From: Sipunculus nudus
Lineage: Eukaryota; Annelida; Sipuncula; Golfingiida; Sipunculidae
Length of the DNA stretch: 64,000 nucleotides
NCBI GenBank assembly: GCA_026874595.1
Contig: CM049307.1
Location: 56,625,870-56,689,869, forward strand
Reading direction: 5' to 3'
Shown here: positions 1 through 64,000 of the stretch, in pieces
Layout: the number at the start of each line of letters is the position of its first letter
Position numbering within the stretch: the first letter of the stretch is position 1
Notes under the pieces: generated by a model
The model's database searches: none
Seen by the model: the letters and a program-made list of their open reading frames with translations, nothing else
What the model was told of the DNA's origin: nothing
Made by a program: the position numbers and the translations under genes

Positions 1-2764
1 ATCTTCCATGCTTCCTTCTTATTTTACATTGTGTTACAAAGGGCTTCCCTCGGAATCAGGGGGGGGGGGACTTTATTTTAGACCTGTACAAAGTATTAAC
101 ATTTATAGACACTTTGGTCAAAACCGGGAACACCGATGGGGCCTATGGGTTAACATGAACTCAGCGTAAACATGTGGATTTTATATGATTTTCTTTAGAA
201 AATTTTCATAGAATTCACGCAGTAAAACATGCTTTGATGTTCAGTTAATGTAGAGCGCATGGATTTCTTGAGGCGAGATATATCGTGTTTTAATTCCATG
301 TGCTTCAGATTTTACACTGCATAGTTTATTTTATGAACACATATGCTCGCGGATTTGTTAACGCATGTTGGTGAATCGGTGGGCGGCAAAGAAAAGCTTT
401 CTTCTGCAAAGTCAGCTTTAAGAGTTTTTGAGCCTTGAAGACATGTAACTAATCAAGTACAGTTAATGTTCTTGGCGAACTAAAGTACCGAAGCCACGAA
501 AGCTTTTGGTCTGAGTGGCCTTCCATTGACTATACACAAAGGAGCCTTGGGTGTTTGGCTGTTGTTACCGATACCGGTATATTATATCAGGCTTGTTATC
601 TCCCAAAGGCTATTTTTATATTATATAATGGCACAGGCGACATGCTTTAAGCCTTCCTGTCTGAAGGTGATATCATATTTGAAAATAATTGATGGTATAG
701 CCGACAAGCCGTGAGCCATCTTTACCAGCCTTTAAACCAAGCAGTCTCAACGTCTCATCTCGCATCGTTAGCCGCGTTTCAAGACAAAACGCTCATGAAA
801 TTGCAGTCACAGCATATTATAGGCGTTATCTCTTCCTTTGAGCTTTTCCTTGGGAGATATTTCTGCTGTTATGCGAGATAATTCAACAGCAGTATAATAA
901 GTACTACATACAAAACCTGGGACATAGACGTCGACACAAAATTCCTTATTCGTAGTAGTAATTACTTCCGTAAAGGAGGTTACGGTTTCATCTGTGTTTA
1001 CTTTTTTTCAGCATGGTTACGCAACATCTACAAAACCGATTTCTATGAAACTTCCTGTGGGATTGAGATTAGCCGTTTAAAATCATGTGCGCTTCCTCAT
1101 AAAGGAGTATATTTTGGTGGAGAGTACAAAGGGTAGAAATCGTTGAAAAGAATAAGACTTTCCGTCCACACGGATCACAGGTCTATCGTATGGTTACCAC
1201 ATGAGGTGCCTCGCCTGACTTCATTTTTGAATTGTCATATAGGTTAAGTTTAGCCTTTTTAGTGACTTAGTAAAACAGAAACATGAACGAAACGCCGATA
1301 AAAAAAAATATGCGAAATTTCGTGCTCGCGAGTATGAATCCGACCAGAGTAAGGGTCCCATTGTATCTACATAATACAATACAACATAAATTTTCCGAAA
1401 CGTATCAGCATAACGTACCGAAATATCGATATATGTATCAATCCCCACTGTACAATCTTTACATCTGTTTCAAGTTCAGTTTTGCACTTGAACCCAAGTC
1501 CTGTAACACATTCAAACCATAAATGATTACAATGGATCATGGTCTGTATTGTGAGGGTGTAACCATCGAATCAGCATACAAGCTCATCCCTGATTACATG
1601 CATAACATGGAGATTATTGTGCCCTTAATCAAAATACCTCGCCGCAGGGTTGAATGTGGTACTACGCTGGACTCCATAGCACTTTAGGATGGAAAGCTAC
1701 AGGCCGAATGCCACAGGACGGAATAGATAATGTAGCAATTCGTGTATTGAAGATAGATAACTTAAATATTGGGATTTTATTTCAAATAAGAAGTTCTCGA
1801 CTATCTCAATGGTACGCAAGCAAAAATACAATATTTGTTTCCTGTTGATATTGGTTATGATTAGCTTGGTAACGTATGGGGTAAATTCATCTCAGTATTA
1901 TGTCAGTAAGATTGGCTATACTATATTTCTCAGTTTTTTTTTATTATCGGCGGATGTAGACGCCTCTGCTTTATATATTACCTTAACTTAATTACTTTGC
2001 CTAGAGGTTCTTTGTATGGGCTCCCTATAAGGCTGACTTCATGAAATTACATATCCCTAGTGTAAATGTGGGAAACCAAAACCCTGCCTAAACACAGTAG
2101 TACGTCAGAGACAAAGCTTTAATTTGCATAATCATAAAACTTTCTTTCGCATGCATCCTTTTTATACAGCGTGTGAGCAGTTTTGACTAACGTGTTGAGT
2201 TTATTTTTATAACTTAAGGTTTGATTGACAGTTATAATTATGGGGAGTGAGCTTGTTGATAGGTTATTAAAAAGCTAGCCGGTAAACTGGGTAGTGCAAG
2301 GAACCTAAGCTTAGTGGGCGCCTTAATTATTGGGAGATGGGCGCTGGTAACGTATTCGTTCTGTATTAACCTGCTGTCAGTCACAAATACCCCTCCTCTC
2401 ACGGGTGAAGAGAGCGTGTCATTGTGGTGAAGGTCTTGGCCTGGCGACCTTGCATGGAGAACGATCCACGCAAAACTTTGTGTTAACAAATACAACCAGA
2501 TACACATTACACATTGACAGAACTTATGAGGCCTAGCGTGTTAAATGTTAAATTATGGATCAGTTATATCTACAGCTGCGTAATAAAACACAAGAAACTA
2601 TTCACAGAGGTGTTTAATGAAGAAAACAATTAAACTCTTCCTTAAAGCGCATACGAGTCTTGTTGGTTTGCTAAAAATGTTAACAAAATAACGGTGTAAC
2701 ATAATATATAAATTTAGCAGATATACATTATAATATATGGAAATTCCGTATCCAGCCGGCAGAC

Positions 2765-2767
<3 letters not shown>
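1..2767. other. AT-rich unique DNA, no recognised gene
   Basis: Both strands carry only short open frames (the longest is 89 codons, on the minus strand at 2,238-2,507). None shows a motif I recognise or repeats elsewhere in the window. A G11 run lies at 59-69. I see no convincing splice-bounded coding block, no tRNA and no transposon end here. Confidence 0.5.

Positions 2768-2826
<59 letters not shown>
2768..2826. repeat. (TA)n microsatellite
   Basis: This is an uninterrupted TA dinucleotide array of about 59 bp. A second array lies only about 155 bp downstream. The open frames across both arrays consist of tyrosine-isoleucine repeats and are not genes. Confidence 0.97.
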
Positions 2827-2829
<3 letters not shown>

Positions 2830-2977
2830 TAATTATTGGTACTTACAGGAGTTATTTTGCATTTTACTTTACGTAATTTGTTTATGAACATTTTCAAGAC
2901 ATACTTGTTCACTAATCTAGATAACTACATTTCAAAGATAAAAAAGGCCAAACCATTGCGCAGAGCCTTATTGTGGT

Positions 2978-2981
<4 letters not shown>

Positions 2982-3038
<57 letters not shown>

Positions 3039-3040
3039 CA
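2982..3040. repeat. (TA)n microsatellite
   Basis: This TA array is pure to about 3,031 and is followed by an imperfect TGTATATAC end. Confidence 0.96.
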
Positions 3041-6000
3041 AATGAAAAAAATTATAATTTTTAAAGGTTTTAAATTATTTATAAGCTCTTGAAATTAGTT
3101 TCAAGTTGCTTTCATAGTTCCAAAAAGTTACCAGTTTACCAATGACACTATATTATGCGAAATACGAATATATTCACCTTAATTAGAGATAACTCAGATT
3201 TCCATCGCACGTTATGTGTTTACAATACATCATTTGTGCATTAATGCGTATTTCATATTACAGCGAGAAAGTATATAAAGTTACTAAGCGTGACAAATAG
3301 GGGAAATTAATTTAGGGTAATATTTAAGAAATACCATTAACTTATGCATCTTATATCAAAGTCCCCCCTAAAACGATATGCATATTAATCATAAACTCTT
3401 CACATATTAATAAAACATGATACTGTGAATGTAATTGCGCCATTCTTATTAATTCTTATTCAGAGTAATAGACCTAAAAATTATATCCCTGGATTAACCA
3501 TTATTTCGACCTAATTAATAAGACAGGTTTTTGTGACAAATCAATCTCAAATTTTACTAATTACCTTTTTCGTTATTAAATGGATTCCATCTCTTTGAAT
3601 CAGTAAGTGGAATTAATTGCTGTCTCCTAACAAAAACAAAAGGAAACCTTGTTCATCCTCATTACAATCTTAATCACCTCGCTACAAGAGTGCAACTTTT
3701 TTTACCTTGTAGTAATATGGATTCCGAATAATATCCTGATTGTATATTACTTCTTCTACAGACACACGGACTCCACTAATTGATGTTAAGCTGATTCCAC
3801 GCATTTCCTAACCACTTAAAGATCCCGTTTTTACGATTAAAGTTATTGAAATATAATTGGCTTCTTTTGAGTAATCGTGAATATTATTTATGATCATTGA
3901 AAGAGACGATCAGAATTTTGACATACACAGTGGTCGCCTATATTACCGCCAGATATTACGCAAATGGCCAAGAACGATCCGACCAATGAGAGCGAGCTAT
4001 TGCCTGCATGACATTTCGCGGTAGCCTGGAACCTGCAAATACCACGCTCTCATTTTCGACCAGTATAACATACAGCAATTCTGTTGATATTCAAGGTCAC
4101 TGGTAACATGCACATATATGTAGGGTTCTAAGAAGCACTCGTTATCAGAGTTACATAAACCCGGAGACGGTTTCATGAAAAACCCTGACTAGAGGGTTCT
4201 ATCCAGAACCACCAAGGGTTCCCCACTCTAAAGAAACCGTAAGGTTTCTACATGTACTCCTTTTTCATAGAGCGCAGAAACGTAAGTCTATTTTATTATT
4301 TTAAATGAAGAAACTGTTGGGCGATATGATTTTTACATCTTTTTATTTCACATTGCATTCCTATATTGAGACACTATGTGTCAAACCTGTTCAAGATGAG
4401 TCCATCAGAATTCTGAATCACTAACACCAAACACTGGGAATTATTATGCCAGTTTCGTTCAGTATCTCACACTGAATGACTTGGTTTTCCGGTGTCCGTA
4501 AACCAAATCGGTGAGAAAAACATAGCGACGCACCGCGATAAAAGATTTGCGTATTTAGTCGATTGGGTTCTGAAGACCAGGTGAGCTATGCTCATGACAA
4601 TATCAATACGGTCAATTTCAGTCATAGCACTCCACTAAAACGTGAACTGCTTATCTCTGCGTATCGAGTATTTCACTATTTTACTCTTCAATGATTTTCT
4701 TATACTTTTTCCTTAGCACTGGCTGTATTGTATAATTCCATTTTTCTTTTTTGTCTTTTTTTAACATTTTTTCTACTTCCGTTAAAAGTGGCCTACAAAA
4801 CGTATTGGCGGAACTGCCAAGTGCAATCATTAGTGCCTGGTAAGGCGTGAACGGACGCTTGATTTAAACTTAAATATCAGACCTTCCGTGGGGTGCTTGC
4901 CTGCGTGTTTATAGGTCTTCTGTATTATAACTTAACCATTGGGCACATTTATGACCGGTAATTGAAGAAGGTGGTACCTTGCTCACAAACACACACGCAC
5001 CATCGCACACACGTACGCAATACTAAACTTAAACCAAAGAAAAATCGCTTCATTAAGTTTCGGCTTCATGAAGTCAGTGAAATGTAGAAACCAAACAAAT
5101 AGTTCCGCACGTCAGAGTGACTAAGACTTTTTGAATACCTTTGTGTCAAATTTATATGATTTTTTTTACCCACAGACTTTCGGATTCCCTTGAAACCCAA
5201 AACTATCAAACATTTTTTTTCGGTCCACGCCAGAGTGACCTTAAGTCCAAATCTTCCTATCACTTTTGGGTTTAAGTCACGGTATCTTGAATTCAAGACC
5301 TGGAATGATTTTTCCCTTGAATCGCAGAACTCCCCGTTCTAATCTCCTGCATTTTCGACTGCCTCTCTGATGCCCGTGAGAGTTGGAAGATCCACAGACC
5401 TACCGATTACCTTTCATGTCACCGTCATTATGACTGGATGTTGAATGTCCTTTCGGGCTTAAACCGTGACATATAATGATGATAAACGTTCTACAGCGTT
5501 TCCTGGGTATTCTCATTGCATCTGCACATTGAGAACAAATCCAGGCACAGAAGTTGTATATACATAATTAAATGTCTCCTGACACCAAATATAAAGTTAA
5601 AGCACTGATTTATGAGAACATATTGGAATATATTGATTATTTTGGAAGTTGCAGGGGACTAAACAAGGACCATTCATCAGGGTAATGGACCATCGATCAA
5701 ACATATTTATTGGTTTGTTGCCCTTATGGCTTATAATTGCAATAGCCGTTACCGTTGACCGGCATTTTGATATATAAAGTTCCATTATGAAATGATCCTC
5801 GCAGGAACATTGATTAATCTAACGCCTAAATCTGGTGTGAAGGGTGGCGCACATTATCAAGATCTACTTTGGCAGATCACCTCTGTTTTTGCATAACACT
5901 GTTTGTCAGTGCCTTATTTTCGCACTTGCAATTTAGAATAGCTAGAACACCATATCTTGGCCCCTGCCTTTTTAGAGTAGTCTAATATTCCACTGATTGT

Positions 6001-6127
6001 ACACTGGGTTTTATGCTGTTATTTATCCCACGATTTAACTTATTTCAGTCATAAAGTTTCTCATCGGATTAGGACAGTAACTAGTCGCATGGCCACGTAT
6101 CAAGAAGGGACAAATGCAGTATTGTAG

Positions 6128-6130
<3 letters not shown>
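3041..6130. other. AT-rich DNA without recognised gene
   Basis: The longest open frames are 60-76 codons and match nothing I recognise. One block near 4,120-4,262 is repeat-like and is listed separately. A short CA-rich stretch occurs near 4,986-5,012. Confidence 0.5.
4121..4262. repeat. GGGTTCT/AGAACC-rich MITE-like block
   Basis: About 140 bp contain GGGTTCT and its near-complement AGAACC several times in both orientations, together with paired GGTTTC and GAAACC words. This inverted-word texture is typical of short non-autonomous DNA transposon remnants in aquatic animals. I could not define clean terminal inverted repeats or a target duplication, so the class is open. Confidence 0.35.

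Positions 6131-6183
<53 letters not shown>
6131..6183. repeat. (GA)n microsatellite
   Basis: This pure AG array of about 52 bp is followed by a G11 run at 6,189-6,199. It gives rise to a poly-Ser/Leu frame on the minus strand, which is not a gene. Confidence 0.97.
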
Positions 6184-6187
<4 letters not shown>

Positions 6188-6540
6188 TGGGGGGGGGGGC
6201 ATGCAGGTTAACAAATATACCAGCAGTGCTGGCAGACCTAGCTTATACAAGACACTCGTATATGCAGAAGTAGGAAAGATAGCTGTGTAATATGCAAGAT
6301 GCTTTTCGGTATTAAAAATGTATTATTCTGGTTCCCAAATTCGATAAACAGGGGCGCGCCACCTTGCCACCCCTTTCGAAATTTGAATACGGTCATTTTA
6401 ATCCTGAAATATATATAGTGATACATGGTGTATTCCTACAGGGATATCCATTTAAAGCATTTATATCTGGTTATAGTACACTACATATTGGTGCCGGGTT
6501 TATTAAAACCCACTTTATGTGAATTAAGCTGTTTTCAATA

Positions 6541-6721
6541 TACAGTAGACCTTCCTAATTACGGACACAGACGGGATCGGACATTTTGCCCGCAACAGAG
6601 AGGTGCCTATAGTAGGGAGGTTATAGATCTCGGCATCTACCTTGAAAGTACTAAACGTAAGTGGCCGTAAATAGGAGGTGCGCCTAGTACAGAGGTGCCG
6701 GTAAGGAGAGGTTCCACTGTA
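6541..6721. mobile_element. MITE with TA target duplication (pogo/Tc1-like ends)
   Basis: The left end reads TACAGTAGACCTTCCTAATT. The reverse complement of the right end reads TACAGTGGAACCTCTCCTTA. The two share most positions over roughly 25 bp and continue as related ACGGRCAC-type sequence. Each end is bounded by TA, consistent with a TA target duplication. The element is about 180 bp and has no coding capacity. TA targets and CAGT ends fit the Tc1/mariner/pogo superfamily, but assignment to a subfamily is inference. Confidence 0.7.
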
Positions 6722-9700
6722 TGTGACCTATATATATATGTGTGTGTGTGTAAAAAAATATATTGTAATATAAAGCTTCACCAGCCCTCCTTAACTTTGC
6801 CTTTTTTTTACTAGATTTTGTGCCTTAATTGCTTTACTTATTAGCACTTTTGCACATAACGTAATATAATTATTTTAAAAAAATTGAGGATTTGAGTTAA
6901 ACAGAGTTATTCCGCTTTTAAAATTACACGTCCCCTTGTCAGCAAACTCCTCACCCGGACGCTGTCCTATGATTACCTCGAGTTGCATAACGGCGCTCTT
7001 TTCGAACCCTCACAGGAAGCTTTCTCCCATTTTCAAGAAACCGCTCAAGGGGGCTACCGTTATACGTAAAAACTAAAACCTGGTTGTCACGGGTCGCATG
7101 TCTAAATGATGAAAAGACAGCTAGAAATAAGATAATGCAGATACAGATAAATAACCAAAACCTTGCTAAAATAGGACAATTTTAAAACTGCTTTTAAAAC
7201 GGGTGAAGGTAAGGGATTTTAGCGTGGAATGACTGCCAGACTTCATTGGGTATGGTTCATAAAGAAACTGTCAAAGACAAGAGAATTGACCTGCTGATCG
7301 CTAAATACGGAAAGGCCGATTGGTACATTATTTTGCAAATATATTTGGTGGCATGATCTACCAAAGTGACAGTTAGCTAGATCTGTGGTTTGTACTGGGA
7401 TGGGTGCTTAACGGGAAGCCAGTGGAGCTATCTGAATACCGCCGATACGCGGCCATTAGCTCTCCCATATTTAAACATGAGACGGTCTAGTACATCGTAT
7501 ACATTGATTTTGTTTGAATGGTCCTCCGGTTATGCCAATGTTACTGCAACGCTGCGGCTTGGTACCCAATGGACGGTGACAGGCATTTCCCAATGAGAGG
7601 GCATTCAGATTTGGCACGGCTGTTGCTTAGCCTTTGTTGCGTGGATTCCTTTGGTTGCCTTTCAGATAGTATTCTTGTGTTGTGGTTTGGGAAATAATCC
7701 AATTCATATTATGATATATTTACGTTATTTCTTGTATGTTTGTCTGTATATGGGCTCTTTGCATGTGTGGAGGTCCGTCAAGGGCTGGTAGGAAAAATAT
7801 AAATTAAACTTAGCAACAGTGTGAACGTTTTGCAGAGAATTTTGAAAGCATACTAAGTCAGGGACAGGGCAATGAAGTTGTCTCCATGGTAACGGATCAC
7901 GTCAGGTTGGCATTTCTAACGTCCTGTACCCGCAAGATTCTTAATACACTCTCTACATTGAGTTGGAAATTGGTGGCTGCCCTTTCAGAGGAAAAGTGAT
8001 GTTTTCACAAGAAAATGGGTAGCCAGGGGAGAAGAAAATGGCCCGGCTCGTTCAACTCTAAACTAATATGAGTTTGCCTTCTATATAAAGCATACATTGC
8101 CTTACCCTGGGACGAAAATTAGCTGTCGCCTGCGAGTTCCAATGAACTTGATCTGGCACTGATTAATGACTGACTGCTAGCTTGATGGAGCTGCACAATA
8201 AATGCAGATAACCAAAAGATAAATGACACCCGGTTAACGGGTTCTTTCCCATGACTGCTAATCATTACATCCCTTCTTACGGAAGAAACAGGAATATGCA
8301 AGGCAAACTAATACTACATATACACCTGGCACTATATAATACTGGTAAAAACTTGATCTATGTTTTGTTGACTTTTCATGCTGTGAAATTTTAAGTGAAA
8401 CGTTAAGCTTGTCTTTCTTACTTATGTCACTGTGAACACATCTTTATGTGAAACTATTTTGCCTTTCACAAATTTACTGTGTTACTATCATCAAATTATG
8501 GGAGATATTCCTTTCACTCGGTGTGGAATATGACATATTCTTAATAACAGTAATACTGTATATACTTATGTATAATCATGTTTGTTTGTATAACCTTAGA
8601 TGAAAGATTTTTTTAAACCTCGTGTTATCTGCAGGTTACATTTTGATAACCCTGTGGTTAGCGCATTCATAATAAGAATTAAACAGTATCAATCATTAAT
8701 CTGTTTAAAAATAAAAATACAGATTTTTTTATATTCATCTTTGGGTTCAATTTTTGTGTGCTTTGGCAAACTTAGGTCCCCCGGATGAAAAACATTCGTG
8801 TTTTTCTTTCGTTTATTATTTGTCCTGCCGTTTGCTGTTTGCACTGTATCTCCAATATGGCAAAATCGTATAATAAAGTCTCAGGAATCGTCTTCTTGTC
8901 CTAGCAAGATAAACTCTACAACTTACTTATTACTCCGAGCCCTGTACATGCAAGGCGAGAGGAAAAAAGAACTCCAGAGGGTTTAGTCTTGATAATGAAA
9001 TAAGATTCTGTTTGTGTTGCACTTCTTTATTCGAAAAATGATGTTAACCTTATAATGAATTTTACTGACTTAAGTTTAGTGTCAGGAGAAGGCGAGCTTG
9101 AAGAGTTTAGATAATGGCACGTTAGAAAGATCTTGCAAAAAGTGTTTAAACATAACTTAATGGTTAATCCCTGCCGACTGGGTTGAAGTTTCGGCTGCTA
9201 TAAAGCTGCAAACTCTGATGATAAGAGTTTATTTATTTAACGGAACGCTTTTCTGTAAAATTCAAAGTAGACAAAATGGCCGGTCATGATTATGGAACCG
9301 GTCCTCTTGAGATTTTGAGAGACTTATATGGAAAATTGAGTTTGCAAAAGTTTAACTTTTATGTTAAACCTTGTACATTTTATTTTGATCCATTCTGTTG
9401 GGATTTTAAAGTTATGACAACAAGATCCCCTGTGGCCTGATTTTGATTTCCAAAGCGCATCTAAATTTATCAAAGATCAAACAGATAACTGTTCAAGTCC
9501 CGATGGTATACCACGACAAATATATGTTGTTATCACGGGGATGTGACATAAATATTCCAAATAACAGCAGGTCAAGTGGATTAACTTAGTGAGTGAACAA
9601 ACCTTCAAACAGCCACATCTTTATTCTAATGCTCAGTCGGGTTTTAAACAGATATTTGCTGATTTTGCGAGAAAAAAAAAATTAAAAATAAAACCAGTCA

Positions 9701-9848
9701 CGTCAAACCGTTTAAATGTAAAATGAATTTAACCTCTGAGGTCGAAACCAAAGGAAACTTCAAAGTGTGCATTTAAGCAATCGGCGTTTCATTATCATTC
9801 AGTAATTTTTATTATCCATTGGAGGCTACCAATGTACATGGAATTTTG
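6722..9848. other. AT-rich DNA without recognised gene
   Basis: The block begins with a short TA/TG microsatellite (about 6,729-6,751). After that I see only isolated frames of 60-70 codons, for example on the plus strand at 7,390-7,596. None has a domain I can name, and I recognise no RNA gene or transposon end. Confidence 0.5.
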
Positions 9849-10057
9849 CCCGTGCTCTTTGGATATTAAGTCATAGGTTTTCCGTATAAACACGATTATT
9901 CAGAATAGTTTATGTATACCTGGTTGGGTATTTGAAGAGGATCTTTTGAGCCCGTGTCCTTGGGATATTAAGTCATAGGTTTTCACATACTAACCGTATA
10001 AAAACGATTATTCAGAATAGTTTATGTATACCTGGTTGGGTATTTGAAGAGGATCTT
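9849..10057. repeat. Two-copy tandem duplication, unit about 102 bp
   Basis: Unit 1 (9,849-9,950) and unit 2 (9,951-10,057) both begin CCCGTG and contain GGATATTAAGTCATAGG. Both then run nearly identically to GAAGAGGATCTT. Unit 2 carries a roughly 10-bp insertion after GGTTTTC. Near identity outside that indel implies a recent local duplication. Confidence 0.9.
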
Positions 10058-10365
10058 GAAAAAAAATAAAAAAGTAAGTAATGTTGAACAATGTGGGTAC
10101 AGAACACTACCGGATAAGACCATGGACATGGGGCAGTACATATTTTGGTCTGTGCAATCATTTTCAAGTAATAAACACTAATAGTAAACACATTTATAAG
10201 AACGTAGGCTAGGCGGAATGGACATGTCCAAGCTAAATAACAATTGCAGATATAAGGAGCCGTCGAACTTCACACGTTTTGCTTTTTACGTTTTACAAAT
10301 TTGAAAGCAATAGCTTCTTTGTCATTTGATTGAAAATCTCAATTAGCTTAGTGACCAAAACTGCT

Positions 10366-10368
<3 letters not shown>

Positions 10369-10421
<53 letters not shown>
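10369..10421. repeat. (AC)n(AT)n compound microsatellite
   Basis: An AC array of about 34 bp passes directly into an AT array of about 19 bp. Confidence 0.96.
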
Positions 10422-11260
10422 ATTAATTAGTTAATTGTCCGAAAGTAGTTGTCTGTATATATGAGGAAATAATTCAAAATATCATTGCCCGTTATAGCGA
10501 ATACAATTGAATATTTTGGACTTAATATGTAAACCGATATAATTTGTTTAATATTGGATATTTTTAGTGCATAGAGTGTGTTTCTTCATTGAACATTCCT
10601 GAAATAAATAAGAAACTTTAAATGATATATATATTTTAAATGATATAGTGCAAATGATAGAGTAGATATGCGTATTAGCCATAGCAAATTAGCGCATGCA
10701 GTGATATTGGCCTTCCACACGCACACACACGCTACAGGCTATCGGCTTTTGGTATCGCGGAGAACTTTCCCGTAACTATATTTAGTATATGGCCAATTCT
10801 TATACCAGTGGGTGCCATTAAAGAGTTCCATTGTCCTTCAGGGTGCGTGTGGGAGCTGCTGGAGCCTCGATCTGGTCCCGAATCGAAGCACGCACGGCAC
10901 ACGGGCTTGTTTGACGTTATATTCTATTGGCTAATTTACCTCATTGAATCGCAGGCATTAAGCCCGTGAGAGTGAAAGCTAAGTTTCTACGAGAAGCGAG
11001 CACTGAACTGAGAAATTTACTTTACCGTGATTACAGGAAATCACCAGACTTCCTATAATCCCCAGAGAACACTTGGTCCGCAATGCTTCTTGGAGGCAAT
11101 ATGTCTAACTGCACACCGCAAAGTAAATTTGGATTACTTCTTCTCGCCTTCTTTCCTGTCTTAAGAACTTGTAAAGTTACTGGGTAATTCGAAAACGAAT
11201 TATAATCTCTATCGGTAAACATATAATTTCAAATAGGCAAATTATCAACTCCCCCCCCCC
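10422..11260. other. Intergenic-like DNA, nothing recognised
   Basis: The sequence is AT-rich apart from a modestly GC-richer patch at about 10,830-10,990. No supported gene is present. A C11 run at 11,251-11,261 adjoins the dispersed repeat that follows. Confidence 0.45.
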
Positions 11261-11261
11261 C

Positions 11262-11410
11262 TCCATCAGCGGTTTCGAGAAAGTGGGAGATATAACCGCC
11301 AGGGTTGGATAAGGGTAAATGGATGCAAAAACAAAAGTACTCAGAGGATCGGCAGTAATCAGGCATGAATGTATCTGCAGAGAAAGTTTTGTGGGAAGGG
11401 TGTGTGTATC
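11262..11410 (+). repeat. Dispersed repeat family A, copy 1
   Basis: This copy begins CTCCATCAGCGGTTTCGAGA and contains GAATGTATCTGCAGAGAAA. The same words, in the same order and spacing with point differences, appear on the minus strand at 30,781-31,030. A more diverged version lies at 32,846-33,080. I do not recognise the family. It has no obvious terminal inverted repeats, tRNA-like promoter or coding domain, and could be a SINE body, a MITE or a fragment of a longer transposon. Confidence 0.65.
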
Positions 11411-13107
11411 GGCAATGTTTAAACCGAAATCACACTTCTTTGGGCATTGCCCAAATCCCCAAATCCCCAAATCATGGTAGGATAATGAATCTTTCTTGAA
11501 TATACTTGTATATATATAGCAAGTCTTGCACGTTCGGGCGATACGTAGCTTGGTAGTGTCAGTGTAGGGCTTAGGGCTTTCGTGCTTAAGGATCCCGATT
11601 TAAAAGCATGTTTGCTGAAATATGGCTTCCTTAAAAAAGTTTCCTTCAAAGAGTTTGGATAACCAAAGTATTGCCCCGATCGAATGTTGTAAGGCTTCAA
11701 GTGTCAAAACAACTGTTACATGGCAGAGTATGCCATGCACAGAAAAATAACATAATCCAACATATATCGCCCTTTGTTACAATGGGTGCCATTTTCTAAT
11801 TCTTAAATGCACATAGCAGCCTCTATATTTGCACTTTGAAACAAATCAGCAAGAAACCCCACAGAAATAAATCGAGATTTCGTTAGCTACTCTGTTTTTG
11901 CGGTAATAACGCAGATACATAGAATATACCCAGGGAAACAGTATGTTTTTACAGTCAATGAATATTACAGCAGCGTATATACTCATGCACCGTATTAGTA
12001 GTTCCTAATGTACTTGGTAACTATTCTTTTACAATTATAAAATTAAAGTTTTATATGAGGGTCATACTGACTTATTTTATAGGTTTTATAGGACTTACAT
12101 ATTGGCGTATAATAAGTTTTACAGGAGGGAGATACTGGACTTGTTAATAAAATACATGCTGACTCCGCCATAAGACCAAGTCTTACACGTATGGACAAGG
12201 GTCGAAGCTAACGTTGTTATCATGACTCTGTGAGGGCATTTCGAGCTCATGGTTCTGGGTCCCTGCCATTAATTTCTGATGGAGTAGCTATGCCTCTGCT
12301 TTTATGGTCCGCCGGGGAAGCCCTTGTCACCTTTGCATGCAGGTAGGCCATTAGGAAGAGATGGGTTGGTCTTAACAGTGCCGCGTTGGTTACAAACTCG
12401 TGCTTTCTGGGATAAAAACTAGCGTAAGACCGTAAGTGTAAATGGGAATTAGGGAAACGTCTCTCGAGTTAAGGAGAACGAATCCGAAACACTCACTTCA
12501 GCATAAGGTTTCCCTGCATGCATGTTATACCTATAATCCATCGAATCCAAATACAGATGAAATCTTTAGATTTCTGTCTTATTTTTTCCGTCGTTTTCAT
12601 ATTGCTTTATCGAAACACCGTGCATTCTAGCCTAGGTAGTAAGTATCTTTCCTAGAGAGGCTTACAAGCACTCTGAATAAAACAAAGATGTGCCTGCATG
12701 GACACCGTTTCTTAAAATAATAAACTTATATTAACAAACATGAGTCTATAAAATGAATCAAATAATTAAAACATGAAAATGAGCAGATATCCACAATGCC
12801 CACTTTGTGCCATAATTGTTTTATGAATTTTCTATTGTATGCACTAGCTGGTATTGTTTTAGGGAGCAGGCAGTAAATATTATGCTTAGATTTCCATGAT
12901 GAAGGTGCCTGAAACCTGACAGTAAAAAAGAAGGAATTTAAAAACTGGCTGATCCCTCGTGACCTTGACCCTATATAAAGAAGCTTTTTTACCATTTCTA
13001 GTTTAAAAAAAAAACTTACTTCCTTTCATGCAACATTTCGCAACCATACACTTGCACAATTAAGTTTTCCATGATCTTATTTGAGCAAGAAAAGAGAGGA
13101 GGTTTCG
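11411..13107. other. Intergenic-like DNA, nothing recognised
   Basis: Minus-strand frames of 89-97 codons occur here (11,419-11,700 and 12,726-12,995) without recognisable domains. I saw no repeat shared with the rest of the window. Confidence 0.45.
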
Positions 13108-13188
13108 TAATTATGGGGTTGTTAGCTAGATTATATTGTATATTTGTATTTACGTGCCGTAGTTACGGGGTTGTTAGCTAGATTATAT
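13108..13188. repeat. Short tandem duplication, unit about 52 bp
   Basis: The word GGGGTTGTTAGCTAGATTAT occurs twice, about 52 bp apart, each time preceded by a related GTAATTATG/GTAGTTACG sequence. Confidence 0.75.
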
Positions 13189-13567
13189 CTGTTCATGTTG
13201 TCAAAGGAGGGACAGTCAATAATTCTTTTTCTGGTAGGGCACCTACATAAAGCATATAGTGCTCCCCGTCTCTACATGTTCAGAGATGGATAGTGCCTAT
13301 GTGGGCACACCTTTGGATGTCGTCTTATTAAGCAGAGGACTTGCGCGGTTAATCAGAGGCAATAACCTTCAGTCCAGCAATTTTCGCCGGGGGCCATAAA
13401 AGCTGATATTGTGAAAACAGTGGTAAGACCCCTCAAAGGCCAAAGGATATTAATTTACTCCACTATTGTGTGCAATGCCATACAAAAATCATTTGAGAAA
13501 AGAAATATAGACTTGTATGTTATATGAAAGTTACCCAGGCTAACAGTTAGCCAAATCAGCCTTTCAG

Positions 13568-13695
13568 TACGCTCTTAACGCAGCGGCTATACACTGCAGT
13601 CGCCCCAGGTTTCATCTGGTTAAAACCGAAGGGGGGGGGGGGGGGGGGGGGGGGCTTGGGTGTCTGCAGGGTATAACCGCTGCATAAAGAGCGTA
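13568..13695. mobile_element. Fold-back MITE with a G24 loop
   Basis: The left arm starts TACGCTCTTAACGCAGCGGC. The reverse complement of the right arm starts TACGCTCTTTATGCAGCGGT. The arms stay similar for about 40 bp, through CTGCAG. Both ends carry TA, compatible with a TA target duplication. The unpaired centre holds a run of 24 G residues (13,631-13,654), the longest homopolymer in the window. No coding capacity is present. Confidence 0.75.
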
Positions 13696-15420
13696 GCTTT
13701 TAAGTGTTTCCGTGATTTATATTAAATATCCATAATATTTTCTTTGGATGGATCGCATCGTGTGTCCAGCCCCTGCACAAATGGCTCGCCTTACCCTCTC
13801 TGTTTAATAGTCGGATAACTATCTATACACACCACTTGGTCTTTTCTTGGATGATAAAAAAAAAAAACATTGTAATGTATAAAACATTACTTGAGAATTG
13901 TTTTCTAACATTGCTTTTTATAATCTAAGATATTTAAGCTGTGTTAATAAGGTTAAGTAAAGTTGTGAATATATCTCAGCAAAGTACAGATGGCTATATA
14001 TTCACATACAACCTATACTGTACATGGGGACATACAGCAAATAAAATATACAAAATTCATGATTTCTGTTTATCATAATTTTCGTTATCATAATTTTCGA
14101 TATCTAACGTCTATTAACTTAAAAAACTTCCTTAAACCCTAAATAAAAATAAGCCAGGAACGTCGAATCCACCGCTCACAGAGTGTTTCTTTTTGTTTAT
14201 ATCCACGTGTTTATTACATGTGGGGGTCCGCTAAATAATCCAAACACCTTTTACAAGGACAACTGGGGGCAATTCAGACTAACCAGAGGTTTGAAAATTG
14301 TGTTTTGCAACCTAATACCTTTAGCAAAAGCAACCAAGCACTTAGCTTACATGGTTTTTCCGTTTGTCAACACTGCTGTGTTTACTAACATCTTTAAGAT
14401 AAATAGGCTCATGACTCAATCATAGAGGGATTATAAGTATTTTCCAAACAGAAATAACCAAGAGTTTATTTAAATGTATGCTGTTACGCCAGAAATCACA
14501 AAAATTCTATAGAAAAGATAGGTGAGTAATTTGATTTAAATTACCCAAACATTCCTTTCTGTTTTCTCTTCTTATATTACAAATTGACTAGAAAGACACA
14601 ATTAGAAAATGTCTGTCAACGAACACTGACATATCTCTATGTGACCAGTTCTCGTATTCACAAAACTCTTCCGTGATGTTGGCTTTTCTTCAGTCCTCAT
14701 GACGCAAGCAGTTACCATTTGACCTTTGAAAGTGTATGCCCCAGACCGGACTAGGTGGAAACGACCTCGCACAAACATGTTTGGACCGTGTTTCTGGGAT
14801 TGTGAATAAATATTGAATAATACCCTAGAGTTTCCTTAACACATTACAAATTTAGGTGTGGTGCTGTCCTTCCAAGGGTTTACAGGAAAGGTCTTTTAAG
14901 ATCCGTCTCCTTGATATAATTACTTTCTTTCCGAGCTGCAATACAAGGTATATTTTTAAGGAAATACCATCGAAGTGTACATACTTATAATTAAGCGCTG
15001 CCCGGTCATCATAAAGTGAGGCATGTAGTGCCAAACTAAAAAAAATACAGTTAAAGGCCAAGGGGACAAGGGCCATAAGAGACAGATGCCTTTTAATTTA
15101 AAATTTAAACCATTGAATCATAACCATTTAATACCTGAAACATATCAGACGAAAGTCTTCACATTAGGCTGGAAGATACTTTGGTCACTCTACGTTTACT
15201 CAATACCCAAACTGACATAGTATTTAAATGCACGAACAGGGGTCCCAGGCATTACCTAACCTTGGGGTTAACGGAAGCGTTTCCTTAAATGCGTTAAAAA
15301 TTCCTGTTCATAATACTTTACATAAAGGTTATTGATGAATAATGGATGGACACCTGGTGAATCAGAAATCTGCATTCTAAGGAATGCAAGCCTACGTCAT
15401 GTTCACTTATTCGGCCCATA
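13696..15420. other. Intergenic-like DNA, nothing recognised
   Basis: This is AT-rich sequence with A and T runs and frames of no more than about 80 codons. I see no domain, RNA gene or transposon end. Confidence 0.45.
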
Positions 15421-15672
15421 TTCCCGTGTTCATTACTGCATATGTGACTGTACATTTGTGAATGTTCTTTGATGATGTTCCTGCATCCGGATCATGTGCC
15501 GGATCCACAACAAAATTTAACAATTATCCATTGGCCCATTCCCAAAATGCCCTGAAAATTTCACGACATTCGTTCGTGTTTGCGTGAGTTATGATGTGAA
15601 CAAATACGCACACACACTCACGCACAAACATAAACGGAGTTGAACTCATACCCTCCTGGCGGAAGCAATTAT
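15421..15672 (-). repeat. Dispersed repeat family B, copy 1
   Basis: On the minus strand this reads TTGTTCACATCATAACTCAC, then a short A/C-rich link, an ACGAACG word, and GAAATTTTCAGGGCATTTTG. It ends in GATCCGG-containing sequence. The same order of words occurs twice on the plus strand near 55.47-55.77 kb. Repeats of this pattern (GT-rich, then an 'AACATAACTC', 'ATGAACGG', 'GAAATTTTCAGG' succession) are, to my recollection, common in marine animal genomes. The class is not established here. Confidence 0.7.
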
Positions 15673-18103
15673 ATATTATCGTTGCAGAAATATATCAGAA
15701 ATTTTGTAAACCCAATCCTGAACCTGTTATACGGTGTACAGCCTTGATATGAATGATCGTCTATTTGAAATCCCCGCAGCAAAAATGTTTATTTTGATTT
15801 TCAATAGAATCTTACCAATTTTGAGCTCCAGCTGCTCGGACATTTCTTTCAAGAAGATAAAATCAAACAATTTTGATATAATGTCCTTTGTTATGTAGTG
15901 CTTTAACTTGTTTAGCAAAATAAATCTGTTATTATCATGCCTTTCCCTTATAATTTGACATATTTATCGAAACATACAAAAAACAAACGAAAAAAAAAAA
16001 CGCCCACCAGCTTTGATTTCCGAAAAATATACATGGGAACCGAACCTTTTTTTGGGCTTAAATTAATGTGTATTTTAATTAATGTGAAATCTGTGATTAC
16101 AAGATTATTTTACATTTTGAGAACTGGACAAATGGAATTTGCACATGCACAAGATTTGGGTCAACTGAACGTTAGAACTGCAGTACAATATTATATTCAG
16201 TATTTTTCAACGTTGCACCCTATAAAGCAGTGGATGGTCACAAAGAAACCAGAATGCTGTGCTTTCTATGCTGATGGGGCTGACCTGGTGAAAGACGGTT
16301 GTCAATGGAATTGTGGACTTTTGCTTGTCCCTGGGGGTCGCAAAGTGATTAAAGCTTCTGGGTCGTGTCACGAACTCCCCGGGCGCAAGGGACGGAGGGA
16401 CCTTAGCCTATTCGGTTTGTCAGTCCAGGCCAACCCCTAACGGTTCCTTTTCAAACAATAATAATAGGACGAACCGTTGGTAAGAGGATTCAATATTTAA
16501 TCACCTGGAAATTGACGAGAAATCTCTGTGCAAACTGGGCTAGGATGGGTATTCCGTGACACTGCATGTCGTCTCCCAACGACCGACGGAGAACAGCACA
16601 CAAAACAGACATCATTTATTGTAGCCTGCGATTGTATGATTGGGATTTATCAACCGAGGACCAATGCAACTGGGACTATGCGCGCTTGTCGCCGCTATCA
16701 ATAGTATTCCCTTCACTTGTCAGCCCGTGGACTGGCTTTCCCTCAATGAAAATTAGCTCAATGCTCATTAAAATTTGACATTTACTTCTGTGCGAATGAT
16801 ATTTGAAATTCCAAGTCGGGACAGGTGGTGGATTGATCTTCAAGGCGAAAGACGAGTTTTTATTATACGTTTTTTTTTCACTCAAAGTACGTCGCTGGTT
16901 CGCTATTGTTTAAGCGTCTGTGAAATGGACCGCCGTTTCATGAGGTCAGAAACATTGGCCCCTCTACCCCATCAATCTTTTTCATCAAACAATCCCTCTT
17001 TTCAGCTGAAGGCTCGGTTAGTGTGTTTTATTTCAGATAAATTGAGTGCTAACATTAGGTCTGAGTGGAGTTGACATATTGTCTTACTTTTTATCACAAG
17101 CAACAGTCATCGATCATTCATGTTTAAAAGATAACCATAAAGTGTTCAGACAACCCTGGTGTTGTTAATGCCTGTTATGTTGTTCATTTCAACAGACCCA
17201 GAAACGGAGGTAATTGGAATAATTGATGTTTTGCATCAGATCCAAAACCTTAACTTGTGAATTGGTTAGCTACTTATTTTTCCGATATGAAGAAACGATG
17301 TTTTATCCCCCATTTGACAAACAGGGCCAGGATTTTGTTGGAATTTTAAATTATTTTAGGTATGTGTTTTGACCGCCCAAACCAAGACGTGACACGAAAA
17401 TGGAACTGCAAAGGCAGTCTTGTTCAAGAGATATCGCGAATAATATGCTCCATGTATATGTCAAATATACAACTATGATGTAAGAATGAAACCGGACTGT
17501 GGGACAGATATAATGAGTTTAAATCTGACATATAACGCTGTAAACTGAATGTTCTTGTATTTTCTTAATGAATGTTATCATTGGAATTGGAAGTATTTGT
17601 CACTGGTTTTATACTATATTTACATTCTGAATACTCCAGTAATGACAATAGGTACAACTGATGGTTGTTCTATGGCTATATTGACATGATCTAAAAGGAA
17701 CTGTTACACAATTCTCAGCACTTATATTAGAGTACCATTTTGTTATTTTAATGGGTACCACATACAGTTCATAGAAATATAATTTATTTAACTCATTTAT
17801 TTGTATCGATTCATTTGTATATAAGGAGAGTACACCTGACTTCCAACAGAAATGATGACTAATTAATAATGGGGTTTAAATAACGCTGACTCGGTCTTTA
17901 CTGTACCAATCTGCGCTTCGGACAATTCTGAATGACATATATTACAGAAGCCATATATCGGCACTAAAAGACGCATTTTTATGTAATTTGTCGCAAACAA
18001 GACTTCGCTTTTCCTGTCTGGTACTCAATTTACCAAATAAAAGCTGCCTTTCCCGGCATCTTAAGCAATAAGTTTGAATTAAGCCAATCAGAAATACCGA
18101 AAT
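15673..18103. other. Non-repetitive DNA containing one 167-codon frame
   Basis: Apart from the open frame at 15,937-16,440, which is listed separately, this block shows only short frames. The part 16,250-17,070 is GC-richer than its surroundings, which could reflect an old transposon or a non-coding exon. I cannot decide which. Confidence 0.4.
15937..16440 (+). CDS. Unrecognised 167-codon open frame, coding status unproven
   Basis: This is the longest open frame outside the retroelements. The first 40 codons are lysine- and aromatic-rich and look like translated AT-rich DNA. From about residue 68 (an internal Met) the composition is more protein-like, with several Cys in residues 107-126, a Gly-rich stretch, and a basic RKGRR patch near the end. 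I recognise no family, signal peptide or membrane segment. It has no similar neighbour, and no splice or promoter signal decides its start. It may be a chance frame, a fragment of an unknown transposon, or part of an exon. The higher GC content of its second half is the only positive hint. Confidence 0.15.
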   Translation: MPFPYNLTYLSKHTKNKRKKKTPTSFDFRKIYMGTEPFFGLKLMCILINVKSVITRLFYILRTGQMEFAHAQDLGQLNVRTAVQYYIQYFSTLHPIKQWMVTKKPECCAFYADGADLVKDGCQWNCGLLLVPGGRKVIKASGSCHELPGRKGRRDLSLFGLSVQANP

Positions 18104-18268
18104 AATAAATACCGAACATGCCTTTTCCAGTAATATACTCTGCTACTTTTAAAAGCATGTTATTAACTGTATTTATTTTATATAAGATATATAGTAAATA
18201 CCGAACATCCCTTTTTCCAGTATATACTCTACTACTTTTAAAGGCATTTTATTAACTGTATTTATTTA
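18104..18268. repeat. Two-copy tandem duplication, unit about 89 bp
   Basis: Two segments starting TAAATACCGAACAT (near 18,106 and 18,195) both continue through TTTTCCAG, TATACTC, CTACTTTTAAA and TTATTAACTGTATTTATTT. They differ by a few substitutions and short indels. Confidence 0.85.
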
Positions 18269-18630
18269 ACATGGATTGCAAAAACAGCAAAATGTTGTTT
18301 AAAAATCAAATCTCTGCTAAGATGATCTTCATGAAACTTTGCTATGTAGGTCTACTCGCCTGCCACGATTTAACAACCCGATCAAAACCTCAACCTTGAC
18401 AAAATTATCGTAACAATTGGAAAATCATTTGAATATATTTAATGGATTGTTTCTTGGGCATTTTCCTATCCCTCAACAGAATTTCAATAAAATGTATTCA
18501 AAATCTTTTGCTGACATAGCGACGTTTAGGTACTATACCTCTCGACAACTGGTGGAGGGATAATTATAATACCAAATGCGAGGCACTCCCCATGGATCAG
18601 AGGGTGTTGAACTCATCCGACCTGATATGA

Positions 18631-19059
18631 GTACACCTTTCACACACAAAACGTTTCAAACCTGTTTGAGCAAGACGTTTTGCCAAACCGATTAAATGCG
18701 ATCACACGGGCATCTAGCACCAATGCATGGCTAATGAGGTGTACAGCACACATGTGGAACAATGTGACAACATGCGGACATAAGCATCCGCGCTTGCGCT
18801 GTGACTGAGTTGCTGCTTGAAAACCAGACAGTTGTAGGGCGTTCATACGACACTTCAGCAAAGCGAATAAAACTATTTACTTTTAATAGCAAGTGGGAAA
18901 AACGATGCGCATTCAAAACTCTTTGAAATCAACTACTGAGTTTAATCCAAAACGTTTTAGCCAAAATATTTTGAAAACGCTTTGGATTCCCGAGTGAACG
19001 CTCCAATGCGCGTTTAAAACGGTTTGACACCGGCTTTCATTTTGCCGTGTGAAAGGGCT
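18631..19059. mobile_element. MITE with CTTTCACAC terminal inverted repeats
   Basis: The left end reads GTACACCTTTCACACAC. The reverse complement of the right end reads AGCCCTTTCACACGG. Both are followed by related AAAAYG and TCAAACC words. The hexamer ATATGA flanks both sides (18,625-18,630 and 19,060-19,065) and is a candidate target duplication. The 429-bp interior is non-coding and rich in AAAACGTTT-type words. The superfamily is uncertain. Confidence 0.65.
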
Positions 19060-19561
19060 ATATGACGGGTCACTATAACCGGATGGTGTTAACACTCAAC
19101 TGTATAGGCCACACTTAATGTTAACGCATAAAACCGTGCATAGAATTTAGAGAGGATTGGTACCGTGTCTCGGAAAATCATCAGATCTTTACCTTAAACA
19201 CATGGCGTTACCTAACACTGACAGTGCAAAGGCCTAGTAGTTATCTAAAGGGGCCTATTCCGACATCTGACGTCTATAAAATAAATATAATGCTTTGTTC
19301 CTTCTATAAAAAAACAGGCCAGAAAACGTTGATCTCATCCCCATAGGCTGTTCGGTTTGTTTATATCCACGTTTATAATAAAATAATACAAACACATTAA
19401 ACAAGGGACATCTTGAAGCAGGTCAGCTGAACCAGAGTTTTCCAATGGAGACTAGAAATCAGCAAATATGCAACCAACAACCTAAATTTGCATATTTGAT
19501 TTGTTTGTCAATAATGATGTGTCTACTTTCAGCTTGAAGATAAACAATCTCATACAGAGAA

Positions 19562-19564
<3 letters not shown>

Positions 19565-19627
<63 letters not shown>
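19565..19627. repeat. (GA)n microsatellite with degenerate tail
   Basis: A pure AG array of about 62 bp is followed by imperfect GACAGACA and GAGACAGAGAG sequence to about 19,705. It creates Arg-Glu or Leu-Ser repeat frames only. Confidence 0.96.
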
Positions 19628-19631
<4 letters not shown>

Positions 19632-19720
19632 GACAGATAGACAGACAAACAGACAGAGACAGAGAGATGAGTGGGGAGAGTAGAGACAGTCAGACAGAGA
19701 GAGAATTTTGTTTGTAATTG

Positions 19721-19725
<5 letters not shown>

Positions 19726-19763
<38 letters not shown>
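19726..19763. repeat. (TA)n microsatellite
   Basis: This is a pure TA array of about 38 bp. Confidence 0.96.
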
Positions 19764-19765
<2 letters not shown>

Positions 19766-21244
19766 CCATTAAAGTTACACTAATATCCTTCGTAAAAAGA
19801 TGACTTGGTTCAAAATAATGAATGTGTAAAATGTAAATTTAATATAAGGCTTTCTTCAAACCAACTCCTTGTCTGAGCTACGAGCCTTATGATTAAAGCC
19901 CTTGCTTTTTCTTCTCTCAGCGTCATTTCAAGTTTTGCGCATCTTTTATGCTTGTTAATTGGACACAACTACAGGTACCCTCAGCATAATTGCCTAGTAT
20001 TAAATAGTCCTCATTTTGAGACATGCTTTTAAAACGTTGAATAATTGATTGTTAATTAGGCAAATTGTCAGCGCACTTATGAGCTTATGAAAGTCGGAAG
20101 CACCATAGCAATTAATGTAGGTTTGAGAAATAAAACTGACAGCGAATGAATGATGCTGTAATTTCTTCTTCATGTTTATCACTCACGCAACCTAAGTATT
20201 ATAATTAACCCTTGCTATCTGTAAATCCTACGTGTTGAAGAATAATTTTCCTCTGTTCATTTCGTTTCTTATTAAGTTTGTCCTAAATCAAAATTTCCTG
20301 GACTTCAAACAGATCCATGTTAACGTGAATACCTGGAAAAGATATGGCGCAGCTTACCGATTGTGGGCTGTCGTGACAAGCGAAAGCAATTTTTGACATT
20401 TTGTCGGTTCGATCCATGATGGCGCCGTCTATTGCAAAGCCTAAACATGTGAAAAAAAGCAGGAGCTATTAAGGAAATGACGGGACTTATTATAGGATTA
20501 AATAAGGAAGCAATTGTGGGAGGAGTTTTTCTTTAGAAGCCGATTTCAGAAAGCCGTCCCCCAACAGACATGATGCGGTTTTCCAGTGTTGCTTGCCAAA
20601 GGTATTTTGATTCTCAATTTATCAAACGTTAAGGTATTTTTGCTTATGTGGATAATAGGATTAACTAAAGGAAGGTTAGTTTCCCTGTTAACTCTCGACC
20701 TGTATATACAATAGTCTGTTCCACAGTTGAGCGCCCACTAAAATAATTGAATCTTTTCCAAAATTGAAAAGCTCAAAAACGGAAGCTGTATTCGAAGAAA
20801 GAAGCATAGGCTTAATTTAAAAAAATAGAAACCCGAACCATGCCTAACAAAATATTTTAGTAACTCATTAAAATCAATATCTGAGAAAAGAGTCTATTTT
20901 TACCACATCTCTAACCGATTTATGAAGGTCAAAGCACTGGTCACATACTCAAACAACTACATTTAAAAACTGTTATGATACTTAGCCACAAGGTTCATGA
21001 AAGACCAGTATTTTTTTTCCAAATTATAAATGTTGTTTTTTTATGAATACCTTTATTAGGTACTTCATCAACTTTTGTGTGATAATCTATGCATAACATT
21101 TAAGTTTAAGGGAAAAATCGCAATATCCATTAGGCATACTGACGGAACAGACTATATTTCCAAAGATACGTTGTTTGTTTATTTAACTAACGTAAAGCTT
21201 GTTTTCATTCGTGTGAATACAAACGAGATTATTAAAAAAATGCC
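19764..21244. other. Intergenic-like DNA with a faint internal repeat
   Basis: No gene is recognised. The stretch around 20,455-20,560 (containing AAATAAGGAAGCAATTGTGG) weakly resembles 21,640-21,740 (containing GAACAAGGAAGTAATTGCTC). This suggests an old duplicated element. Confidence 0.4.
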
Positions 21245-21515
21245 GTCTTTTCTGCAAGGAATGCATCTTCTTTGTATTTATTAAAAATAGATATAAGATA
21301 AGCCCTAATCCTTCTGTTATAATGGAGGTTCTTAAAACGCTCTGTTGTAAATATATTGGCGCTCCTCCCGTGGCGGAGGTGAGTCTTTCTGCAAGGAATG
21401 GCATCTTCTTTGTATTTATTAAAAATAAATATAAGCCCTAATCCTTCTGTTTTAATGGAGGTTCTTTAAACGCTCTGTTGTAAATATATTGGCGCTCCTC
21501 CCGTGGCGGAGGTGA
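21245..21515. repeat. Two-copy tandem duplication, unit about 138 bp
   Basis: Unit 1 (21,245-21,382) and unit 2 (21,383-21,515) both run from GTCTTT-CTGCAAGGAATG to CCTCCCGTGGCGGAGG. They differ by only a handful of substitutions and small indels. Each unit ends in a small perfect hairpin, CCTCC-cgtggc-GGAGG. Confidence 0.92.
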
Positions 21516-22800
21516 GTTGTGACTTTAAGTAGCTTTCATTTAGGAAAACCGTATTTAGTGCACATGCAGGTGGTGGCTTAAAAACGATTAGTACTAGACT
21601 CTGGCGCCAACAGTTACAAACCATCAAGCCCTGAATAAACAATGGCTATTGAAAATAGGGCCTGGTCTATAATTATGGGCTTGAACAAGGAAGTAATTGC
21701 TCGATGGTTTTTTGTTTCAAATCAATTCCAGGAAGCAATCAAACAACGAACCATTTTACCTCTCAGAGGCATTTCGTTGTTCACTAGCTAGACGTAGTTT
21801 GATTTTTTATATGCTTACTGTATAAAATTTTGTATGGGCAGACCTATTGCCTCTGAGAACAGGTGGTTCCTGTTAATTACTGTTTGAACGTTTTAAAATA
21901 GCATTTACTCCGTTTAACTTTAAATTTCTGTTGTTCCTAGGATGCAAATTGAAGTAAAGTCTATTTTGGAATCCTAATAGCCTTCCATTTAAGGCTATTA
22001 CGTTTTGCTCCAAGTGAGGATTAAGCTAACATATAAACCTTAGCTTGGGAGCTTACTATTACAATCAATCAGACGGTGCTTAAAGAAGCATTATTTAGTT
22101 GCATAAAAATCAGCTGTTTCCAGCATGTGCATGTTTTTTTTTCATTTAATTTATTTTTATACTTTGGTATACCTTGTATCTGAAATATTAGTCATGACAG
22201 TTCACTCTGAACGCTATTTTCATAACTTGGTTTGGCAACAGGATAGATGGCTTCCGCATAACACGTTGTCCTTTTTAACGACTGTTCTGTTGTTTACAAG
22301 TGCGTTTGTAGGAGTCATGACGTAACTGATCCAGTGGTGCTGCTGTGTGTGTAACCAACATATTATTTGCTTCCGACGCACAGACATACCACACCCGTGC
22401 ATTATTTGGCCAGTTGACAACTGTGGCCCAAAGGGGTTGGGTGAAGTGATTATTTCTTTTATCTCAAACGTTTTGTGACAGCTTCGTATGCTAGTAAATC
22501 TTTACCCAACTAGATTTGTCTTCTTGAATGGTGGAGTTAATAAAAAAATACGACTAGATCTGCCAAGGAGCATGATATTTTGAATTCACCCTGTTTTTCC
22601 AAAAATAATTAATGCTGATTCCAGGAAGGAAAGACAAGCTAGCTATGTTTTCCTTCTCTTTAGGTTATTGTATTTTTATGCAAGGTGTACCTTGTTAGTG
22701 TAAGAAAGTTTTGGCAAATTTCTTTCGCATTGCCTGGGAGATTATAAGAGCTACTCCGTTAGAGATTTTACAGAAAGGACATTGTGTAGTTAATAATTTT
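21516..22800. other. Intergenic-like DNA, nothing recognised
   Basis: Frames reach 60-73 codons without domains, and no RNA gene or repeat end was found. Confidence 0.45.
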
Positions 22801-22995
22801 AAAGGAGCCTGGACAGTCAAGCATTAAACGTTCTCCCCTGGCGACCCGGGTTCGATCCAAGGCTTAGCTATGTGAGTTGGTTGTAGAGGTTGTTTTATCG
22901 GGTCTTTCGGTTTCCTCAATCCCTAGAGACTAACAAAGGCCACCATCCGAGCCAGGGAGAGTGCTTTGCATTAGTTATAAAATAGTACAATCCAT
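22801..22995 (+). mobile_element. Probable tRNA-derived SINE
   Basis: A good RNA polymerase III B box, GGGTTCGATCC, lies at 22,848-22,858. It is followed by TATGTGAGTTGGTTG, GGTTTCCTCAATCCCTAGAG and CAAAGGCCACCATCCGAG, a body layout typical of invertebrate SINEs. The upstream tRNA-like half is degenerate and I cannot fold it into a cloverleaf, so it is not a functional tRNA gene. The body sequence, rather than an A box, drives this call. Confidence 0.5.
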
Positions 22996-24630
22996 GTATA
23001 ATAAATAATGTTCATATGAAATATTTAAGGAATGTATAGTTTCGCATTAGCTAATCAACAAAAGCAAGGTACCCGCGTCAAATTCAATTTCCCGTAACGG
23101 GACGTTCATTCTAAGACACGCCTTGGTCCAAATAGCATATATACCATGGTAATTTTCATATTTACGGATTGTGTGTTTTGCATTTCTAAGCTCAGAACAA
23201 ATCAACACGTCTGAATGAACCCGGGTCAAACCGGGTGTCTGCCTTATTTTGTGTAAACCTAAAAAGGAACGGGACGTGTCCTTGCGATTGGCGCATCCGC
23301 TACGTACAAGGACATTAAACATTGCTCATTTTTTGTTTTTTTTTTTTCTCTGAAATAATGATTGGAGAATAATGTTGTGATTTTTACGTAATAGACATAA
23401 CTTTGAATTAATTCTTCATCCCATTTCTGTAAAATAAATAAAATAAAGAAAATTTCAATGTGTTACTTATATTTTTATGTTGCTATTCACTAAAAGTAAT
23501 TTGAAACTAAGTTGGAGTCAAACTCGAAATAGCATGAAATTGTTTAAGCACATATATCTGCTTTTTAAGTATTAACGATCACGTCTAGGTTTATAATTTC
23601 AAATTCAATCGACGTTGTTACTTTCCCTTGTGTATATGTTGCTTTTACATGTAGCACTTTCATCTTGACGATGGTTGTCCCGGGTTGCGGGAGAGATAGC
23701 AGGGTTCTGTCACTTAATTTGCATTTGATTCCTACAGACAAAAAAGAATTACCCGATAAAACACTACCGTAATATCAAAATTCTATAGCTGCAAAGAACT
23801 ACAAATAGGGCGATAAGATAAAATAAGGTTACAAGTCACATCACGTTAAGATAATTGTCATACATATTCTAGAACGGTGGGACTTTGACTGTATATATGC
23901 ACTGATATACAGTTATTTAACTCAGTTGAGTGAAGCGTCACAGTTTTGTACAAGGCGATTCATCTTCAAATGTCAGATCTTCCGTATCAGTACCAATTGA
24001 CTAATGTTAACCAGTCGCGACCAAGTAATAGAAGCGGGCTTATCTGAATATTTTGATTTCTATCAGCGGGCGACTCGGACCTTTTTCCTTCAAAGGAAAT
24101 ATATGGAAGTCAACCCTCTATTCTGTAGATCGCCCTGCATAGATTCGCGCAATGTGATCCCAAATGGTAGATTTTAATCAGGTCATCAAAGAACTGTAGT
24201 TGTATAGCATTCTACAGCATGATAAATAGGTTCTTGACTTTGGTTTTCTATAAAAATTTATGTCTGCTATATGTTTATCTAATGTCAGTATCACTTTGTA
24301 CGATCGATGTTTTTTTTTTAACAATAGGTCCCGCAGTCGAACTTTTTTTTTCTATATTTTTTTTCAATGTTTTACAATGTATCACATGTTAAAATGAAAT
24401 AAGGGTAAATGAATAAGCAAATATGTAGAAATGCTCCGTGTACGAGAAGCCTGATATCGATAATTAAAATAATAATGATAATAACTAGAATACGGGTTTT
24501 CGACAAGCGACTACGTGTATCTTCCGAAATCGGAGTGGGACGGGTGAAGTAAGGCATGGATTGAGTGGCATGTGGAAATAGAGTGAGGTGTGTTGCATAT
24601 TAGCATGGGTGTCTGCAGCCGAGATGTGTA
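22996..24630. other. Intergenic-like DNA, nothing recognised
   Basis: A minus-strand frame at 23,047-23,322 (91 codons) lies in slightly GC-richer sequence but has no recognisable domain. T-rich runs occur near 23,330 and 24,310-24,365. Confidence 0.45.
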
Positions 24631-25200
24631 TGTAATTTGGGCAACCTACCACAAAATCCAGAAAGCTGTCCAAGTTGTATACATATGCAAAATTTAAGGC
24701 AGATAAGTCAAAACACTACTTGTATATGAGTGATTTTATCCCACAGCAGACAAACAGAGGTACACTGTGCAAAAATGGTGGCAGGTGGCGCCACCAACTG
24801 TGTGTATGATTAAGAGCTATGTGAGATCTATACATATGCAAAATTTCAGGGGAATATGTCAAACCAGTCCTGAGATATAAGCCAGAATGTCTGCAGCGTA
24901 AACATAAATATAGGTGGCGCCACCTGCCACAAAATCGAGTAAGCTATCCAAGATGTTTAAACATGCAAATTTTAGGCAGATATGTCAAACCACTGCCGGG
25001 ATACGAGTAATTTTATCCCAAGGTAGATGAACCGATGGACGCTGTGCAAAATGGTTGCAGGTTGCGCCACCATTTTAGTGTATGTTATAAAGCTTTCCAA
25101 GGGCTACATTTGTGCAAAATTTTTAGCCTGATCGGTCAAACGGTTAACGAGATATGTGGGTTTGTGTGTGGAAACAGGGGCACAAATGGACGCTTGGCAG
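24631..25200. repeat. Degenerate tandem repeat with alternating monomers
   Basis: The anchor TGCAAAATTT, or a one-base variant of it, recurs at about 24,686, 24,837, 24,964 and 25,113. The spacings are 151, 127 and 149 bp, so every second copy is about 277 bp apart. Each unit also has a GGCGCCACC-type word and a 'GTCAAACCA...GAGATAT' or 'GGGATACGAG' word. Monomers 1 and 3 share TTTTATCCCA, which monomers 2 and 4 lack. This is a two-monomer higher-order arrangement. The 71-codon frame at 25,035-25,250 falls within it and is not a gene. Confidence 0.75.
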
Positions 25201-25317
25201 AGGAAAGGCCAGAGGTCAACCAAAATGAGGGCACAGCAGTCTACACGTGACCCGATCATAATTCCGAATTAAAAAAATTCCACCCAGTGGTTACGGTGGA
25301 GTTCTCCGGAAACCATA

Positions 25318-25340
25318 GCGGCGGCGGCGGCGGCGGCGTC
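25318..25340. repeat. (GCG)n trinucleotide array
   Basis: About seven GCG/GGC units stand out in otherwise AT-rich DNA. Confidence 0.9.
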
Positions 25341-26051
25341 CGACTGAAAACATAAAATCCGCCCAAATGCCGATATAGATCTTAATAAAGTCATAACAGA
25401 TTCGTATGACAGATTCTTGATAAATGCATTCGTGGCTATTTATATTGTCAGAATATATTTATTTCATACAATAATGTAACATATCCTATTCCTGGACACC
25501 CAAAATATAACATTGCTAAGACATATAGCAATTAGAGGGACTGATATGTTTAACCGTATTTCTCTAACATAACAATTTTCATTACATAGATCCTCTGAAA
25601 GGCATATCAGCAATGTGACTACCATAAAAATTAATGTACCCCGTGATAGACTTAATCAAGAAAACCGATACCATCGCGAAGACAATTCAATATATTGCAG
25701 TTCTTACCTATATGTGTCGAGAAAATCCGAATCTGTCTGCGGACAGGTTTATGAATTATCTGTAGTTTAACCTTCATCCACGGTGATATCAATCACTTCA
25801 GGAGACTCCTCCGAGCCTCGTTTTAGAGTTAGGGAATATAAACTGCCTGTAAATGATTCTCATAGTTAATTTTGATAAGGTCAAGTGCAATTGTATACAG
25901 TATATTAAATGAACTATTGTAGTAATCAATGTTCCATTATTTTCAACCCAATTGACCATTCTCATTTTTTGCGGGTCACATTCTGGCGCATTCAACCGGG
26001 ATTTTGTTGCCTATGATATTTTTTATTGGTTTTCTGAAATTTCAGTATCCT

Positions 26052-26056
<5 letters not shown>
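25341..26056. other. Intergenic-like DNA, nothing recognised
   Basis: This is AT-rich sequence with a single 65-codon minus-strand frame and no recognised feature. Confidence 0.45.

Positions 26057-26120
<64 letters not shown>
26057..26120. repeat. (TA)n microsatellite
   Basis: This is a pure AT array of about 64 bp. Confidence 0.97.
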
Positions 26121-26124
<4 letters not shown>

Positions 26125-26528
26125 TGTAGGCTATTAATCTTAAATCGTTCAAATTGTTAAAAAAAACAGTACCATATATATTCAGGATTGGTAACAGACT
26201 ATACCTTTTTACCAAAGTTTAAGTAAGATATAAATGTATATATAATCCTATTGACAGCATTCAGGAGACCAGTCTTTGTTTAAGGCTTTGAGTGAAAAAA
26301 AATTATCGGTTCTCATGGGAAAAATAAAACCAAAAGAGCATGAATTTGTCTTGAGCATATGAGAAATGGAATTTTAATTTAGAAAAAAAATGGTTTCCAT
26401 TGACATATCCACCGATATTCAATGTTTTTCACTAAACGGTCGTGTTTTAATATTAGGGGACCCACAAATGGTCCCTCAGTCTGGCGGTCCCAAAATTGCA
26501 GCGTTGGGAAGATTGTTCTACCTAATGA

Positions 26529-26529
26529 C

Positions 26530-26560
<31 letters not shown>

Positions 26561-26581
26561 AAATATATATATATATATATA
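26529..26581. repeat. (CT)n(AT)n compound microsatellite
   Basis: A CT array (about 26,529-26,560) is followed by an AT array (26,562-26,581). It lies about 50 bp from the truncated end of Penelope-like copy 1. Confidence 0.95.
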
Positions 26582-27229
26582 CTAGACTGTGATCCTGTGA
26601 CCTAACCTGTGCATGTAATCTAGACCTTAAGCAGGGAAGCATTTGTTCAGTAGCGTGAAAAATTTGCGTCCAATGTTGGTGGCTACGTTGTCACTGAATG
26701 GTGGGTTAAATCAGGTTATGTTTCTTCGTATGTTGCGTCTCTCCCTCCACTGGTATGGTCCTCGACGGAGTTGGGGAGGGGGCTTGTATTACAGCGTGTA
26801 TTCCAGCTTGTATTTCAGCTTTTCTTAGTATACAGGCGCTGCTTTCTTGAAAATAATTTCGTTTGGTCAGATGTTGGAAAGCCTGTTGTTTATGCCTATT
26901 GGTTTGTTTTTCAATATGGTTGGCGGATGGTTGCTGTCCCTGTGCTAGTACAGGGGCGTGTTATTTGGCTTTAAAATGGCTTGCATGTGCCTATTCTAGA
27001 GTCTAAAGTTATGTCCAGGTATTAAACTGTTTTTTTTTTGTTTGCTTCTATTGTAATTCTTAGAGTGTTCTATGCAAATATTTTAAATAAATCCTTTTTG
27101 ATGATTTCCGCTTGTCTTGGTGTTTTCGGCAAATGGCTAGCCAATCATCCCTGTACAGTCCGACGTTGATGTCCATGTGCTGCAGCTGTAAAAGTAGGAA
27201 CAGTCAAATTAATTTCCAAGTTCTGGCGC

Positions 27230-28181
27230 CGTCATAGCTGCCTATTGTGACGTCAAAGCTGGGATTGTTGCGTTTGCATCATGGGGTATCATCGTTGTAT
27301 AGGATGGCACTTTTTGCGTGGCGATTGATGTGCTTTCATTTTCAGAAATGACGTCATACTATGATGCGAAAGCAAAGGCTTTGTCTGGCAGGTCTTCGGT
27401 GATTGACGGGTAAAAGTCACATATATCGAAACAGATGAATAATTGTTTGCTCTCGTTTCCTACTTCATTAAACCAAGATATAATTTGGTAGGTGTTTTTC
27501 CATTTGTTGAATTTCGTAGCTTGTTTAATGTTTGAGTTGATTCTAACCAGTATCTGCTGGCTAATTTTGCCAATTTCGGGTTTGCACGGGTTTATCAGTC
27601 TGCAGCTTGGTTTATTGCTAAAGTTTGGTTTATGGTCTTTGAGTGTGATGAAGGCCTGACTTTTATTCGTGTTTTTTCTGTCACTGACGTGAAGTTGTGT
27701 TGCAATCTTTTGGTCATCTAAAGTAATCCGGTTCACCGATGCCAGTGAGTCTTCTTATAATCCTTTTTCGATATTCCTTTTTATAATATCATTGTATTGC
27801 TCTGGCTCTAGCTTATAGAAGTTATTAGTTTTGTCTACCAGTAATTTTTCTTCTTTTTAATGAGTTGAGCGTCCCGGCGAAGTTGCTTCTGGAAAGGCTT
27901 GTTGCTACTCTTGAATTTGATATTTTTAACAATGTTCAAACGTCAATCTTTGAATTCTTTTAGCTCCGGTGTTTGCGGTCGTGTTTAGCAGAGCGGAATC
28001 CATTAGTCTCTTTTTGTTCGCTTTGCCGCCAGGGTTCAGGAGGAAGTGAGATCTCCATCTGATATTTCTTATAAATTTGTGCGTTATTTTCAATCAAACA
28101 TTTCACGTATCCCTTGATGTTGGTATTGGTATATCCCTAGGAGAATACCCGAGGTCGATGTAGTCAAGTCATTGATCCATG
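27230..28181 (-). pseudogene. Penelope-like N-terminal region and reverse transcriptase, broken
   Basis: The family's RT copies element RNA into the genome. Translation of the minus strand gives DYIDLGYSPRDIP near 28,160 and LLVDKTNNFYKLEPEQY near 27,830. It then gives ITLKDHKPNF, CRLINPCKPEIGKISQ and FDICDFYPSI (27,359-27,736), and finally FDVTIGSYDGA near 27,240. These parallel the corresponding blocks of copy 2. An in-frame TAA lies at 27,755-27,757. A frameshift follows near 27,330, and a stop replaces a Trp-like position near 27,275. The catalytic YxDD region is not recognisable. It continues, with LRITIEA and YLDITLD words near 27,030 and TNIGRKFFTLL near 26,650, to 26,634. It cannot encode an active enzyme. 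Confidence 0.75.
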
Positions 28182-28301
28182 GTAGTTCAGAGAGTGCTCA
28201 ACAAAAGGCTGGAGCAAGATTATAGTGTTTGTTAAAACTACACAACGATTAAGTGCTCAACTGACAGGAGCTGTAATATATTTTAAGTTCAAGATTTTAA
28301 C

Positions 28302-29007
28302 CTACATGGGTTTTACAACGTTGTGTCGTAAGGGCTTTAGGTCCTCACTCTTCTGAAACCCATAATGAAGTGGGCTTAATAATGATTTTTGAATGTTATA
28401 AATGGCGCATGCGTAGTTAGCCAGGAGGGTTTCGCCCTGTGCGTGCATGTGCACGCGAGTTCGTTTCTTTTGTTTTGTGTTGACAATAGAGGTCTGTATA
28501 TTAATGAAGAATTTCTCATCAAGGCAGATATTACAGGATTTCTTAGTCGTGGAGAAGGTTTTGCTTTGTTTATAATCATCCATTGTATTGAGTGTAGCAC
28601 ATTGTTGCCTTTCAGTCTCCATATGTATTCGCTGAGAGTTGTACTGCTACGTTTGTTTTCTGAACTGAGACATTGGCATTGTACCGCGTTTTAAAATTAT
28701 TTTCTCTCAGTCCTATCTATGTTACTGGTCTCAGGTTGTCCTTGCATATCACAGTGGCCTGGTACATTTTATTACTACTCAGGCAGTTTTCTTGTAGCGG
28801 GCATTGTTGTATAATTCTGCATTTACAGTTGTTCTGATCAATTTGCTGAGATTTATGTTTATTCAATACAGACTTATTGTGCGCTGATATCATCCGGCCC
28901 GTGTTTGTCATGCTGCTGTAGCTTAGTTTAACAGTATTTTTATTCAGTAATTTATTTAGTTTATGTTCAACTGGGAAGCATTTGTACAGTAGCGTGAAGA
29001 ATTTGCG

Positions 29008-29010
<3 letters not shown>
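28302..29010 (-). pseudogene. Penelope-like linker and GIY-YIG C-terminal region, broken
   Basis: The minus strand encodes RKFFTLLYKCFPVEHKLN, then LSYSSMTNTGRMISAHN, and a cysteine-rich block with CKC...C...C spacing. It continues with YQATVICKDN, which corresponds to the start of the nuclease in copy 2 (YKATVSTDN). The YIG-bearing segment that should follow is missing or shifted between about 28,720 and 28,620. The tail resumes with CNICLDEKFFI and ends near 28,302 after FQKSEDLKPLRHNVVKP. No intact catalytic core remains. Frames on the opposite strand (28,389-28,694) are shadows of this region. Confidence 0.65.
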
Positions 29011-29055
<45 letters not shown>

Positions 29056-29073
29056 TATATATTACATTCTTTA

Positions 29074-29120
<47 letters not shown>
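29011..29120. repeat. (TA)n arrays with an embedded partial unit
   Basis: Two TA arrays (about 29,013-29,061 and 29,076-29,119) are separated by TTACATTCTTTAGCA. That word is a fragment of the duplicated unit just downstream. Confidence 0.93.
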
Positions 29121-29121
<1 letters not shown>

Positions 29122-29227
29122 TACATTCTATAGCACAGAGTATATGGTCGGCGAAAGTATAATCGTTTACCATTATACATTCTTAAGCACAGAGAATATG
29201 GTCGGAGAAAGTATAATCGTTTACCAT
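29121..29227. repeat. Two-copy tandem duplication, unit about 53 bp
   Basis: Units 29,121-29,174 and 29,175-29,227 both run ATACATTCT-TAGCACAGAG...AAGTATAATCGTTTACCATT with only a few changes. The TA arrays next door interrupt a third, partial copy. Confidence 0.9.
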
Positions 29228-29968
29228 TGATCAGTTCAGACAAATCTGATATTTGTAAAATATTTATTATTTGTTATTTATTTGTTCAGTCGAAACGTAA
29301 ACCGTATGTCGATTAAGGCGGTATTCTTTGTGACCAAGGTCGAACTTTCACTTGGAGGTTGGTGTTAATCCTATTTAGGGGTCACCTTATAGAATAATCA
29401 GTATTAACCATACATACTATCGGTAGGGACCAAATTTAAGGGCACGAAGGTAATCCTATTTCGGACTGTCCCCAGAGATTTCCGTCTGAAGGATGTGACG
29501 GTTTTTATCCGGTTTCTTTGCAGTTAACTGTAACTTGGTCGAGAAATAACTGGCCTGTTTGGACACTTCTGCCGTCCCTAGGGAAAGTTAATACTCAATG
29601 CTGACCCAGAGACATGTTTTAAGATTACTCGCTTGTCGCCATCCCTCTGTCTGGGTGTCAAGGAGTGGCCATGTTTAGGGGAAATCATTTTGGAAACGTT
29701 TTATTTCAGAAGTATTCTCACGGCGGCAGAGTCTTGCAGGGGTACGGAGCGTAAAATTCCATCCAACTCCCACGTGTTTGTGGTAATAGACTCTCCGGGC
29801 CAAAGCAGGCGTTTACTTGTATATATGTATGCAGAAAATGTTCCAGTCAGAACGTGAGGTCAATACAGTTGGGTCATGGTATTATGTATTATAGTACATT
29901 TCACAAAAGAGGGTGGGTTATATGTAACTCTCTAAAGAATCAGAAATAGTTTTACTATTAAGTGGCAT

Positions 29969-29971
<3 letters not shown>
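29228..29971. other. Intergenic-like DNA, nothing recognised
   Basis: This stretch is moderately GC-richer than the flanks. It contains a 74-codon plus-strand frame (29,633-29,857) with no domain I can name. Confidence 0.45.

Positions 29972-30023
<52 letters not shown>
29972..30023. repeat. (GA)n microsatellite
   Basis: This is a pure GA array of about 52 bp. Confidence 0.97.
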
Positions 30024-30026
<3 letters not shown>

Positions 30027-30780
30027 TGCTGTGATTATGTTGGTATTTTTTTCAAACTGCAAGGGTAACATGTTTGCTGAAATGGCGGTAATACATTTTT
30101 GATCGCAAAATATACATATATCGCAAAAACCAATATACGAAGGTATACGACGGCTGCATGTTTAGAGACCCGCTTGAATATGAAAGAAAACAGTTTGGCA
30201 GAATTAAAGCAATGATCAGTCCTGCATAAGGAAGACACAACACAGTGCGATTTTTCGAAAACAAGAAAGAGCGCCGGATCAGACACCTGAGAATAAAAAA
30301 AAAAAAAGGTGGATCTTAAGTGCTGCTGATTTGTGGAGCGGAAGTCTTGGTTACGGAGCTGGTCCCTACAGACTGTTATTCCTTGCTGCAGCAGAAGGGG
30401 TTACTGAAGGCTGACTGGTCCAGCCCTGTAATGAATGCTTTGAAGCATGGTGTGTTGACCCAGGGGGATGATTAGAGTGATTTCTGCCTCTTTACCACAG
30501 ACATAAAAGATTAACGAAGAAAGAAATCTGTGTTTCTCAACGGGTAAATGTCTCCCGAGGAAATCTAAGGAACAAAACTAATGTATAGTCTGTTTTTATT
30601 TCCCTCCTTTTATGGTTAAGAATAATATTCCCAGCGTAAAAGACAAAACTCTTTCTACCTTTTAATTTTTTCCAACTGGGATTTTAACTGAATGGCTTTG
30701 TTTGTGACTGTTTATACCGTTCTTGTACATGGGTCATGTGACTTGACCTATCTTCCGCTCACATAATATTATAATAAAGT
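30024..30780. other. Intergenic-like DNA, nothing recognised
   Basis: Overlapping minus-strand frames (30,035-30,286 and 30,052-30,264) have no recognisable motif. An A-rich run is present near 30,295-30,307. Confidence 0.45.
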
Positions 30781-31030
30781 ATTCGGGCGTGGTCCAGAAA
30801 AATCATTATTCCGGCGTTAACTTTGTCGATACACGACCCCTTGTCTCTACAATTTTCTCCGCAGATACATTCTGCTCTAGACACTAACCTCGGAGTTCTT
30901 TCGTGTCGCATCCTTGCGCCCTTATCGAAGCCTGATTGGTTTAATTCGCACAGTTCCTCGAAACCGCTGATGGGAGCTGCCTTTTTGCGTACACACAAAA
31001 ATCCGCGTGGCACAGGTCCCATGTCGTAAT
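30781..31030 (-). repeat. Dispersed repeat family A, copy 2
   Basis: On the minus strand this contains CTCCCATCAGCGGTTTCGAG and GAATGTATCTGCGGAGAAAA, matching copy 1 at 11,262-11,410. An open frame across it reads SGFDKGARMRHERTPR and CICGEN. Copy 3 gives SGFDKGKGIREERSPR and CNCGE in the same register. The shared reading frame may be incidental, or it may mark a decayed coding region. I do not recognise the family. Confidence 0.7.
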
Positions 31031-31154
31031 TAAAGATGTACCGTTAGTGATTTAAATTTAATGCTTCTACGTTTTTTAGTATATCCGTATGGCGTACTCT
31101 TTTGGGTCTAGACTGTATATAATTTTACTGCATTGATCTTTTCAAAGCATATGG

Positions 31155-31330
31155 ACATGCACTTAACCTCAGCTAAAGAGCTGGACTTTTACCGCGGGTG
31201 CCCAAGGTTCGATTTGCTTTCTCGTCCTCAATTGACCTTAAGGGAAGTTGGTGTTTGGATTTCCTTATGTTTTACGTGTTGCCACAATGTTTCGTGGCTG
31301 AATTTTGATTTGCATAAATGATACAAGTGC
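31155..31330 (+). mobile_element. Probable tRNA(Lys)-like SINE
   Basis: An A-box-like CTCAGCTAAAGAGCTGG (31,168-31,184) is followed by an anticodon-arm-like GGACTTTTACC and a B box GGTTCGATTTG (31,206-31,216) at tRNA-like spacing. A unique-looking SINE body follows, to about 31,330. The T-loop and acceptor ends do not close properly, so this is a retroposed derivative and not a tRNA gene. The 62-codon frame across it is incidental. Confidence 0.55.
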
Positions 31331-32845
31331 TACTTCGTTAACTAGCCAGTTATGTCAGCACATCATATTCACTTAACTAGTTTTTACCGGCGACGTTCGA
31401 ACGTTAAAATTAAAATGTTTAAGTTAAACATCAATGCCCAAAAAGAAATAACCATTCAGTGTCATCCAGGGTGATCTGTCGATCATAAAAAAGTTCATGG
31501 GATCGCTGGGGTTTAAACATTTTTGTGCGAACATTAAATAATGTTTAATATGTTTAGGGCTCTTTAATTGATAAATATATTTCTTGCATATCTTCTCCTA
31601 TACCGGACGGCCGGGAAGATTTTTCCTGCTGAGCTGGATACATTCTTACATCACGGAAAAACGTTAACTGGGTATAAACTTTAATAATCGCTCCTAATTC
31701 TGACCAACTAAAATGAAGCTAGTAATATATTTCTTTTTTGAGGCCTGGGTAGGCGGTTCAACTTTAATTCTTATTGCCATTTGTCACAAAAAGCATTGAA
31801 ACATGTTGATACCACGCACGATAGTATTTCAGTTTAAAATTAAATAGAATTATTAGAAATAATGCTATAACAATCAAATAAGCGATTGTTTATCCTCTTT
31901 ATTAACCGTCGACAAAAGGTAAAATTATAGACATTCCAATGATCAAGATTTGACGGAAACTTGGACCGAAAAGGAAATTTTTATCTTTTCGATTTGGTTC
32001 TATTAATACACTATTCCGTAAAGTAGAGCTTTATTGCCTTCAGTTACTTGTCAGTTTACTCTGTTATATTACTGAAAAATAGATAAATTTGAAGAGTCTA
32101 CATTTCAAAGGAAGCGCAAATGTTAATGCCGCACCCTCCACCTGGGAATTTACAAAGTTCTTCGTCTTACAGCTATTACATTGAAAGCCCTTACCGCGGG
32201 AGAGTTGTTTAAGAAGCGTAACGCGTATAGCAAGGTCATCACATTGTGCCTCGATATCGCCCGGATATTTAACCTTTCGGCGTAACTGTATCACAAATAG
32301 TCGTATATCCACAATTCATAGAGTCTCAAAAGCAACATCAAGGTTATTTCTTTCAGTCATACAAATTACGTTTTCCCTGAACGATCGCTCGCTGCTCTGT
32401 GGCCGTGCTTATTTCTCACGACTGACGTCTTGTTCAAATGCCAGGAGTCCAAAAGTCCTAGAGAAATGAAGAGCTTTAAAGACAAATTGTTTTGCCAAAT
32501 TTTTTCAAATCAGCTTGCCAAGTCTTCTTTGTAAATGCTATATGCTTTGGTCACAAAAAGATGATTTACGTCAGTGTGACCTTTAAAATATGGTTATGAT
32601 TCAGTCTTTTAGGGGTTAAATGTGGCGTGTTAAGCAGCTCAAACTGACAGCGCTGTTGCAATTTAGAATGCTTGAGTTAATAGTCCAAGATGAAATTGAG
32701 AAGCTCCTAGGAAAGGGCATCGGTGCTAGCAGTTTATATTTGAAAATTAACTCGTCGGACTAGACACTAGTCTTATCACTAGAAGCTTATAGTTCTCCCC
32801 TAATTTTTCATCCCTTGCAGTAAAAATTGCTGTGAAGGCAATAAG
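31331..32845. other. Intergenic-like DNA, nothing recognised
   Basis: Frames reach at most 82 codons (minus, 32,064-32,312) with no domains. No repeat ends were seen. Confidence 0.45.
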
Positions 32846-33080
32846 GGCGCGGTCATTCCCAGATTATTACAGTTTCCCCGCAGTTACAGCCCCACCTTGA
32901 ACCTGTCCTAGGGGATCTTTCCTCTCGTATTCCCTTCCCCTTATCAAACCCTGACCTCGCAAAAGTTCGATGCCACTCATGGGTGTTGCCATTGTGCGTA
33001 TGGACTAAAAAGTGGATGTCGAAAGGCACATGTCGGATTTTAGGGTATACCGCTAGTTTTTTTCTCGAATCTGTCATGCC
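32846..33080 (-). repeat. Dispersed repeat family A, copy 3 (diverged)
   Basis: Compared with copy 2, shared words in the same order include CCATGAGTGGCATCGA-like sequence, then 'TTTGATAAGGG', 'GAGAGGAAAGATCC' and 'TGCGGGGAAA'. Identity is perhaps 60% by eye. A shorter related fragment, containing GGATCTCCCGTATTAAACCC, lies at about 33,865-33,900. Confidence 0.55.
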
Positions 33081-36000
33081 TTAAGGATAGTTATTTTATC
33101 ATGGTTTTAGAAAAAAAAAACACATCAATCAATCGTATAAACATATTAAACATAGGTTAACTGCGAATTTAAAATATTCCCTCATCCTTAACCTATTAAC
33201 TTATAAATAATCATACAGACAGTAAAGTTTAATACTACAACTAAATAACATATTTAAATGCACATTTGTTTTGGGTACCAACAGCCATTTAGAGGGATAT
33301 AAACACATAATCGATGAAAAGTGATATATCGGTATAACATTTTGGTGGATGCATTTACGCTTGATTTTTTTAATGCTTATACTAAAATAAACATAACCTA
33401 AACATGTTCATCTGATTGGTTTGGGAATACGTGACAGGGCTGCATTAGTTTTGGACTACGTGGCAGGGCGGAAGTCCACGTTTCCTCGCATTTTATAAAC
33501 ACGATGTCAACCAGGCTAATGCTAAACTTATAATAACCATTTTAAAATATCTAGGCTGTCCCAACCCATGACATCATATCTATCGACGTGAAAACAAACA
33601 AATGAGAAAATATAAAACCGTATGTAGATCGTTAAAAAAGATCGTTAAAAAGGCAGCATAAAGAAAATATAAATGTACGAGAAAGTCGCTGCCAGCTTAT
33701 TCTAAATTCGAAATCCAATATTCTGTAATATATAAAGTAAAAAAAGAAGATGACCTTCAAGAAGTATTAACTGCGCCTCCAAACAAATATGTTACCGAGG
33801 CATGTAGGCTCATATTTCAGAAATATGGCGCCCCGTTTTTGACACAAGTGAACTTCTTAGTGTTTAGGAGCGCGGATCTCCCGTATTAAACCCTGACCAT
33901 AGGAGGATTTACCCCGTTCCTTTAACCCTAATTGAAAAACGGGCTTCTTTATTTGGTCTATAAAGCTCTCCAATTTGAGAAAAGTGTAATTTAATATGAA
34001 CCTTATGAAGTATAATATTGAATATTTGTGTTTCGAGGTGCATTGTCCTGATTATGAATTATTTCAGTCATAATTTGCTGATTCGATGAATTGCATTAGA
34101 GGAATTTATTTTAAGGACCACAGGTAGGTGACTCTAGAAATAGAACATTTAAGGATTCACCTGTTTATATCACCTGAACTTTTAGTAACGTATCCTTTTC
34201 ATTTTAACTGCATCTATTTTGCGGTGTCCGCATCCTTCTTGGATGAGCACCCAAACCTTATAAATGGCTACTTTAATACATCCCCTCAGGTGAGACCTAA
34301 AAAAGTGTCCTCCTAAAATCGCATCCATTTTACTAAATATGGTTTTAATCGATTCTAAGTTTATATTCTTTATTCTATTCCTTCCCTCAGTAGAGTTAAA
34401 AAAATAAAATAATTATTCAAACCTACAGTACTGACTTCCAGCTAATATTCTAATTTCACACCAAAAGAAAATTTAATAACATTGAAAGGACCTGATTATT
34501 GTTTACTTTCCTAAAGGATTCAGGAATTAGATTAATCAATTCTCACTATTATCACAGATTAAAAAAAAAGCCCATATTTCTGAAGAACTACAGGTCTGAA
34601 ATATAATGGGCGACCGATATGACAATAAAATAAAAAAAAAAAAAATCAGCGAGTCAGGCCCTGATAAATGGGCTGCCATCAGGCACATGTGTTCCCGAAA
34701 AATCCCATATCCCTGTTTGGGAGATCGTATTTCATGTCAAAAGGCGACCGGCCGGCTTCAGCAATGTCTCATATCCGGCAGGACTAGAGTTGATTCAGTA
34801 GCTCTGTGTTTAGGGGGACGCAATGACGCGCGCTTCCTCGCCTGCGTTCCCAATAGTGCAACCGACTGCCGGCCGTGGATGTCAAAGTTGGGATCGGTCG
34901 CCTTTCGGCGGGCAAGTTTGTCTTTTACAAACAAAACCATAAATCTGCTAAGAAGCTCTTGTTCAAACTAAACATCTGAATCTTATAAACCGCCATAACA
35001 TTGGGAACCTGAATTGCCTTAAAAAAATCTGTCTTCGTAACGCTACTATTCTGGGCACAAGGCATTTTTTCGTTCTGTTTTACTTTTTTCTGTGCTTTTA
35101 AATTTTTAGGCTTTTGTAGGCTTATGTATCAGGTTAGAAAGGGGTTTTACATTTAAAATTTCATGAGTCGCCCACCATATTTTTGAATTACATGAATTAC
35201 ATTTAATTTATGTAAGTGCACTTCATAATTTTTTTGTAATAATGTCCCTTTTACTACTTTAACGTTCTAATGCATGACAAAACGGTTCAATACGAAAGAC
35301 GGTGTTATCGAGACCTCTGAAAGTGAAGTTGCAAAATAACAAACAGAGGTCGTAATAACGCCTATCCGAACGTAACAGACAGGCAAACACGTACACCGAA
35401 AGGCATTTTTAAACTTGTACCAAATCGTAGGAAAAGTGAACACCTAGATTTTTCCACATTAGTAGCTGATAATTAGTAACAAAAATGACCAAAAAAAAAA
35501 AACCGAAATATTTGCCAGATAATTTTCCACCGACTAAATTAAAAAAAAAATTATCTATAATTTAGTATACTTTTCGGCGTTTAGACCCTCATCTCCTATA
35601 TATTCCTGTTCTTTTGTCAATGCAAAGTTCGTGTTTCTGATATAACCGAGTTTCTACTAAAAAACTTTGCATGCAAGTGTGCATTAGGATGGCATGTAAG
35701 ATTGCAGAAAAAAGTTTACACTGAGCGCAGTGTGACTAAAAGTTTGATATATGGTAGAATGCATCTTTAACGGAAAGGCATTTTTGTTTCTGCGGAAAGG
35801 CAAATCTGTATAAATGCATTTCAGTTGAAAAAGTGTAATGTTCTACGATCCCTGACATTTTATAGAAGGTGAAAACATTTGCACAAGCATGATACTTGTA
35901 ATGGCTAAAATGAAACAAGCAAACGAACTTGCAAGCTGACGTCATCCAGAACTACCTTACAAAGAAATAATAGAGTGTTTGATCTTATTTATGCATAAAT

Positions 36001-36990
36001 AGTCTAACATGGGTTTTTTTTCGCTTAACAAAAGATTAATGTTTGTATTCCGATAATCGATCAAATTATGATGAGCAATAAGAATTATTATAAAAGGAAA
36101 TATCTCAAGAATAATGGCGCTTTGGTAGCAATGTAGTGGCTTTCTGGCTTTCCCAATGAGGGAAATATCGATTCATCAAGGCAAATAGTCTGTTTGAGGA
36201 GAATATCAAAGATTAGCAGAAAAAAATTAAGAAGAAAAAGAAAAATTAGTTGTACGGAAAAGATATGAAAGATTGTCCTTGATCAGCTGGACTGAACAAG
36301 TTTCTCTGTCCGTCGTATTTATTTATGAAATCATATTTATTTTATGGTATCGATCCTTCATCAGATCATTCCATCTATAAATCGACATATTGTGACAGTC
36401 GTATTTGTAAGGGTCCTTTGTCTCGACAGGTCCTGTTAAATCGTGGTTCATCTTGTAGGATTCAGGGGCCGGTGCAAACAACGCTATTTCGAATGTTTGA
36501 GATAAAGTACGTAGATATAATCGTTAAAGTCCAAAGCATTTCCAGGAAATAATCTTTATCAGCACATGAATTATAAACCTGAGTAAAAGTTATATGCTAG
36601 TTAACAGTAAAAAAACTATTTGCCTCGTGTATCGGTTTTCGGTCAATTACATCTGGGTTTATAGTATGCGGGTATGTATTGGTCTGTCATTCTTGTCAGA
36701 AACAGATGTTCTCGACCGTTAATATTTGGGTGAGAAGGGAAAAGCAACTTAATCATTCCCACCAAGGCTTCCATGAAATCGGTCGGATGGGCCGTCAGCG
36801 AGAAAAAGATATTGAGCTAAATATTAGTGAGACATCGGAGGGCAGGTATTCAATTTCTGTTGGATAAACGTGTAATCTACTGGCATTTATTATTACAGAG
36901 AAAAAAAATATATATTTACATCTTCGTTATGTTACCTTCGCATGATTTTGTCGTCTAAAAAGATTACTTATTTGATCTAAATCTTTTAGG
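33081..36990. other. AT-rich DNA without supported gene
   Basis: This block is AT-rich with long A/T runs. It holds a GC-richer island at 34,660-34,930 and one repeat fragment at about 33,865-33,900. A 121-codon plus-strand frame (34,606-34,971) covers the island. Its first third is lysine-rich and the remainder has no motif I recognise. I do not annotate it as a gene. Confidence 0.45.
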
Positions 36991-37000
36991 TTGAGGGGAA

Positions 37001-37015
37001 GGGGGGGGGGGGGGG
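37001..37015. repeat. G15 homopolymer
   Basis: This is a run of 15 G. Several other runs in the window have exactly this length (see findings). Confidence 0.95.
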
Positions 37016-37083
37016 TATCTCGTAGGCGAGGGAGGGACAATATTTATATATAATTCTGTTAACATTGCAATATAACGTCCGCC

Positions 37084-37086
<3 letters not shown>

Positions 37087-37120
<34 letters not shown>
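37087..37120. repeat. (TA)n microsatellite
   Basis: This is a pure AT array of about 34 bp. Confidence 0.96.
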
Positions 37121-37127
<7 letters not shown>

Positions 37128-37231
37128 AACTTTCCCTCCCCCACATATATATATTATATATTTTACAGTAAATTTAGAAATTGAGATATGGAACCAAAGT
37201 CTTTCAGTCTGACGATTAATATATGCTATAT

Positions 37232-37234
<3 letters not shown>

Positions 37235-37292
<58 letters not shown>
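37235..37292. repeat. (TA)n microsatellite
   Basis: This AT array of about 58 bp has a single TT interruption near its right end. Confidence 0.96.
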
Positions 37293-40200
37293 GTTATTCT
37301 CTATATAGCAGGGGGATGATCACTTGATCATGCTTTGTTGCTATTAAAGGGAGGAATACATACTTCCTATCACGTCTGTATTGACGCACCGTAATGATCA
37401 GTTTTTCGTTGGTCTAATGTTTTTTTTTGTAAATAGAAGCTTCATTTAATTTGAAGGCACGTTAGGTTTATTATTATTTATGTATTAGAATCATTCATCA
37501 ATTTCATGAACCCTTAAGCTCAACTGTTCAGTTCCTGGTGTTCGTTATTATTTCAAGAGAACAGAATCTTAACTCATAAAAGATGGAGACGTCACTTTTT
37601 ACCCATATTCCTGGCTGAGCGTTAAGAACATTTTGCTGTGTTTACTTTGAAATGATTTCAGGTATTAATTATCATCCATCAGTTCATCAGTCTAGCGCGT
37701 CATCACTATTAAGCTCTCGTCATAAATACCAGCATAAATGACTGTCTGCATTAATGCACAATTTGTTGCACCAGTGTAGCAATATTGGATTACCCCCACT
37801 TCAGATAACTCCCGGAATTAAAAACTGCATTCAAAATGCCGGGCCGGGTTTTTTTTTGGTGGCAGCCTGAAACTGATTTCCCTCGACTGTTTCGTATATT
37901 TTATGTTTATCTATAATACTTAATTTTGCATAAGTGATATACTTGACGAACACTCGCTCAATCATTGCAATCTAATTCTGGATTTTTCCCCAAATAAAAT
38001 AAAAACGCTTTATACCTCATACTTGTATGTGATGCTCCACAGGCTTGTGTAGTGCATGCTTGGTGTTAATATCAACGATATTTCCTGACTTTATTTTCAT
38101 AAGTTAAACAATGTCTTAATTTAATAATTATGTCGTCTGTTCTATTAAAGAAACATGCAAGTTTCACACTAAAAATATCAGTTTAGAAACAAAAAATCAG
38201 CAAGGGGGGGGGGGGGGGTAATATGAATAGTATAGGAGTGACTGCAACCCGGGTTCTGGCCACCCTGGGGGGTCATTTGTAATCGATTTCAGGTAACGGG
38301 GGATAAGCTGAAATAGGGGTACCTCGAAATTATTACACTGGGAAATCCTATGGAAACAAATGAGTTTCGTTGAGGAAAAAAGATCTAGTTTAATGACATT
38401 GATGCTTGAATGCCACACGCCTAGCCTGGTTGATGCGACCAATCTAGGTGGCACTCCCGCGAGTCCGAAATTTGATCAGTGCTACTTAGCAGGGCTTAGA
38501 CGGAAAAAACATGGTGCGAATCTAGGGAGCGACCACAGTGACCTGCCAATCAACGTTCATGAGACCGGCGCAGACACCAAAATATCACTGGGCCATCCTA
38601 CAAAGCGCAACGGCGACCCCCCAGACTACAGATGGGCCGTTAAGACTGCCAAAGGAAATAAAGACTGTTTTCTTATAGTTAATAATGCAGTCGTCATACT
38701 TGTTGTGTCCCTTTCAGTTTTCTAAGGACCATTGCACAGACTTGCTGTTTTATTATGCAGTAGGGACCTCTTTGAATTGGTGCTACGCGAGAACAACCTC
38801 GGCTTTTCACGACACGGTGTTACGCCGCCATCCGTAACAATGGTGTCCAGTGTCTACCTTTGGAACGTCATGTGCACAGAACTATATAGAAGCATCTTCT
38901 CCCTTCCATTGACCCGATAGTGACCCGATTTTCGTCCATTTTCAAAATACAGGTTTTATGATATTTATAAAGCTGGTCTCACACCTAAACTATTTGGGTG
39001 CTGTGTTTGGCCTTGAACTATTTGGGGCTAACTACGAACATGGCACTCCTCGGGATAGCTGGGCTCATCTCGTAATAACTGACTGAAGACATTTTTGGAC
39101 ATAAAAATACTTGGTCTCAGCAGCTCGTTGTGACTTGTACCAAGCTCGTAGCTTCGCTCGGTTCACCTGCATTGACGAGTTTTGCTAAAGCCTCGTACTG
39201 AAGGGGAATCGTTTATTATAGTTGCCTGATGATAAGCCCGTACTCCACAAATAATGCCTCGTGCAGCATTTAAAAGTAAAAGTGTTTCACAAACGAGTGC
39301 GCCTTCCGGGGGTTCCTCGATGATATGACCCAGCAAAAGGGACGATTACGCACCCAGGGCCCGCACGTGTAGTAGTCACTGGGCCTGGTTGACACCAGGA
39401 TAATAAACGAGAGAAAGCGTGTGATACTACCCTGTCACGTAGTCCGAAAACGGAATGGAATTCTGCAGATGTACATCAACATAGTTAAGTTTGCATTTAA
39501 AAGATGAAGGCGGTTACTTCCCTCAAAAGAAGATAAAAATAAAAAAGCATGTTTGACTTGGCAGCCATGTTAACGGGAATTCCACCATGGCACCAAAACT
39601 CATACATGCTCTCACTTAACCCGGCGAAGCGCACTTGGTTGCTTTCATTCCTGCCTCGTAGTATACTCGTATGTCTTTGTTCTAATTTCCTAGATTTCAT
39701 ATTTTTATGGCGAATTTTATGAGCTCGGAACAATGGGGTGCTAAGAAGAGAGCCATGGCCAGGTCTACTTTTTTTCTCCCGGAAGCAAAGTTCTTAATGA
39801 ACCGAGGGGCATGGATGAAATCAATTTGCTTTCTCTTGAACATATCGGTTCATCTAACGTTCACCTATTTCTGTTTATAAGACCTGCAAAAGATGTCTCA
39901 ACCCTTGTTTCATCATTGTATTGTTGCAGTTCATGTTCATCCCATGAGCATTCTTCACGGATCGCGAACAATAGGGTTCGTGAAACATTTATCGTCTCAT
40001 CATGACAAGCACTCCAGTTATTTTATTCCAAAGGGGACACATTTATTGAAGATACTGAACGTTTTTACCTGTAGTTACTACTGTAGTTATGGACTACAAC
40101 ATCTGTTACACACTTTTCAGACAAATAAACTCTTGATTTGTTGACCGTAACAAAACACTGACGGTTCAAGGTACAGTAAGTTATGATGTCCCCTTGTTGT

Positions 40201-43200
40201 CTTATCCAGGTCGTCAGTATTTCTATATAATTACCTTACTGAATGCGATATGATTTACATCTGCCTAACTTGAAAGTATCACAGAACAGTCATTCAATTA
40301 AGGTCTTTCTATTGTAGAAGTGAGTAGAAGATTAGAGCATTCAATCCTTACAAAGGGTATTGTACTGAGTAAAAGGTAAACGAAGTTTGCTTCCAAGGAA
40401 AATAGTTTCACCCAAAATGACCCGTGCTATATTCAATTAGTCAAAGGGAAAACTAGTGTATGTTCGGATCCAATATATCTATATGGCCAAAAACCCCGAG
40501 ATGATTGCCCCGATTTCATATACTTCCATGAACAGGCTTGGACCATATAACTTTAATTTATATTTTTTAACTTATGTAACGTATAACATGTTCTACCAAA
40601 CAAAGATGGGTCAACCTTGCACATGGCTCTTGTTAATGCATCAAATAGGGGCATAGGAGCTCTACCATTACAATGATTATACATGTGTCAGTTTCAAAAT
40701 ATATGATCGAATAGTAATGAATTCTCATTTTTGTTATTAAGAAGAATTTAAAAAATGTTAAATTTCAAACACTCGGGCTAATGTCATTATATTGTATCAT
40801 GGAATACGATGTTATTATATAGTGGTTGCTTCTTCCTTACCTTCTGCATATAGTTTCTCCAATACCCACACACAGTTTTTTTCTGTTAAATAATTTAATA
40901 TTTCTTAAATACCGGTCGCCAAAGGCCTCCGCTCAGTTAGCTTCTCCCATAGGCTAATCCGTAACTGCCACTGAAGCATTAATTCTTAGGTAGCAGTCAC
41001 CGTATACAAAAAAAAAGTTTTGTTATGAATTCCTTTTCAAGCGTAATGTTCCCTTAAATACCCTGATAACGGGCCTGCTGCTAATTTAAAGTTTTGTTTT
41101 GACAGTAAAGCTAATCCTACGCAGTTGAAGGGTACGTTCCCTCTTGGCGAACTTAGAATTAAATCAAGATTTCTTTGGAAACCACGCGGTGCTCTGGCTG
41201 CATCGATCCTAACCTAGATAGGGATAAGCTCATATAAATGACAACGGGTCCAATAGCATGGAGGGTGTATTACAAAATGACTGTAATGAAACGTTCTGAC
41301 TAAATGATACGTTCCATTGAACGTTATTAGATATAACTTAAATTATATTTTTTTTACCCAAATGTGCTAAAGCATGAAAGTTATGGTCAACTTTCAAAAA
41401 TATCGCTTTCTCAATGTAGAAATCAATAAATGTCACAGAGAGGTTGTTTTCTTTGTTTCGTAAAAGTGCCTTAAATTGCACATTTCCGGCAAGGTGACGT
41501 TCAGGAAGAAACCAAACCTTCACTCGATGACAGGAAAGCTTTTAGTGTTGCTGTCACACAAAATTTTCGGGATAAACTCTTGTCGGAAATGGATTATTGT
41601 TAATTGCTTTCCATATCCAAAATTAAAGCAGTTTTATTTTTTAATCAAAACGTACTAAATGTTCTTGTTTGCACTTCTATGGTTTCTGATTTTTAAAAAT
41701 TAGAATAATTAGTCATTTCACCGAATATAAACGCTTTAATTTTACTGAAATAATCTTGGTAGTATTTATAGTCTTAGATACACTAGTACCTTTCTATATT
41801 TCATTTAATTTAATTTACCTATCTCAAAATTTCACTCGTCATATCCTGTAAGCTACATTATTATTTTATATTTGTCAAGGGAGTAAACATATTTTTTACT
41901 TATTTATTAAACATTTATTTAAACATATCTTGGTTCTAGCACCCTGTCTATAAACAGAACCATATTTCAAATGCGCGCTTACCTGTGGGCAATCGTAATA
42001 TAAAATTGAATATTGAAATGAGCAGATAATCAAGTGGTCCGTTCTAGGATATAATAGACAATTAAATTACGTCGGTAAAGGTCTGCAACATTTACAAGTG
42101 CGGCCCAAGGATCGAATACCTTCGTTTGCTAATCTTTTGCTTTAACTATTCATTACACAGTCCAAATTACCTAAGACCAATCAGTGAAGTCTGTATTGTT
42201 GACAAAAGATCAGAACTCTTTTTTTTTATTCAGGCCAATCCCTTTGCGAGGATTTGTCTTTTCCTGAAGAAAAAACTAAATCTGAAAGATGCAACGGGTA
42301 TGGAAATACTAATATCAATGTTGCAAATTAAATGCTGAAATGAATAATTCGCTTGAATGTTTCTTCATGAAGACATACTCTGTTAATCTTATACTGGTAT
42401 ATATGTTATCATGTAATACAAAATTCGTCCAATTAAAAAAAAGTTAAAATTTAGCTGAACGTTAATGTTAATACGGCTATGTCTAAATTTCCGGTTGGAT
42501 TATTTGGTCCCGTTACAAAAGAAACCTGAGTAAAGCTTTAATAACAAGGAGAAATTGGTCGGGCTTATAGGTTTCTGTTTTATTGTCTTCAATTACACCT
42601 AAATAGTGCTTGCGTGACTTGTTTAAAATTGCTACAAAACAAAACTTAATTTCGTGCGCAGAAGATAAGACACGTTGAAATCGAGTTACCAGTAGCTGAC
42701 TGGTTACAGTATTTCAGAAAATCTCCATGGATTAAGGACTGATTAGATGACGGGAAAAGAAACACAGAAAACGTTTTAATGTGATACTCCCAAAACATGA
42801 ATTTCGAGCTTTTACATGTGATTACCTTTACCAGAAGTTTAAAAGCAACGACCTACGCTTGCGCAAAACCATCTGTGTTAAAATGTAATTTTCTTTCTCC
42901 GGGCTTCGCCTATTTGTTTAATTGAGTTATCAGCGCATTTTTTAGTTCGCTGGTGTAAAGACCTCAGGTTACCCTCCGATTCAGGTTACCCCCGGGGAAG
43001 CCTGAACTTATTTTTCGGGTTACCCCCGAACTGTTCAGATTACCCCTCCCCCTTTTCTCCCTGATTTAACTTAACGACAATTAATCTAATGCTTTAAAGC
43101 AATGAAAAAGCAAAAATGCGTTTTAGGCATTATGTTTTCAAACATATGTGCAGATATGCCGGATAGTTTTTCAGACAATGTTCGAAAACTGTTTCGGAAG

Positions 43201-43433
43201 GGTAATTTTGACCTATAGTAGACTGACTGAAATGTTAATGTATAACATGACTCTAAATAATGACTTGATTTTGTTTCCTTCCTCTTGTATTTCTCTAAAA
43301 TGTTTTTTCGTGTATAAAAAGGTGATTTGATGCCATATCTGAAGTCAGTTAGTGCAGAACCCAGGAGAAGGCGGAGCTTATGGTCCTTAGACAACAACTA
43401 CTAAGTAGAGGCCCATAAAGCCTGTATCTCACT
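37293..43433. other. Long stretch without recognised gene
   Basis: This mostly AT-rich stretch has a GC-richer part at about 38,220-39,480. That part includes a G15 run (38,204-38,218) and a 121-codon frame listed separately. At 42,970-43,050 the words CAGGTTACCC, GGTTACCCCC and AGATTACCCC recur in quick succession. I saw no transposon ends, RNA genes or exon-like conserved blocks. Confidence 0.45.
38360..38725 (+). CDS. Unrecognised 121-codon open frame, coding status unproven
   Basis: The frame sits in a locally GC-rich patch and its composition is more balanced than that of most frames in the window. It has mixed charged residues in residues 45-95 and a hydrophobic C-terminal run of about 19 residues (roughly 102-120) that could be a membrane segment. 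No family, motif or neighbour supports it. It has no similar sequence elsewhere in the window and no clear promoter or splice context. It may be chance or a fragment of an unknown repeat. Confidence 0.15.
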   Translation: MSFVEEKRSSLMTLMLECHTPSLVDATNLGGTPASPKFDQCYLAGLRRKKHGANLGSDHSDLPINVHETGADTKISLGHPTKRNGDPPDYRWAVKTAKGNKDCFLIVNNAVVILVVSLSVF

Positions 43434-44028
43434 AGGCTGCGACAGTTTTGCGACAAATGCGAATTCATTCGCGAGAGAGTCTCAAAAGAGTCGTGAAACA
43501 TTCGCGGCGGTTCTCATTTTCCTCGCGTGATTCGCAAAGTGTCGCTAACATGTCGCACATATTTTGAACATGTTAAAAAAATTCGCAAAGAAATTTCTTG
43601 CAAAAAAGTCGCAGAGGCGTCGCTTGTGTCTCAAACCCTTCTCAAACATGTCTCGAACTATTTTAAGGTCAGTTTATGTGAGTCAGGAATTGCGAGAACT
43701 GCGAGACAACTTTAAGAGGGGTTTGCGACCTATGCAACTACACTGCGAATATTTGGAGATAAAAATGAGAATCTGATATTCTGGTCGCGAATGGTCGTGC
43801 GGATATTTCACAAATGTCGTGCGAATGTCTTGTGAACATCGCACGACATTCGCACGACGGGTATACGAACTCTAGCCGAATTTTGGGCTTAACACTCGTA
43901 CGATGTTCGCAAACATGTCGTATATACGATTCAGTGTGATTGCAAGTGAAAATTGTCGTTATTCGCGTATTTTCTCGCAATTGTCGTGTCTTCAACTAGT
44001 CGCAAGCTGTCGCAGTCCAGTGAGATAC
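43434..44028. mobile_element. MITE with GTATCTCAC...CTGCGACAG inverted ends
   Basis: The left end GTATCTCACTAGGCTGCGAC and the reverse complement of the right end, GTATCTCACTGGACTGCGAC, match at 18 of 20 positions. The similarity continues into AG-TTTGCGAC and AG-CTTGCGAC. The interior of about 595 bp is full of TCGCGA, TTCGCA and CGACA words in both orientations. Short frames across it (43,527-43,776 plus, 43,738-43,995 minus) are by-products. No clear target duplication is visible and the superfamily is unknown. Confidence 0.75.
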
Positions 44029-45756
44029 TAACAGAGGACTAGCTGATCAAGATAAGCAGTGCTCAAGCTCAACAGACAGGTACTGCATAGTTATACTCCC
44101 AGGTATCAATCAAGCTTTAGCTCCACTCGCCAGCCAATCAAACTGAAGCATGTATGGATTATCCCAGAGCACACGTTATTCTAATGACAGGTACAAAAAT
44201 AATAATTTTTTCTGATTGGTGAACTTGATTGTTAATATAACATTTATGTGACGAGATGGGTATATAATGACCCAGTATTAAAACAAATCTTAAAATGAAA
44301 TGTTTATGATTTTGACGATATATAAACCTTTAGTCAAAACACGTAGACACTATGATTAATCAAAGCTCGGTTTGAGAAAATGCTTGCTATTGCAAGACGA
44401 CATTTAATTTCTTTACGGGAAATATGGGGATTCTTAGAAGCATACCTGCTTTAAAGGACAAATACGTAAATAATACACGTCTGTCTATTAATATTCGCCT
44501 CAGACATTTGAAAAGTTTAATAAAAGAGTAATATCTGTTCAGTTCGCATTTCCGGTCGCTGCAACCTTAAAAAAAATTGGAATAAAGATGGAATCTTTTT
44601 TATTCGGTATAGAAGCATAGGGTCTTATATTTGCTATTAATGCGTTTTGTTCCAAACAGATATTTTCGACATAACTTAGCAGAGAGGAAGATCCGCATAT
44701 ATGACTGCTTTTACTTCTTAATGATTCCGATAAAAATACACGAAAACTACAGCGCTCAAGGCCCAAGTTTTCTTTCTCTAGTTTTAGTTCACCTTTGATA
44801 TGATTCACGGATAAAATTCATTCATTTACTTATGCGCATAAAAGTTCTGTCAGTACAAAGTTTAGAACTGCACACATCGAGAATTACAAATGCACATTTT
44901 TCCACAAACAGCTGCAAGTTGGGATCAACTGCACTTTAAAATAAACCTCGAGGGAAAGATTAGTATGACGTGGTCTGACGTTCCTTTGGTCCTAATTATC
45001 CTTATTCAAGTTTTTAAACCTTTCAAAAAATAATAAAATATTCTCTTTCATTTCTATGGCTGAGAGTAAATGAAAGCCCAAATTACGCTGATAATATTCA
45101 TATTCAATTATGCTCTTTGACCAAAAGTTTGCTCATTCAACCACGTTTATACTCATTATACTTTATTATAATTATTTTTATTTTAATATTACAATAACTT
45201 AATTTGTATGTGCGAAATATCTTCATAAAAATGATGTCTTTTTGACCAGATGATTACATTACATTTGTAAATTATTCATTAATGACTCAGGCAATTGTTA
45301 TTTAAGGAGTCATTAGTTCTTGAGAACCGTTTGATGTATGAGTAATCCACAAAAAATACCTATTTCTAACCCTGAGGGGTTATTATAGTGCATTTGATTT
45401 GAGCAAGGGATACCTAACATAATATGGAACACAAGGCTGTGTCAAGTACCTTTACTTGCCCAATTGACAATACTTGTTTCCAACGAAAAATCAGAAATAA
45501 AGCAGAGAAGGATTTGAATTCCGATATACTTGCTAAAATTGCTATATACCTGCTTTTTGGTTTTGTAATTTGCTATATATATTATCAATTATGAGACTGG
45601 ACAGATAAATATATATATAGAATAGTAAAGATCTGCTTTTGCTCGGCTATACATACAGAGAAATGTCAATTTATCTTTAAGGGTGGGTGTGGGGATGAAT
45701 GGCAGGCCTGGGAGGGCTACCAAAATCCAACCATATTTTCATCATCACACATATAC
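44029..45756. other. AT-rich DNA without recognised gene
   Basis: One 89-codon minus-strand frame (44,539-44,808) lacks recognisable domains. The remainder is AT-rich with short frames. Confidence 0.45.
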
Positions 45757-46575
45757 TGTTACATATATCTGTTTTATTGTGAGCTGTTGACATGTCTCTT
45801 TTATTGTGCGCTGTTGACATTCTGATTCGTGTTTGGCTCAAGCCCTTACTGTGCTACAGCGTTCCTTGTTCTAGCTGGCCGGGTGAGGCCCACGTATAAA
45901 CACAGCGGTCATGCTAGTCTGGAACTTTCTCGCATGGCCGAGCCGGGCCGGCCCACGTGAGAACCCTGATATGTAGAAACACAGCGATGTTGTTCTAGAT
46001 GTTTCCTGTAACATGTATACTATTGGGTTCTTTGGATTGTTCGAAAAATGGAAAGTACTCGGCTTGAGGTGAAAAAGTTATATAAAGGGGCTGTTTTTTA
46101 GAGCCGAGAGAGAGGAGAGATATATTCCAGCGGACACGGAAGAGTGTTAGTCAGTTATTGACCTTTTCCGATAAGTGAGGCAATCATAGATTTTCTTTTA
46201 AATTTGTGACGGATCTTATAAGGTCTTCAGTTGGTTTTCGGGATTATAACAAGAACTTCACTTTGGGATTACAACGGATTGAATTTGTGAATGAACTGGA
46301 CTGTTATTCTCTGAGAAGATTTATTTGATCTGTTTATCTGGGTATTACGTGATAAAGGACATGTCGCTGTGACAGTGGTGGTATCCAGGTACTGTACACT
46401 TTATTTATATAATTGTATTGATTTACTGTGTACTGTTGTTATACTGTGTAATTGTATTGATTCAGTGTATTGTAATGTTAGTATTTTTTAAGAATAAATT
46501 ACAATTATTTGTGATTAAAAAACCACTGACTTCTTTATTCATGCCCCTAGACATTTCACGCTGCCTAGTGTTACA
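45757..46575 (+). mobile_element. Probable solo LTR of a Ty3/Gypsy-type retrotransposon
   Basis: About 819 bp begin TGTTACA and end TGTTACA (TG...CA boundaries). The order of signals is that of an LTR. A GC-richer U3-like part is followed by a strong TATA box, TATATAAA, at 46,079-46,086. A purine-rich R-like leader comes next, and then a poly(A) signal AATAAA at 46,493-46,498, about 80 bp before the end. No primer binding site, gag-pol or second LTR follows, so it would be a solo LTR. No matching target duplication is visible, which keeps confidence moderate. It could instead be an unrelated promoter-like segment. Confidence 0.45.
46079..46086 (+). promoter_or_regulatory. TATA box of the putative LTR
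   Basis: TATATAAA is followed about 25-30 bp later by a GA-rich leader (AGCCGAGAGAGAGGAGAGA), where transcription would be expected to begin. Confidence 0.4.
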
Positions 46576-46657
46576 GAATCTGATTCTTTTAATCTCCATT
46601 ACAAAATTTATGTTCGTCATGAATACGTGATCTGTTGATATTAGGCTCCATAACAAT

Positions 46658-46694
46658 ACACACACACACACACACACACATATATATGTATATG
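46658..46694. repeat. (CA)n(TA)n microsatellite at the edge of Penelope-like copy 2
   Basis: A CA array runs into TATATATGTATATG and directly abuts the left direct repeat of the element at 46,695. Confidence 0.95.
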
Positions 46695-46880
46695 TAACTC
46701 TGAAGAAAAACAACACTGTAAATTCACTACAGTCTGTTTCACGGGATGCGACCCGATCATCAGGTGAATGTTGTTAGAATGAAGCTAACGGCGTGGTTTG
46801 AAAAGCCGAGACTTTACGAGATTACGAGATTATGATTTGTGCGTATTGGGGGGTACATTTAATGACTGACACTGATCCTA
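46695..46880 (-). repeat. Downstream terminal direct repeat (pseudo-LTR)
   Basis: This 186-bp repeat starts TAACTCTGAAG and ends CACTGATCCTA. It aligns without gaps to 50,235-50,420 with about ten differences by eye (about 95% identity). It contains the better-preserved hammerhead ribozyme. Confidence 0.93.
46709..46775 (-). ncRNA. Type I hammerhead ribozyme (downstream copy)
   Basis: Reading the minus strand from 46,775: AACAACATTCAC, the core CTGATGA (46,757-46,763), a stem II hairpin CGGG-tcgcat-CCCG, and the core GAAA (46,737-46,740). Next come a short stem III (ACA-gac-TGT) and the cleavage triplet GTA. Helix I closes with GTGAAT, a bulge of about seven bases and GTTGTT, pairing perfectly with ATTCAC and AACAAC. 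The predicted cut is between 46,728 and 46,727. One atypical point is that the pair next to CTGATGA and GAAA in stem II is U-U. Such ribozymes process RNA of Penelope-like elements and retrozymes. Confidence 0.85.
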
Positions 46881-47207
46881 TTGTCCTCGGGGGCACAATA
46901 GGATTGGGCGGGGTACACGTGCGATACTGGAACATAACAGGGCACAGAGGTTTATTGTGGTTTTAATGTTTATAATTAATACAAAGATATTTTAGCAGGA
47001 AGCCCATTAGCAAGTAAGCTGATATTTAATAGGGTCCTGGGTAGAGTAACATTTCAGTAGTATACACATATGATATAAATATATAATACACATATACTAT
47101 GAAAATATACAATTCAAAAGGCAAATATACAATATAAAAAAAATTTAAAAGCCAAATGTACTATACTCGTACGAAGTGGCGCAGGTCTCCTAGCTGAAGG
47201 TCGTAAG

Positions 47208-47847
47208 GGCCCCATCACACTAGATGAAGACCTTACGGCGACCACAGCGACCTAGTAGATCGCCGTTGGTCGCCCTCAACATCGGAAAACCCCTCCTAGT
47301 ATAACTGCAATGCCGCTCTCGCCTCGCTGACACGACCTGTGCTGGCACTGCGAGCTTCGTCAGAGCGCTGACGCAAGCACACGTCGAATCCAACTGGACG
47401 CACAGAGCGCAGCATTGACGTCATAAGCGCAGCGGCGGCACCATGCGAAGCGTGTAAAGAGCTCACTAGGGTCACCAAGGTCTCGGTAGCGGCGGGGTAA
47501 GTGTGCTGAGCCAGTGCCCTGGAACGGGAAGGCCGATGCTACCCCGTTCACTGGTGCTCGACCTGTGCGGTCATGAAGCTGGTACTGAGCTGCTGGGACA
47601 CTGATGGCGATCGAATTCCGATCTGACTGCGCTTTTATTCCAAGGCGACCCCGCGGCGGAAATTTTGTCCATGTTGAAAACTGGTCGCCACTCATGGCGT
47701 TCATGGTGACCATATGACGACCCAAGGCGACACTATCTCACTCCAACGAAGCTAATGAAAACTTAAGGCCACTCAGGCTGCACTCTAAGGCGATCTGGCC
47801 CTATTCGGTGATCGCAGCGAGATCGCCTTCTCGTGTGACGGGGGTGT
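47208..47847. mobile_element. MITE nested in the Penelope-like element
   Basis: The left end GGCCCCATCACACTAGATGA and the reverse complement of the right end ACACCCCCGTCACACGAGAA share CCCCRTCACACKAGA. A possible 4-bp target duplication TAAG flanks it (47,204-47,207 and 47,848-47,851). The 640-bp interior is GC-rich, with repeated GGCGACC and TCGCC words. It interrupts the 3' region of the retroelement, so it inserted later. Frames of 60-121 codons across it are not genes. Confidence 0.7.
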
Positions 47848-47974
47848 TAAGCTCCTTAGACCAGGATAAAGTAGGACTTTCAAGTCATCCAATGGACTCC
47901 ACGAGTCAGCAGTGAGAGAGCAACTACCTGAACAGATGAGTCTGCCCAGCGGGTCCTCGTGGTGGTGGTGGTGC

Positions 47975-47989
47975 GGGGGGGGGGGGGGG
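47975..47989. repeat. G15 homopolymer in the element's 3' region
   Basis: This run of 15 G follows a (GGT)n-like stretch and is followed by T and seven more G. Confidence 0.95.
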
Positions 47990-48028
47990 TGGGGGGGATT
48001 AGCGGGCATGTAGAAATTAGTATGAATG

Positions 48029-48990
48029 CTAGGTTTTAAAACATTTCAGAGTGAATTTGTTTTGGTGGCGGCACTTGGACAGAATTTCAGCTCTTGAGTT
48101 CAACAATGATCCGGGGGGGGGGGGGGGATCACACTTTCTGGTCCCACAGAAGTAAGGTTCTGCCGTTGCAGAGATTTCCCAGGAGAGCTTGTAATTGATA
48201 TTGATGTCTTTAAGTGTCCAGATGTGTTTAGACAATTCAGTGTTTTTAGCGTGGGATCTGTTACGAAGGGATTGTTTGTGGTTATTGTATCTGGTCTTAA
48301 AACCACCTTCAGTACACCCTATGTAGTGTTTCTCGTCATTGTCTGTACTAACGGTTGCCTTATAGACAATGCATCTCAGCTGACCATTCATAGGACATTC
48401 ATCCTTTTTACGGCAGCTACATTGTTTTTGAGGTACATTCACCGCTTTGTTGGTATTTAGAACCTTCATATTGTGTTTGCTGATCAGGTTAGACATGTTG
48501 GGTAGACAGCTGTAGCTAATTTTCAAATTGTTCCTGTTGAATAGCCTGTGGTTCCTTTGATGTTTTCGGAAGTGTTTTTCAACCAGTTTCATGAATTGTC
48601 TGCCAATGTTGGTTTTTACATGACGGCTGTAGGGGGGATTGAACCATATTATTTTCCTTTTCCTGTTTCTTTTGCTTTTCACTGTGGGTTCAACATATTG
48701 TAAGCTTTCTGAGAACCCGCTTTTCGCTAAAGCTTTGTCATACACGGGTTTGGCTTTCAAAAATAGCTCTTCATTGCAGGAGGTGTCAGATACACGCTTG
48801 CTGATCATCATAGGTATCTGCCTGATAATAGCTGGAGGGTGATTGGATTGTGCGTGGATATAGAGCGGGTCATGGTTCGGTTTTCTGTAAGGGTAGAAAA
48901 TGTCATTTTGGAGGTCAAATGTCACGTCTAAGAAATCTGTGCAGGTCAGATTAGTTTCAATGGTTATTTTTTACCCAACATTGGAAAAGA
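48029..48990 (-). pseudogene. Penelope-like linker and GIY-YIG endonuclease half of the polyprotein
   Basis: The GIY-YIG domain nicks target DNA for integration. From its 298-codon open part (48,029-48,925), the protein has an IIWFNPPYS motif at residues 92-100 and a basic linker. A CxC-x5-C-x7-C zinc-binding-like block lies at residues 169-185. The nuclease core has YKAT at 188-191, YIG at 201-203, an Arg in FKTRY (209-213) and a Glu in NTELSKH (228-234). The same frame extends upstream to a TAA at about 48,973 and overlaps the reverse transcriptase frame, so a +1 frameshift and this stop separate the two halves. After KCD (264-266) a G15 tract codes for PPPPP where family members, and copy 1 with its CNICLDEKFFI, have a conserved CxxC-type segment. 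The domain is probably inactive. Confidence 0.85.
48113..48127. repeat. G15 homopolymer interrupting the nuclease domain
   Basis: The run sits between GATCC and GATC, so the local sequence is a near-palindrome around the homopolymer. It replaces part of the conserved C-terminal nuclease segment. Confidence 0.95.
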
Positions 48991-49650
48991 GTTTGATCAT
49001 TTTTCTTACGGGTGCTGTCTGCTTTGGGTCCAGACATGTTTGGGAAACAACCTAAACCGTCATCTCGATACAGGCCTAGAGCATTTTCACCAAATTCCTT
49101 TTTCAACATATCTAGGATGTATAAACCAACAATTTCGCACACTTCAGCGCCATCAAAACTGCCCATGGTGACGTCAAAGCTAGTGTGATCTTTTTTCACC
49201 CAGGTGTTACCGTTGCTAAACAGTAATCTTTTCCTGCTGTGCAGGATGATTTTGATAACATCATCTGGAATGGAGACCATGGTTTTGGCAAATTTGAGGG
49301 CTTTCATGAGTAGATCTACTGTGATCGAGGGGTAAAAATCAACGATATCAAACTTTATGAACTTTGATTTTTGTTTCAGCTTCAATTTCTTGAACCAAGA
49401 TATTACCTGTGCGGTGTTTTGCCACTGGTTGAGTTTGGTTTTCAGTCTCAGTTGGCTATTAATTTTTTCCAAGTGCTTTTTGCTAATGATACCTATTACA
49501 GATTTTGCTGGATTTATCAGTCTGCACTTGGGGTTTTGTTCAAAATTATCCTTGTGGTCTTCCGAAGTAATGTTAGCATTACGCTCCGCCATGACTTCGA
49601 TTCGGTCTGCTAGGTTAAGGGAACCGGCTATTTCTTTGGCGTCTGTATTG
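48957..49650 (-). pseudogene. Penelope-like reverse transcriptase domain
   Basis: This domain copies the element's RNA. The 211-codon open part (48,957-49,592) contains CRLINPAK at residues 23-30 and FDIVDFYPS at 81-89 (the first catalytic Asp). It continues with TMGSFDGAEVCEIVG at 142-156 and YRDDG at 175-179 (the catalytic Asp pair). This is the layout expected of Penelope-type RTs. Upstream coding continues in the same frame (NLADRIEV just before residue 1). It is separated from the N-terminal part by a frameshift near 49,655. At the downstream end an extra A in an A-run (near 49,000) shifts the frame before the stop. The catalytic residues are intact, so decay is recent or partly a sequencing matter. 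Confidence 0.85.
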
Positions 49651-50110
49651 ATATTTTACAGATATTTTTGTCTGCCTTTTTGTATGTCTTAGTGATGTTG
49701 TCTGTTAGGAGTTTATTGTAGTATTCTTTCGGTATACTGTACAGGTTGGTGGTCTTATCTGCCTGTACTAGGGGATTGTCAGATTGTCTTGATGTCATTG
49801 GCCATTTGTCTCTGGAATCCATTGTGTGAGTGCTGGAATTCAATGTTCCGGACCATTTCGTAGATATCGCTTTCAAATGCCCTGAGGTGTTCGCTATGAG
49901 GGGGTGAATACGTGGTTTTGAATCCATAGTTTTGTTTAGCTTAAGTTTGACCAGGGTTTTCGTTATGGAATGCCTTCCATCGCATTCTCCAGAGTAGGCT
50001 TTCAACTTTACTTATTAGGGATTTGGTGTAGGACATTACTATGGATGGGAATGTTTTTCAAAGAATAGTCGAAGTTAGCTTTGTTCCTTCTGTAGATGTT
50101 ATAAGTTGAT
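49651..50110 (-). pseudogene. Penelope-like N-terminal region, frameshifted
   Basis: Two minus-strand frames together give the expected order. One frame reads ISKVESLLWRMRWKAFHNEN near 50,000, then FKTTYSPPHSEHL and FESDIYEMVRNIEFQHS. The other reads VQADKTTNLYSIPKEYYNKL near 49,750, then ITKTYKKADKN. The last motif precedes the reverse transcriptase in this family, and copy 1 has the equivalent LLVDKTNNFYKLEPEQY. At least two frameshifts and one stop are present. The region probably carries RNA-binding or structural roles in the family, but that is not established here. Confidence 0.7.
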
Positions 50111-50234
50111 TTTCTGGACAGGGTTGGTTAACAAAAGTGCTCGACAACGTACCTGTCGCTGAAGCTGGTGTAGAAGGTAGAGTTACCCTCCGTTGTAAAG
50201 TGCTCTATGGCCTACAGACTAGGCCAGAGCAGTA

Positions 50235-50420
50235 TAACTGTGAAGAAAAACAACACTGTAAATTTACTACAGTCTGTTTCACGGGATGCGACCCGATCAT
50301 CAGGTGAATGTTGTTAGAATGAAGCTAACGGCGTGGTATAAAAAGCCGAGACTATACGAGATTATGAGATTATGCTTTGTGCGTATTTGGGGGAACATTT
50401 AATGACTGACACTGATCCTA
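50235..50420 (-). repeat. Upstream terminal direct repeat (pseudo-LTR)
   Basis: This is a 186-bp partner of 46,695-46,880 in the same orientation, exactly 3,540 bp away and about 95% identical by eye. It lies upstream of the coding region on the minus strand and would contain or precede the element's promoter. Confidence 0.93.
50249..50315 (-). ncRNA. Type I hammerhead ribozyme (upstream copy)
   Basis: Its CTGATGA core, stem II, GAAA, stem III and GTA cleavage triplet are identical to those of the downstream copy. One difference falls in helix I: the distal strand reads GTAAAT instead of GTGAAT, producing a C-A mismatch with ATTCAC. The core is otherwise intact, so reduced but possible activity is inferred. 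Confidence 0.82.
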
Positions 50421-50464
50421 GTCTGTAGGCCATAGAGCACTTTACAACGGAGGGTAACTCTACC

Positions 50465-50467
<3 letters not shown>

Positions 50468-50522
<55 letters not shown>
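50468..50522. repeat. (TA)n microsatellite at the edge of Penelope-like copy 2
   Basis: This pure TA array of about 55 bp begins within a few bases of the outer inverted arm. Confidence 0.96.
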
Positions 50523-50524
<2 letters not shown>

Positions 50525-50549
50525 AAAGGGTATAAACAGAACAGTCGGT

Positions 50550-50625
50550 TCACTGCTAGTGTTGTTCGAACCCACGATCTTCCGATTTCCGGTGCGGCTG
50601 CCTTAACCTCTTGGCCATGCCAGAT
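50550..50625 (-). mobile_element. tRNA-like SINE head or tRNA pseudogene
   Basis: On the minus strand an A-box-like TGGCCAAGAGGTTAAGGC (50,600-50,617) is followed at tRNA spacing by a B box GGGTTCGAAC (50,564-50,573), with an enlarged middle as in Ser/Leu tRNAs. The T stem pairs poorly (GTGGG against AACAC) and I can find no acceptor stem. A SINE head or a pseudogene is therefore more likely than a working tRNA. Confidence 0.55.
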
Positions 50626-50723
50626 GCCCAACCCCTATGTGTATTTGCTATACTTTTACAGGAACCAGCGAAGTGACGTGCATGCAGCAGGGAGAAATGA
50701 TTGCTTTATATGGTATGCGTCTT

Positions 50724-50745
50724 TATATATATATATATATATATG
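50724..50745. repeat. Short (TA)n array
   Basis: This is about 22 bp of pure TA. Confidence 0.93.
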
Positions 50746-52087
50746 TTTTATTGGGTTAGCTTAATTTATACTTTGAACCCCGTGTGCTTATAAGACTCCA
50801 TATCCTAGTGTTTGTGAATACACCTGCATTATGTGCCATGCTGTTCCTGATAATCAAATATTCATGATATTCATGGGCAGTCAAAGACAGGGAACTATGT
50901 TCAATTAAGGGGAAGGTTAGTTACATAGGTGACGGGTGTGGGTCCAGTGATGCTTATAATATCGCTCACCCGGTAAATACAATGCGTCAAGTGCCTGTGC
51001 CTTGCATCAGCGAGCCCCAAGCATGCTATTTTATAAAATATCATAAAGAAAATTGAACCAATCAGGCGAGTTCCCGGTGCCTGTGTTCTTGTTGATATGG
51101 CGTGTGGACAGTTTAGCAATTCAACATTCAGCACCATCAAATGCATGTTCAAAATGCATGATATTACAGGCGAGGAAGCAATCTGAAGCAAAGCATCTGC
51201 TCAACATAGATTGAGACCTCGCTCAAAGGATTATGCTTATATACCACAGCAAAACAATCCCACTGGGTCTGCTCTTTAATCCTGGTCCGTCTTAATATTC
51301 AGTCTTACCCAAACCTTACACAAGTCTTCATTAAAATATGTTCATTGGTTTCCGCTTAATTCCTCTGACGGACAAACTAAACAAGAAGCAAATTAATTGA
51401 ACAACAGACACGGGAGAAAAGATAACCTCCTAGGCAGAGGTAATAAACTTCTCAATATTTTGTGCATTGAACTGTTAGCGGGTTAATGATAAATCCATCG
51501 TAAACTTGCGATATTTTTTTTCGAGAGAATATTGGCCCGGTTTATGTCAGCTACGCTGTTCTATCTAAGAAGCAAATATCTCCTTTCCAGGTAAACACCT
51601 GTGAAATAGGTTGTTCCTTTAAATTAACAGGACTACTTTGATGTTTGTCTGCCATTGTGTAAAATGTTTTAATAATCACGGAGAAAACGTATCACATCGC
51701 CTGCAAGGTAAAGCCGGCCTTTTGAAATAGTATCTAACGCAAGATCTTATAAGTACCAGCAGAATTTTATAGCTGTTCAGTGGCTGGAGCAGCGAAAACC
51801 CAGGGGTGATTTCAATGCCAAAAACTGGCTGCTACTTTCACAGACTGATCCAGTTTTCTAATCTAGGAATTGTCTCGTAAACCCTTTCACGCAAACAGGA
51901 TGGACGTTCGGCTTTTACCGTGAAGAAAGTGCAACTTCTAAAGTTTCACGTCAGCTTTAGCCGTTTATATCATTTTGACCTTCAGACTTAACAGAAAGAA
52001 AACGTTGTCCAGTGAAGGCAGTGTGCAATGTCACGATGTAGGAAAAGTTTTTGTTCTTCCACCAGGGGTTATCACACTGCGCAGAAT
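50746..52087. other. Intergenic-like DNA, nothing recognised
   Basis: One 96-codon minus-strand frame (50,901-51,191) lacks recognisable domains. No repeat ends were found. Confidence 0.45.
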
Positions 52088-52760
52088 CGGACTCACAAGA
52101 GTACGACTCAGTTGGTAAGGGTTCGTGGGCTTCAAAATCTAACGGTCCACGTTGCACCGGGGCTTCTCAAATACACCAACTGGTATAAATGTAGTGAAGA
52201 GAACAATGTAGTCCGTTTAAATATGTTGGATAAGAAATGTTTTGAGGCAAATTTCATAATGTTGGGTGTTCAGAAATCGATCGGGGGGGGGGGGGCTCCA
52301 GACCCCCCAGACCCTTCCTCCACTCTTTTTGTAGCCGCAACCTTTTTCTAAGGGTTTCGAACAAATATTTCAACCCCTTCCTCGCTTTTCATGACCTTGG
52401 GACTTTTTTTTAGTATTTTTCAACAGTCCTCCTAGGTTAGTTTATGAACAAGGGCATTTACTTTTTATTCTGGTTTGTAATTTTTATTAACCAACTAAAT
52501 ATAAAAAAAAATTAAAAGTAGAAAAGGAAAGGAGTGTAGAAGAGAAATATCGACTGCCATATCAAATAACAAAACATGGTTGTTTTTGTGGCAATATGGA
52601 ATGAGTAATATTTTGTAAGCATACGAATATGAAATGTAAACTGAACATATTTCCTTGAAATGTAACACATTTAGATTTTAAAGTTTGATAGTTGAGACTG
52701 GTAGTCCAGGCTGTCCCACAATGCCTACCAGGAAGGGGTTCGTGAAGAGTAGAAAAGATA
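52088..52760 (+). repeat. Dispersed repeat family C, copy 1
   Basis: Starting at GACTCACAAGAGTACG, this copy aligns in order with 63,445-63,785. Shared words include CGGGGCTTCT, GTGTAGTCC/TGTAGTCCG, AGTAATATTTTGTAA, TTTCCTTGAAAT and TTTGATAGTTGAGAC. Copy 1 carries about 330 bp (roughly 52,265-52,595) that copy 2 lacks. That extra part includes a G13 run (52,283-52,295) and a CCCCCCAGACCC stretch. No coding domain was found and the class is unknown. Confidence 0.8.
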
Positions 52761-55469
52761 TCTGGTGGAAGACTGGTCCAGCATTATCATACATAATACG
52801 AATGTTGTTAATCAGTCAGTATGAGAACAATTGTACCTCATGCCAAATTTGCATTTAAGTTAATAATGCGGTGGCCCCTTAAAATATTAACTTCCTTAGC
52901 TCAGCTGTCAGATACACTGATCACGAGGCGCAATGGTTTACACATTGAAAGCTAAAGCTGGGGCTGTTTTATTGTCCAAATAAACCGCAAGTGTAGCCGT
53001 ATCACGTGCGAAGAATTTTAATATTTTAAGTATCAGCAAGCGGATTTGCTACTACTCAGAAACTGTGAAACCAAATGTGTGATTATAAGTCTTAGAACAT
53101 TTTAGAGCATTTTAACATAACTTAATGGGCCGCCTTGTAGAAAAGGCACGGGGAAATGTCAGAAGAATCAAGTAAGACGCTTTAAATAATACTGGTGACG
53201 AAAAATCTGCTTCTATTAAAATTATCTATGGTCCTTTTAATATACCTAATGGTGTTTATGCACCTGATCTAATAATCTTTTTAAACTATGTTAGGTTTTG
53301 TTTAGCATATGGTTTATATTTTAAGTAGAAAAATGTCTTTATTACCTTGTGTGCAAGCCGGCATTTGTGAGCAGCGTCGTGGCAGCGGTTAAGTTACGTA
53401 TACGTGACAGACAGATTAACTGCACTGCGGCTGAAGTATAAAAAAAGCAGTGACCAGCCGAGCTGTGGATAGCTGCTACCTCTAGCGGCTGATCCAGCTT
53501 GCCGAGCTACCAGATGTATCGTCAATCTGTTCACACCAAATGGACGGCTGTTTAACTTAAACGGAAAGAACGTGCGATCCCTGAGGTCCCACCTAAGCTT
53601 TGGTGGTTTATAACCTCAAGGCCTTAAGAAAGTCACTAAGGAGAGCAGATATAGTGTGAGGAAGACATTTAAAAATGTCGCGTTGGAAAGTCATAACTGG
53701 AAGCACATTCTCCTAAGCAGAACAAGTTGTCATCCTCGATCCTAGGCCTGCGATATGTCATAGTGGCCCATGAATCTGGATAATAATCCCACAACCAAGT
53801 GTACGTTAAATTGGTGTATAATACTGCCCTGCTATTTGTTCATATATATCTTAAAATTTACCTACTATCAGGGCCTTTGTGGAAGGTTAGCATATTCTAA
53901 ACAAGCCATCTAGAATAAAGGTCTAGTAATACAATAAATAATAAATAAATTCACTTGGCCATGTACGAACTGCCACATGGTGATTCAGCTATTTTGTAAA
54001 TACGTGGGGAGAATATACGTTATGCAGATGTAGGGTAAATAGAGTCATATACCTTTGATATCGAAAGTGTCAGGGGCTTATGTGTATGCGACCTTGTATA
54101 AGTGCGTGTGTGTATCCGTTTATCCAAAATGTCTCATTGTTTTTCAATGCACTGTGTGGCCATTGAAGAAATACGAAACAATGATCATTTCTAGGCGGAA
54201 CGGTAAGGTGGAAATGCGAATTCGGTTCCGGATCCAGTAAAATTTGCATGTTTTATCACTGCTGTTGATAATCACTGAGCATTTTTTTTTGTTTTTACAG
54301 TACACTAATTCAAAACGTTCAACCTTCCCATTTCAGTTGTGTAGAATGATGGGCAAAAGCCATTTCCTCTAGGTTCTGTTTTGAATCAATATCACCTATC
54401 TTGCCAATGAATCTTAATGAATAAATGTGGAATGATGAGATAAAGCTCTATTATATTTGTGTATGTGGATACGATTGTCGGCGGAGATATGGACTCTGTT
54501 AGTGCTTTCTATTTCCTGGTTCAAGATAACAGGAATCAGCTTGTACCGGTAAAGTGCATGCTCGCTGAAAGAATAACATTTCGGTAATGGTAGTCTGTTT
54601 ATTGCTTACTGGCACGTCCGACATCGGTGTCGATAAAATAGGTTCTAATTTCAAATAGGTTCTACTTCTGAAAATGAAACGTTCCCATCTCTTCGGCGGG
54701 TTTCTGTTACATAAATTTCTAAAGCGCGAAACCAGGACATCATCTCCCTACGGCTCGGTTTAATCAATTTTTTTGTCGTTTTTCTTTTAACTTTCACTAA
54801 ATTACAGACTTCAATAAAGGCCGTTAGCCGATGACGCTTTTACAGGACAAAGCGACAGTTTATATGTCAGGAATTCCAAGGTATTAATGCTATAAATCAA
54901 TATTTTTATCTTCTATCCTTATCCTCTAAATAAATAAAAAATGTTGTTAATAGTAAATTGAACAGAAAAATGATAGGATGATATGATAAGTCAGGTTTCG
55001 AAAAACAGTCCAGTTGCACGATCCTTGAAAGATACGAGCTTAATCTAATATGGAAAAATGACTGAAAAAAGCACTTTTATGGTGTTTCTCAAGGATGTAC
55101 TACCAAGACTACCTTAGCAACGTTTGCAAGGGCAATAATATATCATTTAGTTAACAAGCATAAATAGTGGTATTTGTCCCCGAAATTGCTGTTTCTCTAT
55201 ATACTGTTCGAAATCATAGCTTGTTTATGTATTGTTTATATTTTATTTTTTTCGTTAGTTTATTGGAATAAACGGCATTTAACATATTTGAAAAATATAT
55301 GTTTTACGTATTGTTTATATGTATTTCAACGGTTCACAAGATTTCAAAAATATTCCGTGAGTTCGCTAGAATTAATGTGTCACATTATATACTAGGGTCG
55401 AGTCGAATACAGATGAGATCTAGACCTCTGTTCTCTGCCGATGTCCTTTCTGGGACTCTCATTGCCCTT
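52761..55469. other. Intergenic-like DNA, nothing recognised
   Basis: A GC-richer patch at 53,350-53,760 contains no long open frame. The remainder is AT-rich. I identified no gene or repeat. Confidence 0.45.
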
Positions 55470-55770
55470 TTCGTGTGTGCGTGTTTGTGGGTGTGATTGT
55501 TCACGACATAACTCACGCAAGCATGAACGGAAAATCATGAAATTGTCAAGGCATTTCGGGAATGGGCGGATGAGTAATCAGAGTATTCGCATTGAAATTT
55601 CCTGGAACAGCTATTGCCTCCACCAGAAGGTTATATGCGTCCCCGCTCGTGTGTGTGATGATGTGATGGTGTGTGTGTGTTTGTTCACAACATAACAATC
55701 ATGAACGGAATCACATGAAATTGTCAGGGTATATCGGGAATTTGACAATACAGAATCGATTAGATTTCGG
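55470..55770 (+). repeat. Dispersed repeat family B, copies 2 and 3 in tandem
   Basis: Two units each show a GT-rich lead, then TTGTTCACRACATAAC, CATGAACGGAA, TGAAATTGTCA and a 'TCGGGAAT' word (first near 55,490-55,570, second near 55,665-55,745). The second unit is preceded by CCTCCACCAGAAGGTTATAT, a typical start of this repeat type. The opposite-strand copy lies at 15.4-15.7 kb. Confidence 0.75.
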
Positions 55771-57377
55771 TGTACAGTCACTTCTGCACGAATAAACCCC
55801 GGAATATGGGAAGAATACGTGAATGCGAACACGGTGTCGGGAGCATCCTACATGACGGAGGCTTACATTCCTTTGAATGCAGATTTCTAGTAAATATTTG
55901 AACAAGTGTCCAGAACAGTCATTTTTCATTTTCAGCTAGCTGGTACGAAGTGTAGGGTAGGCACTTTGGTTAACAGCGCTCTTTGATCAAATCCGCCAAA
56001 ACGGATTCAAATTAATTTCTCCAATTTTATTAAATCTAGTTATATCCATCATTAAAAATATTTGCGTTTTACCATTTTTCTTTCGAAGTAAACGTGTGAC
56101 CAAAACGGAAAGGTATTACTTCTGCTCTTCAAGGTGGGGTACCACTAGTTTATCAATGATGCATATAGCGCTGGGCGGACGGGACACACAAGCCATTCAT
56201 CGTCTAGCTCAGCCATAATTACCGTTACAGACAAACAAAGATGGGTTTGCGGGCAATAAACACCTTATCTTGAACTTCTTCCGTCTCTTGAGACTTTCTA
56301 CGAGGTAGCACATAAGAAATTTGTTCAAGGATGGCCTAGGATCAGTGGAGATCATTTGATTTACGGGAAGAGAATGCCCGGGCAGTTATCGAAATATAAG
56401 ATATTTAAATTTAAACAGTGCATCCGGTTTGACATTAATTAACCGAATGAGTCACTTCGAGAATATATTATCAAATAATGATTGCCAAAATTTAATTTAA
56501 TCTCCCGTCCAGGATATGATTATTGTAATCAATGCTTAAACTAAATGAAATTAAAGAAATATCTGCAAAGAAACATAAAGAACATACACTTCGTTCGCTT
56601 TAGATTTCATTTATATTAAATTGTCAACCATTAATGTTCATTTCGTGCAATATTCAGATACCTACCTCATACAACCTTCTGTTTTGTTGTTAAGTCACTT
56701 AATTACTTGCCTGGGTTGTCACTGAGAGTTCCATACAGTCAATGACAGTTTATCGGAAATTGAATTTCCTGTAATAAAATGGAGAGTTGGGAAACAAAAA
56801 TAAAGCCAAGTAAAACCTCCGAGGGAACATGGGACCTTATTGTAGGTGAAATTCATACTCAAATATTGTCGTTAAACAAGAATAAAGGGTAATATTTACT
56901 TCACTTAGTGACCCAGTGACGAGGTCAAGGGAAACATTAAATCTTTGTACAAAGGTCTATGACCAATATAGCGGCAAGCACACCGTGTTTATAAAGATAA
57001 TATTTACCCAGACATAAACACCTCGAATGGCTGTACAAACTCATCGACTCGTCTTTTGAAACCGTATATGAAGAGATTGATACGTTACCTCCAAGGACAC
57101 TTAAAGTGGCAAAAGGCAATGTCATTGTTTGTGCATATTTGTATCACCGCTTTAGTAAGCCGACCGTAGCCCCAGGTGTTCCCAATGGCTATCGAACACT
57201 GAAATACCAATATACGTGAATGTTTCCTCTGCGAAGATCTATAGCTGACCTCCAATTTAATTCCAGTTACTATAAGTGTGTAGTCTTGTCTGAAAGTTGA
57301 TAGGCGGTTTTATATATTAATCTGCTCTACCTTAACTGTATCGAGCACAATACTGCAAGCACTGGAACCAACCTAGG

Positions 57378-57379
<2 letters not shown>
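55771..57379. other. Intergenic-like DNA, nothing recognised
   Basis: Only frames below 75 codons are present, with no recognised domain, repeat end or RNA gene. Confidence 0.45.

Positions 57380-57420
<41 letters not shown>
57380..57420. repeat. (TA)n microsatellite
   Basis: This is about 41 bp of pure TA. Confidence 0.96.
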
Positions 57421-57423
<3 letters not shown>

Positions 57424-57613
57424 TTACCATTTATACACTCCTAACACAGCAGTAATATGCATGCTAACTTCCTATTTTATATCCCTCCAAATAACCAATG
57501 GTACATTATAGCAGATTTTCCTAGGTTTCTCCACCAGATTGTTGGCAATGGAAAATAATTTATATAAATAAGAGATATTCCGTTTAATAAAACCGACTTT
57601 GAAAGCCACAGTA

Positions 57614-57616
<3 letters not shown>

Positions 57617-57681
<65 letters not shown>
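57617..57681. repeat. (TA)n microsatellite
   Basis: This is about 65 bp of pure TA, the longest such array in the window. The 109-codon minus-strand frame over it is an artefact of the array. Confidence 0.96.
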
Positions 57682-57686
<5 letters not shown>

Positions 57687-58899
57687 CCCACTCTCATTGA
57701 TCCAACCTTCTCGAACCGGCAAACAATGCAGTTTCAAGCAGTGGTTTCGTGAACAGACTTTTAGGACGAATGTAGCGTAAATAACTGTGTAAGGAATGAA
57801 TAGCAATCATCATTGAATACGGAGATGCAGAGCGGAAAGAGTGATTTATAGCATAAAATATAAGTCTTTCAATGGATAATCCTATATTTTCATCCTGTGA
57901 TAATTAATTACGGCCATCGACAATTATATTCAAGTAAGTCACAGATTAACTGAAAGTTATAAAACTAATTGAAAATCGAGATGATTAAGAATATTACAAT
58001 TATTGATACCTAAACCAACATAATAACGAAACAATATTACAATTGCTGATTTAGAATACAAAAATAATATAATGAAACAATGATAGAGAAATGTTGAGGC
58101 AAATATAGCAAAAACTGTAAGAGGAATACATGATTACAATGACTTTGAAAAGAGAATGTTAAGAATGAAAACTGAGAAACTTAAGTATGGTTAAAATGGT
58201 CATTTATTGTTGCAATCAAAAGGTAAAGACATTGTCTAATAACCATCGTAATTAGTTCTGATTGCATTCTTATTTTGTATTCTCACAGGATTTTGTGATT
58301 AAGTTGCTTTTGTAGCATGATTAGTTTATTCATTAATCACTGGATCAATACCGATGCTTCAGTGAAAAGCAAAATTTGTAAAAGAGTAGAGATCACATTA
58401 GACGGGAATGAGGGAACATGAAACAGTATCATTAATACGCGACCTTTCTAAAACATTTAAATCGGATCTGTATGAAAGAGCTGTATGCTGTAACTTTCCC
58501 CTGATCCCTTTACCGTGACTGCTAGATTTACCGATAATGTTAAAATATTTATGTCATGAAATGTAAGATCAGTGTAATGGAAACATGTTTTACATGCAGG
58601 ACATATATTATTTAGGTAATTTCTTTGTAAGGGGCATGTTGTAAAGTTAATCAACGTCAAAATTGAAAGGTCCTGATAATACTATATGTAAATAATATAA
58701 ACCCAACCTATATCGGTATCATGTCACAATGTGGACAGGAATGAAGTTTAATATATTACCACTCTTCCGTAGTTAAAGCATGTTTGCCAGAAAATGCAGC
58801 CGTGAATTGAACAAAACACTACCAACTGTATGGCTTAAGGCACAATTAATCGCTTGAATTCCTGATGGTAAAAATACTTGCTAAATTTTCAAATAACTT
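57682..58899. other. AT-rich DNA, nothing recognised
   Basis: The sequence is very AT-rich between 57,850 and 58,400. Only one short frame is present (67 codons, minus strand), and no feature is recognised. Confidence 0.45.
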
Positions 58900-61290
58900 T
58901 ATAAAGCTGGATGCTACTGGTCAGTGACTTTTTTATATAAATAAAGGCGCAAGGCCGAAATCTTCGTTCTCAACTACATTGCATTCATTTATTAACATAC
59001 TCGCACAGTATTATGTGCAACTTTCCGAATATGCTCTAATATTATGCGCGTTTACTATTTAATGAATGGAATGCATATGGTAAACACAAGATTTCGGCAT
59101 CGTGTCACTTCATATAAACAAGACATGAAGTCACCGACAAGAAGTATTTACTGCTCATTAAAGTTAGGGGAATGTTAATGAAGATGACTGTAAATTGTTT
59201 AAGCAATTATTTGTAATAACAAGAACTTTAGCGCCTGTGGCTTAGGAGTGACAAAAGGTTATCTCTAAAAATCCTTGTATCATATTGGTTTAGAGTGTTA
59301 ACTCATCGCTGACCATTCGGTCATATATTGCAAATACGTTTATTGACCGTTTATAACGCATTGCGGATCTTACATTGGACATAATGCAGATAACCTAAAT
59401 GCAGCACAATTGTTGTCTCATAGTGTTCCAGTACCGATATGAATATCTTAACGTGACAGGCTGGTTTTCAAGCAACCCGTCACCATGCTAACGTTTTAAA
59501 ACTGACAACAAAAGGTGGCAAAACAGGTGCTATCAATTAAGTATTATTCTTGGCCACGTCCGCAGAAAACCTGAAATTTATTACATACAAGTGCATATAC
59601 ATCCCGTACATCGTAATGTCTTTGCCACCGACAGCTCAATAGACATTATCAGTGACAAGCCAAAGGGCTTTTGATGAATCAGCTAATTATATTGCATAAT
59701 CATCCAGTGACAATCCAAATAGTCCGGGAATTTGTCTTGTTGGCCGGTTGTTGATAGATTGCCCAATAGAGACTGTGTACACTGTAACGAAACCAAAAAG
59801 CACTCCGCCAACAACAGATCCAGAATATTGCCAAGTTACTGATAAAAATTTGGTCTTTAGTTTATAAGGGCAGGAAATATAAAGCCTAGAAAAATGGATA
59901 CGCTGTTCACAGACGCGATTATTTCACCACATGATTTCTGCCTGCCAGAACCAAGGCATATGTGCACATGCAGGCCATTGAGTCTGTCAGTCCGTTCGGA
60001 AATGTATTTGTTTTTCCTATTCAGAATATTTATTAAACACATGTACTCGAAACTTACCACGTTCCCGTCCTGTGCCGGAATAAATTTTTTTTTTCGCAAG
60101 GGTAAACAGTATTTAGAAAACATATCATATTGATTATTATTACATGAAACAGTTCGTTGACTGTGCCTTTGATGTTCCACTAACACTTGTCGATATTCCA
60201 TCATAACTTAATCATAACGTTTTGGATCAAATTAACTAAAAGCAAAGTAAGCCTGGTAAATGCATAACTGTACAAATATGATACGGCAGGTAAATTCTTC
60301 CCAGAGAAGTACTTCTAGAACTTATTTTGCGCGTCGGTACACGTCTATCGAACCCAATAGAATTCGAACTTCTTTTAAAAAAGCAATTTTATGAGAGACT
60401 ATATGGCAGTTTAAAGATCGGGTAAAATAAACATGCATCTGCGCCAGACGAATTGGTTGTCAACTCGGTTTGACATTTAAGAGCCCCCCCCCCCATCCCC
60501 GACCCCCAGTCGAACGGGCGAGGGTTGATCAGTTTATTCCTATTTGGGTAAAAATGTATGTTGGTAGACCTACTTAGGTCCCCAAAATATCAAATCAACA
60601 TTTTATGTTTTTTTTTCTTTTCTTAATTTTCTTTCTTCCACCATTTTCTGTTTATGTTAGATCTCCAATTTGACTAACTTTCAAAAGCGGATATTTGGGT
60701 CCAATTACTCCTAGGTCACAAACTTGCGCCTGATACTTTTTTTGTGTATTTTTGCCTTATTCTAAATTTCGCACACTCCATTGCCAAGCCCCGCTTACCG
60801 ATCAATTGCAGGAATAGGTCAAGATTGGGGGGGGGGTGAAGGAGGTGGGCTGGGTTTGGGGCTTCCGTCGATTGCTTGACGATTGCATACATCTAGTTTT
60901 TTTAAATCATTGATTAAAAGAATCATGTTTATCAGTATATAACTGAGGCGAGCTCGGGACCGGAAAAAAGTAATTAGTGGCCATGTCTCCATTTAGTTTC
61001 GTTCTCCGTTACCTTTCCATTCAAATTGTAGTGCGCGGTGCGGTATTGATGCAAGGTAGATATCAGGCTGCAGATAAACCTTGTACAGATGGCATTGCTA
61101 ATAAAATGATCTATAGTATTGTATCACACACAAAGAGTGCTTTTTTTGTAATGATCCAGTGACAGTAATGTTGTTCCCTACGTAATTAGATGGCACATAT
61201 AGAACCGCTACAGCAAATTAGTTCCTATTGTTTCCTTTGCCAATATTCATACGAGGTGTTGAATATCTAGTGATGGAGTAATTATCATAT
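58900..61290 (+). repeat. Large diverged tandem duplication, unit 1
   Basis: This unit starts near CTTTATAAAGCTGG and shares long collinear blocks with unit 2 (61,345-62,811). Early shared blocks include CGTGTCACTTCATATAAACA and AAGAAGTATTTACTGCTCAT. Later ones include ACTGACAACAAAAGGTGGCA and AACCAAAGGGCT-TTTG, then GATTGCATACATCTAG and GTTACCTTTCCATTCA. The final shared block ends TTTGCCAATATTC. About 0.9 kb between roughly 59,800 and 60,820 has no counterpart in unit 2. This extra part contains a 115-codon minus-strand frame of unknown meaning and a C11 run. Confidence 0.85.
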
Positions 61291-61344
61291 GCCTATCACT
61301 TAAATCCCAGTTGGTAGATACACTGACTTACCTTTCAGTCACCT

Positions 61345-62811
61345 TTATAAAGCTGGAAGCTGCTTGTCTGTGAACTGTTTACATAGAAAGAAGCAAACTG
61401 GAATCTTCATTATCAACTTCATTGCATTCATTTATAAACAGACTCGCACAAACTTTTATGCAACTTTTCGATATGCTCTAATATTATGCGGGTGTACTAT
61501 TTAATGAATAAAATGCAGATGGTTAACAAAGATTTCGGCCTCGTGTCACTTCATATAAACAAGACATGAAGTTACCGACAAGAAGTATTTACTGCTCATT
61601 AAAGTTATGGGAATATTTATAAAGATGACTGAAAACTGTTGAAGCCAGTATGTTTGTACCAACAGGAATAATCGCTGACCATTCGTTCACATTTTGTATA
61701 AATACGTTTATTGATTACTTTACAACGCATTGCGGATCTTGCAATGGACATAATGCAGATAATCTAAAAATGCAGCACAATTGTTGACGCATAGTGTTTT
61801 AGTATCGATATGTATATCTTTAAGTGACATGCTTGTTTTCAAAGCCATTCGTCACAATGGTAACGTTTGAAAACTGACAACAAAAGGTGGCAAAAGAGGT
61901 ATTGTCCTTGAAGTATTATTCTTGGCCTCGTCGCAGAAAACCTGAAATTTAGTACACACAAATGCATACAACCCGTACATTGTTATGTCTGAGCAACCGA
62001 TAGACCAATAGACGTTATCAGTGACAAACCAAAGGGCTGTTTGTTGGATCCGCTAATTAGCGTGCTAAATCATCCAGTGACAATCCCAATAGTCGGGGAG
62101 CTTGTCTTGTTGGCTGGTCGTTGACAGATAGCCCAATAGAGATTTAACACGCTATAACGAAAAAAGGAAGATTTCTGTATTAGGCCAAAACACAAAATAT
62201 ATGGTCCTCAGGCACCGCCCGCGTCAGTTTTAACCCCATGCATAAAAAAAATTCCTTGATCATATGACATTTTTCCGAAACATCCAAAAAAAAGTAAAAA
62301 ATAAAATAACGTCCGCCCGTAAGAGCAAGACAACTGAAGCCAATACAAATAAACGCCCAGTGGGGGGTGGGGCTGGGGGGGGGGGGGGGAGTGATCGATT
62401 GGCGATTGCATACATCTAGTTTTTTAAATCAAGTTTGATAAACAATAACGATGTTTATCAGTATATAACCAAGGCGTGATCAGGACCGGTAAAAGTGTTT
62501 AGTGGCCGTTGTCTCCATTCAGTTTCGTTCTCTGTTACCTTTCCATTCAGATTTTAGTGTACATTGCAGTATTGATGCACGGTAGATATCAGTTTGCAGA
62601 TAAACCTCGTGCATATGGCGTGATCTATAGTATTGTATAACACACAAAGAATGGTTGTTTTTAATGATCCCGTGACAGTAATGTTGTTCCCAACCTGATC
62701 CGATGGCACATATATAACCACAGTAGCAAATTAGTTCCTATTGTGTCTCCTTTGCCAATATTCGTTCGTGGTGTTAAATATCTAGTTGTTTAGTATGTAT
62801 CACATGCGTAT
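61345..62811 (+). repeat. Large diverged tandem duplication, unit 2
   Basis: This shorter copy (about 1.47 kb) of 58,900-61,290 lies in the same orientation and almost directly adjoins it. Divergence is visible throughout, with many single-base changes and short indels, so the duplication is not recent. It contains a G15 run (62,375-62,389) where unit 1 has a G10 run (60,827-60,836). Confidence 0.85.
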
Positions 62812-63444
62812 TTTTCCTGCAAAACAAAGGATATTATTTCTGCACATCAAATCAATACTAATTATCCCTATTAAACTATGAGGCTCTTAAAATCTCTGAT
62901 AAGTTAACCTGTTCTTCAGTTAGATTAAAACCTCCTAAATTCAATGAATAATATTTACTGCGAATTCTGTCACAATTAAGGTAAGAACGTATTCTTAACT
63001 TCCCTGTCTCTACACTCCTCGCATATCACTGAGTTTTTTTACATAAACCAACATCAGGATCCTTTGGAACATTTATTCGTAATCCTTCAACGTATCTGTA
63101 ATTTTTGTTATTGATTACTGTTAAAAAAATTTTTTTAAAGCCTCGACATATACCTTTGGCTATGAAAAGACGAAGTATTTTGAACAAAGCAAACCTTCAC
63201 TTGGGAACACTTGAATGGAGTTGCAGGATTCAAATTCTTTGAAAAGGCTTTATGCGGTGTCTCACTATCCTCATTCATACATGAAAAAGGTTTGGTAATA
63301 CGTATCCTTGCATCTGGTGGTTTCATACTTAAAAGGGTGTTTTAACTCCATTTACTCAAATTATTAATTTTTCTTATCAATACGTATACGGCACATCTCT
63401 GCAAAACTGGGTATGCGCAAAGCAAAGATTACGCGCAAACTGCA
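62812..63444. other. Intergenic-like DNA, nothing recognised
   Basis: This is AT-rich sequence with one 63-codon minus-strand frame without a domain. Confidence 0.45.
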
Positions 63445-63785
63445 GACTCACAAGAGTACGTCGTTTAATGACTGGTGGAGTCAAAATCTGACCCTTACAA
63501 TGAATCGGGGCTTCTAAATACTCCAGCGGCGTAGAATGTAGTTAAGAGGACGGTGTAGTCCATTCAAGTGTGTTGTTTCAAGAATTGTTTCGAGGCGAAT
63601 TACACAGACATGGATGGTCTTGATGTTAGGACTTCACGGAATAAGTAATATTTTGTAAACATGTTCATGTGAAATATAAACAGGTGTTTCCTTGAAATAT
63701 AACAACTTTCGATTTTGAATTTTGATAGTTGAGACAAGTAGTCCCGGCCGTCCCATTGTGCCGAAACTAAAGAGATTCGTTTCGA
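63445..63785 (+). repeat. Dispersed repeat family C, copy 2
   Basis: This is the shorter partner of 52,088-52,760 in the same orientation, beginning GACTCACAAGAGTACG and ending near CCGTCCCATTGTGCC. It lacks the roughly 330-bp G-rich part of copy 1. The remaining 215 bp of the window to the right hold nothing recognised. Confidence 0.8.
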
Positions 63786-64000
63786 GGAGAAACGAAACGA
63801 TCTCTAGCGGATGACGCCTCGCAGCAGTTTCTAACGAAACCCTCGATGTTTACTTTCCGGAGACGTTTGGGTGACAAACTAACCCATAAGTTAATAATCA
63901 TTTTTAAGTAGTGCATACAGACTTGCCATTTCTGAGAGTACTCAGTCATGCTTGCTTTACCTATCAGGGTTTTATGTTCTGAATTGATTAAAAGGGGCTT

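Follow-up and report, generated by a model that had tools for sequence, protein, structure and literature searches.

Structure of the element

The window, which is the whole 64,000-nt stretch of Sipunculus nudus DNA that was analysed, holds on its minus strand an element that can be recognised as a dead Penelope-like element (PLE; Table 1) by its RT motifs, its GIY-YIG-like motifs, a 53-nt piece in inverted orientation and flanks rich in A and T. Its two direct repeats, or pseudo-LTRs, are 186 nt each, 95% identical and 3,540 nt apart, and each carries a minus-strand hammerhead core, as an earlier sequence-only reading had described. Some 640 bp of this spacing belong to a DNA transposon nested in the element, and the spacing therefore does not give the family's unit length. 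Hallmarks of PLEs are present in the direct pseudo-LTRs with an inverted piece upstream and in an optional 3' tail that ends at fixed RT start sites in an AT-rich target, with 77 of 100 sampled copies ending at one of two such sites. The element does not qualify as a retrozyme, since the unit carries RT motifs and the copy ends do not lie at ribozyme cuts.

The RT and IVY...YIG motifs sit in adjacent but different frames, and it is on motifs that the putative family status of the element's proteins rests. Protein family and PDB searches gave weak or uninformative matches, the endonuclease piece matching no family model above the cut-off in the protein family search, and a single-sequence structure model of the protein was unusable (pLDDT 34). 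The window also contains another RT fragment, which shares 50% identity with the RT piece across 122 residues and gave no match to the hammerhead descriptor used below.

Table 1. Positions of the element's parts and of candidate motifs in the window.
Feature	Position	Strand	Remarks
Upstream pseudo-LTR (direct repeat)	50235..50420	-	Cut short at 50420, inverted sequence from there; upstream extent 117 nt
Downstream pseudo-LTR	46695..46880	-	Element end at 46695, adjoining microsatellite; downstream extent 33 nt
Hammerhead motif, 46.7-kb copy	46695..46780	-	From helix I 5' edge (46780) to putative RT start site 1 (46695); predicted cut 46728/46727
Hammerhead motif, 50.3-kb copy	50235..50320	-	C-A mismatch in helix I; predicted GTA cut 50268/50267
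Alternative hairpin (predicted)	46707..46740	-	GAAA, stem III and cut site paired with tail; z -2.5, 4/200 shuffles as good; incompatible with hammerhead fold
Initiator-like TCATTC	46777..46782	-	Most frequent 5' end among sampled family copies is its A (46780)
Downstream-promoter-element-like GGTCGC	46748..46753	-	Spans +28 to +33 counted from that A; within stem II and its loop
Putative RT start site 2	50171..50173	-	+97 past cut; inverted piece ends at same element position
Inverted piece	50417..50469	+	98% complementary to 50171-50223; head-to-head upstream junction
(AT)n	50468..50522	.	At upstream end; AT-rich target
Nested inverted-repeat DNA transposon in 3' UTR	47207..47850	.	TTA target duplication; site empty in other copies
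Open piece, N-terminal ORF part	49628..50011	-	Assigned by position; no family match
RT piece (FYPSI, YRDDG)	48957..49655	-	RVT_1 E 0.0021, below Pfam cut-off
C-terminal piece, GIY-YIG endonuclease-like	48029..48970	-	Motifs IVY/YIG and TELSKHIW; frame differs from RT

The hammerhead motif

Minus-strand copies of CTGATGATCGGGTCGCATCCCGTGAAA lie at 46763-46737 and 50303-50277. The motif has the CUGAUGA...GAAA core, stem II, helix I and cleavable NUH site of a PLE minimal type I hammerhead, NUH being the rule for a cleavable hammerhead site, together with the very short or absent helix III of that type; the cleavage triplet is GTA in the window copies and GTT in a second subfamily. Next to the core, helix I of the 46.7-kb copy is paired at 6 of 6 positions (P 0.0018, 20,000 single-base shuffles of the 3' side) and is followed by a distal arm, and the 50.3-kb copy, upstream in the transcript, has only 2 pairs before a C-A mismatch (P 0.08). 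These features agree with the earlier reading, as does the U-U at the base of stem II. The 3-bp stem III that it had proposed holds in the letters but not in stability, as 0.0 kcal/mol is predicted for this stem on its own.

The covariance search that had been suggested as a check gave no support: no Rfam family reached gathering level in the window, and 501-nt stretches around both copies matched no Rfam hammerhead family even at E<=10. With a hand-written hammerhead descriptor, the only site across the 64 kb was the 46.7-kb copy, as the 50.3-kb copy fails on helix I; 20 windows shuffled by single bases yielded a single site between them. By its letters alone the motif is rare, not impossible, and it is convincing because of its place in a PLE pseudo-LTR. 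That the pseudo-LTRs carry minimal type I hammerhead motifs, as candidate ribozymes, is supported by the letters, the context and the literature (PMC6155905 and PMC7761336, both in excerpt; PMC11167929), in line with the initial proposal.

Where the copies end

The family is abundant in the genome, where a 25-base pattern with two open positions matched 1,408 times and CTGATGAN{8,24}GAAACAGACTGTA was found 311 times, the reversed control giving 0 in both cases. End counts refer to 100 copies on contigs C1-C5, the first listed of the 311, which include the window's own two copies, also used as reference. Altogether 106 copies were analysed; six on other contigs, found by whole-repeat similarity, were left out of the counts, five of them ending at +32 to +35 and the sixth at +97; upstream they extend over 113-451 nt. 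Two samples of 20 copies each were chosen differently, in test A without the ribozyme (out of 100 listed of 388 places) and in test B by upstream sequence (among 92 places, from those on C1-C6 outside the copies already sampled); copies L144 and L145 of test B resemble one duplicated insertion. A three-copy array at C9:30.99 Mb was rejected as a PLE tandem, being a 4.16-kb duplication with one pseudo-LTR per unit that matches the window only in the pseudo-LTR, simple repeats aside; it was excluded as a reference for copy boundaries, for which the window element was used instead.

The 3' ends of the 100 pattern copies lie mostly at +31 to +36 (53 copies) or +94 to +98 (24 copies) past the cut, with 13 at +11 to +30 and none exactly at the cut. 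Three of the 100 diverge from the reference 2-6 nt past the cut, of which one rejoins the element later and one is a close hammerhead tandem. At the other side, 42 of the 100 begin 15-20 nt before the CTGATGA core, which is the outer edge of helix I, 22 of them exactly at 17, and in 34 the sequence runs beyond this edge. Among the 46 copies with a 5' end 13-20 nt before the core, 16 have no element in the preceding 220 nt, 27 abut an inverted element and 3 a same-strand element. No copy of test A starts at the cut (0/20), while 7 start at the helix I edge and 5 inside the tail; no copy of test B, scored by eye, ends there (0/20). Copy L129 of test A stops 6 nt past the cut, adjoining AT repeats, and copy L151 of test B lacks about nine bases directly after it.

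The sequence-only reading had envisaged two cuts releasing a monomer that may circularise. Because no sampled copy begins or ends exactly at the cut, the copies give no support to monomer release by double cleavage as the source of the sampled insertions, which are old copies of one family whose ends may differ from the behaviour of active copies. This footprint suggests that reverse transcription used RNA which the ribozyme had left uncut.

Alternative fold, conservation and promoter-like motifs

Folds that hide the cut site are predicted to be 7.6-14.3 kcal/mol better than the hammerhead fold in ten copies, which represent seven distinct sequences, by a program without hammerhead tertiary contacts. 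The base before the cut and that at +8, which pair in the alternative hairpin, are T-A in 54, T-T in 28 and A-T in 16 among 100 places listed, and A-A in 10 among the 1,408 pattern matches; the pair is kept in two of the three common states, T-T being unpaired. Among 109 distinct copies, mostly GTA, five double changes fall in this hairpin pair and none in proximal helix I, stem II or stem III, and thus the compensatory change expected in helix I was not seen in its proximal part. Distal helix I is paired in 89-102 of the 109. In 18 test-B copies (two omitted for indels), 6 of 216 core sites have changed versus 16 of 396 other sites; the core decays about like other sites and therefore offers no sign of selection for cleavage. 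An intact core was a condition of the pattern and so holds for all 311 pattern copies; many test-B copies have one too.

Promoter motifs were searched for only after the 5' edge had been established. TCATTC, at this edge, resembles an initiator, and GGTCGC fits a consensus of the downstream promoter element; this combination occurs at 11 of 128,000 window positions.

Proposed mechanism and its alternatives

We consider it likely, with a probability of about two in three, that in this abundant PLE the RNA starts at the helix I edge, reverse transcription starts at fixed internal sites and the template is uncut RNA. The element RNA would most likely start at 46780 or 50320, placing the ribozyme at its extreme 5' end and again, in the downstream repeat, near its 3' end. 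The protein would nick AT-rich DNA, reverse transcription would begin roughly 33 and 97 nt beyond the cut site, and the uncut RNA would be copied as far as its 5' end. Starts in the downstream repeat would give long copies, and starts in the upstream repeat hammerhead-only inserts of about 86 or 150 nt; head-to-head pairs would be two such products joined by their 5' ends. In free RNA the cut site is probably held in the hairpin, and any cleavage would depend on protein or on a partner ribozyme and act on RNAs other than the inserted ones.

Among other explanations, it is possible, if on balance doubtful, that the hammerhead letters are kept mainly as promoter DNA or as an RT-recognition hairpin, self-cleavage being weak or irrelevant in the family. 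The conservation data lean this way, in that the hairpin pair survives in two of the three common states, double changes occur in that pair alone and core sites decay about like others. However, the haplotypes may represent two inherited changes, unpaired T-T is common, the core is intact in many test-B copies as well as in the pattern copies selected for it, and the hammerhead of PAc (Poseidon, Anolis carolinensis) cuts in vitro (PMC11167929). Alternatively, and rather unlikely, the 5' cluster could be where RT halts or switches template at the border of a folded 5' domain, not where transcription starts. The inverted element next to 27 of the 46 edge copies is what template switching or self-priming would give, and self-priming on antisense RNA has been proposed for such palindromic junctions (PMC3846280, in excerpt), but in the direction of RT travel the edge comes past the helix, 16 of the 46 have flanks without element sequence, and the commonest edge base fits an initiator.

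Double cleavage to a monomer, with circularisation by a ligase and the circle as transposition template, is improbable here, although animal retrozymes are reported to work so (PMC7229834, in part). A religated circle reads across the cut and could explain 3' ends past it, but not why 5' ends cluster at the helix I edge, since a circle would have no end there; in addition, stem III is predicted not to form alone and a cut-hiding fold to be favoured. A chance resemblance of a repeat to a hammerhead, for which the negative Rfam searches and the one descriptor match in 20 shuffled windows might speak, is highly improbable, as the motif stands in both pseudo-LTRs at the exact place expected of PLE hammerheads, with a 6-bp helix I, a distal arm and a very short helix III.

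An extension of the preferred reading with uncut template RNA, which we regard as speculative and unlikely as it stands, is a dual DNA/RNA device. As DNA, the helix I edge and stem II would serve as promoter initiator and downstream element; as RNA, the same stretch would be a 5' domain switching between a cut-blocking hairpin, with the RT start beside it, and a self-cutting hammerhead. Uncut RNA would be the genomic template, and cutting would strip the capped 5' end from other RNAs, thereby choosing between template and other fates.

Comparison with known systems

The in vivo role of minimal PLE hammerheads has been termed "still a mystery" (PMC7761336, in excerpt). Minimal hammerheads in PLE pseudo-LTRs are already published, and what is new is the footprint test of copy ends; no published account of the 5' end footprint was found in the literature searched, which did not extend to the Terminon paper or to the two primary papers on PLE hammerheads. 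Genomic copies are a record of which RNAs got inserted, and here the record points to RNAs intact across the ribozyme and often beginning at its outer edge. The footprint fits the in vitro PAc result in another family and tells precisely where RNA ends could be mapped. Should the promoter overlap be borne out, it would be a counterpart of the L1Tc promoter/ribozyme, with an unrelated ribozyme.

HDV-like ribozymes cut at their own 5' end. Such a ribozyme is that of L1Tc in trypanosomatids (Pr77/L1TcRz), where a 5'-terminal stretch is a promoter with a downstream element and also folds as a ribozyme; L1Tc differs in being of another retroelement class and in that both activities have been shown, whereas here they are predicted from sequence (PMC4748587, in part). 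Animal retrozymes share type I hammerheads in short dispersed copies, but are small tandem non-coding repeats with RNAs of about 170-400 nt, unlike the RT-coding element with mostly single short inserts described here (PMC7229834, in part).

Closer are the PLE minimal type I hammerheads (Cervera and de la Pena 2014; Lunse 2017, as cited in the excerpts of PMC7761336 and PMC6155905), which share the pseudo-LTR place, the conserved core and a nearly absent helix III. The U-U with which stem II begins here may be a difference, and no footprint of copy ends turned up for them in the literature consulted; the quasi-palindromic CAGACUG of the window motif could pair in a dimer. Pen2a_Av of Adineta vaga has two direct pseudo-LTRs with an inverted one upstream and a 31-bp tail, and palindromes occur at head-to-head junctions in the PLE families of the same source, although the word hammerhead is absent from that paper (PMC3846280, in excerpt). 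PAc differs in that its ORF begins inside the ribozyme, whereas the corresponding ATG frame here stops after 31 codons, and its main text describes no fixed 5' end at the helix I edge (PMC11167929). Insertions of PAc end at either of two RT start sites, mutation of the hammerhead leaves in vitro insertion unaffected, and the ribozyme cuts only with protein (PMC11167929). Common to PAc and the present element are an AT-rich target and a tail bounded by two RT start sites that lie past the ribozyme, and PAc RNA is used uncut in vitro (PMC11167929).

The element and its hammerhead motifs

The element is a decayed Penelope-like element (PLE) on the minus strand, in which open pieces in differing frames, followed by a 3' UTR, lie between two pseudo-LTRs that are 95% identical and spaced 3,540 nt apart. 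These pieces contain the RT motifs FYPSI and YRDDG and a C-terminal stretch with IVY/YIG/TELSKHIW; the protein evidence is motif-based, with RVT_1 at E 0.0021 for the RT piece, too weak for its cut-off, and no match of the protein pieces to endonuclease models in a protein family search. The nested transposon has imperfect inverted ends (CCCCGTCACAC / CCCCATCACAC) and is, by its features, taken by us to be PIF/Harbinger-like; the empty site was matched 14 times in family loci, at about ten different places. Besides the long G runs of the element, C runs are present in pseudo-LTR copies L074, L088, and L096. The RT piece of the second PLE fragment shares 50% identity over 122 residues with that of the element, and the hammerhead descriptor found no match in this fragment.

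Features of the window (cut, predicted hammerhead GTA site; helix I edge, outer 5' edge of the hammerhead)
Feature	Positions	Strand or setting	Basis
Broken Penelope-like element	~50420 to 46695	-	repeats, RT motifs, endonuclease-like motifs
Upstream pseudo-LTR	50420-50235	-	direct repeat
Downstream pseudo-LTR, running into a microsatellite	46880-46695	-	direct repeat
Predicted cuts	50268/50267; 46728/46727	-	
Helix I edges	50320; 46780	-	
Nested inverted-repeat transposon	~47207-47850	inside the 3,540 spacing	TTA target duplication
Long G runs	48113-48125; 47975-47989	in and near the end of the endonuclease-like frame	
Second decayed Penelope-like fragment	26620-28300	-	RT piece 27362-27754

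The sequence-only reading was right in observing paired hammerhead motifs in the direct repeats; in each, the order is CTGATGA, a 4-bp stem II, GAAA, CAGACUG, GTA, and the helix I partner. The base of stem II is U-U in both repeats, and helix I at the core has six pairs in the downstream copy and a C-A mismatch at the third pair in the upstream copy. Stem III alone has zero predicted stability, and CAGACUG can, by computation, pair with a second CAGACUG copy. The Rfam covariance check proposed with that reading failed: no hammerhead was found at gathering level in the whole window or at E<=10 near both copies, by a search that might miss hammerheads of the PLE kind. A hammerhead descriptor matched the window at a single site, and 20 single-base-shuffled windows taken together likewise gave a single match. 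Both the element kind and the hammerhead motif are already known.

In the 1.43 Gb searched, CTGATGAN{8,24}GAAACAGACTGTA has 311 matches and GAAACAGACTGTNGTGAATTNACAG has 1,408, with 0 for either reversed pattern. The matches split into GTA and GTT subfamilies, both triplets being of the NUH form that hammerheads cleave; directly 5' of the cut, 100 listed among the 1,408 places have T in 83, A in 16, and C in 1, so that GTT is commoner there.

Ends of the family copies

RNA made by double cutting would be expected to leave copies that start or end at the cut. Alignments to the element were extended both ways for the first 100 listed of the 311 copies, two of which are the window's own. The 3' ends fall mainly at +31-36 (53 copies; + denotes nt past the cut) and +94-98 (24), both classes being mostly followed by (AT)n, with the remainder at +82-93 (5), +37-81 (1), +11-30 (13), and +1-10 (3), and one internal end, that of the window's upstream copy; none of the 100 lies exactly at the cut. 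The three at +1-10 comprise a copy that returns to the element farther along, a closely spaced hammerhead tandem, and a third of ambiguous kind. On its upstream side, the window's element abuts a second, inverted version of its positions 50171-50223; this piece likewise stops at +97 and is followed by (AT)n. Some copies (L058, L137, and others) end inside the tail at ~+16 to +27, several before AT repeats, which may reflect minor RT start sites or trimming.

The 5' ends of the same 100 copies cluster 15-20 nt before CTGATGA (42 copies, 22 of them at 17), with 24 nearer the core and 34 beyond this zone. Among the 46 copies with a 5' edge at 13-20 nt, 27 abut inverted element sequence (head-to-head) and 3 same-strand element sequence, and in 16 the element is absent from the 220 nt before the edge. 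Because these 16 flanks are element-free, and 13 are unlike any other edge flank (three each resemble one other), the helix I edge is, judged from the sequences, a true terminus of copies rather than the border of another repeat common to them. Copies most often begin at the A of TCATTC, with GGTCGC at +28 to +33 of that A, which we read against a presumed promoter consensus (TCAKTY plus downstream element); TCAKTY and a six-base element so spaced are found together at 11 of 128,000 window positions, the motif having been sought after the edge was known.

Since the first 100 copies had been selected on the ribozyme itself, two more sets were taken. Test A, chosen past the cut, used 20 of the 388 matches to a pattern ~26-59 nt beyond it (about every fifth of 100 listed, two swapped as already sampled): the element stops at the helix I edge in 7, extends past it in 6, and stops within the tail in 5 and within the ribozyme in 2. 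None of the 20 ends within 2 nt of the cut; of the five in the tail, the nearest (L129) lies 6 nt past it beside AT repeats. Test B used 20 of the 92 matches to a pattern located 5' of the core, and every one of them extends across the cut. Judged by eye, 17 stop at ~+20 to +37, where AT-rich DNA follows; L135 carries on into the element, L150 departs at ~+12, and L151 is missing some nine bases directly past the cut but resumes after them. The suggested role of the ribozymes in releasing monomers or circles therefore disagrees with the sampled genomic copies, tests A and B being alike in this with the first 100.

Close hammerhead tandems occur at L087 and L085 (56 and 81 nt apart), where the next unit begins at the helix I edge and once directly after the cut region (GTAGTG joined to ATTCTGAC). 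At L039 (C9:30992000-31001999), a 4.16-kb tandem duplication with one pseudo-LTR per unit, the two units compared being 99.5% alike, multiplies the hammerhead without transposition.

A predicted hairpin hiding the cut

In the best fold of ten copies (seven distinct sequences; -14.9 to -20.9 kcal/mol), the cut stretch pairs with the tail, in 8 of the 10 as one long hairpin beginning at GAAA; constrained to the hammerhead, the same copies reach only -2.8 to -11.6. The hairpin alone gives z -2.5 (4 of 200 shuffles as good); for the complete motif, z is -1.6 (11 of 200). Among 109 distinct copies, mostly of the GTA subfamily, the sole hairpin pair with double changes (5 copies) is the one between the last base 5' of the cut and +8, and none were found in proximal helix I, stem II, or stem III; in distal helix I, 12 of the 109 have lost one pair (C-U), as have the folded GTT copies. 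These double changes are suggestive of a kept hairpin. Yet the unpaired T-T state is common: 100 listed of the 1,408 places give T-A 54, T-T 28, A-T 16, C-A 1, and T-G 1, with A-A in 10 of all 1,408 matches, and two inherited changes would suffice to produce these states.

Proposed mechanism and comparison with known systems

The PAc element of Anolis begins reverse transcription at two internal sites beyond its hammerhead, and genomic ends coincide with these sites; mutating the catalytic residues leaves insertion in vitro normal, and cleavage by the ribozyme requires protein (PMC11167929). The 3' ends here, in another family, agree with PAc on two RT start sites and matching genomic ends (PMC11167929). 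Together with the 5' edge, they suggest that the element RNA begins at the outer edge of the ribozyme and is reverse-transcribed uncut. Short inserts of ~86 or 150 nt would then be run-off copies from the upstream repeat, and head-to-head pairs would be joined products. By analogy with Adineta, for which such pairs were explained by self-priming on antisense RNA (PMC3846280), the pairs may instead have arisen in that way. A transcription start at that edge, a promoter overlapping the hammerhead, and an RNA switch are inferences for this PLE.

PLE hammerheads are described as minimal variants that have no helix III and may cleave in dimeric form (PMC7761336, PMC6155905), and the unstable stem III and self-pairing CAGACUG of the motif here are as expected from those descriptions.
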